A stretch of DNA of 40,274 nucleotides, from the NCBI RefSeq assembly GCF_012910805.1, contig NZ_WTVK01000050.1:1-40274 (forward strand). Reading direction: 5' to 3'. The notes under the pieces are model-generated. The model was not told where the DNA came from, made no database searches, and saw only the letters and a program-made list of their open reading frames with translations. This document shows positions 1 to 40,274 of this stretch, one piece after another (position 1 is the first letter of the stretch; each line of letters opens with the position of its first letter). Origin of the DNA: Aromatoleum evansii. GTDB lineage: Bacteria; Pseudomonadota; Gammaproteobacteria; Burkholderiales; Rhodocyclaceae. The position numbers were made by a program, and so were the translations under genes.

Positions 1-132
1 GGCGGGCGCGGTTGGTCGCGCGCAAGCTTACCGCAGTCGTGGCGGCTGCGCCCAACGGTGCCCGCACGCGGAGCGCCCATGCGGGGCGCGGACGGGTAAG
101 ATGAAAACAAATGTTGCGGGCAAGGGGACGGA

Positions 133-2091
133 ATGGTTGCCATGGTGGCCGATGCTCTGAGCGATGGGGACGATCCCCTGCCGGATTTCATCGTCCGCGA
201 CGAGGGCGGGCTGTGGGTTGAGCTGTCGCGCCTGGGAGGATCCGCCGAGTTCCGCGCGTGGGTCGATCAGACATTCATCCGCGGCGTCTGTTTCCGCGGG
301 CTCGATTACGCCGCCTTCCAGCATTTGGCCTTCGACTGCGAGGCAGGGCGCGCGGATGATGAAGCCCGGGCATGCGTGGCCGCGGGACGGCCGTCGCGCG
401 TGCGTTTCTCCTCGGGCATGAGCCATGTGCTGCCGGTGCGCATTCCCCTGTATCGCGGCCTGAAGATTTCCGGCGCGCGTGCCGAATATCTGTTCGAGCC
501 GGTGAGCATCGAGTGCACGGTGCCGCGTACCGCCGAGGGCGGCGGGGCGGGGGGGCAGGAATTCGACACGGTCGCTCAGAAAACCCGGCTCGATTTCGAC
601 GAGTTCGTCGCGCAGGCGTGGCTCAAGGGGCTGCGCTGCGGCATCGACGAGGCGGTTGTCCGCGATGCGATCGGGAACGAGCGGACGGGCAGGATCGTCA
701 TCGCCCACGCGGTACCGCCGGGTGTCGGCCGCGACGCGGGGGTCGAGGAGCTGTCGAGTGGCCTGCATCGGGATGACGCCCCGGGATTGCTGCCGGACGG
801 ACGTGTCGACCTCGCCCGCTTTCGCAACCGCTTTCCGCAGATCCGCGCGGGCGAGAAGCTGTTGCGCAAGCTGCCGCTCGTGCTCGGTGCGCCGGGCCGC
901 GAACTCGACGGCCGGGCAGTGGCGCCCGCGCTGCCGAAGGATATCGACTTTGCCGCGCTCGCCGGCACGGGGACGCGCGTCGAAAACGACGCGGAGGGCG
1001 AGTTTCTCGTCGCGACGATCGACGGCTTCCTCGACATCGACGAGGCTTCGAGCAAGGTTTCGGTCACCGAGAAGATCGTCAATCGTGCCGGCGTGAGCCT
1101 GCGCACGACGGGCGACCTCGTGCTGATGGGCGACGATTACGAGGAGCATGGCGAGATCCAGGAAGGTCGTGTGGTCGAGGGGCTCAACGTGACGACCTTC
1201 GCCGACGTGTTCGGCAAGATCGTGTCGCGCGGGGGCACGGTCGCGCTGAAGAAGAACCTGAGTGGCGGGGCGATCGTGAATCCGGGCGGGCAGGTCGCCG
1301 TCGAGGGCCGTGCAAGCGGCGCGACGATCCTCGCGCCGGATGGTGAAGTGACGCTGCAGTATGCCGAGAACAGCCTGATCGTGGGGCGTCGCGTCGTCGT
1401 GCGGGAACGGGCCATCGGTTGCGACATCCTCGCGGACGAGCTGGACATCGCCCTCGTGGAGGCGTCCGTGCTGGCGGGGCGCACGGTTGCCGTTGCGCAG
1501 GTGCGTCCGCACGGGCCGGCCGAGACCGTCGTGTCCGTCCTGCTGCCGCCCGAGGATTCGCAGGGCGAGTTGGTCCGGGCGGCGCACGCGCAGCTCGCAG
1601 AGCTGCAGGCGGTCGACGAGCAGGCCAGGCAGATCATGGAGGCCCTGCGCGCACGCCCCGGGGTGGGCAATTACCTGACGGTCGCCGCCAGGGTGCAGCG
1701 ACAGGAGATTGTCTTGAACGCCGAGCAGCAGGCGGCCTTCCACAAGCTGCGCGACAGTGTGATGCCGGTGCTGAAGGCGATGGCGCAGGTGTCGGAACAG
1801 GGCAAGGCGCGTGCGGCTCATCGCGAGAAACTGCTGGCGGCGATTGCCGGGGTGGAAGCGGCGCGGCAGGCGGCGGTCGCTTCGATCCACTGCAGCGTGG
1901 CGGACATCGGGGGCGAGCTGATCGTGCACGCGCGGCATCTGGCGGCCGATGCGAAGCCGCCGCAGGGGCTCGCACCGGGCGAGCTGAGGGCCTTCCTGCG
2001 GGCGACGCCGGGCGGGACCCGTCCGCTGTTTGCCGGCAGCGGCGGCAGCTTCGACTGGAGTCCGGCCGGGAGCTCAGGCGAGCAGGGTTGA
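133..2091 (+). CDS. FapA-like (DUF342) beta-helix protein
   Basis: 652 aa. The middle of the protein (about residues 155-460) has the glycine- and valine-rich repeat pattern of DUF342/FapA proteins, including IRAGEKLLRKLP-type and TTGDLVLMGD-type strands expected to fold as a right-handed beta-helix. Residues about 475-600 are rich in Ala, Gln, Glu and Arg and look like a coiled coil, which is the usual C-terminal arrangement of the family. There is no signal peptide or membrane segment, so it should be cytoplasmic. The ATG at 133 has a purine-rich SD (AAGGGGACGGA) just upstream. Family members are linked to flagellar or polar assembly in some bacteria, but no flagellar gene is present here, so the role is unknown. 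The gene ends 16 bp from the convergent livM stop. Confidence 0.85.
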   Translation: MVAMVADALSDGDDPLPDFIVRDEGGLWVELSRLGGSAEFRAWVDQTFIRGVCFRGLDYAAFQHLAFDCEAGRADDEARACVAAGRPSRVRFSSGMSHVLPVRIPLYRGLKISGARAEYLFEPVSIECTVPRTAEGGGAGGQEFDTVAQKTRLDFDEFVAQAWLKGLRCGIDEAVVRDAIGNERTGRIVIAHAVPPGVGRDAGVEELSSGLHRDDAPGLLPDGRVDLARFRNRFPQIRAGEKLLRKLPLVLGAPGRELDGRAVAPALPKDIDFAALAGTGTRVENDAEGEFLVATIDGFLDIDEASSKVSVTEKIVNRAGVSLRTTGDLVLMGDDYEEHGEIQEGRVVEGLNVTTFADVFGKIVSRGGTVALKKNLSGGAIVNPGGQVAVEGRASGATILAPDGEVTLQYAENSLIVGRRVVVRERAIGCDILADELDIALVEASVLAGRTVAVAQVRPHGPAETVVSVLLPPEDSQGELVRAAHAQLAELQAVDEQARQIMEALRARPGVGNYLTVAARVQRQEIVLNAEQQAAFHKLRDSVMPVLKAMAQVSEQGKARAAHREKLLAAIAGVEAARQAAVASIHCSVADIGGELIVHARHLAADAKPPQGLAPGELRAFLRATPGGTRPLFAGSGGSFDWSPAGSSGEQG

Positions 2092-2107
2092 ACTCCCGGT
2101 GTCGTTG

Positions 2108-3037
2108 TCAGGGGCGGATGCCCGAACGCTTGATCAGCAGTGCGACTTCGCCGACGACGCCGCGGCGGAAGGCGAGCACGCACACGACGAAGATCACGCC
2201 GGTCAGCACGGTGACCCACTGGCCCAGTTCCGCGCCGTAGTTCTGCAGGCTGACGACGATGGTCGCGCCGACGATGGGGCCGAACACGGTGCCCACGCCG
2301 CCCAGCAGGGTCATCAGCACGACTTCGCCGGACATGTGCCAGTGCACGTCGGTGAGGGAGGCGAGCTGGAACACCAGCGTCTTGGTCGCGCCGGCGAGGC
2401 CCGCGAGCGCGGCCGAGAGCACGAAGGCGAGCAGCTTGTAGCGATCGACGTCGTAGCCGAGCGAGATCGCGCGTGGCTCGTTTTCGCGGATCGCCTTCAG
2501 CACCTGGCCGAAGGGCGAGTCGATCGCGCGGTCGATGACCCAGAAACCGAACAGGAACACGGCGAGCACGAAGAAATACATGTTCATCGTGTCGGCGAGA
2601 TCGATGAGGCCGAACAGGCGGCCGCGCGGAATGCCCTGCATGCCGTCCTCGCCGCCGGTGAAGGGGAACTGCAGCGCGAGGAAGAACACCAGTTGCGCGA
2701 GCGCGAGCGTGATCATCGCGAAGTAGATGCCGGCGCGGCGGATCGCGAGGCTGCCGAAGATGAAGCCCAGCACGGCAGCGCCGGCGCTGCCGGCCAGCAG
2801 GCCCAGTTCCGGCGACAGGCCGAGCCCCTGCATCGCGTAGCCGCAGATGTAGCCGGCGGAACCGAGGAAGGCCGCGTGGCCGAAGGACAGCAGGCCGGTG
2901 TAGCCGAGCAGCAGGTTGAAGGCGCAGGCGAACAGCGCGAAGCACAGGATCTTCATCACCAGCACCGGGTAGACGACGAAGGGCGCGACCAGCCCGATCA
3001 GGAGCAGGACGATCCAGCCGATGTGTTTGCCGTTCAT
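2108..3037 (-). CDS. livM: Branched-chain amino acid type ABC transporter, permease LivM
   Basis: 309 aa, hydrophobic, with about eight to ten membrane segments starting directly after MNGKHIGWIVLLLIG. The GYTGLLSFGHAAFLGSAGYI segment near residues 48-67 is the signature of the LivM permease family (inner-membrane permease of HAAT-type ABC importers). It is the last gene of the livG-F-K-H-M cluster, 70 bp after livH. The substrate cannot be read from the sequence. Related systems in aromatic-degrading betaproteobacteria carry amino acids, amides or aromatic acids. Confidence 0.93.
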   Translation of the reverse strand: MNGKHIGWIVLLLIGLVAPFVVYPVLVMKILCFALFACAFNLLLGYTGLLSFGHAAFLGSAGYICGYAMQGLGLSPELGLLAGSAGAAVLGFIFGSLAIRRAGIYFAMITLALAQLVFFLALQFPFTGGEDGMQGIPRGRLFGLIDLADTMNMYFFVLAVFLFGFWVIDRAIDSPFGQVLKAIRENEPRAISLGYDVDRYKLLAFVLSAALAGLAGATKTLVFQLASLTDVHWHMSGEVVLMTLLGGVGTVFGPIVGATIVVSLQNYGAELGQWVTVLTGVIFVVCVLAFRRGVVGEVALLIKRSGIRP

Positions 3038-3107
3038 GATGCGATTCCCGGTGCGGAGGCGCCGTGGGGCGCGGGGGGCAAGGCTGTGGGGTGGCGCGGC
3101 ATGGCGC

Positions 3108-3992
3108 TCATCGCTCCCGTCCGAACAGTCCGGCCGGCCGCAGTAGCAGCACGATGCCCATGATGACGAAGATCACCACCGCGGAAGCTTCCGGATAGAA
3201 CACCTTGGTCAGACCTTCGATCAGGCCGAGGCCGAGGCCGGTGACGATCGAACCCATGATCGAGCCCATGCCGCCGATGACGACGACGGCGAACACGACG
3301 ATGATGAGGTTGGAGCCCATCACCGGGTTCACCTGCAGCACCGGCGCTGCCAGCACGCCGGCGAAGGCCGCGAGCGCGACGCCGAAGCCGTAGGTGAGCG
3401 TGATCATCAGCGGCACGTTGATGCCGAAGGCCTGCAGCAGCTGCGGGTTTTCGGTGCCTGCGCGCAGGTAGGATCCGAGCTTCGTGCGCTCGATGATGAA
3501 CCAGCTGCCGAAGCACACGACCAGCGACACCGCGATGACCCAGGCGCGGTATTTCGGCAGGAACATGAAGCCGAGGTTGAAGCCGCCCGCGAGCAGCTCG
3601 GGGACCGGGTAGCTTTCGCCCGAAATGCCGAAGCGGTAGCGGAACAGCCCTTCGATGATCAGCGCGAGGCCGAAGGTGAGCAGCAGGCCGTACAGGTGGT
3701 CCAGCTTGTACAGATGCTTGAGCATGGTGCGTTCGATCAGCATGCCGAACGCCCCGACGACGACGGGGACGGCGATCAGCGCGACCCAGTAGTTGAGCCC
3801 GAGCCAGTTCAGGCCGATCCACGCGCAGAAGGCCCCCATCATGTACAGCGCACCGTGCGCGAAGTTGATGATGTTGAGCAGGCCGAAGATGATCGCCAGC
3901 CCGAGGCTGAGGATCGCGTAGAACGAGCCGTTGATGAGCCCGATCAGCAGCTGCCCCATCAGGGCCTGGATCGGAATGCCGAAGATGTCCAT
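3108..3992 (-). CDS. livH: Branched-chain amino acid type ABC transporter, permease LivH
   Basis: 294 aa integral membrane protein, LivH family. It begins MDIFGIPIQALMGQLLIGLINGSFYAIL and contains GLAIIFGLLNIINFAHGALYMMGAF, the conserved cytoplasmic-loop region of the family. It pairs with LivM to form the transmembrane channel of the importer. It lies between livK (88-bp gap containing a stem-loop) and livM. No frameshift or missing segment is apparent, and the length is normal for the family. Confidence 0.93.
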   Translation of the reverse strand: MDIFGIPIQALMGQLLIGLINGSFYAILSLGLAIIFGLLNIINFAHGALYMMGAFCAWIGLNWLGLNYWVALIAVPVVVGAFGMLIERTMLKHLYKLDHLYGLLLTFGLALIIEGLFRYRFGISGESYPVPELLAGGFNLGFMFLPKYRAWVIAVSLVVCFGSWFIIERTKLGSYLRAGTENPQLLQAFGINVPLMITLTYGFGVALAAFAGVLAAPVLQVNPVMGSNLIIVVFAVVVIGGMGSIMGSIVTGLGLGLIEGLTKVFYPEASAVVIFVIMGIVLLLRPAGLFGRER

Positions 3993-4023
3993 GGTCTCGC
4001 GCTCGGATGTCGGTGCCGGCCGC

Positions 4024-4056
4024 GAGGTGGTGCGCGTGCGTGCTGCTCACCACCTC
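4024..4056 (-). other. Intercistronic stem-loop between livK and livH
   Basis: Two perfect 9-nt arms, GAGGTGGTG (4024-4032) and CACCACCTC (4048-4056), enclose a 15-nt loop in the 88-bp space between the livK stop and the livH start. No U-tract follows, so it is unlikely to be a complete terminator. Position suggests an RNA-stabilising or attenuating hairpin that would favour the binding-protein message over the permease message (inference). Confidence 0.45.
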
Positions 4057-4080
4057 ACGGTCATGGCCGGGCTGGCGTGC

Positions 4081-5298
4081 CTACTTCTTGACCAGCGGGC
4101 ACTTGCTCTCGGCCAGCGGGATGAAGGCGTCCTCGCCCTTGATGACTTCGCGGATGTGGTAGTAGTCCCACGGATACTTGGACTCGGACGGCTTCTTCAC
4201 CTGCGCGAGGTACATGTCATGCACCATGCGGCCGTCGGCGCGCACCTTGCCGTTCTTGGCGAAGAAGTCGTTCACCGGCATCTCGCGCATCTTCGCCATC
4301 ACCGCCTTGGCCTCGTCGGTGCCGGCGGCCTTCACGGCCTTCAGGTAGTGATAGACGGACGAGTAGTTGCCGGCCTGAACCATCGTCGGCATGCGCTTCA
4401 TCTTCTCGAAGTAGCGCTTCGACCACGTGCGCGTCTCGTCGTTGTAGTCCCAGTAGAAGCCCGTCGTCAGGTACATCCCCGCCGTGGCCTCGAGACCGAG
4501 GCTATGCACGTCGGAAATGAACATCAGCAGGCCGGCGAGCGACTGCTTGGGCGTGATGCCGAACTCCTTGGCCTGCTTGATCGAGTTGATCGTGTCCGCG
4601 CCCGCGTTGGCCAGCCCGATCACCTGCGCGCCCGAGGCCTGCGCGCTGAGCAGGAAGGACGAGAAGTCGCTGCCCGGGAAGGGGTGGCGAACGCTGCCCA
4701 GCACCTTGCCGCCGCTCTTGGTGACCACCTCCGAGGTGTTCTTCTCGAGCGAATGGCCAAAGGCGTAGTCGGCGGTGATGAAGTACCAGTTCTTGCCGCC
4801 CTGCTTGACGACCGCCTTCGCGGTGCCGACCGGCAGCGAGTAGGTGTCGTAGGTCCAGTGCACGGTGGTGTCGTTGCACTGCTCGTTGGTGATCGGCGTC
4901 GAGCCCGCGCCCGACACGAGCGAGATGCGGTTCTTCTCGTTGGCGACCTTCATCACCGCGAGCGCGGTCGAGGTCGTCACGAGGTCGACGATGGTGTCGA
5001 CCTTCTGCGTGTCGAACCACTCGCGTGCCTTGTTGGCCGAGATGTCGGCCTTGTTCTGGTGGTCGGCGGAGATGACCTCGATCTTGAAGTCGGGTTTTTC
5101 CTTCGCGATGAAATCCTCGACCGCCATTTTCGTCGCCTCCACCGTGCCGGGGCCGGCGAGGTCGGAGTAGGTGCCCGACATGTCGGTGAGCACGCCCAGC
5201 TTCACCGCACCGTCGCTGACGGTGGTAGCGGCCTGCGTGAATGCCGGTGCGAACGCGACGGCAGCGGCCACTGCCGAACCCAGAATCTTGCGCTTCAT
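4081..5298 (-). CDS. ABC transporter periplasmic substrate-binding protein (LivK-like)
   Basis: 405 aa. A clear Sec signal peptide (MKRKILGSAVAAAVAFAPAFTQA) precedes a type I periplasmic binding fold: VKLGVLTDMSGTYSDLAGPG near residue 33, then the receptor ligand-binding region with NWYFITADYAFGHSLE. It delivers substrate to LivHM in the inner membrane. The ATG at 5298 has a very strong SD (GGAGGAGAGAGA). It is the third gene of the cluster, 28 bp after livF. The sequence is of the ABC-type branched-chain amino acid/aromatic substrate class, but the ligand is not predictable here. Confidence 0.92.
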   Translation of the reverse strand: MKRKILGSAVAAAVAFAPAFTQAATTVSDGAVKLGVLTDMSGTYSDLAGPGTVEATKMAVEDFIAKEKPDFKIEVISADHQNKADISANKAREWFDTQKVDTIVDLVTTSTALAVMKVANEKNRISLVSGAGSTPITNEQCNDTTVHWTYDTYSLPVGTAKAVVKQGGKNWYFITADYAFGHSLEKNTSEVVTKSGGKVLGSVRHPFPGSDFSSFLLSAQASGAQVIGLANAGADTINSIKQAKEFGITPKQSLAGLLMFISDVHSLGLEATAGMYLTTGFYWDYNDETRTWSKRYFEKMKRMPTMVQAGNYSSVYHYLKAVKAAGTDEAKAVMAKMREMPVNDFFAKNGKVRADGRMVHDMYLAQVKKPSESKYPWDYYHIREVIKGEDAFIPLAESKCPLVKK

Positions 5299-5326
5299 CC
5301 TCTCTCTCCTCCTCGTGTGCCGGGGC

Positions 5327-6055
5327 TCAGACGCCCAGCAGTTTTTGCAGCAGGGGCATCTTCGAATCGAGCTCGTCCTTGCTCACCATCTCGACGATGC
5401 GACCGTGTTCGATCACGTAGTGGCGGTCCGCGAGCGGCGCCGCAAAGCGGAAATTCTGTTCGACCAGGATGATGGTCAGGCCCTTCTCCTTGAGCTGCGC
5501 GATGACGCGGCCAAGCGCCTGCACGATCACCGGCGCGAGGCCCTCGGTGATCTCGTCGAGCAGCAGCAGGCGCGCGCCGGTGCGCAGGATGCGCGCCATC
5601 GCCAGCATCTGCTGCTCGCCCCCCGAGAGCCGGCTGCCGGGGCTGTTGCGCCGCTCCTTCAGGTTGGGGAACATCTCGTAGATCTCGTCGAGCGACATCC
5701 CGGTGCTGTTCACCGCGGGCGGCAACAACAGGTTCTCCTCGGTCGAGAGGCTCGCGTAGATGCCGCGCTCCTCGGGGCAGTAGCCGATGCCCAGGTGCGC
5801 GATGCGGTGCGTCGGCAGGTCGATGACCTGGCGGCCGTTGATCATGATCGAGCCGCTGCGGCGGCCGACCAGGCCCAGGATGGCCTTCAGCGTCGTCGTG
5901 CGGCCGGCACCGTTGCGCCCCAGCAGCGTCACCAGCTCGCCGCGGTTCACCTGGAAGTCGATGCCGTGCAGGATGTGCGACTCGCCGTAGAACGCGTGCA
6001 GGTCGTTCACCCGCAGCATCTCGGAATCGGGCGTGAATGCGCTCGCTTTAGCCAT
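5327..6055 (-). CDS. livF: ABC transporter ATP-binding protein LivF (Walker A Lys replaced by Arg)
   Basis: 242 aa, LivF family ATPase. The start chosen is ATG 6055 (MAKASAF), which overlaps the livG stop by 8 bp. A longer reading from 6091 would add a non-conserved N-terminus inside livG. Signature LSGGEQQMLAMAR and Walker B LLLLDEITEGLAP are intact. The Walker A reads GRNGAGRTT (residues 46-54), so the invariant Lys is Arg52 (codon CGC, plus-strand 5900-5902). LivG has a normal GPNGAGKTT, so the predicted LivFG heterodimer would have one altered ATP site. The family member is clear, but the effect of Arg52 on activity is unknown. Confidence 0.92.
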   Translation of the reverse strand: MAKASAFTPDSEMLRVNDLHAFYGESHILHGIDFQVNRGELVTLLGRNGAGRTTTLKAILGLVGRRSGSIMINGRQVIDLPTHRIAHLGIGYCPEERGIYASLSTEENLLLPPAVNSTGMSLDEIYEMFPNLKERRNSPGSRLSGGEQQMLAMARILRTGARLLLLDEITEGLAPVIVQALGRVIAQLKEKGLTIILVEQNFRFAAPLADRHYVIEHGRIVEMVSKDELDSKMPLLQKLLGV

Positions 6056-6803
6056 GTGCGGTACCCATGTAGGCTTCCAGCACGCGCGCATCGGCCGAGA
6101 CGACGTCGTAAGGCCCCTCGGCGAGCACGGCGCCGCGCTGCAGGACGGTGATCGTGTCGCAGATGTGCGAGACCACGCCGAGGTTGTGCTCGACCATCAG
6201 CACCGTGCGGTTGGCCGCGACGCGCTTGATCAGGTCGGCCACGCGCCCGACGTCCTCATGGCCCATGCCCTGGGTCGGCTCGTCGAGCAGCATCAGCTCG
6301 GGTTCCAGCGCCAGGGTCGTCGCGATCTCCAGTGCGCGCTTGCGTCCGTAGGGTAGCTCCACCGTTACCGTGTCGGCGAAGGTCTGCAGGTCGACCGACT
6401 CGAGCAGTTCCATCGCGCGCCCGTTCAGGACGTCGAGGCTGCGCGCGGAGCGCCAGAAATGGAAGCTCGTGCCGAGCTTGCGCTGCAGCGCCACGCGCAC
6501 GTTCTCGAGCACCGACAGGTGCGGGAACACCGCAGAGATCTGGAAGGAGCGCACGACCCCGCGGCGCGCGATCTGCGCGGACTTCTCGGGGGTGATGTCG
6601 ATGCCGTTGAAACGGATCGTGCCGCGGGTGGGTGTGAGGAACTTGGTCAGCAGGTTGAAGACCGTCGTCTTGCCCGCGCCGTTGGGGCCGATCAGGGCAT
6701 GGATCGTGCCGCGCTGCACCTGGAGGTTGACCTTGTCGACCGCGACGAAGCCCTTGAACTCCTTCGTGAGGTCGGTCGTTTGAAGGATGTAGTCCGTGCT
6801 CAT
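6048..6803 (-). CDS. livG: ABC transporter ATP-binding protein LivG
   Basis: 251 aa from ATG 6803 (MSTDYILQTTDLTKEFKGF). The upstream in-frame extension to 6902 is not conserved in character and overlaps the promoter region. Walker A is GPNGAGKTTVFNLL, the signature region is LPYGRKRALEIATTLALEP (typical of LivG, where LSGGQ is replaced), and Walker B is LMLLDEPTQGM. LivG and LivF form the cytoplasmic motor for LivHM. It is the first gene of the operon. The 314 bp upstream (6804-7117) hold the putative promoter palindrome and the terminator of the neighbouring acyl-CoA synthetase. Confidence 0.94.
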   Translation of the reverse strand: MSTDYILQTTDLTKEFKGFVAVDKVNLQVQRGTIHALIGPNGAGKTTVFNLLTKFLTPTRGTIRFNGIDITPEKSAQIARRGVVRSFQISAVFPHLSVLENVRVALQRKLGTSFHFWRSARSLDVLNGRAMELLESVDLQTFADTVTVELPYGRKRALEIATTLALEPELMLLDEPTQGMGHEDVGRVADLIKRVAANRTVLMVEHNLGVVSHICDTITVLQRGAVLAEGPYDVVSADARVLEAYMGTAHG

Positions 6804-6913
6804 CGCGTCTTTCAGATCCTGCCTCTCTCTGTGGGTCGAAGCTGAACTGCGCCGGCAGCGGGGTGCCGGTTCAAACACGTTGCGTCGTAGCGGAGCCTGC
6901 AAGGACGGCGGTA

Positions 6914-6936
6914 CATGGATTATAAGAATCCATGTT
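6914..6936 (-). promoter_or_regulatory. Palindrome overlapping a consensus -10 box upstream of livG
   Basis: A perfect 9-bp inverted repeat, arms ACATGGATT (6914-6922) and AATCCATGT (6928-6936), has a 5-bp centre. Read on the minus strand, its centre contains TATAAT, an exact sigma70 -10 match. No convincing -35 is seen at the usual distance, as expected for an activator- or repressor-controlled promoter. Predicted transcription would begin about 110 nt upstream of livG. The dyad is a good operator candidate (inference). Confidence 0.5.
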
Positions 6937-7052
6937 GCAGCGATATGTATCCTTGATCACGGTCGGCACAAGTTAACACCCGTGCCGGGGGGCGTCAATG
7001 CATGCCGCCTAGGGGTGAACCCGCATGCCTGCTCGATCCGCACGCGGCGCAT

Positions 7053-7090
7053 GAAGAAAAAGGCCGCCGCTGCTTGCGCAACGGCGGCCT
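7053..7090 (-). terminator. Rho-independent terminator of the acyl-CoA synthetase gene
   Basis: Arms AGGCCGCCG (7061-7069) and CGGCGGCCT (7082-7090) form a 9-bp GC-rich stem. On the minus strand the stem runs straight into TTTTTCTTC. It lies about 28 bp beyond the stop of the gene at 7118-8758. Confidence 0.85.
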
Positions 7091-7117
7091 TCGCGGAGAC
7101 CTGGCGGCAGTCGCGCG

Positions 7118-8758
7118 TTACTCGATCGCGGACACCGATTTCGCCTGCTCGCGCAGCACGAACTTCTGGATCTTGCCCGTCGAGGTCTTGGGCAGCACGC
7201 AGAACTCGACGTACTTCGGCACCTTGTAGCGCGCGAGGTGTTCGCGGCAATGCGCGATGATGTCGTCCGCCGTCACCGCGACGCCTTCCTTGACCTCGAC
7301 GTAGGCCGCCGGCACCTCGCCCCACTTCGCGTCGGGCTTCGCTACCACCGCCGCCGTCAGCACTGCCGGATGGCGATACAGGACCTCCTCGACCTCCAGC
7401 GACGAAATGTTCTCGCCGCCCGAGATGATCACGTCCTTGGAACGGTCCTTGATCTTCACGTAGCCGTCGGGCTGCATCACGCCCAGGTCGCCGGTGTGGA
7501 ACCAGCCCCCCGCGAAGGCTTCCGCGCTGGCCTTCTCGTTCTTCAGGTAGCCCTTCATGACGAGGTTGCCGCGGAACATCAGCTCGCCCATCGTCTCGCC
7601 GTCGGCCGGCACGGGCTCCATCGTCTCGGGGTTGAGCACCGTGATCGCTTCCTGCATGTGGTAGCGCACGCCCTGGCGGCCGTTGCGTTCTGCGCGGTTG
7701 GCGATCGGCAGTTCATCCCATTCCGGGTGCTTCGCGCACACCGACGCCGGGCCGTAGGTCTCGGTCAGGCCATACACGTGGGTGATGTCGAAGCCGATAC
7801 GCTCCATGCCCTCGATGATTGCGGCCGGAGGCGCGGCGCCGGCGATCAGCGCCGACACCTTGTGCTCGATGCCCGCGCGCATGCCTTCTGGCGCATTGAT
7901 CAGCATGCCGTGCACGATCGGCGCGCCGCAGAAGTGGCTGACCTTGTGCTTGCGGATCAGCTCGCAGATCAGCGCGACGTCGACCTTGCGCAGGCACACG
8001 TTGATGCCCGCGTTGGCCGCCATCGTCCACGGGAAGCACCAGCCGTTGCAGTGGAACATCGGCAGCGTCCATAGATACACCGCGTGCTGCGGCATGCCCC
8101 AGCTGATGATGTTCGAGGCGGCGTTCAGGTAGGCGCCGCGGTGGTGGTACACGACCCCCTTGGGGTTGCCCGTCGTCCCCGAGGTGTAGTTCAGCGCGAT
8201 CGCGTCCCACTCGTCCTGCGGCAGGTGCCACTCATAGGCCGGATCGCCGCCGGCGATGAAGTCCTCGTACTCGATCTCGCCGCACCGGTCGGTGCCGGGA
8301 TACTCGGCATCCAGGGCGTCGATGATGACGGGCTTGGGGCCGTCGAGCAGTTCAAGCGCGCGACGGATCGTCGCGGCGAACTCGGGGTCGGTGATCAGCA
8401 CCTTCGCCTCGCCGTGCGCCAGCATGAAGGCGATGGCTTCCGGGTCGAGGCGCGTATTCAGCGTGTTGAGCACTGCGCCGGTCATGGGCACGCCGAAGTG
8501 CGCTTCGTACATCGCCGGCACGTTGGGCAGCATCACCGCGACGGTGTCGCCGCGTCCCACGCCCTTCTGCACCAGTGCGCTGGCCAGACGGCGGCAGCGT
8601 TCGTAGGTCTGTGCCCAGGTGAAGGAGCGGTCGCCGTGGACCACCGAGGTGCGCTGCGGGTACACGTAGGCCGAGCGCTCGAGGTAGCTCAGGGGCGAGA
8701 GCGGCACGTAGTTCGCCGCGTTCTTGCCCAGACCTTGGTCATATGGACTGTTCGACAC
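7118..8758 (-). CDS. AMP-forming acyl-CoA synthetase (fatty-acid/short-chain acyl-CoA ligase family)
   Basis: 546 aa ANL-superfamily enzyme that activates a carboxylic acid with ATP and CoA via an acyl-AMP. The phosphate-binding loop YTSGTTGNPKG is at residues 191-201, YGLTETYGP is the A5 motif, GWFHTGDLG and DRSKDVIISGGENIS are the A7/A8 hinge motifs, and the catalytic A10 lysine is K529 in STGKIQK. Length and motif set fit the medium/short-chain acyl-CoA ligases often annotated as acyl-CoA synthetase or DmdB-like. The start is GTG 8758 with SD AGAGGAAA at good spacing. It has its own terminator and is therefore separate from liv, though the proximity suggests use on an imported acid (speculative). 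Confidence 0.9.
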   Translation of the reverse strand: MSNSPYDQGLGKNAANYVPLSPLSYLERSAYVYPQRTSVVHGDRSFTWAQTYERCRRLASALVQKGVGRGDTVAVMLPNVPAMYEAHFGVPMTGAVLNTLNTRLDPEAIAFMLAHGEAKVLITDPEFAATIRRALELLDGPKPVIIDALDAEYPGTDRCGEIEYEDFIAGGDPAYEWHLPQDEWDAIALNYTSGTTGNPKGVVYHHRGAYLNAASNIISWGMPQHAVYLWTLPMFHCNGWCFPWTMAANAGINVCLRKVDVALICELIRKHKVSHFCGAPIVHGMLINAPEGMRAGIEHKVSALIAGAAPPAAIIEGMERIGFDITHVYGLTETYGPASVCAKHPEWDELPIANRAERNGRQGVRYHMQEAITVLNPETMEPVPADGETMGELMFRGNLVMKGYLKNEKASAEAFAGGWFHTGDLGVMQPDGYVKIKDRSKDVIISGGENISSLEVEEVLYRHPAVLTAAVVAKPDAKWGEVPAAYVEVKEGVAVTADDIIAHCREHLARYKVPKYVEFCVLPKTSTGKIQKFVLREQAKSVSAIE

Positions 8759-8944
8759 GATTTTCCTCTTTATTGGAGTAGTTGATCGATGACGCCGTTG
8801 CCGGCGCCTGTCGGGATGGGCGGCCGTTGCCGGCCGTGGGAGTCCTGATGGCGATGGGCGCCAATGTACCCAAATCCGCTAGACGCACCAAACGCTTCCG
8901 GTCTGGAATGTGCGACTGCGGCGCCCTGCGTGCGAAGAAAGTAC

Positions 8945-10606
8945 TCAAGTCCGGCGTTGCGCGAAACGGCGCACGAAGTCTTCGCCCTTCATCGCCTGGC
9001 CGTAGAGGTGCCCCTGGAACTCGTCGCAGCCTTCGTTGCGCAGGAATGCGGCCTGGTCCTCGGTCTCCACGCCTTCGGCGATCACCCGCAGCCCCAAAGT
9101 GCGCGCGACGCCCAGCACGGTGCGCACGATCGTGTCGTTGCCCTGGTTGCGGCCGATGCCGCTCACGAAGCTGCGGTCGATGTTGAGCTTCGATATCGGC
9201 AAGGTCTTGAGGTTTCCGAGCGGCGAAAAGCCCGTCCCGAAACCGTCGATCGACAGCCGGATGCCCATCTGGTCGAGTGCCTCGAGGGCGGGCACGACAT
9301 AGGCGACGTCGGAGAGCACCGATTCGCGGAACTCGAACTCCAGCGACTGCGGCGAGATCCCGGTCTCGGCCACCAGCGCGGCGACGCTGTCGACGAAGTC
9401 GATGCGTTCGAGCTGTCGTGCCGAGATGTTCAGTGACAGCACCGGCGGCGCGACACCGGCTGCCTGCCACGCGACGAACTGCGTGAAGGCACGGCGCATC
9501 ACCCATTCGCCGAGCGGGTGGATGAGTCCGTTGTCCTCGGCGATCGGCACGAAGCGCTCGGGTTCGACGGCGCCCAGCTCGGGGTCGGTCCAGCGCACCA
9601 GCGCCTCGACGCCGAGCACCGAACTGCCCGCGACGTCGAACAGCGGCTGGAAGTGGAGCTCCAGCGCGCCGCTGGCGATGGCGCGGCGCAGTTGCGTCTC
9701 GATCGTCGCGCGCTCGTTGGCGAAGGCCGTCATTTCGGCGGAGTAAAAGCGGTAGCCGTGGCGGTCGTGGCTGCGCGCCTGCAGCATCGCCGCATCTGCG
9801 GCGGTCGCCAGGTCGTCCAGCGTGTAGCCGTCCATGGGGTAAAGGCTGATGCCGACATTCGCGCCGGCGTAGACGTCGATGCCGTCAACGGTGAGCGGTC
9901 GTTCCAGCGCCTTGAGCAACTGGTCGGCCGTCACGCTGGCGTCGCGCGGGCCGTTGATGCCCTCGATCAGCACCAGGAACTCGTTCTCGCCGTAGCGCGC
10001 GAGCGTGTCGGTTTCGCGCAAGTGCATTGCGAGCTGCTCGGAAGCGGCGACGAGGAAGGGATCGTTCGGCACCTTGCCTTGCGGCGTCACCTCGATCATG
10101 AGTACCGCGAGCTGGCGCGCATCACGCAGGCTGCGCCGCGCCGCCTGCTCGAAACGGTCGCGCAGCAGCATGCGGTTCGGCAGGCGGGTGAGCGGGTCGT
10201 GGTAGGCGAGGTCGCGCAGCTTCTCCTGCTCCGCCATGATCCGGCCGATGTCGGTGAACACGCCGACGTAATGCAGGATCTCGCCGGCGTCGTTGCGCAC
10301 CGTGCTGATCGACAGCCATTCGGGGTAGATCTCGCCGTTTTTGCGGCGATTCCATATTTCGCCCTGCCAGCGGCCTTCGTCGCGCAGCGCGAGCCACATG
10401 CGCGCATAGAACTCGCGCCCGTGGCGCCCCGAGCGGAGCATGGCCGGGGTCCTGCCGAGGACGTCGGCGGCCGGGTATCCGGTCAGTGCGGTGAATGCGT
10501 CATTGACCGCCAGGATGCGTCCCTGGGGATCGGTGATCGCGATGCCTTCTGCTGCGTTCTGGAAGACGATGTGGGCAAGCTGCCCGGAGTCCTGAATGGC
10601 CGTCAT
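8945..10606 (-). CDS. PAS-GGDEF-EAL protein with degenerate active sites
   Basis: 553 aa from ATG 10606, preceded by SD GAGAGGCGG. A GTG six codons upstream is less well placed. Domains: PAS about 10-120 (FQNAAEGIAITDPQGRIL), GGDEF about 130-290, EAL about 300-550. No membrane segment is seen. The GGDEF signature is GENEF (206-210), so the second Gly is lost. In the EAL domain the EAL triplet (334-336) and EGVET are present, but the DDFGTG motif reads DGFGTG (454-455) and the catalytic Lys of KIDRSF is Asn475. Both changes were checked in the DNA. Cyclic-di-GMP synthesis and hydrolysis are both doubtful, and a sensor or scaffold role is likely (inference). It is followed by a 186-bp gap with no gene, only a 6-bp CGGCCG hairpin at 8821-8836. 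Confidence 0.88.
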   Translation of the reverse strand: MTAIQDSGQLAHIVFQNAAEGIAITDPQGRILAVNDAFTALTGYPAADVLGRTPAMLRSGRHGREFYARMWLALRDEGRWQGEIWNRRKNGEIYPEWLSISTVRNDAGEILHYVGVFTDIGRIMAEQEKLRDLAYHDPLTRLPNRMLLRDRFEQAARRSLRDARQLAVLMIEVTPQGKVPNDPFLVAASEQLAMHLRETDTLARYGENEFLVLIEGINGPRDASVTADQLLKALERPLTVDGIDVYAGANVGISLYPMDGYTLDDLATAADAAMLQARSHDRHGYRFYSAEMTAFANERATIETQLRRAIASGALELHFQPLFDVAGSSVLGVEALVRWTDPELGAVEPERFVPIAEDNGLIHPLGEWVMRRAFTQFVAWQAAGVAPPVLSLNISARQLERIDFVDSVAALVAETGISPQSLEFEFRESVLSDVAYVVPALEALDQMGIRLSIDGFGTGFSPLGNLKTLPISKLNIDRSFVSGIGRNQGNDTIVRTVLGVARTLGLRVIAEGVETEDQAAFLRNEGCDEFQGHLYGQAMKGEDFVRRFAQRRT

Positions 10607-10710
10607 GATCCGCCTCTCGTGCACATCCGGATATTATGCCGAAGCCGGGCTGAACAGGATTTGCTTATCGTCATATGCCCGCATCGCCGGGTGATGCGCG
10701 AGGGAGCCGA

Positions 10711-10745
10711 AAAGCAAAAAGGCCAGCTGCAGGAGCCGGCCTTCT
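10711..10745 (-). terminator. Rho-independent terminator after the tRNA-Lys pair
   Basis: Arms AAGGCCAGC (10719-10727) and GCCGGCCTT (10735-10743) pair with one G-U. On the minus strand the stem is followed by TTTTTGCTTTT. It lies about 10 bp downstream of the CUU tRNA and ends the tRNA transcript. Confidence 0.85.
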
Positions 10746-10752
10746 CGGTATC

Positions 10753-10828
<76 letters not shown>

Positions 10829-10860
10829 CGATGCCATCTGCAGGATGCTCCACCTTGCGG

Positions 10861-10936
10861 TGGTAGGCCGTGCTGGATTCGAACCAGCGACCAACGGATT
10901 AAAAGTCCGCTGCTCTACCAACTGAGCTAACGACCC
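10861..10936 (-). tRNA. tRNA-Lys (anticodon UUU)
   Basis: 76 nt including encoded CCA. The anticodon loop is CTTTTAA within stem GCGGA/TCCGT, and the T-arm is GCTGG-TTCGAAT-CCAGC. The acceptor stem GGGTCGT pairs with ACGGCCT and contains U-G at 4-69 and a terminal G1-U72 wobble instead of G-C. It is first in the two-tRNA transcript, 32 bp ahead of tRNA-Lys(CUU). Confidence 0.96.
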
Positions 10937-11004
10937 CCGTGCAGAAGGACCCGAATTCTATGCAAGCGTTCGAGGTCCGTCAAGCAATTGTGACAGAAAT
11001 TACT

Positions 11005-11991
11005 TCAGCCCGCTCCGAAGAGGCGGCGGAACCCTGCGCCGAGGGACGCCATGAAGCCTCCGCCCTTGGCCGCAGCGGCGGTTTCGGCCTGCGGTGCAGC
11101 CCGCTCGACATCGGAAATCAGGGACTCCATGGCGCCGGCCGAGGTGGTCTCCACCGCGTGGCGGAAGGTCAACGCCGGGTCGCTGACGAGCGCGCCGTGC
11201 TTGCGCAGCGCCGACTGCAGCACGAGCTTCAGGTATCCCGTGCGGATGGGCTTGGGAACGAAGCGATAGATCTGGCCCTGGTTGATCAGTGTCGTGATGG
11301 TGTCGGCGTCGCTCTCGCCGGTGAGCATCACGGTAACGATCTCCGGGTGCTTGCTCTTCATCAGGCGCACGAGGCGTGTCGCATCGATGGTGCCGACGCG
11401 CGTCTCGGAAATGATCACCGACACGTCCTCGTTGTTGAGGATGCCCACCGCGTCGGCAAGGTTGCGTGTGTACGAGACTTTTGCGCTGGCGCCGACGAGG
11501 TCGGCAACGGCGCGCCCCATCTCGGGGTCGTCGTCGATGACGAGGATGCGTTCGCCGTTGGCGATGATGGGTGCATCCTCGGGGATCTCGGCGGCCGGTG
11601 TCTCGACGGGCTGGGTCTTGGCGATCGTGATCGCCTGGGCGACCACCTTGGGCAGTTCCGAGATGTTCCACGGCTTGTTGATGAAGCGGAATACCTCGCT
11701 CTCGTTCACCGAGCGCACGATCGCCTGCATGTCCGAGTAGCCGGTCAGCAGGATGCGCATCGTGCGCGGCGAGAGCTTGCGCACTTCGCGCAGGACCTCG
11801 ACGCCGGTCATCACCGGCATGCGCTGGTCGCTGATGACGACGTCGAAGTCGTGCTGTTTGACGAGCTCGAGCGCCTCGGCGCCACTGGTTGCGGTGAACA
11901 CCTCGAACTGCTTCTGCAGCAGCCACTGGAGCGAGCGGACGATGCCCGGTTCGTCGTCGACGCAGAGTACCTTGCCGGCCAGTCGTGTCAT
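11005..11991 (-). CDS. Response regulator with two receiver domains, second one phosphoacceptor Asp to Glu
   Basis: 328 aa. Receiver 1 (residues 6-122) has acidic pair D12-D13, acceptor D55 (VVISDQRMP), T83 and K106, so it looks active. Receiver 2 (148-265) has DDD at 153-155, T224 and K247, but the acceptor position is E196 (VIISETRVG, codon GAG), which may mimic the phosphorylated state. No DNA-binding, GGDEF, HD or other output domain follows, only an Ala-rich linker ending in GAGFRRLFGAG. It starts 18 bp after the histidine kinase stop with SD AGGAGAAA, so kinase and regulator are cotranscribed. Output is probably protein-protein contact (inference). Confidence 0.88.
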   Translation of the reverse strand: MTRLAGKVLCVDDEPGIVRSLQWLLQKQFEVFTATSGAEALELVKQHDFDVVISDQRMPVMTGVEVLREVRKLSPRTMRILLTGYSDMQAIVRSVNESEVFRFINKPWNISELPKVVAQAITIAKTQPVETPAAEIPEDAPIIANGERILVIDDDPEMGRAVADLVGASAKVSYTRNLADAVGILNNEDVSVIISETRVGTIDATRLVRLMKSKHPEIVTVMLTGESDADTITTLINQGQIYRFVPKPIRTGYLKLVLQSALRKHGALVSDPALTFRHAVETTSAGAMESLISDVERAAPQAETAAAAKGGGFMASLGAGFRRLFGAG

Positions 11992-12009
11992 GGGTTTCTC
12001 CTGCCTGTG

Positions 12010-13809
12010 TCAGGCGGCCTGCGCCAGAGGTGCCTCTTGGCGCACCGGCAAGGTGACGGTGAAGGTCGTGCCGACACCGATGCGCGTGCTGACGGTGATG
12101 TCGCCGCCGTGTTCGGTGACGATGTTACGCGCAATCGCGAGGCCGAGTCCGGTGCCTTCGCCGGCGGGCTTGGTCGTGTAATAGAGGTCGAAGATGTGCG
12201 GCAGCACATCGTCGGGGATGCCGCGGCCGTTGTCCTGGACCTCGACGTGGACCTGGTCGCCTTCCGCGAAGCTGCGGATGCGGATGCGCCCCGGGCCTTC
12301 GATCGCCTGGGCGGCGTTGTTGATGAGGTTCAGGAATACCTGGTTGAGCTGCGAAGGATTGCATTCCACGCTGGGCAGCTGGCCGTACTCCTCGACGAGT
12401 TCGATGTTCTTCGGGAGCACCGTCTGTGCGATGTAGGCGACCGTGTGCAGTGCCTTGTTGAGGTCGGCGTTGGTTGTCGCCGCCCGGTCGAGGCGGGTGA
12501 AGTCGCGCAGGTTCACGACCAGTTCGGACATCTGGTCGATGCCGCCGAGCACGTCCTTGAGCATCTCCTGCAGCATGGTGACGTCGACATTGCCCTCCTG
12601 CAGCTTATCGAGGTTTGCCTTGAGCTGCGACACCTTGATCGTGACCTTGTCGCCGTCGACGTCCTCGAGGATGGAGGAGAGCCTGCCGGCGACCTTCATC
12701 GGCAGTTCCATGCTCTGCAGCGCGTCCTTGACCATCAGGATGTTGTTCTGCGAGAACGCGAGCGGGGTGTTGAGCTGGTGCGCGACGCCGGCGACCATCT
12801 GGCCGAGCGAGGCCATCTTTTCCGACTGCGCGAGCTGTTGGTGCGCGTGGGCGCGGTCGGCTTCCTGCTGCTGGATGATCTTTTCGGCGCGCCGCACGAT
12901 TACGAGCAGCGCCGCGAAGAGCAGCAGGAGAAGGCCTGCGATCGTTGCGAGCTGGCGATAGGACGTGGCGTCGACTGCGTCCTGGTTGGCCGCCGCGGCT
13001 TCGCCGAGCTTCTTCTGGTTATCGGTCGCGGTGCTGCGGATCTGTCCCGAGGTCTGCTGGATCTGCTTCAGGAAGGGCGTCACGTCGGAGTAAACCTCGA
13101 ACACGCCGACGATGCGCGAGGAGCCGGGCTCCAGCACCGGGAGGTAGCTGCCGATCAGGTCGCGGTTCTCGACGACGCCCTCGAAGGCGCTGAACTTGCC
13201 GCGGTGGGTGAGCTCGCTCTTGGGCACGCCGTCGAAGGCCGCGCTGCGCCAGCCGGCGTTGAAGCTCTTGTCCTCGCCGATCTGGGCGTGCTCGGACGAA
13301 TACACGGTGATTCCGCGCAGGTCGAACACCTTGATCTTGAACACGGTGCTCTTCTTCATCGAGTCGAACACCTTGGCGTCGATCGCCTTGAAGCCGGGCA
13401 GGGCCATGATGCGCTTGCCGATATCGGCGAAGCAGGCCTTCTTCTCGGGCGGGGCGGCTTTCTTGCCCTTGTCGTCGGTGACGTCGGCAATCGCCTGGCA
13501 GCCCGTGACGTCGATGGCCTGGACCTGCGCGACGAAAGGCGCGAAGTCACGCTCCCAGAGGGCGTTGGCGAAAAGGCGGGTGAGGTTGACGTTGCCCGCC
13601 TCGTGAATCGTCAGCAGGTCGCGCCGCGCGGCGTCTTCCTGCTGCTTGGCGAAGGATTGCTGCACATCGCCGAAGAACGCCAGCTGCTCGTCGTTCGTCT
13701 GCTTGTAGAACTGGCTTTGTTCGCGCTCGAAGTAGATCAGGCTCAGTGCGACGAGGCCGAACATGCCGAGGCTGGCAAGCGTGAAGTACCGAACTAACCT
13801 GAAACGCAT
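12010..13809 (-). CDS. Membrane sensor histidine kinase
   Basis: 599 aa. TM1 is at residues about 8-27 and TM2 at about 287-306, with a large periplasmic sensor between them (about 28-285) containing two cysteines (C104, C126) and a VFDLRGITVYSSEHAQIGED single-cache-like strand pattern. A helical linker follows. The dimerisation/phosphoacceptor motif is GQMVAGVAHQLNTPLAF with H344. The ATPase domain has the N box NLINNAAQAI (494-503), G1 DNGRGIPDD and G2 GEGTGLGLAIARN. It autophosphorylates and should pass phosphate to D55 of the regulator encoded immediately downstream. The signal is unknown. Kinase and regulator sit between queC and the tRNA-Lys genes. Confidence 0.93.
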   Translation of the reverse strand: MRFRLVRYFTLASLGMFGLVALSLIYFEREQSQFYKQTNDEQLAFFGDVQQSFAKQQEDAARRDLLTIHEAGNVNLTRLFANALWERDFAPFVAQVQAIDVTGCQAIADVTDDKGKKAAPPEKKACFADIGKRIMALPGFKAIDAKVFDSMKKSTVFKIKVFDLRGITVYSSEHAQIGEDKSFNAGWRSAAFDGVPKSELTHRGKFSAFEGVVENRDLIGSYLPVLEPGSSRIVGVFEVYSDVTPFLKQIQQTSGQIRSTATDNQKKLGEAAAANQDAVDATSYRQLATIAGLLLLLFAALLVIVRRAEKIIQQQEADRAHAHQQLAQSEKMASLGQMVAGVAHQLNTPLAFSQNNILMVKDALQSMELPMKVAGRLSSILEDVDGDKVTIKVSQLKANLDKLQEGNVDVTMLQEMLKDVLGGIDQMSELVVNLRDFTRLDRAATTNADLNKALHTVAYIAQTVLPKNIELVEEYGQLPSVECNPSQLNQVFLNLINNAAQAIEGPGRIRIRSFAEGDQVHVEVQDNGRGIPDDVLPHIFDLYYTTKPAGEGTGLGLAIARNIVTEHGGDITVSTRIGVGTTFTVTLPVRQEAPLAQAA

Positions 13810-13876
13810 CGAAAGATCCCCCGAAAGGCGGCACCGCCCATGGGGGAGATGTTACGAAACCTTTCAGCGAGCAGGG

Positions 13877-13890
13877 CTGACCTAGATCAA
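13877..13890 (-). promoter_or_regulatory. Possible FNR/ANR-type box upstream of the histidine kinase
   Basis: Minus-strand reading is TTGAT-CTAG-GTCAG. The first half matches the FNR half-site TTGAT exactly, and the second keeps TCA of ATCAA. It is centred about 75 bp before the kinase ATG, within the 179-bp gap 13810-13988, a position compatible with activation. This is a motif match only, with no other support. Confidence 0.35.
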
Positions 13891-13988
13891 AGGGTGCAGG
13901 ATGCAACAGAGCAGTATCCTTCAAATCCTCGGTTAGGACGAAGGAATAAATTCACGTCATCGGAAGAACCACCCTGAACACCCGGGTC

Positions 13989-14672
13989 TCAGGCGTAGCG
14001 CGTGGGGTCGGGAAGTCCCGCAGCCTCGAATCCGGCGCGCCGCAGGCGGCACGCGTCGCACCTGCCGCAGGCATGGCCGGCGTCGTCGGCCTGGTAGCAC
14101 GACACTGTCTGGCTGTAATCGACGCCCAGTGCGCTCCCGCGGTGGATGATGTCGGCCTTGGACAGTGAGATCAGCGGGGCGTGGATCCTGAGGCGTGCAC
14201 CTTCAATGCCGACCTTGGTCGCGAGGTTCGCCATCGTTTCGAAGGCGGCGATGAATTCGGGGCGGCAATCCGGATAGCCGGAATAGTCGACCGCATTGAC
14301 GCCGACGAAGATGTCGTTCGCGCCGAGTACCTCGGCCCAGGCGAGCGCGATCGACAGCATCACGGTGTTGCGCGCGGGGACGTAGGTCACGGGGATGCCG
14401 GCAGTGCTGCCTTCGACGGGCACGGGGATCTTTTCGTCCGTCAGGGCCGAGCCGCCGAACTGGCCCAGTTCCACGCTCGCGACGCGATGCTCGCGCGCCC
14501 CCAGCGATGCGGCGACGCGGCGAGCGGCCGCGAGTTCGGCGGCGTGGCGCTGGCCGTAGGCGACCGAAAGCGCATAGGTCTCGAAGCCCATGTCGCGCGC
14601 GATCGCGAGGCAGGTGGCGGAATCCAGTCCGCCGGACAGCAGGATGACTGCGCGCTTGGGGTGGTCGATCAT
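13989..14672 (-). CDS. queC: 7-cyano-7-deazaguanine synthase QueC
   Basis: 227 aa from ATG 14672 ([21 protein letters not shown]). QueC converts 7-carboxy-7-deazaguanine to preQ0 with ATP and ammonia in the queuosine pathway. The PP-loop SGGLDSAT (13-20) binds ATP, and C192, C202, C205 and C208 (SCYQ...CGRCDAC) form the zinc site. Length is normal. It is the last gene of the tol-pal-cpoB-queE-queC run, 50 bp after queE. The reading frame is open much further upstream, but that part overlaps queE in another frame and is not conserved. Confidence 0.96.
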
Positions 14673-14722
14673 GGCGATGGGCTCAGGGGATGGCGAATGC
14701 TGAAAGGCGCGGCCCGGGGGGC

Positions 14723-15385
14723 TCAGCGTCCCCGGGCGTCGTTCCACAGGATCTTGTGCAGCTGGAGCTGGAAGCGCACCGGCAGGCGGTCGCGCACGAT
14801 CCATTCGGCGAGCAGGGTGGGGTCGAGTCTGCCCTGCACCGGCGAGAGCAGCACGGTGCAGCGTTCGGCGAGACGGTGCAGTGCGATCTGCGCCTTGGCC
14901 CAGGCGTAATCGGCTTCGTCGGCGAGGACGATCTTGATCTCGTCGTGCGCGGCGAGGTGGGCGAGGTTCTCCCAGCGGTTGCGCGCAACCTCGCCCGAGC
15001 CCGGGGCCTTGAGGTCCATGATGCGCGACACGCGCGGGTCGACGGCGGCGATGTCGAGCGCGCCGCTCGTTTCCAGCGACACCGAGAAGCCGGCGTCGCT
15101 CAATGCCGTGAGCAGGGCGAGGCAGGATTTCTGCGCCAGCGGCTCGCCGCCGGTGACGCACACGTGCCGTATGCCGTGCGCGGCGACCGCGTCGCACACG
15201 TCGGCGATGCTGCGGTTTTCGCCGCCCTGGAAGGCGTATTCCGTGTCGCACCAGCTGCAGCGCAGCGGGCAGCCGGTCAGGCGCACGAAGACCGTGGGCA
15301 GGCCGACGCGTGTCGACTCGCCCTGGATCGAAGCGAATATTTCAGTGATCCGCAGCCTGGGGCTCGCGGTTTCGGACTGCGTCAT
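14723..15385 (-). CDS. queE: 7-carboxy-7-deazaguanine synthase QueE
   Basis: 220 aa radical SAM enzyme. It rearranges 6-carboxytetrahydropterin to 7-carboxy-7-deazaguanine, the step before QueC. The cluster-binding motif is C39-x3-C43-x2-C46 (CPLRCSWC), and ASIQGEST near residue 19 and VTGGEP are the family and SAM-binding motifs. The start ATG 15385 lies 7 bp beyond the cpoB stop, so it is translated from the tol-pal message. QueD and QueF are not in the window. Confidence 0.95.
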
Positions 15386-15392
15386 GCGGAGT

Positions 15393-16121
15393 TCAGGGTT
15401 TGCGCGCGAGGCGCTGCTTGGCCGCCTTGCCTGCCGAGCTGTCGGGGAAGCGCTCGACGAGCTTCTTCAATGTTTCCTGCGACGATTTGGCGTCACCCAG
15501 GGCCTGCTGGCAGTTGGCGATGCCGAGCATGGCGTCGGGGGCGACGGGGTCGTTCGGCCAGTTCGTCAGCACGCTCTTGAAGTAGTTGTTGGCGACGGCG
15601 ACGTCCTTCGCCTGCAGTGCGGCATTCCCCGCCCAGAAGTGCGCGCCGGGCTGCACGGCGCTGCGCGGGTAGTGCTTGATGAACTGGTCGAAGGCGGTCT
15701 GCGCTTCCTTGTACTTGCCGTCCTTGAGCAGGTTCAGGGCGGCTTCGTAGTCGCGCGACTCGGCGGCAGGGTCGACCGCGGGGGCTTCCGCAGCGGCGGC
15801 CACGGGTGCGGACTCGAGCTTGCGCACGCGGTTGTCGAGATCGACGTAGAAGTCTCGCTGGCGCTGCTTCAGCGATTCGATCTCGTGCAGGAGGACTTCG
15901 AGTTGTCCCTGCAGTTTCGATACTTCGGTGCGGAGCAGCTCGTTCTGGTTCGCCAGTTCGAGCTGCCCGCGACTGCTGGCCTCCAGCCGTTCGATGCGGG
16001 GGGTGAGGTCGGTGCGCAAGTTGGTGATTGCGCGCCGCGCCTCCTCGTCGTCGAACAGCGCGTATGACGGCGCGACGTGCGACAGGGCGGCAACGACAGC
16101 GAGCGGCAGGAGGCGCTTCAT
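15393..16121 (-). CDS. cpoB: Cell division coordinator CpoB (YbgF)
   Basis: 242 aa periplasmic protein with signal peptide MKRLLPLAVVAALSHVAPSYA. An N-terminal coiled coil (about 25-95, IERLEASSRGQLELANQNELLR) forms the trimerisation region. TPR repeats occupy about 120-240 (YEAALNLLKDGKYKEAQTAFDQFI and two further units). It links the Tol complex to septal peptidoglycan synthesis in the family. Its ATG shares one base with the pal stop (TGATG), indicating translational coupling. Confidence 0.93.
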   Translation of the reverse strand: MKRLLPLAVVAALSHVAPSYALFDDEEARRAITNLRTDLTPRIERLEASSRGQLELANQNELLRTEVSKLQGQLEVLLHEIESLKQRQRDFYVDLDNRVRKLESAPVAAAAEAPAVDPAAESRDYEAALNLLKDGKYKEAQTAFDQFIKHYPRSAVQPGAHFWAGNAALQAKDVAVANNYFKSVLTNWPNDPVAPDAMLGIANCQQALGDAKSSQETLKKLVERFPDSSAGKAAKQRLARKP

Positions 16122-16654
16122 CAGAATTCGCCCGAGTAGAGCATGTCACCGCGACGGTTCTGCGCGAAGCAGGCTTCCGTCGCTTCCGTGCAGCGCGGCT
16201 TTTCCTCGCCCAGGCTGACGGACTCGATCTGCGTCTCCTTGGCGCCGAGCAGGCTCAGGGCCTTGCGCACGGCGTCGGCACGCTTCTGGCCGAGGGCGAG
16301 GTTGTACTCGCGGCTGCCGCGCTCGTCGGCGTTGCCCTGGATGAGCATCTTCATCTGCGGGTTCTGCACGAGGAACTTGGCGTGCGCCTCGACCAGCGGG
16401 CGGGCATCGTCGCGGATCACGTAGCTGTCGAAGTCGAACATCACGCTGCGCTTGGACAGGATGTTGTTCGGGTCGGTCAGCGCGGCGATGCCGGAGCCGG
16501 ACGCGCTCGGGGCGGTCACGGTGGCGACGCCGGAGCCGGCGCCCTTGCTGCGGTCGTCGACGGCTGCGCCGCCGGCGGGCTGGTCGAAGGTGCCGGTGCT
16601 GCTGCACGCGGCGAGAAGGGTTGCCAGGATGGCGGGGACGAGCACTTTTTTCAT
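16121..16654 (-). CDS. pal: Peptidoglycan-associated lipoprotein Pal
   Basis: 177 aa lipoprotein: MKKVLVPAILATLLAAC gives a lipobox with Cys17 as the lipidated residue, followed by a Gly/Ser/Ala linker. The C-terminal OmpA-like domain (about 65-177) holds VMFDFDSYVIRDDARP and NADERGSREYNLALGQKRADAV, which bind diaminopimelate in peptidoglycan. It anchors the outer membrane to the wall and partners TolB. It lies 47 bp after tolB and overlaps cpoB by one base. Confidence 0.96.
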   Translation of the reverse strand: MKKVLVPAILATLLAACSSTGTFDQPAGGAAVDDRSKGAGSGVATVTAPSASGSGIAALTDPNNILSKRSVMFDFDSYVIRDDARPLVEAHAKFLVQNPQMKMLIQGNADERGSREYNLALGQKRADAVRKALSLLGAKETQIESVSLGEEKPRCTEATEACFAQNRRGDMLYSGEF

Positions 16655-16701
16655 GGGGTTTCCTGATCTAGTCGAACAGTGTTGCTTTTTGCGGGAGGGA
16701 G

Positions 16702-17994
16702 TTACCGGACCTGCGGGCCCCAGGAGGGCTCGCGGACGTCGGCAGCCTGCACCGACAGGCGCTGCTTCACCCGGCCGTCGGACGAAACGGCCGCAAGCAC
16801 TCCCCGCCCGCCGGTTTCGGTGGCGTAGAGGATCATGCGGCCGTTGGGCGCGAAGCTGGGCGACTCGTCACGCGCCGAGTCGGTGAGGATCGTGGTCTGG
16901 CGGGTGGCGAGGTCCATGATGGCCACCTGGAAGCGTCCACTGTTGCGCGTGATGAAGGCGAGGCTCGTGCCGTCGGCCGAGGGGCGCGGGGTCACGTTGT
17001 AGCTGCCATCGAAGCTCACGCGCTGGGCGCTGCCGCCGCTTGCGGAGGTACGGTAGATCTGCGGGCTGCCGCCGCGATCGGAAGTGAAGTAGATCCACTC
17101 GCCGTCGGGCGACCATGCGGGTTCGGTGTCGATGCCGGGCGAAGTGGCGAGGCGGCGCACGCCGGAGCCGTCGGCATTGAGGACGTAGAGCTGCGACTGG
17201 CCGTCCTTGGTGAGCACGACGGCGAGGCGCTGGCCGTCCGGTGCCCAAGCGGGGGCGGAGTTGGAGCCCTTGAAGTTGGCGACCACCTGGCGCTGGCCGG
17301 TGGCCAGCGTATGCACGTACACGACCGGCTTCTTGGCCTCGAACGAGACGTAGGCGATGCGCTGGCCGTCCGGCGCCCAGGCGGGCGAGATGATGGGTTC
17401 GCGCGAGGCCAGGGCGGTCGCGGCGTTCATGCCGTCGGCGTCGGCGATCTGCAGTTCGTAGCGCGGGGCAGCCGTCGGGCCGCTCTTGACGACGTAGGCG
17501 ATGCGGGTCGAGAAGTAGCCGGGCTGGCCGGTGAGCTTCTCGTACACGAAGTCGGCGATCTTGTGGCCGATGGCGCGGTTCTGGGCCGGTGCCATGCGCA
17601 TCGACAGCCCGCCCAGTTCGGTCTGCTTCTGCGTGTCGAAGAGACGGAAGCGAACTTCGAAGCGGCCGTCGCCCTGCTGGTAGATGCTGCCGGTGAGCAC
17701 GGCGTCCGCGCCACGGCCGCGGATCGAGGCCATGTCGGGCGCGGCGGTGACGGGCAGCGCGGCGATGCCCATGTCGACGAGGCTGAAGAGGCCGCTGCGC
17801 TCGAGGTCGGCGCGCACGACGTCGGTGACGCCGCGGGGCAAGGTGCCTTCGTTTTCGAACACGGGGATCGCGACCGGGAAGCGGCTTGCGCCGGCCCCCG
17901 TGATCTCGATCGACAGCTGCGCATGCGCGACGGCGCTGACGACGGTCAGCGCAGCAGCGATGAGCAGGCGGTAGGTGGAGATGAGTTTTCTCAT
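16702..17994 (-). CDS. tolB: Tol-Pal system beta-propeller protein TolB
   Basis: 430 aa periplasmic protein with signal peptide MRKLISTYRLLIAAALTVVSAVAHA. The N-terminal alpha/beta domain spans about 27-150. It is followed by WD40-like/PD40 repeats with SPAWAPDGQRIAYVSFE, APAWAPDGQRLAVVLT, EPAWSPDGEWIYFTSDRGG and PSFAPNGRMILYAT. It cycles between TolA and Pal in the outer-membrane constriction system. Length is typical. The 84 bp before it hold a TATACT -10-like box, so it may also have an internal promoter. Confidence 0.96.
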   Translation of the reverse strand: MRKLISTYRLLIAAALTVVSAVAHAQLSIEITGAGASRFPVAIPVFENEGTLPRGVTDVVRADLERSGLFSLVDMGIAALPVTAAPDMASIRGRGADAVLTGSIYQQGDGRFEVRFRLFDTQKQTELGGLSMRMAPAQNRAIGHKIADFVYEKLTGQPGYFSTRIAYVVKSGPTAAPRYELQIADADGMNAATALASREPIISPAWAPDGQRIAYVSFEAKKPVVYVHTLATGQRQVVANFKGSNSAPAWAPDGQRLAVVLTKDGQSQLYVLNADGSGVRRLATSPGIDTEPAWSPDGEWIYFTSDRGGSPQIYRTSASGGSAQRVSFDGSYNVTPRPSADGTSLAFITRNSGRFQVAIMDLATRQTTILTDSARDESPSFAPNGRMILYATETGGRGVLAAVSSDGRVKQRLSVQAADVREPSWGPQVR

Positions 17995-18017
17995 GGCTGG
18001 GGCTTGCCTAAAGCGAA

Positions 18018-18023
18018 AGTATA
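18018..18023 (-). promoter_or_regulatory. Possible internal -10 element before tolB
   Basis: TATACT on the minus strand, about 24 bp before the tolB ATG. No strong -35 is visible. A 6-bp TCGAAA/TTTCGA dyad with a 3-nt centre (18054-18068) lies upstream. A separate promoter for tolB-pal-cpoB-queE-queC is plausible but unproven. Confidence 0.3.
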
Positions 18024-18078
18024 ACGAATGGAGTCGATCACGATGCGTAAAGATCGAAACTGTTTCGAATTGGTTCCC

Positions 18079-18951
18079 TTATTCTTCGAGCGGGCGGAAG
18101 CGCAGTTCGAGCGTGCGCTCGAACATGCCCGGGTCCTTGGGCAGCGGCAGCGGGCTCGAGCGACGGATCGCGCGCTCGATGGCGTCGTCTAGGGACGGGA
18201 TTCCCGATGAGCGCTTCAGGCGGATCGCGAGCACTTCGCCGCTCGGGAGCTGGTCGACCTCGAATACGGCCTCGGGGTTGCCGCTCAGGCCCGGCGGGCG
18301 CAGCAGGTTGCCGCGCACCTTGGTGCGAATGGCATTCTGGTAGGCGTCGCCGACCTCCTTCGTGCGCGCAGCCGAGGCGCGCGCCGCGTCATCGCGCATC
18401 ATGCGCTCGAGATCCGAGCGGGCGCGCGTCTGTGCCGCTTCCTGCGCGAGCTTCTGCGCAAGGTAATCGTCCTTCGGTGGTGTGATCGGCTTGGGCTCGG
18501 GCTTCGCTTCCGGTTTCTTCGGTTCCGGCTTCGGCTCGGGCTTCTTGGGCTCGGGCTTGGGTTCCGGCTTTTTCGGTTCCGGCTCGGGTTTGGGCGGTTT
18601 CTTGACCTCCGGGGCCTTGGTTGCGATGTCCGGCTTCGGCTCCGGTTTCGGCTCGGGTTTGGGTTCCGGCTTCGGCTCGGGTTTGGGTTCCGGCTTCGGC
18701 TGGGGCTTGGGCGGCTCGGGTTTGGGTTCCGGCTTCGGTTCGGGTTTGGGCTCCGGCTGCGACACGGGGGGCGGTGCCGGCTGGGATGGCGGTGCGACGA
18801 GCTCGACCTCGAGCGCCGCGGGCGGGCTGCTTTGCCAGCGGATGCCGAAGATCAGAAAGGCGGCGAGGCCCAGGTGAACGACGACCGTCAGCGCCATCGA
18901 GGCCCACTTGCCGGGCTCGTCGCGCTGCAGGTCAAGGTGCGTGTCTTTCAT
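18079..18951 (-). CDS. tolA: Cell envelope integrity protein TolA with KPEP-repeat linker
   Basis: 290 aa inner-membrane protein. One N-terminal anchor is at about 19-38 (MALTVVVHLGLAAFLIFGIRW). A long linker (about 58-160) consists almost entirely of KPEP/KPEPKK units. A helical stretch follows (about 165-205), then the C-terminal TolA domain III (about 207-290, VRGNLLRPPGLSGNPEAVFEV). It transmits proton-motive energy from TolQR to TolB/Pal. Many TolA linkers are Lys/Ala-rich helices, while this one should be an extended polyproline rod like that of TonB. The ATG overlaps the tolR stop by one base. Confidence 0.93.
   Translation of the reverse strand: MKDTHLDLQRDEPGKWASMALTVVVHLGLAAFLIFGIRWQSSPPAALEVELVAPPSQPAPPPVSQPEPKPEPKPEPKPEPPKPQPKPEPKPEPKPEPKPEPKPEPKPDIATKAPEVKKPPKPEPEPKKPEPKPEPKKPEPKPEPKKPEAKPEPKPITPPKDDYLAQKLAQEAAQTRARSDLERMMRDDAARASAARTKEVGDAYQNAIRTKVRGNLLRPPGLSGNPEAVFEVDQLPSGEVLAIRLKRSSGIPSLDDAIERAIRRSSPLPLPKDPGMFERTLELRFRPLEE
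18481..18770. repeat. Low-complexity tandem repeat coding for KPEP units of TolA
   Basis: Short near-identical GC-rich units (plus-strand forms like GGTTCCGGCTTCGGCTCGGG) repeat many times with small variation. They code for KPEP in the tolA frame. The pattern is prone to length change by slippage. Confidence 0.85.
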
Positions 18952-19358
18952 CAGCTGCTGCCGGCCTTCGTCTGCAGTCCGACTTTCTGGATGCCGGCCT
19001 GGCGCAGGCCGTTGAGCGTATCCATCACTTTTTCGTAGGAGACGCGTTTGTCGGCGGCGATCACGACAGATTGCTGCGGATTGCGTTCAAGCGCGCTGCG
19101 CAGCTCGCGCAGGAGCTCGGCGCTGCTCAGGTTGCGTTCGGTCGAGCCGCTCGTGATCTTGAGGGCGAGCGAGCCGTCCTGCTTGACCACGACGAGCATC
19201 GCTTCGGCGGGTGGTTGCGGCACGCCGCCCACGGTGGGGAGCTCGACGTTGCCGGTCTGGATCATCGGTGCCGTGACCATGAAGATCACGAGCAGCACCA
19301 GCATCACGTCGATGTAGGGCACGACGTTGATCTGGTTCATCAGGCGACGTTGGCGCAT
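18951..19358 (-). CDS. tolR: Tol-Pal system protein TolR
   Basis: 135 aa from ATG 19358 (MRQRRLMNQINVVPYIDVML). The in-frame extension upstream overlaps tolQ and is not TolR-like. ExbD/TolR family: a single membrane segment at about 12-32 holds the conserved Asp17 (PYIDVMLVLLVIF) of the proton channel, followed by a periplasmic domain. It works with TolQ and TolA. The stop shares one base with the tolA start, and 16 bp separate it from tolQ. Confidence 0.95.
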   Translation of the reverse strand: MRQRRLMNQINVVPYIDVMLVLLVIFMVTAPMIQTGNVELPTVGGVPQPPAEAMLVVVKQDGSLALKITSGSTERNLSSAELLRELRSALERNPQQSVVIAADKRVSYEKVMDTLNGLRQAGIQKVGLQTKAGSS

Positions 19359-19374
19359 CGGTGTGTCCTCCCGC

Positions 19375-20049
19375 TCAGCGCAACTGGCGCTGCAGGATGT
19401 TCGAGAACTCTTCCATGAAGCTCTCGAAGCGGATGCTGATGCGGTCGATGTCGTGCGCGAAGCGGTTGTACGCGACCACCGCGGGGATCGCGGCGAAGAG
19501 GCCGATCGCGGTGGCGACGAGCGCCTCCGCAATGCCCGGCGCGACGTTCGCCAGCGTCGCGGAGCTGACGTTCGACAGGCCGCGGAAGGCGTTCATGATG
19601 CCCCACACGGTGCCGAACAGGCCGATGTACGGGGACACCGAACCGACCGAGGCGAGGAAGGCGAGGTGTGCCTCGAGGTCGTCGACCTCGCGCTGGTAGG
19701 TCGCACGCATCGCGCGCCGTGCGCCGTCGATGATCGAGGCGTTGTCGTGGCTCTTGCTGCGCAGCTTGGTGAATTCGCGGTAGCCCGACTCGAAGATGCG
19801 CTCCATGCCGCCGGTTTCGTGGCGCGCGGCGGCGGCCGACTGGAACAGCGAGTTGAGGTCGCCGCCGCTCCAGAAGTCGCGCTCGAAGCCGTTGGTCTTG
19901 CTGCGCGCGGAGCGGATCTGGAATGACTTGCGGAAGATCCAGTACCAGGAAACGAGCGACAGGCCTGCGAGCAGGGCCATGACGATCTGGACCAGGACGC
20001 TGGCCTGGCTGATGAGGCTGATGATCGAGAGATCGTGGGAGACGGTCAT
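19375..20049 (-). CDS. tolQ: Tol-Pal system proton channel protein TolQ
   Basis: 224 aa ExbB/TolQ/MotA family protein. TM1 is at about 17-37, with a large cytoplasmic loop, and TM2/TM3 are in VGSVSPYIGLFGTVWGIMNAF and AEALVATAIGLFAAIPAVVAYN. It forms the proton-driven motor with TolR. Its ATG overlaps the ybgC stop by 4 bp (ATGA), consistent with the common ybgC-tolQRAB-pal order. Confidence 0.96.
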   Translation of the reverse strand: MTVSHDLSIISLISQASVLVQIVMALLAGLSLVSWYWIFRKSFQIRSARSKTNGFERDFWSGGDLNSLFQSAAAARHETGGMERIFESGYREFTKLRSKSHDNASIIDGARRAMRATYQREVDDLEAHLAFLASVGSVSPYIGLFGTVWGIMNAFRGLSNVSSATLANVAPGIAEALVATAIGLFAAIPAVVAYNRFAHDIDRISIRFESFMEEFSNILQRQLR

Positions 20050-20492
20050 GCTTGTACGAGTTTTTCCAGTTTTGTGCGCATGTCTGCGGGGAGCGGGGTT
20101 GGGCGTTTGCGGTCGAGGTCGACACAGGCGATGACGAAGCGGCCGCGAAACAGGACTTCGTCGCCGCGCATCACCTTCTGCACGAACACCATGCTGGCGC
20201 CGCGCAGCGTTTCGACCCCGGTCGTGACGTGTAACGCATCATCGAGCATTCCTGCTGACAGATAATCGCCGGCGACGGAGCGGACGACGAAGCCGATGCG
20301 CTGTTCGGTCAGCAGGGCCTGCTGTTCGAAGCCTGCCGCGCGCAGCCATTCGGTGCGCGCGCGCTCGCAGTAACGCAGGTAGTTGGCGTAGTAGATGACT
20401 CCGGCGGCGTCAGTGTCCTCGTAATACACGCGGACAGGCAGTGAAAATACGTGGTTTTCGCCGGAGATCGACGACGGGCAAGGTGTGTGCAT
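20046..20492 (-). CDS. ybgC: Acyl-CoA thioesterase YbgC
   Basis: 148 aa hotdog-fold thioesterase. VRVYYEDTDAAGVIYYANYLRYCERARTEW-type sequence (residues 21 onward) is the conserved catalytic region, with Asp in DTDAAG. It hydrolyses short or phospholipid-precursor acyl-CoAs or acyl-ACPs in the family. It is the first gene of the tol-pal operon. The N-terminus is about ten residues longer than E. coli YbgC. A TAGAAT -10-like box (20499-20504) with GTAACA 17 bp upstream ends only 6 bp before the ATG. Confidence 0.92.
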   Translation of the reverse strand: MHTPCPSSISGENHVFSLPVRVYYEDTDAAGVIYYANYLRYCERARTEWLRAAGFEQQALLTEQRIGFVVRSVAGDYLSAGMLDDALHVTTGVETLRGASMVFVQKVMRGDEVLFRGRFVIACVDLDRKRPTPLPADMRTKLEKLVQA

Positions 20493-20586
20493 CGCAACAT
20501 TCTAGCCGACGGTGCGCTGTCTGTTACATCTGCGGCGCCGGTACTGTTTTGCAAAAGGTAAGGTGCGGACGGCCGCGTCGCGACTG

Positions 20587-20605
20587 GGGCGCAAGAGGTG
20601 CGCCC
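20587..20605. other. Palindrome in the ybgC / STAS-gene divergent region
   Basis: Arms GGGCGCA (20587-20593) and TGCGCCC (20599-20605) with a 5-nt centre lie in the 170-bp divergent space 20493-20662, about 58 bp before the GTG of the plus-strand gene. It may be an operator or a small hairpin. No other gene is seen in this space. Confidence 0.3.
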
Positions 20606-20662
20606 GAAATGCTATCCTTCCGCATCCCCGACTAGTCCATCTCCGTTCGCACAGGTCGTAAC

Positions 20663-21844
20663 GTGGTTCTTCCATTCTTCGGCAAGAAGCCCGCTCCCGG
20701 CACTCAGCCGTCAGGTGCGTCGCCCGGCGCGGCGCCGTCATCCGCGGCGCCCCAGGTGGAGCCGCCCGAGTTGTCCAAGCTGGATTTCTCGGTCGGCGAC
20801 CCGACGCACGCCCTGGCGCATTGCGCCGGGCAGGTCGAGGTGCAGGAGATGGGGGCCGGCATCGGTGCCGCCTACGAGGAAGCAGCCGTGCTGTACGCGA
20901 ACGGGAATACGGTGGAGGCGGAGGCGGCCCTCAATGCGGTGCTGGACGGTCAGGGCGGCCATGCGGGCGAAGGCCTGTGGATGATGCTGCTGGACCTGTA
21001 CCGCCTGACCGGGCAGCGCCAGCGGTTCGAGGCTCGGGTGCTGGATTACGCGACGCGTTTCGAGAGGTCGCCCCCGCCATGGACGGACCTGTCGAGTGCG
21101 CAGGAGCACGTGCGCTCGAACGCGGCACCGATGGTGAACATGTCGGGCAGCCTGTCCGGGCAGGCCGCGAACCAGTTCCAGCAGATCGCCGTCATCGGCA
21201 AGAAGAGCGGCGCCATCCGCATCGATCTGGGGCGCCTGCGCTCGGTCGATGAAAACGGCTGCACGCTGTTCCGCAACGTGCTGCGCGAGCTCGCGGGAGA
21301 GCGGGTGAAGGTCTCGCTGCTGAACTGCGGCCAGCTCGCGGAGATGCTGGCGGGGCAGGTGCGCACGGGCGAGCCGAGCGGGCGCGATATCTGGCTGCTG
21401 CTGCTGGAGATGTTGCAGCACACCGGCGAGCAGGAGCGGTTCGAGAACCTGGCGGTGGATTACGCGATCACCTTCGAGGAGTCGCCGCCGTCCTGGGAGG
21501 CGCGGGCCGCTCAGGCGGCCTCGACGACGGCGGTCCAGGAGGTTGCGCTCGATCTGGACGCGCCGGCCAACAACGATTTCGTGCTCGACGGCGAGATCAC
21601 CAGTGCGGCGGTGGAGAAGATCCGCAAGCTGGCTGCGCACGCGAGCAGCCAGCAGAGCGTGGAAGTCGACTGCGGTCAGCTGCGTCGTATCGATTTCGTC
21701 AGCGCCGGCACGCTTTTCAACATTCTTGCAACGCTGCAGGCGCAGGGTAAGACGGTCGTGTTGCGCAATGTGAACGCGATGGTTGCGGCGCTGCTGCGGG
21801 TGATGGGCGTCGATCAGGTCGCGGTGGTGCTGCTGCGCAGCTGA
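20663..21844 (+). CDS. Protein with duplicated helical-plus-STAS modules, unknown function
   Basis: 393 aa from GTG 20663 (VLPFFGKK). Residues 10-40 are a Pro/Ala/Ser-rich linker. The rest is a tandem duplication. The first helical block (about 103-140, [18 protein letters not shown] to FERSPPPW) matches the second (243-278, [18 protein letters not shown] to FEESPPSW). A STAS-like domain follows each one (about 156-230 and 304-390). The second STAS has the classic D-x-V-S-A-G phosphoacceptor region (S347). The first reads VDENG and lacks the Ser. No membrane segment is present. It sits 37 bp upstream of hslV in the same direction. The function is not known, and a partner-switching scaffold is a guess. 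Confidence 0.85.
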
Positions 21845-21881
21845 CCGCTTCGCCATCCCCCTCCGATTCGAGGAATATCCA

Positions 21882-22421
21882 ATGGAACAGTATCACGGCA
21901 CCACGATCCTCTCGGTGCGCCGCGGCAATCGTGTCGCGCTGGGAGGCGACGGCCAGGTCACGCTGGGCAACATCGTCATCAAGGCGACCGCCCGCAAGGT
22001 GCGGCCGATCTATCAGGGCAAGATCCTCGCGGGTTTCGCGGGCGGCACGGCCGACGCGTTCACGCTGATCGAGCGCTTCGAGGCGAAGCTGGAGAAGCAT
22101 CAGGGCAACCTGCTGCGCAGCGCGGTGGAGCTCGCCAAGGATTGGCGCACTGACCGCGTGCTGCGGCGCCTGGAGGCGATGCTGGCGGTGGCGGACCGCG
22201 ACAATTCGCTGGTCATCACCGGCAACGGCGACGTGCTGGAGCCCGAGCAGGGGATCGTGGCGATCGGCAGCGGCGGCGCCTATGCGCAGTCGGCGGCGCG
22301 CGCGCTGCTGGAAAATACCGAGCTTGCGCCCGAGGAGATCGTGAAGAAGTCACTGCAGATCGCGGGCGATCTGTGCATTTATACCAATCAGAGCCACGTG
22401 ATCGAGGTGATCGAGGGATGA
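21882..22421 (+). CDS. hslV: ATP-dependent protease, peptidase subunit HslV
   Basis: 179 aa. MEQYHG is a short propeptide, and processing would expose the catalytic N-terminal Thr7 of [18 protein letters not shown] and [12 protein letters not shown] are family motifs, and the length is typical. HslV forms the double-hexamer proteolytic chamber capped by HslU. The SD GAGGAA lies 7 bp before the ATG. The stop overlaps the hslU start (ATGA). Confidence 0.97.
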
Positions 22422-23749
22422 CGCAGATGACGCCGCCGGAGATCGTCTCCGAACTCGACAAGCACATCGTCGGACAGGGCAAGGCCAAGAAGGCCGTTGC
22501 AATCGCGCTGCGCAACCGCTGGCGGCGTGCGCAGGTGGAGGAGCCGCTGCGCAGCGAGATCACGCCCAAGAACATTCTCATGATCGGGCCGACGGGTGTC
22601 GGCAAGACCGAGATCGCGCGCCGGCTCGCACGCCTGGCGAATGCGCCCTTCATCAAGATCGAGGCGACGAAGTTCACGGAAGTGGGCTATGTCGGGCGCG
22701 ATGTCGAGACGATCATCCGTGATCTGGTGGAGATCGCGATCAAGGACGGACGCGAGCGGGCGATGAAGACGGTGCGCGACCGGGCGATGGATGCGGCCGA
22801 AGACCGTGTGCTCGACGCGTTGCTGCCGCCGGCGCGCCCGGTCGGCTTCGCGGCCGATCCGGAGCCGCAGGACACGGCGACGCGGCAGAAATTCCGCAAG
22901 AAGCTGCGCGAGGGCGAGCTCGACGACAAGGAGATCGAGATCGAGGTCGCCGCGCATGCGATGACCGCGGAGATCTTCGCGCCTCCGGGCATGGAGGAGC
23001 TCACGCAGCAGATCCAGGGCATGTTCCAGAACCTGGGCGGCGGCAAGAAGAAGCTGCGCAAGATGAAGATCGGCGAGGCGCTGAAGGCCTTGGCCGACGA
23101 GGAAGCCGTGCGCCTGATCAACGACGAGGAAGTGAAGGCGGAGGCGATCCGCGCGGTGGAGCAGAACGGCATCGTGTTCCTCGACGAGATCGACAAGATC
23201 GCCGCGCGTTCGGACGTGCAGGGTGCCGACGTGTCGCGCCAGGGCGTGCAGCGCGACCTGCTGCCGCTCGTGGAGGGCACGACGGTGTCGACCAAGTACG
23301 GCATGATCAAGACCGATCATGTGCTGTTCATCGCCAGCGGTGCGTTCCACCTGTCCAAGCCGAGCGACCTGATCCCCGAGCTGCAGGGGCGTTTCCCGAT
23401 CAGGGTGGAGCTGGAGAGCCTGTCGGTGGAGGATTTCGTGCGCATCCTCACGCAGACGGATGCCTGTCTGGTGCGCCAGTACCAGGCCCTGCTCGCGACC
23501 GAGGGGGTGGCGCTGGAGTTCGTCGATGCGGGCATCCGCCGCCTCGCCGAGATCGCCTTCCAGGTGAACGAGAAGACCGAGAACATCGGTGCGCGGCGCC
23601 TGTACACGGTGATGGAGAAGCTGCTCGAGGAGATTTCCTTCGAGGCCGGCAAGAGCGGTGTCGACAAGCTGGTGATCGACGCGGCCTACGTCGATGGGCG
23701 GCTCGATGTGTTCGCCCAGCGCGAGGACCTCGCGCGTTACGTCCTGTGA
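22418..23749 (+). CDS. hslU: ATP-dependent protease, ATPase subunit HslU
   Basis: 443 aa from ATG 22418 ([20 protein letters not shown]). An upstream in-frame start inside hslV is unlikely. AAA+ unfoldase: Walker A GPTGVGKT (57-64), pore motif [13 protein letters not shown], Walker [14 protein letters not shown] (about 250-262), an I domain between them, and the C-terminal tail EDLARYVL that docks into HslV. It unfolds and feeds substrates to HslV in the cytoplasm. Confidence 0.97.
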
Positions 23750-23757
23750 GGTACCGA

Positions 23758-24276
23758 ATGAAATTCCTGGCGTGCGTGGCGACGGCGGTACTGGCGGCGG
23801 GAGGCGCGTTGGCCGCGGAGCCCGCGGTCAGCGTGTTCCACGGCGAGCATGACAATTACGAGCGCACGGGGCTGTCCGTGCGCCTCGGTCCGCTGTGGGG
23901 CGCCAACTGGGGGACGTGGCATGCCGGTGTGCATCCGGAGCTGGAATTGAGCCGCTTTCATTACAGCGGTTCGAGCCGTGGTCCGAACACGCTGAATCAG
24001 GCCGGCGCAGTCGGCCTGCTGCGCATGGTGCGCGGCCAGGGCAACTTCCAGCCCTACGCGGAGTTGGGCCTCGGTGCCGCGCTCCTGAGCCGCACCGATC
24101 TGGGGCCCAAGGTGTTCTCGACGGCCTTCCAGTTCTCGCAACATGCCGGACTGGGTATCGAGTTCGCGGGGCGCTATACGGTCGGCTGGCGTTACTCGCA
24201 TTATTCGAACGGCGACGTCGAGATGCCCAACGACGGCATCGACCTGCACCAGTTGGTGATCGGCGCAAGTTTCTGA
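23758..24276 (+). CDS. pagL: PagL-like lipid A 3-O-deacylase
   Basis: 172 aa from ATG 23758. A GTG at 23746 overlaps the hslU stop, but the ATG has GAGG at better spacing and starts a clean signal peptide (MKFLACVATAVLAAGGALA). The remainder is an eight-strand outer-membrane barrel with alternating aromatic residues. PagL enzymes remove the 3-O acyl chain of lipid A using a His-x-Ser pair and an acid. Here H148-Y-S150 is present, and the acid 14 residues after His is Asp162, where P. aeruginosa PagL has Glu. It may be translated from the hslVU message and is closed by a terminator. Confidence 0.8.
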   Translation: MKFLACVATAVLAAGGALAAEPAVSVFHGEHDNYERTGLSVRLGPLWGANWGTWHAGVHPELELSRFHYSGSSRGPNTLNQAGAVGLLRMVRGQGNFQPYAELGLGAALLSRTDLGPKVFSTAFQFSQHAGLGIEFAGRYTVGWRYSHYSNGDVEMPNDGIDLHQLVIGASF

Positions 24277-24296
24277 GTCTCCTCCTGTTTGTCGCG

Positions 24297-24318
24297 AGGG
24301 CCCGGTCGGGCCCTTTTT
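24297..24318 (+). terminator. Rho-independent terminator after pagL
   Basis: Arms AGGGCCC (24297-24303) and GGGCCCT (24308-24314), with a 4-nt loop, are followed by a run of T on the plus strand. It lies 20 bp after the pagL stop and ends the STAS/hslVU/pagL stretch. Confidence 0.9.
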
Positions 24319-24364
24319 CATCTTTGCCGTTCCGCAGCGTATCCGCTGAGCTTGCCGGTCTTTC

Positions 24365-25240
24365 ATGCTGATCCGCATTGTCGCCATCCTTTTTCCGCTG
24401 TTCGCGCTGACGGCGCTCGGCTACTTCGTCGGCAGGCGCATGCGGCCGGACCTGTCGCATGCCAACAAGCTCAACATGGACGTCTTCATCCCGGCGCTGG
24501 TGTTCGCGGCGCTGGCGAACAAGGAATTCCGCATCGCGGATTTCAGCGTGCTGGCGGTTGCGACGTTGGTGATGGTGGTCGGCACGGGCGTGGTCGGCTA
24601 CGTGCTTGCGCGTTTCTCCGGCGTGGCGCCGAAGACCTTCGTGCCGCCGATGATGTTCAACAACTCCGGCAATCTGGGGCTGCCGACGGCGGTGCTGGCC
24701 TTCGGCGACGCAGCGCTGGCGCCGGCGGTGGTGATGTTCATGGTGTCGAACCTGCTGCACTTTTCATTCGGCGCGTGGTTGCTCGACCACCGCATCAAGG
24801 TGTGGACGGTGTGGCGGGTGCCGTCGGTACTGGCGACCTTCGCGGGCCTCGCGGTCGGGGCCGCCGGTATCGAGGTGTGGCCGCCGCTGATGCTCGCGAT
24901 CAAGATGCTGGGCGACATCTCGATCCCGCTGATGTTGTTTGCGCTGGGCGTGCGCCTGACCGATTCGCGCATCGCGTCGATCGGCCTGGGCCTGTACGCC
25001 GCCATCGCGCGGCCGGTGGCGGGAATGCTGCTCTCGTTCGCGGTGCTGCAGTTCTTCGACCTGCCGCCGCAGGAGCGTGCGCTGGTCATCGTCTTCGGCG
25101 CCCTGCCGCCGGCTGTGCTGAACTACATCTTCGCCGAACGCTATCATCAGGAACCCGAGGCGGTTGCCTCGATGGTGCTGATCGGCAACGTTGCGGCGGT
25201 GGTGTTTCTGCCGATTGCGCTGGCGATGGTGTTGCCCTGA
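24365..25240 (+). CDS. AEC family permease (auxin efflux carrier/malonate type)
   Basis: 291 aa, about ten membrane helices. Begins MLIRIVAILFPLFALTALGYFVG. NSGNLGLPTAVLAFGDAALAPAVV near residues 99-122 is the conserved half-helix region of the AEC family, and ISIPLMLFALGVRLTD is the second. Substrates in the family are organic acids and similar anions, and none can be assigned here. The alaX gene begins 17 bp after its stop, suggesting cotranscription. Confidence 0.88.
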   Translation: MLIRIVAILFPLFALTALGYFVGRRMRPDLSHANKLNMDVFIPALVFAALANKEFRIADFSVLAVATLVMVVGTGVVGYVLARFSGVAPKTFVPPMMFNNSGNLGLPTAVLAFGDAALAPAVVMFMVSNLLHFSFGAWLLDHRIKVWTVWRVPSVLATFAGLAVGAAGIEVWPPLMLAIKMLGDISIPLMLFALGVRLTDSRIASIGLGLYAAIARPVAGMLLSFAVLQFFDLPPQERALVIVFGALPPAVLNYIFAERYHQEPEAVASMVLIGNVAAVVFLPIALAMVLP

Positions 25241-25257
25241 AATTTCCGGAGATCCGC

Positions 25258-25968
25258 ATGACCGAAGCGCTGTTCCGCCTGGATGCCTACGCCCGTTCCT
25301 GTACCGCGCAGGTGCTCGCCGTCGACGCGAACCGCGTCGTGCTCGACCGCAGCGTGTTCTACCCGACCGGTGGAGGGCAGCCGGGGGATTGCGGGGTGCT
25401 GATCGGGCCGGACGGGACGCGCGTGCCGGTCGCCGAGGCCGTCAAGGGCGAAGGCGGGACCGTCTTGCATGTGCTGGCGGAGGGCGCGAGTCCGCCGGCG
25501 GTCGGTGCCATGGTGAGGGCGGAGATCGACTGGGAGCGGCGTTACCGGCTGATGCGCTATCACACCGGGCTGCATCTGCTGTGCGCGGTGGTGGCGGCGC
25601 CGGTGAGCGGCGGGCGCATGGCCGAGGACAAGGCGCATCTCGATTTCGACATCGAGATGGACAAGCTCGATGCGGCGCAGATCGAGGCGTGCCTCAACGC
25701 CCTGGTCGCGGCCGACACGCCGGTCGAGGCGGGCGAGATCAGCGAGGCGGAACTCGATGCAAACCCCGGACTGGTGAAGACCATGTCGGTGCAGCCGCCG
25801 CGCGGGCACGGCAGCGTGCGCACGATCCACATCCCGGGAGTCGATCTGCAGCCCTGCGGCGGCACGCACCTGCGGCGTACCGGCGAGGTCGGGGCGCTGA
25901 AGGTCGTGCGCATCCGCTCCGAAGGCAAGCGCAACAAGCGCGTGACGATCGCCTTCGCAGGGGAGTGA
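25258..25968 (+). CDS. alaX: Free-standing alanyl-tRNA editing protein AlaX
   Basis: 236 aa from ATG 25258. Related to the editing domain of AlaRS: removes Ser (or Gly) from mischarged tRNA-Ala in trans. RSVFYPTGGGQPGD (31-44) is the beta-barrel signature. The zinc ligands are H102, H106 (HTGLH), C200 and H204 (CGGTH). There is no aminoacylation or C-Ala domain, and the length fits the medium AlaX class. The frame is open further upstream only as a shadow of the AEC gene. It is convergent with the slipin gene with a 16-bp gap. Confidence 0.92.
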   Translation: MTEALFRLDAYARSCTAQVLAVDANRVVLDRSVFYPTGGGQPGDCGVLIGPDGTRVPVAEAVKGEGGTVLHVLAEGASPPAVGAMVRAEIDWERRYRLMRYHTGLHLLCAVVAAPVSGGRMAEDKAHLDFDIEMDKLDAAQIEACLNALVAADTPVEAGEISEAELDANPGLVKTMSVQPPRGHGSVRTIHIPGVDLQPCGGTHLRRTGEVGALKVVRIRSEGKRNKRVTIAFAGE

Positions 25969-25984
25969 GTCCGCTGCGGCGCAC

Positions 25985-26758
25985 TCAGGCCTGGGGCGGG
26001 CGCGACTGGCCGTCGAGCAAGCCCTTCAGCAGGTCTACCGGGACGGGAAAGACGATCGTCGAGGCCTTGTCGCCGGCGATCTGGGTGAGGGTCTGCAGGT
26101 AACGCAGCTGCATCGCGGCGGGCTGGCGCGAGAGCATCTCGGCCGCCTTCATGAGGCTCTCGGCGGCCTGTTTTTCGCCTTCGGCGTGGATCACCTTGGC
26201 GCGCCGCTCGCGCTCGGCTTCGGCCTGGCGGGCGATCGCGCGGATCATGCTTTCGTTGAGGTCGATGTGCTTGATCTCGACGTTGGCGACCTTGATGCCC
26301 CAGCCGTCGGTCTGCGCGTCGAGGATCTGCTGCACGTCGAGGTTGAGGCGTTCGCGCTCGGCGAGCATCTCGTCGAGTTCGTGCTTGCCGAGGACCGCGC
26401 GCAGCGTGGTCTGCGCGAGCTGGCTGGTGGCGACGAGGTAGTTCTCGACCTGGATGATCGCCTTCTGCGGGTCGATGACGCGGAAAAATATGATCGCGTT
26501 GACCTTCACCGAGACGTTGTCGCGCGAGATCACGTCCTGGCTGGGCACGTCGAGCGTGACGACACGCAGGTCCACCTTGACCATCTGCTGGATGCCGGGA
26601 ATCACGACGATGAGGCCGGGGCCCTTGACCTTCCAGAAGCGGCCGAGCATGAAGACGACGCCGCGTTCGTATTCGCGCAGGATGCGCAGGGAGCTCGCGA
26701 CGAGGGCGACGAGCAGGAGCAGGATGGTGCCTAGGCCCAGGTTGAGGTCGAAGATCAT
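25985..26758 (-). CDS. Slipin (stomatin-like SPFH protein)
   Basis: 257 aa from ATG 26758. N-terminal membrane anchor (about 7-24, [16 protein letters not shown]), then an SPFH/Band 7 domain ([21 protein letters not shown] through about 180), then a helical Arg/Glu/Ala-rich region ([28 protein letters not shown]) and a C-terminal oligomerisation part. It forms membrane-associated rings or microdomains. The start overlaps the nfeD stop by 4 bp (ATGA). Slipin and long-form NfeD are a conserved pair in many bacteria. Confidence 0.94.
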
Positions 26759-28185
26759 GGCGGACTTCCTCCACGGCGATTGGCCGGATCGGCGGTGAGC
26801 GGCTCGACGAGCAGGGTGAGGCCGTCGAGCCCGGTGATGCGCACGCGGTCGCCCGGTGCGAGTGGCGAAGCGCTGCGCACGCGCCAGGATTCGCCCTGTG
26901 CGAGGGCCCATGCGCCTTCGGCGGTGACGGTGGTGACCGTTGCGATCGTGCCGGCCATCTGTTCGCGGCCGCTGACGATGGGCCGCCGGCGCGTGCGCGC
27001 GGCGAAGCTGCCGACGGCGCCGATCACCAGTGCGCTGGCGATCGCAAGGCCGATCAGGAAGGCGAGCGGGATGCCGAAGCCGGGGGCCTCGGTGTCCATG
27101 AGGAACAGTCCGCCGACGACGAAGGCGACGATGCCGCCGACGCCGAGGGCGCCGAAGCTCGGCAGGAAGGCTTCGGCGAGCATCAGGATGGCGCCGAGGG
27201 CGAGCAGGGCGACGCCCGCCCAGTTCACCGGTAGGAGCTGGAAGGCGTACAGCGCGACCAGCAGGCAGATCGCGCCGGCGACGCCGGGCACGCCGAAGCC
27301 GGGGCTGGTGAATTCGAAGAACAGGGCGTAGATGCCGATCATCATCAGCACCAGCGCGAGTTGGGGATTGGATAGCAGGGCGAGCAGGCGCATGCGCCAG
27401 TCGGGTGCGATCTGGGTGACGGTGGCGGCGGCGGTGGACAGGCGTTGCGTGCGTCCGTCGCCGAGTTTCACCTCGCGGCCGTCCAGTTTCTTCATCAGTT
27501 CCGGCAGGTCGGCGGCGATCAGGTCGATGACGCCTGCGGCGAGCGCCTCTTCGGAGGACAGGCTGGCGGCCTCGCGCACCGCGCGTTCAGCGAAGTCGCC
27601 GCTGCGGCCGCGCAGTTGCGCAAGGCTGCGCAGGTAGGCGGCGGCGTCGTTACGGACTTTTTCCATCATGGAATCGCCGATGCCCGCTGCGTCGCCGGCC
27701 GAGTTGCCGTCCCGTTCCTTGGTGTTGTCGTCCGCCTTGTCCTTGCGCGTCGTGTCGTCACCCGGCTTGCCGCCGGGCATTCCGATCGCCACCGGCGTCG
27801 CCGCGCCGAGGTTGGTCGCCGGTGCCATCGCCGCGACGTGGCTGGCGTACAGGATGTAGGTGCCGGCGCTCGCGGCGCGTGCGCCTTCGGGGCCGACCCA
27901 GGTGACGATGGGGAGCGGCGCGGCGAGGATGTCCTTGATGATCGCGCGCATCGAGGTGTCGAGGCCGCCGGGGGTGTCCATTGCGAGCACGAGGAGGGCT
28001 GCTTGCCGCGCGTGTGCGCGGCGGAGTTCGCGTGCGAAGAAGTCGGAAGTCGCCGGCCCGATGACGCCGTCGATGCGCAACACGACGACCTCGCCGCCCG
28101 TCGTTGCGGCGGCGGGGCGGTTGTGCAGCAGGAAGCCGAGGATCAGCAGTGCGAGCGCGAGGAGCGCCCATATCGTTCTGCGCAT
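26755..28185 (-). CDS. NfeD-family membrane serine protease (long form)
   Basis: 476 aa from ATG 28185 ([14 protein letters not shown]), which has AGGA at about 6-bp spacing. ATGs further upstream (28191 and 28224) are less well placed. A signal/anchor helix is followed by a ClpP-like protease domain with candidate Ser106 (ARAASAG) and Lys176 (MEKVRND). Four to six membrane helices come next (about 285-410), then a C-terminal OB-fold NfeD domain. An extra charged loop (about 137-170, [20 protein letters not shown]) lies between the catalytic residues. In the family the protease cleaves stomatin C-termini, matching the overlapping slipin gene. Confidence 0.9.
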
Positions 28186-28357
28186 ACGCATTCCTGGCGC
28201 CGGAACGCATCCGGTGTGCGGCATGCACGAAGCATCCGATCGTATGAGTGCGGGGCGGTGGCGAGCGTTCCCGCGAACGACGCGGGCGGATCGGGATTTG
28301 TGTGCGGGAAGCGTGCGGGGACGGAGCGTGCGTCGTAGCGGGGCGTTGCAGATGCAC

Positions 28358-28394
28358 GAAGGGCGTGGCCGCCGATGTGGCGGGCACGCCCTTC
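28358..28394. other. Large stem-loop downstream of the nitronate monooxygenase-like gene
   Basis: Perfect 10-bp arms GAAGGGCGTG (28358-28367) and CACGCCCTTC (28385-28394), with further CCGCC/GGCGG pairing inside. It lies 33 bp beyond the stop at 28427 in the 241-bp space before nfeD. A T-tract is weak or absent, so it is a possible terminator or RNA end-stabilising hairpin. Confidence 0.5.
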
Positions 28395-28426
28395 TTGATC
28401 GTGCTGCCGGCCGGAGCCGGCGGGGA

Positions 28427-29701
28427 TCAGGCGGACTTGGCCGGTTCGCAGGCTTCGACCGCAGGCAGCGCGATCTTGTTGTCCTTGCTGTACTGGTAGT
28501 CGTGGAAGATGTGCTCGGCGGAGAGGATCTGGTAGGTGCCGTCGGCGCGCCGGTGCGTGGTGTCCTTGAGGCGGTAGGTGAAGTGGCCGCAGGTCCAGCA
28601 GTCGAAGTTGCGCATGTGCGTGCACAGGCAGGTCTTGTCCATCACCTTGAGCCGCTTCGCGTCCGGGTGCAGCGCGAGTTCGCGGTTGTAGGCGTTGATG
28701 TAGGCGCAGTTGCCGTTGCCGTCGAGCAGATAGCCGTAGGCTTCGCAGTTCGGGCGGATGCCGGAGCCGATCGAGGGGCTGCTCTTGAGCATGCGCATCG
28801 GGTAGCCGGTGGGCGAGGTGTTGTTGACCTCGATGTCGTCTTCGTTCGCGCCGAAGTAATGCTGTTGCACGTCGGGCGGCAGTCCGCATTCGTGCGACAC
28901 GGTGAAGCGGGTGGCGACCTGTACCGCGGCGGCGCCGGCTTCGAGAAAGGAGACGCCGTCGCTGCCGGTGAAGATGCCGCCGGCCGGAATCAACGGGATG
29001 TCGAGCTTCTCGGCGATGAGGTATTCGCGGATCTCGGCGACGATGGTGTGGAGGTCGTACTGCGCCCAGTCCATGCCGAAGCCGAGGTGGCCGCCGGCGA
29101 GCGGGCCTTCGACGACGACGAAGTCGGGCAGGCGGTTGGTGCGCGCGGACTTGCGCAGGAAGAGTACGAGCGCGCGCAACGAGGAGACGATGATGCCGAG
29201 TTTGACGTCACGGAAGCGCGGGTGGTCCTCGATCAGGCCGAAGGAGCCCAGGTGCAGGCCGGCGGCGAGGGTGATGCCGTCGATGCCGGCATCCATCGCG
29301 GCACGCAGGCGCACGCGCAGCGTCTCCTTGGGGCCGTTCATCGTGAGCTTTTCCATGCAGTTCATGAAGATCAGCCCGTCACCGCGCTTGCGCTCCATGG
29401 TGCGCGTGACGTGCGTCTTCTGGGCTTCCTCGAGCAGGCCGAGGTCGAACTGCACTTCCGACTTGTTGGTGTTGGCGACGTTGTACTTGTACTGCTTGAG
29501 CTTGTCGCGCACGTACTTGGTGTCGTAGCGGCGGTCGCTCACCGTCGGGATCATCGCGTCGGAGATGTGGCCGATGCCGCCGAGGCGCGCTGCTTCGAGG
29601 GACAGGTCGGACGTCGAGATGTCTACGCCCATCCCGCCAATCATGATCGGTACGTATTCCCTGCTCCCGAACCGCAGGCGGAAATCATCGAGACATTTCA
29701 T
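28427..29701 (-). CDS. Nitronate monooxygenase-like flavoprotein with cysteine-rich C-terminus
   Basis: 424 aa. Residues about 15-275 are an NPD/TIM-barrel flavoprotein domain. VPIMIGGMGVDIS is the N-terminal FMN region, VVVEGPLAGGHLGFG (195-209) carries the His205 motif of the nitronate monooxygenase family, and PAGGIFTGSDGVSFLEAGAAAVQVATRF binds the FMN phosphate. The last 110 residues are unusual, with Cys at 319, 332, 358, 360, 368 and 371 (CLC and CWTC), suggesting a metal or iron-sulfur site. The start ATG 29701 has AGAAGA upstream. It stands alone between nfeD and cysN. The substrate is unknown, and assignment to nitronate oxidation rests on the fold only. Confidence 0.8.
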   Translation of the reverse strand: MKCLDDFRLRFGSREYVPIMIGGMGVDISTSDLSLEAARLGGIGHISDAMIPTVSDRRYDTKYVRDKLKQYKYNVANTNKSEVQFDLGLLEEAQKTHVTRTMERKRGDGLIFMNCMEKLTMNGPKETLRVRLRAAMDAGIDGITLAAGLHLGSFGLIEDHPRFRDVKLGIIVSSLRALVLFLRKSARTNRLPDFVVVEGPLAGGHLGFGMDWAQYDLHTIVAEIREYLIAEKLDIPLIPAGGIFTGSDGVSFLEAGAAAVQVATRFTVSHECGLPPDVQQHYFGANEDDIEVNNTSPTGYPMRMLKSSPSIGSGIRPNCEAYGYLLDGNGNCAYINAYNRELALHPDAKRLKVMDKTCLCTHMRNFDCWTCGHFTYRLKDTTHRRADGTYQILSAEHIFHDYQYSKDNKIALPAVEACEPAKSA

Positions 29702-29795
29702 ATGTGTCTTCTACATTGCGTTGCTGTGCCGGACAGCAGACAAATCGGCAAGGCGGGATTTTCCCACAGCCGGGCCCGGAAAGGGAAAAGCGCTT

Positions 29796-29828
29796 GCACC
29801 CCGGCCGTCGAATGGACGGTCGGGGTGC
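29796..29828 (-). terminator. Terminator after cysN
   Basis: Fourteen-nt arms 29796-29809 and 29815-29828 pair with one G-U and a 5-nt loop. On the minus strand a T/C-rich stretch (CTTTTCCCTTTCC) follows within 8 nt. It lies 28 bp after the cysN stop and ends the sulfur operon. The remaining 29702-29855 gap holds nothing else recognisable. Confidence 0.75.
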
Positions 29829-29855
29829 GCGTGTGCGGAGCTGCGGGCGCGCCGT

Positions 29856-31136
29856 TCAGCCGATCATGCCCGCGCCGACGGTGTTGTTGGTGCTTTCGTC
29901 GATGATGATGAAGGCGCCGGTGGCGCGATTCTCGAGGTAGGGGTCGGCGAAGATCGGTTGCGCGAGTTTGAGCGTCAGGCGGGCGATATCGTTCATCGCG
30001 AGCGCGGTCGCGGGTTCCTGTGCGAGCGTGTTCACGTCGAGCCGGTAGTCGATCTTGGCGACCTTGGCCTTCACTTCGCGCGTGGTGTGGCGCAGGAGGT
30101 AGGTGCGGGCGGGCGACATGGGCGTCTCGGACAGCCAGCACAGGGTGGCGTCGATCTGTTTCAGTTGTTCGGGCTGTTCGCTGCTCTTGACGATCATGTC
30201 GCCGCGCGAGATGTCGATCTCGTCGGCGAGCAGCAGGGTGACGGACTGTTCGTGGATCGCGCGCTCGATGCTTTCGCCGCCGATCTGGATGTCCTTGACG
30301 GTGCTGCTGCGGCCCGAGGGCAGGACGGTGACGGCGTCGCCGACCACGATCTCGCCCGATTCGACGCGCCCCATGAAGCCGCGATAGTCGTGCAGCTCGG
30401 GGTTGGCGGAATCCTGCGGGCGGCAGACGAACTGCACGGGGAAGCGGAAGTCTTCGGCCTGTTCGGTGTGGGCGGCGGGCACGTTCTCGAGGACTTCGAG
30501 CAGCGTCGGACCGTCGTACCAGCCGAGGCGCTCGCCGCGGTCGACGATCATGTCGCCGTTGAGGGCGGACAGGGGGATGAAGCGGACGTCCTTGATGCCG
30601 AGCTTTTCGGCGAAGACGAGGTAGTCGGCCTTGATGCGTTCGAAGGTGGCCTGGTCGTAGTCGACGAGGTCCATCTTGTTGACCGCCACCAGCAGATGCG
30701 GAATGCCGACCAGGCTCGCTAGGTAGGAGTGGCGGCGGGTCTGGGTGAGCACACCCTTGCGCGCATCGACGAGGATGATGGCGAGGTTGGCGGTGGAGGC
30801 AGCGGTCACCATGTTGCGGGTGTACTGCTCGTGGCCCGGGGCGTCGGCGATGATGTACTTGCGCGTGCCGGTGGAGAAGTAGCGGTAGGCGACGTCGATG
30901 GTGATGCCTTGCTCGCGCTCGGCCTGCAGGCCGTCGGTGAGCAGCGAGAGGTCTACCGCGCTCATGCCGCGCTTGGCGGAGGTCTTCTCGATGGCGTTGA
31001 GGGTGTCGGCGAGGATGGTCTTGGTGTCGAACAGCAGACGGCCGATCAGGGTGCTCTTGCCGTCGTCGACGCTGCCGCAGGTGAGGAAGCGCAGCAGGCC
31101 GTGGTCGGTGTCGGGCAGGTTTTCGAGGGCGGACAT
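29856..31136 (-). CDS. cysN: Sulfate adenylyltransferase subunit 1 (GTPase)
   Basis: 426 aa. EF-Tu-like GTPase: G1 CGSVDDGKST (20-29), G3 DAPGHEQY, G4 NKMDLVD, then two beta-barrel domains. Together with CysD it makes APS from sulfate and ATP, using GTP hydrolysis. It has no fused APS kinase (CysC), in keeping with an APS reductase downstream in the pathway. cysN normally abuts cysD, but here 419 bp of repeat-bearing non-coding DNA separate them. A terminator follows. Confidence 0.96.
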   Translation of the reverse strand: MSALENLPDTDHGLLRFLTCGSVDDGKSTLIGRLLFDTKTILADTLNAIEKTSAKRGMSAVDLSLLTDGLQAEREQGITIDVAYRYFSTGTRKYIIADAPGHEQYTRNMVTAASTANLAIILVDARKGVLTQTRRHSYLASLVGIPHLLVAVNKMDLVDYDQATFERIKADYLVFAEKLGIKDVRFIPLSALNGDMIVDRGERLGWYDGPTLLEVLENVPAAHTEQAEDFRFPVQFVCRPQDSANPELHDYRGFMGRVESGEIVVGDAVTVLPSGRSSTVKDIQIGGESIERAIHEQSVTLLLADEIDISRGDMIVKSSEQPEQLKQIDATLCWLSETPMSPARTYLLRHTTREVKAKVAKIDYRLDVNTLAQEPATALAMNDIARLTLKLAQPIFADPYLENRATGAFIIIDESTNNTVGAGMIG

Positions 31137-31203
31137 GGTTTTGATTCCTTCAGATCTTTCGAGAATTCTGTTTGCTGCTTGATTCGTTGATTCTGGCCGG
31201 TGC

Positions 31204-31316
31204 TGCTAATCCGCCGGCGCCGCGCGGGGTATTCGCTCTGCGGCTGCGGAACTCGCGCAGCGGCGCGCTTCCGCGCCTGCGCTCAGACAGTCCTCGCCGC
31301 GCCGCGAACACCCCGC
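31204..31316 (-). repeat. Palindromic repeat element, copy A (inverted relative to copy B)
   Basis: Core 31224-31316 (93 bp), read on the minus strand from GCGGGGTGTTCGC to GCGAATACCCCGC, which pair as a 13-bp outer stem with one G-U. Inside are GGACTGTCTGAGC, an inner GCAG-GCGCG / CGCGC-CTGC hairpin and GAGTTCCGCAGCCG. Similarity to copy B continues outside the core to GATTAGCA. It resembles a REP-like extragenic element. Confidence 0.8.
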
Positions 31317-31404
31317 ACGTCCCCGGCTACGTTCCGGGTTGGCGAAGGGCTGGGTTCAATACGCCTTTGCCTTTAACGTTCCGCCTGCACAGAGCAAGAG
31401 CTGG

Positions 31405-31514
31405 GCGGGGTGTTTGCGGAGCGGCGAGGACTGTCTGAGCAGACAGCGCGGACGCGCGCTGTACTGCGAGTTCCGCAGCCGACGGAGCAAATTCCCCGCC
31501 CGGCTCGATTAGCA
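31405..31514 (+). repeat. Palindromic repeat element, copy B
   Basis: Core 31405-31499 (95 bp), GCGGGGTGTTTGC to GCAAATTCCCCGC. The first 36 nt match copy A at 34 positions, and GAGTTCCGCAGCCG is identical. The inner stem is longer (ACAGCGCG/CGCGCTGT, loop GACG), with ACA on one arm answered by TGT on the other. An 88-bp spacer separates the copies. No coding region is supported in 31137-31555. Confidence 0.8.
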
Positions 31515-31529
31515 CCCCGCACTTCATGC

Positions 31530-31550
31530 AGCCGAAGACCAAATTCGGCT
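31530..31550 (-). other. Small hairpin just after cysD
   Basis: Seven-bp arms AGCCGAA and TTCGGCT with a 7-nt loop, five bases past the cysD stop. No U-tract. It could protect the cysD message end. Confidence 0.35.
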
Positions 31551-31555
31551 TGTGC

Positions 31556-32491
31556 TTAGAAATACCCTTCCTTCTTCCGCTGCTCCATCGAGGCCTCCGA
31601 GGTCTGGTCGTCCAGACGGGTGGCGCCGCGCTCGGTGATGGTGGTGGTGGCGGTTTCGATCACGATCTTCTCCACGGTGTCGGCGTCCGACTCCACGGGC
31701 GCCGTGCAGGAGATGTCGCCAACGGTGCGGAAACGCACCTGCCGTTCGACGATCTCCTCTCCGGCCTTGGGCAGGTTGGTCAGTTCGCCGGTCATCAGCG
31801 GCACATTGACCGGCACGATGGCGCCCTCGCGGATGACCACCGGGCGCCGGTGGGCGAAGTAGATCGACGGCAGTTCGAGCTTCTCGCGCTCGATGTACTG
31901 CCACACGTCCATCTCCGTCCAATTGCTGATCGGGAAGGCGCGGATGTTCTCGCCCTTGTGGCTGCGCGCGTTGTACAGGTTCCACAGCTCGGGGCGCTGG
32001 TTCTTCGGGTCCCACTGGCCGAACTCGTCGCGGAAGCTCATGATCCGCTCCTTCGCGCGGGCCTTCTCCTCGTCGCGGCGGGCGCCGCCGATGCAGGCAT
32101 CGAAACCGAATTCCTCGATCGCCTCGAGCAGCGTCACCGACTGGTGCTTGTTGCGCGACTCGTTCTCGTGCTTCAGGACGACTGTGCCGCGCTTCATGGA
32201 GTCTTCCACCGAGCGGACGATCAGCCGCTCGCCCAGCTCGGCGGCGCGCTTGTCGCGGAACTCGACCACTTCCCTGTAGTTGTGGCCGGTGTCGATGTGC
32301 ATCAGCGGGAAGGGGAAGCGGCCCGGGCGGAACGCCTTCTCGGCGATGCGCAGCATGCAGATCGAGTCCTTGCCGCCGGAGAAGAGCAGCACGGGGTTCG
32401 CGCACTGGCCGGCGACCTCGCGCATGATGTGGATCGCCTCGGCTTCGAGCCAGTCGAGGTGGGTCAGGGTTTGACGGGTCAGCGTGGACAT
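31556..32491 (-). CDS. cysD: Sulfate adenylyltransferase subunit 2
   Basis: 311 aa PP-loop ATP pyrophosphatase. LLFSGGKDSICMLRIAEKAF near residue 35 is the ATP-binding loop, and HIDTGHNYREVVEFRD and GGARRDEEKARAKER are family motifs. The tail SMEQRKKEGYF is the conserved CysD terminus. With CysN it activates sulfate to APS. It begins 8 bp after the 53-codon ORF and is followed by the repeat-bearing gap rather than by cysN directly. Confidence 0.96.
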   Translation of the reverse strand: MSTLTRQTLTHLDWLEAEAIHIMREVAGQCANPVLLFSGGKDSICMLRIAEKAFRPGRFPFPLMHIDTGHNYREVVEFRDKRAAELGERLIVRSVEDSMKRGTVVLKHENESRNKHQSVTLLEAIEEFGFDACIGGARRDEEKARAKERIMSFRDEFGQWDPKNQRPELWNLYNARSHKGENIRAFPISNWTEMDVWQYIEREKLELPSIYFAHRRPVVIREGAIVPVNVPLMTGELTNLPKAGEEIVERQVRFRTVGDISCTAPVESDADTVEKIVIETATTTITERGATRLDDQTSEASMEQRKKEGYF

Positions 32492-32499
32492 CTTGGTTC

Positions 32500-32661
32500 T
32501 CAGTTACTGGTGTTCTGGGCGCGCAGCGCGCGCACTGCGGCCTTCATGCCGGCACGCAGCGCCGACAGGCGGCGGCGCAGGCTGGGGCGGGAATAGGGCG
32601 CCGCCGGCGAGTGGCGGAGGGTGGCGGTTTCCTGCTGCTCGGGTTCCGGTCGGTGTGTCAT
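32500..32661 (-). CDS. Small basic protein in the cys operon, unknown
   Basis: 53 aa (MTHRPEPEQQETATLRHSPA...), Arg-rich, with a C-terminal amphipathic stretch RRRLSALRAGMKAAVRALRA. It fits tightly between cysH (starts 4 bp after its stop, purine-rich AAGAAGGG upstream) and cysD (ends 8 bp before its start), which supports real translation. No family is recognised, and no Cys or metal motif is present. It could instead be a linker sequence with a fortuitous frame. Confidence 0.45.
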   Translation of the reverse strand: MTHRPEPEQQETATLRHSPAAPYSRPSLRRRLSALRAGMKAAVRALRAQNTSN

Positions 32662-32665
32662 CGTG

Positions 32666-33436
32666 TCAGCCCTTCTTGACGTGTAGCCCGCATTCCTTGG
32701 AGGTCGGGTCCTCCCACCACCAGCGCCCGGCGCGGATGTCCTCGCCGACCGCGATCGCGCGGGTGCAGGGCGCACAGCCGATGCTGGGGTAGAACTGCTC
32801 GTGCAGCGCGTTGTAGGGGACTTCGTGCATGCGGATGTAGGCCCACACCTCGGTCTCGGACCAGTCCGACAGCGGGTTGAATTTCACCAGCCCGTTGCCC
32901 TCGTCGAACTCGCGCGTCGGCAGGCCGGTGCGCGTCGTCGATTGCGCGGCGCGCAGGCCGGTGATCCAGGCCTTCTTGTCGGCGAGCGCGCGCTGCAGCG
33001 GCTCGACCTTGCGCATGTGGCAGCAGGCCTTGCGCATCTCGACGGATTCGTAGAACGCATTGATGCCATGCGTGCGCACGTAGGTCTCGACGGCGTCGGA
33101 CTTCGGGAAGAAGACCTTCAGGCGCGTGTCGTAATGCTGCTCGACCTCGCCGATCAGCGTGTAGGTTTCGGCGGGAAGGCGGCCGGTGTCGAGGGAGAAG
33201 ATCTCGATCGGCTGCTTCTCGCGCAGGATCAGGTCGGTGAGCACCATGTCCTCGGCGCCGAAGCTGTTGGCGAAGGTGATCTCGCCCGCGCTGCCGAATT
33301 CGGCGACTGCCGCGCGCAGCAAGGCGAGGGCGGCGTCGGTCTTCGTGCTGACGGCGTCCACCAGCGCCTCGGTCAGCTCGGGACGGATCGCCGCGTTCTT
33401 CGCCGCCGGGCGCAGCATGCTCACCGCGCCGCTCAT
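32666..33436 (-). CDS. cysH: Phosphoadenylyl/adenylyl-sulfate reductase, iron-sulfur (APS) type
   Basis: 256 aa from ATG 33436 (MSGAVSMLRP), which overlaps the DUF934 stop by 4 bp. PP-loop related fold with SLDTGRLPAETY. C138-C139 (KACCHMRKVEPL), C221 and C224 (GCAPC) form the 4Fe-4S site typical of APS reductases, and C249 in KECGLH is the catalytic Cys. It reduces APS to sulfite with thioredoxin. Absence of cysC from the window agrees with direct APS reduction. Confidence 0.95.
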   Translation of the reverse strand: MSGAVSMLRPAAKNAAIRPELTEALVDAVSTKTDAALALLRAAVAEFGSAGEITFANSFGAEDMVLTDLILREKQPIEIFSLDTGRLPAETYTLIGEVEQHYDTRLKVFFPKSDAVETYVRTHGINAFYESVEMRKACCHMRKVEPLQRALADKKAWITGLRAAQSTTRTGLPTREFDEGNGLVKFNPLSDWSETEVWAYIRMHEVPYNALHEQFYPSIGCAPCTRAIAVGEDIRAGRWWWEDPTSKECGLHVKKG

Positions 33437-33966
33437 GCCTTCGCTCCGGCACGCGCGATGCGGCGGAACATCGGCTGCGGATGCAGCACCGAGGCCTGGT
33501 AGGGCTCGCTGTAGTCGCCGATGCTGGCGATCGCGGCGTCGAGCTGGGCGTCGGTGTAGCGGTCTTCGCGCGGCTGCAGCGTGTCGAAGCCGCAGCGCGC
33601 GAGGTAGTTGAACTGGTCGCGCAGCACCTCGCCGAAGGCGATCAGCTGGCCGGTGTAGCCGTAACGGGTGCGCAGCAGCACCGCGGTCGAGTAACCGCGG
33701 CCGTCGACGAACTTGGGGAAGTTCACCGCGATCACCGGCAGGCGGGCGATGTCGGCCTCGAGCGCCTCGGGGCCCTCGCTGCTGGCGAACCACACGCCGA
33801 CGTCGGCGCGTGCGGCCAGTTCCTCGCGGCGCGCGAGCCAAGTCGCGAGCGGCACGATCACGCGGCCGGCGGGCACGCTGAGGGCTTCGGCCTCTTCGCC
33901 TTCGGCGACGGTGAGGATCTGCCAGTCGCTGGTGACGATACGGCCGTTCTGGATGACTTTAGACAT
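33433..33966 (-). CDS. DUF934 protein of the sulfite-reductase operon
   Basis: 177 aa from ATG 33966 (MSKVIQNGRIV), overlapping the cysI stop by 8 bp and cysH by 4 bp. Soluble; contains PVIAVNFPKFVDGRGYSTAVLLRTRYGYTGQLIAFGEVLRDQ, the DUF934 core. Members are regularly encoded between cysI and cysH in proteobacteria and are thought to be involved in siroheme-enzyme function, but the biochemical role is not established. Confidence 0.92.
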   Translation of the reverse strand: MSKVIQNGRIVTSDWQILTVAEGEEAEALSVPAGRVIVPLATWLARREELAARADVGVWFASSEGPEALEADIARLPVIAVNFPKFVDGRGYSTAVLLRTRYGYTGQLIAFGEVLRDQFNYLARCGFDTLQPREDRYTDAQLDAAIASIGDYSEPYQASVLHPQPMFRRIARAGAKA

Positions 33967-35641
33967 TGGCAACCTTCTTGTGGGGCTGACGTTCGGCATA
34001 TACGCGGGCCTTGAACGGCTCGAGGCCGATGCGGCGCACGGTGTCGATGAACAGTTCGTCGTCGTGGCGTTCTGCGACGTAGGTTTCGATGATCTCGGCG
34101 ATCACGTCGGGCATCTCGGCGCGCGCGAAGGACGGGCCGATGACCTTGCCGAGCGAGGTGCTGTTGCCCTGGCTTCCGCCGAGCGTGACCTGGTACCACT
34201 CCTCGCCGTTCTTATCGACGCCGAGGATGCCGATGTGGCCGACGTGGTGGTGGCCGCAGGCGTTCATGCAACCGGAGATGTTGATCTCGATGTCGCCGAT
34301 GTCGTGCAGGTAGTCGAGGTCGTCGAAGCGCTCCTGGATCGCCGCGGCGATGGGGATCGACTTGGCGTTCGCGAGTGAGCAGAAGTCGCCGCCCGGACAG
34401 CAGATGATGTCGGTGAGGAGCCCGATGTTGGGTGTGGCGAGGCCGGCCTTGCGGGCGAGCTGCCACAGCGTGTAGAGCTCGGACTTCTTCACGTCGGCGA
34501 GCACGAGGTTCTGTTCGTGCGTGACGCGCGCCTCGCCGAAGCTGAAGCGGTCGGCCCAGTCGGCGACCAGGTCGAGCTGCTCGGAGGTGATGTCGCCCGG
34601 CGCCACGCCCGGCTTCTTCAGCGACAGCACGACCGACGCGTAACCTTGCTTCTTGTGCGCGCGCACGTTGCGCTTCACCCACGCGGCGAAGGCGAGGTTC
34701 TCTGCGATGTGGTGGTGATAGCCGGCGTCGTCGGCCGGCAGGTCCTCGTACGCGGGATCCTCGAAGAAGTCGGCGACGCGGTGCACCTCCTCTACGGTCA
34801 GCGTGTTCGGTCCGTCCTTGAGATGCGCCCATTCCTCGCGCACCTGCCAGCGGAATTCGTCGATGCCGAGCGCGCTGACGAGGATCTTGATGCGTGCCTT
34901 GAAGCTGTTGTCGCGACGGCCGTAGCGGTTGTACACGCGCAGGATGGCTTCGCAGTAGCTGATGATGTGCTGCCACGGGATGAAGGACTCGATCTCGCGG
35001 CCGATGATCGGGGTGCGGCCGAGGCCGCCGCCGACGAGGACGCGGAAACCGATCTCGCCCGCCTCGTTCTTCTTCAGGTCGAGGCCGATGTCGTGAACCT
35101 GGATGACTGCGCGGTCTTCCTTCGCGCCGTTCACGGCGATCTTGAACTTGCGCGGCAGGTAGGCGAATTCGGGGTGGAAGGTGGCCCACTGGCGCAGGAT
35201 CTCGGCCCACGGGCGCGGGTCGATGAGCTCGTCGCCCGCGACGCCGGCGAAGGGGTCGGAGGTGAAGTTGCGGATGCAGTTGCCCGAGGTCTGGATCGAG
35301 TGCAGCTGCACCGTCGCGAGCTCGGCGCAGATCTCGGGGATCACTTCCAGCGGCGCCCAGTTGAACTGGACGTTTTGGCGCGTCGTGAAGTGCAGGTAGC
35401 TCTTGTCGTAGGTGCGCGCGAGGTGCGCGAGCTTGCGCAGCTGGCGGCTCGCGAGATGGCCGTAGGGGATGGAGATGCGGTACATCGGCGCGTGGCGCTG
35501 GATGTACAGGCCGTTCTGCAGGCGCACGGGACGGAACTCGTCGTCGCTGAGCTCGCCCGCGAGGTGGCGGCGCATCTGGTCGCGGAATTGCGCGACGCGC
35601 TCATCCACGAGTTTCTGGTCATAGGCGTCGTATCGGTACAT
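33959..35641 (-). CDS. cysI: Assimilatory nitrite/sulfite reductase hemoprotein
   Basis: 560 aa. Two ferredoxin-type half domains and the siroheme/4Fe-4S site: C415, C421 (CCPGGDFC), C458 and C462 (CMNAC). HFTTRQNVQFNW and QTSGNCIRNFTSD are the substrate-site motifs. Given the cysH, cysD, cysN and DUF934 neighbours, sulfite to sulfide is the likely reaction. No CysJ flavoprotein is nearby, so electrons probably come from ferredoxin or another donor. It starts 38 bp after the permease gene. Confidence 0.94.
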   Translation of the reverse strand: MYRYDAYDQKLVDERVAQFRDQMRRHLAGELSDDEFRPVRLQNGLYIQRHAPMYRISIPYGHLASRQLRKLAHLARTYDKSYLHFTTRQNVQFNWAPLEVIPEICAELATVQLHSIQTSGNCIRNFTSDPFAGVAGDELIDPRPWAEILRQWATFHPEFAYLPRKFKIAVNGAKEDRAVIQVHDIGLDLKKNEAGEIGFRVLVGGGLGRTPIIGREIESFIPWQHIISYCEAILRVYNRYGRRDNSFKARIKILVSALGIDEFRWQVREEWAHLKDGPNTLTVEEVHRVADFFEDPAYEDLPADDAGYHHHIAENLAFAAWVKRNVRAHKKQGYASVVLSLKKPGVAPGDITSEQLDLVADWADRFSFGEARVTHEQNLVLADVKKSELYTLWQLARKAGLATPNIGLLTDIICCPGGDFCSLANAKSIPIAAAIQERFDDLDYLHDIGDIEINISGCMNACGHHHVGHIGILGVDKNGEEWYQVTLGGSQGNSTSLGKVIGPSFARAEMPDVIAEIIETYVAERHDDELFIDTVRRIGLEPFKARVYAERQPHKKVANV

Positions 35642-35679
35642 CGCGTCTCTCTCGTTGAATCCGTATGTGTTGTCGCGGC

Positions 35680-36459
35680 TCAGTGGCTGACCAGCTTGGC
35701 ACCGACCAGGACCAGCATCGTCGCCAGGATCGGGCGCAGCACCCGGTCCGGCACCTTGGTCGAAATATGGCTGCCGAGCCAGATGCCGGGCAGCGAACCG
35801 ACGATCAGGCTGCCGAGCAGCAGCCAGTCGACGCTGCCGAGCATCCAGTGGCCGATGCCGGCGACCAGCGTCAGCGGCACCGCGTGGGCGATGTCCGAGC
35901 CGACGATGCGTAGCGCGGGCATCGTGGGGTACAGGAAGAACAGCGCCGTCACGCCGAGTGCTCCTGCGCCGACCGACGAGATCGACACCAGCACGCCGAG
36001 CACCGCGCCGGTGAGCACGGTCAGGCGGGCGGTGCGCGTCGGGTTGGGGGTGCCGCCGAAGCGTTTCACCGCGTAGGTCTGGATCTGCTTGCGGAAGATG
36101 ATCGCGACCGCGGTGAGCAGCAGGGCGACGCCCAGCGCCACCTTGATCAGCCCCGCAGCGCCGTCGATACCGCCCGGGGCGAAGGTCCCGACCAGCACCA
36201 GCGTCAGCGCAGCGGCCGGGATGCTACCGGTGGCGAGGCGCCTTGTCACGGTCCAGTCGACCGTGCCCTTCATGCCGTGCGCGAGCGTGCCGCCGGCCTT
36301 GGTGATCGCCGCATAGAGCAGGTCGGTGCCGACCGCGACCGAGGGGTGGATGCCGAACAGCAGCACGAGCAGCGGCGTCATCAGCGATCCGCCGCCGACG
36401 CCGGTGAGTCCGACGATGGCGCCGACCGCGAACCCGGCGACTGTGTAGGCAAAGTCCAT
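35680..36459 (-). CDS. TSUP family (TauE/SafE) sulfite/organosulfur permease
   Basis: 259 aa with seven to eight predicted membrane helices. The duplicated GxxxGxGG motif is at GAIVGLTGVGGGSLMTPLLVLLFG (residues 13-36), with a second half VSISSVGAGALGVTALFFLYP. TSUP proteins move sulfite, sulfoacetate or related anions. It is the first gene of the cys operon and is divergent from cysB, suggesting sulfate import or sulfite export for this pathway. No CysTWA sulfate transporter is seen. Confidence 0.9.
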   Translation of the reverse strand: MDFAYTVAGFAVGAIVGLTGVGGGSLMTPLLVLLFGIHPSVAVGTDLLYAAITKAGGTLAHGMKGTVDWTVTRRLATGSIPAAALTLVLVGTFAPGGIDGAAGLIKVALGVALLLTAVAIIFRKQIQTYAVKRFGGTPNPTRTARLTVLTGAVLGVLVSISSVGAGALGVTALFFLYPTMPALRIVGSDIAHAVPLTLVAGIGHWMLGSVDWLLLGSLIVGSLPGIWLGSHISTKVPDRVLRPILATMLVLVGAKLVSH

Positions 36460-36530
36460 GAAAACGTTCCCCTTGTATGGTGCGGTGCATCGTATGTGCG
36501 GGGCACAGGATCAGAAAGATGGTTTGCGTT

Positions 36531-36546
36531 AAACTTTAAGAAGTTT
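36531..36546. promoter_or_regulatory. Dyad in the cysB / cys operon divergent promoter
   Basis: Perfect 6-bp arms AAACTT (36531-36536) and AAGTTT (36541-36546) around TAAG, within an AT-rich block of an otherwise GC-rich 106-bp space. It lies 20-35 bp before the cysB ATG. Position suits CysB autoregulation and control of the permease-cysIHDN operon (inference). Confidence 0.45.
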
Positions 36547-36565
36547 TGGTTATAAAGGGGTGGCG

Positions 36566-37507
36566 ATGAACCTCCAGCAGCTGCGTTACATCCATGAAGT
36601 CGCGCGCCGCGGGCTGAACGTCTCGGAGGCGGCGGAAGCGCTGTTCACGTCCCAGCCGGGCGTGTCGAAGCAGATCCGGCAGTTCGAGGCGGAGCTGGGG
36701 GTCGACATCTTCGTGCGCCACGGCAAGCGCCTGGTGGACGTGACCGCGCCGGGGCGGCAGGTGCTGGCGATCGCCGAGCGCATGCTGCGCGACGCCGACA
36801 ACCTGCGCCAGGTCGGGGAGGAGTTCACCAACGAGATCGCGGGCGACCTGTCGATCGCGACCACCCACACGCAGGCGCGCTACGTACTGCCGCGCGTGAT
36901 CCGCGACTTCATGCAGCGCTTCCCGCAGGTGAAGCTGTCGCTGCATCAGGGCAGCCCGCGCCAGGTGTGCGACATGGTGATGTCGGGCGAGGCGGACATC
37001 GCGATTGCGACCGAGGCGATCGCCGAGTACGACGAGCTGGTGATGCTGCCCTGCTACCAGTGGAATCGCTGCATCGTGGCGACGCCGCGCCACCCGATCC
37101 TGAAGGAGCATCCGCTGACGCTGGAGGCGATCGCGCGCTATCCGGTGATCACCTACGACGATGCCTTCACCGGACGCAGCCTGATCAACAAGGCCTTCCT
37201 CGGGCGCGGGCTGCGGCCGAACGTGGTGCTGACGGCGCTGGACTCGGACGTGATCAAGACCTACGTGGCGATGGATCTGGGCATCGGCATCGTCGCGCGC
37301 ATGGCCTACGATCCGGCGAGCGACAAGGCGCTGGGGATGGCGGACGCCGCGCATCTCTTCGAATCGAGCACGACGCGCGTGGGGCTGCGGCGCAACGCCT
37401 ACCTGCGCGGCTACGTGTATGCGTTCATCGAGCTGTTCGCACCGCACCTGACGCGGCGGATGATCGATGTGGCGCTGGCGGGCGGCGGCGAGGACTACGG
37501 GATGTAG
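36566..37507 (+). CDS. cysB: LysR-type regulator CysB
   Basis: 313 aa from ATG 36566 (MNLQQLRYIHEV). The GTG at 36560 overlaps the SD AAAGGGG, so it is not preferred. N-terminal winged HTH with ALFTSQPGVSKQIRQFEAELG, and a C-terminal effector domain starting at about 90 with TTHTQARYVLP, the Thr/Thr/Gln set that contacts N-acetylserine or sulfate in CysB. It is divergent from the sulfate-assimilation operon and is its probable activator under sulfur limitation. Confidence 0.94.
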   Translation: MNLQQLRYIHEVARRGLNVSEAAEALFTSQPGVSKQIRQFEAELGVDIFVRHGKRLVDVTAPGRQVLAIAERMLRDADNLRQVGEEFTNEIAGDLSIATTHTQARYVLPRVIRDFMQRFPQVKLSLHQGSPRQVCDMVMSGEADIAIATEAIAEYDELVMLPCYQWNRCIVATPRHPILKEHPLTLEAIARYPVITYDDAFTGRSLINKAFLGRGLRPNVVLTALDSDVIKTYVAMDLGIGIVARMAYDPASDKALGMADAAHLFESSTTRVGLRRNAYLRGYVYAFIELFAPHLTRRMIDVALAGGGEDYGM

Positions 37508-37531
37508 CGGGCGGCCGCGGGTCGCCCTGCA

Positions 37532-37555
37532 GCACCGTCGCCGAGGCGACGGTGC
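37532..37555. terminator. Hairpin between convergent cysB and asparaginase genes
   Basis: Perfect 11-bp arms GCACCGTCGCC and GGCGACGGTGC with 2 nt between, in the 54-bp convergent gap. No clear T-run on either side. It could act as a bidirectional terminator. Confidence 0.6.
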
Positions 37556-37561
37556 CCGCGC

Positions 37562-38536
37562 TCAGCCGGCGTCGCCGAGGAGGAGGTCGAGCAGGGCGGG
37601 ATCGCCTGCGGCGAGCGCCAGCATCAGCGCGACGCGTGCCTGCGAGGCCGGCAGCTCGCCCGCGGCCCGCGTGCCGAGGCGATCGTCCAGCGGCTTGCGC
37701 CCGACCGGCCCCATGCCCGCGCGGGAGGCGCGGATCACCGCGATGCCACGCGCGACGGCGGCGGCGAGCGGCGCTTCCCAGGCATCGGGCAGACTGCCGT
37801 TGCCGGGCAGCGCGAGCACCAGGCCGCGAGCGCCGTCCGCAATCATGACATCGACGAGGGCGGGCGGCGTGCCGGCGCCGACGTAGAGGACGTCGACGCG
37901 TGGCAGCTCGGCGAGATCGGGCGGGAGTTCCACACGCGCGCCCCCCCCGGCCGGCGGCGGGGTGAAATAGCGCAGCGGGTCGGTCTGGCCGATCGCGCCG
38001 GCGTTCGTGCCGGCGAAGGCGTCGACGCGGTGGGTCTCGCACTTCCTAACGCCGCGCGCGGGGTAGATCGCGTCGCCGAAGCTCACCAGCACGCCGCGGC
38101 CGCGACTGTCCGGGTGAGCGGCGACGCACGCGGCGTTGTAGAGGTTCATCGGACCGTCGGCGGACAGTGCCGTCGCGGGGCGCATCGCGGCGGTGAGGAC
38201 GACGGGTTTCGCAGCGGCGAGCGTCAGGTCCAGGAAGGCCGCGGTCTCTTCCAGCGTGTCGGTGCCGTGCGTGATCACGATGCCGTCGATCGCAGGACCG
38301 TCCAGCAGGGCGCGGACACGGCGGCCGAGCGTGAGCCAGTGGGCCGGCCGCATGTCCTTGCTGTCGAGGCTGAAGAGCTGTTCGGCGCGGATTTGCGCGA
38401 CGTCGGCGAGCGGCGGCACGGCGGCGAGGAGCGCGTCGGCGCCGAGTGCGCCGGCGGTGTAGCCGGTGGTGTCGGTGGCAGATGCCGCGGCGCCGGCGAT
38501 GGTGCCGCCGGTGGCGACGAGGGCGAGGGTGGGCAT
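37562..38536 (-). CDS. L-asparaginase (type I/II asparaginase family)
   Basis: 324 aa. VATGGTIAG (T12) and ITHGTDTLEET (T92, D93) are the two catalytic threonine motifs. VRKCETHRVDAF holds the conserved Lys region. No signal peptide is present, so a cytoplasmic enzyme is more likely than the secreted form. It hydrolyses Asn, possibly also Gln, to the acid and ammonia. It is 22 bp downstream of the Kef-type gene in the same direction. The Gly- and Ala-rich composition matches the local GC content. Confidence 0.92.
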   Translation of the reverse strand: MPTLALVATGGTIAGAAASATDTTGYTAGALGADALLAAVPPLADVAQIRAEQLFSLDSKDMRPAHWLTLGRRVRALLDGPAIDGIVITHGTDTLEETAAFLDLTLAAAKPVVLTAAMRPATALSADGPMNLYNAACVAAHPDSRGRGVLVSFGDAIYPARGVRKCETHRVDAFAGTNAGAIGQTDPLRYFTPPPAGGGARVELPPDLAELPRVDVLYVGAGTPPALVDVMIADGARGLVLALPGNGSLPDAWEAPLAAAVARGIAVIRASRAGMGPVGRKPLDDRLGTRAAGELPASQARVALMLALAAGDPALLDLLLGDAG

Positions 38537-38558
38537 GGGGATCTCCTTGGGGCTCGGA

Positions 38559-40241
38559 TCAGCCGGTGCGGAATACGGCGATGCGGCGCGCGCGTTCCTG
38601 CTCGAGCAGGCGGGTCGCGACGTCGCCCGGGACGCCCAGCGTTTCGAACACCGAGCCGGCGAGTTGCAGTCCGGACTCCAGCGTTTCGGGAATCACGACG
38701 GTGGCGCCGGCTTCGCGCAGGGCCTGGGCGTGGGACTCGTCGCGGGCGCGGGCGGCGATGCGGATGCTGGGGGAGGTCGCGCGGATGCCCTTGACGGCAT
38801 GCAGCGCCGCGGCGGTGCGGTCCATCGTGAGCACGACGGCGACGGCGCGTTCGAGGTGCAGGCGGCGCAGCAGCTCGGGGCGGCTCGCGTCGCCGAAATA
38901 CACCGGCGCGTCCTCGGTGCGCATCTGCTTGACGAGCTTCGCGTCGGATTCCAGCGCGAGGTAGGGGATGCCCTGCTCGGACAGCAGTTCGCCGATGAGC
39001 CGGCCGACGCGGCCGTAGCCGGCGATGATCACGTGGCCGCTGAGCTGCTCGAGCTGCCGGTCTTCCTCGAAGACGGGTTTGCCGACGCGTGCGTCGATGC
39101 TGTTGCCGAGTTTGCGCCCGAGCAGCGTGAGGGGTGGCGTGATGAGCATGGACAGGCCGACGACCAGCAGCATGAAGTGGCCGACCCCGGGATCGATGAG
39201 TTCGAGGCCGAGCGCCATGCCGATGACGATGAAGGCGAACTCGCCGCCCTGGCCGAGCATGATGCCGCCTTCGGTGGCGCGCCCCCAGGACAGTCCGAAG
39301 AGGCGGAACAGCACGATCAGGATGAGCGATTTGATCGCGAGCACACCGATCACCGACAGCGGCAGCAGCAGCGGCTTGGCGAGGATCGCGCTGATATCGA
39401 TGCCCATGCCCACCGACATGAAGAACACGCCCATCAGCAGGCCCTTGAAGGGCTCGATGGTGACCTCGACCTCGTGGCGAAACTCCGTCTCGGCGATCAG
39501 CAGGCCCGCGAGCAGGGCGCCCATCTCCATCGACAGGCCGGCCGCCTGCGTGAGCACCGCGACGCCCAGCGCCGTCAGCAGGGTGACGGCCATGAACGAT
39601 TCGGACTGGCGGCTGGCGGCGATCTGGTGGAAGAGCGGACGCACGACGCGGCTGCCGATGAAGTAGATCAGGCCGACGGTGATGACGCCCTTGAGCGCGG
39701 CGACGGCCATCAGCGCGAACACGCTGTCGCCGGATTTCTGCCCCAGCACCGCGACCAGGACCAGCAGCGGCACGACCGCGAGATCCTGGAACAGCAGCAC
39801 GGAGAAGGTCGCCTGGCCGAGCGGGCTGCCGAGTTCGCGCCGTTGCGTGAGGAGTTGCATCACGACGGCGGTGGAGGAGAAGGAGAGCACGAGGCCGAGC
39901 ACGACGGAGGATTCGATGCTGTTGCCGAAGGCGTAGGCGATGCCGCCGATCGTGATCGCCGACAGGCCGACCTGCAGGTGACCGAGCCCGAAGACGAGGC
40001 GGCGCATCGCCCACAGTCGGTCGACGGACATTTCCAGTCCGATCATGAACATCAGGAAGATCACGCCGAACTCGGCGAACACGGCGACGTCTTCCTGGCG
40101 CGAGAAGCTCAGGTAGCGCAGCCACGGCGCGCCGTCGGTATGCTGGCCTAGCAGGGCGTTGAAAATCTCGTCTTCACCTTCGGTTTCCAGCTTGCTGGAA
40201 AAAAATCGACATTGAAAAGCGCGCGCCTGCCCCGTGATCAT
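38559..40241 (-). CDS. CPA2/Kef-type cation:proton antiporter, N-terminus abnormal
   Basis: 560 aa as read. From about residue 50 it is a normal monovalent cation:proton antiporter-2: FAEFGVIFLMFMIGLEMS, VVLGLVLSFSSTAVVMQLL, LFQDLAVVPLL, AGLLIAETEFRHEVE and GGIMLGQGGEFAFIV. A TrkA-N/RCK nucleotide-binding domain follows (HVIIAGYGRVGRLIGELL, about 406-520). The first 45 residues (MITGQARAFQCRFFSSKLE...) are soluble and do not show the two membrane helices and GYL-x-G-x-GP motif expected. ATG 40241 overlaps the tail of an upstream frame, and no better start exists downstream until the third helix. The start is uncertain, and the 5' part may be deleted or frameshifted. Confidence 0.75.
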   Translation of the reverse strand: MITGQARAFQCRFFSSKLETEGEDEIFNALLGQHTDGAPWLRYLSFSRQEDVAVFAEFGVIFLMFMIGLEMSVDRLWAMRRLVFGLGHLQVGLSAITIGGIAYAFGNSIESSVVLGLVLSFSSTAVVMQLLTQRRELGSPLGQATFSVLLFQDLAVVPLLVLVAVLGQKSGDSVFALMAVAALKGVITVGLIYFIGSRVVRPLFHQIAASRQSESFMAVTLLTALGVAVLTQAAGLSMEMGALLAGLLIAETEFRHEVEVTIEPFKGLLMGVFFMSVGMGIDISAILAKPLLLPLSVIGVLAIKSLILIVLFRLFGLSWGRATEGGIMLGQGGEFAFIVIGMALGLELIDPGVGHFMLLVVGLSMLITPPLTLLGRKLGNSIDARVGKPVFEEDRQLEQLSGHVIIAGYGRVGRLIGELLSEQGIPYLALESDAKLVKQMRTEDAPVYFGDASRPELLRRLHLERAVAVVLTMDRTAAALHAVKGIRATSPSIRIAARARDESHAQALREAGATVVIPETLESGLQLAGSVFETLGVPGDVATRLLEQERARRIAVFRTG

Positions 40242-40274
40242 TCCGATTCAAGCGGACTTTTCCGTCGAGCGTGC
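40174..40274 (-). CDS. Possible 3' end of an upstream gene, truncated by the window
   Basis: An open frame enters from the window edge and stops at TGA 40174-40176. Its last residues include GKVRLNRNDHGAGARFSMSIFF, which resembles the final strands of a histidine kinase ATPase domain. With only about 32 codons visible the identity is weak. Confidence 0.3.
   Translation of the reverse strand, partial: TLDGKVRLNRNDHGAGARFSMSIFFQQAGNRR

Follow-up and report, generated by a model that had tools for sequence, protein, structure and literature searches.

The cysD-cysN gap of a sulfur operon in Aromatoleum evansii holds two inverted elements, A and B, which are best explained as two subtypes of one dispersed, structured, non-coding repeat family of ~100-125 nt, a REP-like repeat whose folded single strand would be recognised by a putative factor. 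This explanation, which goes in part beyond what was observed, is given as a whole a probability just above one half (0.52); the repeat family itself is real, structurally constrained and REP-like. The window, by which we mean the whole stretch of DNA that was analysed (40,274 nt), comes from a 5.94-Mb draft genome, which is G000 in our genome set.

On the minus strand of the window, the gene order is a cysI-like reductase gene (with family matches that all lie under the cut-off), a cysH-like gene (its name given by position and sequence), then cysD and cysN, and last a downstream gene that has no family match (Table 1). An earlier note on this DNA had described two elements of opposite orientation within the 419-nt gap, and they are present: the identity of 34/36 between A and B is borne out over the 36 nt ending in GAGGACTGTCTGAGC (counted by eye), the outer-stem C-G of A does become T-A in B, the apical stems differ largely as described, and the element coordinates were correct to within a few bases, the present boundaries being slightly wider. 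A repeat search places the arms of the A/B inverted repeat at 31281-31337/31384-31440 and 31241-31276/31446-31481.

Table 1. Features of the cysD-cysN region, in window positions.
Feature	Position	Strand	Remarks
cysD, sulfate adenylyltransferase small subunit	31556-32491	minus	above NCBIfam CysD cut-off
cysN, sulfate adenylyltransferase large subunit	29856-31136	minus	above NCBIfam CysN cut-off
cysD-cysN intergenic gap, 419 nt	31137-31555		422 nt if the cysD stop codon is counted
element A	31205-31330	minus	same sense as cysDN; made up of outer stem, core and apical hairpin, with GGATTAGC as 3' tail
element A, 5' core strand GAGGACTGTCTGAGC	31281-31295	minus	
element A, 3' core strand GCGAGTTCCGCAGC	31243-31256	minus	16-mer at 31241-31256
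element B	31394-31513	plus	antisense to cysDN
element B, outer stem	31398-31410 and 31494-31506	plus	GAGCTGGGCGGGG (first interval) pairs with CCCCGCCCGGCTC (second interval)
element B, 5' core strand GAGGACTGTCTGAGC	31426-31440	plus	
element B, 3' core strand GCGAGTTCCGCAGC	31466-31479	plus	16-mer at 31466-31481
spacer, 63 nt	31331-31393		separates the 5' ends of the two elements; poorly conserved

An ordinary terminator or promoter was rejected as the identity of the gap, positions 31100-31600 containing no intrinsic terminator (0 sites, 0.9 in shuffles) and no promoter-like site, although the promoter negative is barely informative since shuffles yield only 0.1 sites. Some copies in other taxa have T-rich 3' flanks. 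Rfam gave no relevant match in 30900-31800 or at 9 other loci; a MIR918 match of 45 bits (gathering 268) spans the long A/B inverted repeat.

Each element, at ~120 nt, has a core (GAGGACTGTCTGAGC ... GCGAGTTCCGCAGC) set between an outer stem and an apical hairpin, both of which vary. Inward of the outer stem lies an internal loop, GA/GCA; the core stem has 5 bp (GGACU/AG-U-UCC) with a bulged U, and in the core loop the 6-nt GUCUGA stands opposite a single G, after which the apical hairpin begins. The loop bases are near-invariant across the element alignment, and the core, with a tandem G-A beside GUCUGA, may be read as a candidate k-turn. On the motif strand, the two elements fold with z-scores of -4.4 and -5.4, and none of 200 dinucleotide shuffles folded as well; the complement strand folds less strongly (z -3.3 and -3.5, dinucleotide shuffles). 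An alternative right arm, GCGC.CA.TTG.GT.ACCTCCGCC or similar with a small hairpin, takes the place of the usual GAGTTCCGC, always at an identical point, in L043, L045, L048, L055, L056, L061, L079 and L208, which represent several loci within the genus together with another genus (L048) and an additional contig of the genome collection (L208); by eye, this arm could pair along the left core.

The family ranges more widely than the two-copy locus alone could reveal. As the earlier note had suggested, a genome search with the cores finds further copies in the genome itself and in its relatives: the 15-nt core has six exact copies in G000 (the reversed pattern had 0 matches, and the 18-mer gave the same result) and occurs exactly in 22/61 genomes, its own included, and the core model R1 matches 24/61 genomes, own and relatives, with 1-31 copies each and 177 in total. 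Across the order, model matches extend to 66/300 genomes and 32/140 genera, and these counts together support the proposal of a small dispersed element without a gene of its own. A scan of a wider collection with a 29-base gapped pattern, for which the chance expectation is far below one by an arithmetic estimate, returned at least 119 stretches. Among the matches listed are sequences titled Gallionella, Sideroxydans, Thauera, Sulfuricella, Dechloromonas and Litorivivens, together with MAGs titled Coriobacteriales, Coriobacteriaceae, Eggerthellaceae, Atopobiaceae, Campylobacteraceae, Desulfobulbaceae and Ca. Uhrbacteria. Single MAG matches may reflect contamination; one Coriobacteriaceae MAG has 14 model matches over eight contigs. 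Element B had no match at E 0.01 in the plasmid and phage collections, and the viral contigs contributed one matching stretch. Two individual cases may be recorded here: L057 2919 (G000:C301), where the left core is kept and the right core is absent, is probably a decayed copy, and at L112 6618-7563, in a Coriobacteriaceae MAG, copies flank a cyclodeaminase-like gene in a folate-like operon (ORFs by reading).

That structure was retained after divergence, as had been claimed from the two copies, is supported by covariation across the family and by compensatory changes at the cysDN locus. The alignment A5 (150 model matches, 140 distinct, fitted to the model) has a covariation score of 0.297, as against 0.068 for shuffles and no more than 0.045 when partners are slid, a control over which the structures are favoured, being derived from the same sequences. 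Double changes fill 231 cells vs 78 and are present in all three helices (outer stem, core stem and apical hairpin); a core-stem pair is GC in 128 rows and CG in 11, and the base of the apical stem turns from CG to GC in 29 rows, the 11 and the 29 coming from the model search. The seed alignment A1 scores 0.197 vs at most 0.045. Two cruder counts, made by pair, do not stand out from shuffles: in A5, eight pairs have a double change vs 6.9 in shuffles (117/500 shuffles as high) and there are 27 further pair types vs 23.7 (33/500 as high), and in A1 five pairs have a double change vs 4.9 (469/500 as high), with 173/500 shuffles as high for pair types. The invariance of the core is partly by construction, because most seeds and distant copies were picked by exact core strings, and gene conversion between copies is another way to keep cores alike. 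At a single locus, the 14 cysDN copies of B (13 genus members and one Azoarcus MAG) have 97.2% of cells paired vs 93.6% in shuffles and double changes at nine pairs vs 3.8 expected, a count that 0/500 shuffles reached. One pair of the B outer stem takes GC, AU, CG, UA and UG across these copies, and in several genomes the stem is altered in both arms in a compensatory manner.

The placement of the copies bears on whether the constraint acts through RNA. Gaps were scored with a home-made gene caller, which missed some genes, such as the cysH-like gene of the window, and orthologous copies were counted repeatedly; 13 copies fell inside called genes (at least three of them owing to an over-extended cysN start), and 30 at contig edges were left out. 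The 145 scored gaps comprise 123 co-directional, 20 convergent and two divergent ones, and the copies are thus extragenic and mostly 3' of genes, as is typical of REP elements. The principal alternative is a structured RNA, in which the motif strand, transcribed by read-through or from its own promoter, would serve as an mRNA stabiliser, a processing signal or a protein-binding site. Comparable RNA roles have been proposed for REP elements, and the location downstream of at least one gene in 143/145 scored gaps, the stronger folding of the motif strand than of its complement (-83.4 vs -69.7 and -73.8 vs -62.4 kcal/mol) and the RNA-like look of conserved loops and G-U wobbles are all consistent with it. 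Against it stands the orientation of the copies, which in co-directional gaps is sense in 67 and antisense in 56; the missing promoter-like site adds little weight.

Wobble pairs were informative in the same respect. With G-U and A-C scored alike on the motif strand of 244 elements, related copies being counted many times, G-U prevails overall (248 vs 104), as it does in sense copies (93:26), antisense copies (66:20) and copies with no gene call (76:46); the bias is absent in convergent gaps (11:12). Within the genus, the ratios are 67:12 for sense and 27:7 for antisense copies; outside it, they are 26:14 and 39:13, the bias being weaker in the sense copies there. The variable pairs of cysDN B show 10 G-U to 3 A-C, and those of its outer stem 10:0 cells on the antisense strand, a count in which independent events are fewer than cells. 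The corresponding 27:2 for A refers to pairs taken from an RNA fold, which itself favours G-U, and derives mostly from two pairs with G-U as the commonest state. Because the motif strand of B lies opposite the cysDN mRNA, selection via that mRNA does not explain B, and the G-U excess in both sense and antisense copies speaks against the cysDN mRNA as the sole route of selection. The bias is about equal in antisense copies, whose motif strand lies outside the host mRNA, and this weighs against the structured RNA, which we consider unlikely though still a serious candidate. The G-U bias as such fits DNA and RNA alike and does not discriminate between them.

The arrangement of copies and the transposase content of their hosts address another possibility, namely a RAYT-dependent REP/REPIN system in which two REPs form a unit moved by a genome-encoded Y1 transposase. 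Among the 150 of 177 matches listed, 30 pairs of neighbours lie <700 bp apart, 22 head-to-head, seven tail-to-tail and one direct, so that the preference for inverted pairs noted earlier holds for 29/30 pairs, or ~13/14 when orthologous loci are counted once. This dominance favours such a system, as do the dispersed, palindromic character of the element and the bulged T in its core stem, but cysDN itself accounts for 11 of the 22 head-to-head pairs, and the seven tail-to-tail pairs are probably one locus. The latter pair recurs in seven genus members with alike sequences and at L054 is flanked by a urtD-like and a urtE-like gene (by reading), both for transporter ATPases. Singles, moreover, dominate in G019, a genome of the same family, in which 28/30 copies are a single ~100-nt unit with differing flanks, ending near -31 and +31 of the core, where conservation drops from 0.77 to 0.47 and from 0.83 to 0.30. 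The prevalence of inverted neighbours would fit the REPIN-like pair proposed in the earlier note, but a REPIN unit is doubtful given these sharp-ended single copies.

Several details of copy architecture were also recorded. Five to six of the 28 unit-sharing copies in G019 are extended by a common 20 nt on the left; an extension like ATACGGCTTCCAACAAGTAA stands at the end of minority copies at L426, L430, L432, L434, L435 and L447, and at L426 and L430 it has an inverted partner on the opposite side. Copies in G023 are often head-to-head, with seven pairs 196-287 nt apart among the matches listed, and several pair spacers at L308-L321 include a further palindrome that looks like a GTAG-type REP (GTAGCC...GGATTCCGGCC...GGGCTACG). 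Head-to-head pairs 0.9-2.4 kb apart occur at L100, L114, L129, L157, L217, L323 and L324; those at L114, L129, L217, L323 and L324 enclose small genes that differ from one pair to the next, as if by an exchange of cargo, and L323 and L324 are alike only close to their ends. No autonomous partner was found between the paired copies that were read, as L114, L129, L217, L323, L324, L327 and L112 hold differing genes (names by eye).

The link to REP/RAYT transposition that had been put forward was not borne out by a PF01797 profile search for Y1 transposases. PF01797 matches occur in 38/61 genomes and in 14/24 of those bearing R1, which is compatible with a RAYT-dependent system. There is, in opposition to it, no match in the other 10 of the 24 (G000, G002, G005, G009, G012, G013, G014, G015, G019 and G036, with 3-30 copies), among them the genome of the window, where a RAYT/Y1 gene had been suggested as a check, and the copy-rich G019 (30) and G036 (12). 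PF01797 is likewise absent in six of another set of 11 copy-bearing genomes, which includes some already counted; among the six are G199, G261 and G317, despite 12-15 copies. The closest Y1 match to any copy lies 11.3 kb away, among the copies listed (150 of 177) and compared in part, and no tag of the GTAG or CGTC kind is common to the copies. A Y1 enzyme may have been lost or be very divergent in the match-free genomes, and we regard dependence on a genome-encoded RAYT as improbable.

The cysD-cysN gap itself was surveyed at 30 loci, with gap lengths that include the cysD stop codon. A cysD of this type is found in 16/17 Aromatoleum genomes, and 14 of these 16 have the inverted pair in gaps of 378-494 nt. 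The other two, G008 and G010, have pair-free gaps of 47 and 84 nt, and 14 loci from other genera lack the element and have gaps of 2-155 nt, so the comparison of spacing in relatives that had been recommended does reveal short gaps without the pair. An Azoarcus MAG (L146) has a pair adjoining a cysD-like end (by eye). Over 12 genomes, the elements are conserved at identities of 0.905 (B) and 0.908 (A), compared with 0.552 for the spacer and 0.505 and 0.726 for the flanks on the cysD and cysN sides. The shared position suggests that most species of the genus inherited the pair from an ancestor in whose cysD-cysN gap it had arrived, and that the stems since changed in a compensatory way, while A and B probably exchanged apices to some extent. 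These apices are apparently swapped in G005 and G013, and copies recombine, judging from this apparent exchange and from the alternative right arm recurring at several loci. A comparable filled and unfilled state is seen at a putative pair of ring-hydroxylating dioxygenase subunit genes, whose gap measures 198-213 nt in the four genus members that have one element there, as against 10 nt in G010. In the single filled/empty locus aligned, no target-site duplication was recognised by eye. A search for an empty site at the L059 locus met two or more matching stretches in several genomes.

A control of the CysD:CysN ratio, which the earlier note had entertained, would follow if A and B formed one long hairpin in the cysDN transcript. 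The entire gap is foldable as a single long A-B duplex (-241.5 kcal/mol) far better than its shuffles (z -11.9), so there may be a transcript-level role, and the pair is kept in 14/16 genomes. This account is nonetheless very improbable: the outer stems of A and B differ, that of B covaries with its own partner and shows G-U rather than A-C on the strand opposite the cysDN mRNA, and the pair is lacking in G008, in G010 and in the 14 loci surveyed outside the genus. Least probable of all is a neutral fossil, a once-mobile element conserved just by recent origin and gene conversion, with which the apparent apex exchange and the recombining right arms would agree, but against which speak the greater divergence of the cysDN spacer and flanks and the compensatory changes in the B stem.

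We return to the proposed REP-like repeat, which would be recognised in the form of a folded single strand. The recognised form would be the folded motif strand, most likely as single-stranded DNA exposed in replication, and recognition would proceed through the unpaired core by a putative trans-acting protein, presumably other than a Y1 (RAYT/IS200) transposase, that spreads or keeps the element. Its effect on cysDN is probably passive: where other loci have gaps of a few to ~150 nt, this one has 419 nt, and the longer gap could loosen CysD-CysN translational coupling while the gene order stays intact. More tentatively, the family may form a phylum-crossing class of structured mobile elements whose internal-loop core is asymmetric and conserved; a putative factor unrelated to Y1 transposases would propagate and keep them in folded single-stranded form, and operons would tolerate them in both orientations. 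The core is alike in Betaproteobacteria and in MAGs titled Coriobacteriaceae/Eggerthellaceae, with stems that change and yet remain paired, which points to a widespread partner reading unpaired bases. Finding that partner would show how RAYT-free repeats spread, and the filled and unfilled gaps (cysDN and the dioxygenase-like pair) offer natural experiments on spacing and subunit stoichiometry.

Among known systems, MITEs are short, non-coding, hairpin-forming and dispersed. The present element shares these properties, as well as an end extension in some G019 copies, but differs in that its core rather than its ends is conserved and that neither a target-site duplication nor an autonomous partner was found. 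REP, BIME and REPIN elements are extragenic, palindromic and dispersed, form inverted dimers and carry a bulged base in the stem, all of which holds for the present element. Unlike a REP of 20-40 nt, the present element spans ~100-125 nt and has no fixed tag: a common GTAG or CGTC beside a 20-40 nt stem-loop was not found in these ~100-nt units, and by eye A-type copies have GTAG at their 5' edge, which B and the common G019 type lack. Compared with REPs served by RAYTs, as presented in PMC2817692, its two-sided internal-loop core is common to distant taxa and many of its hosts have no RAYT match. CGTC-tagged REPs, as reported in PMC3733652, have a CGTC tag, an 8-9 bp stem and a 4-5 nt loop, are found in five phyla mostly as head-to-head dimers and are not associated with transposase genes. 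The present element is similar in its head-to-head dimers and lack of transposase association and dissimilar in its three stems and different core.

The core strings were not found in print in the literature searched, the Beta-proteobacterial repeat element (BRE) being a possible named relative. Genome G004, which we take to be A. aromaticum EbN1, has three model matches vs one reported BRE. In PMC3110155, BRE is a GC-rich, mostly intergenic repeat of ~90 bp in several Betaproteobacteria, with suspected mobility, one copy in Azoarcus sp. EbN1 and possible head-to-tail tandem arrays, unlike the present copies, which form no such arrays. By description, on which this comparison is made, the two are alike in size, intergenic place and occurrence in Betaproteobacteria (PMC3110155), and part of the present family may already have been named as BRE.
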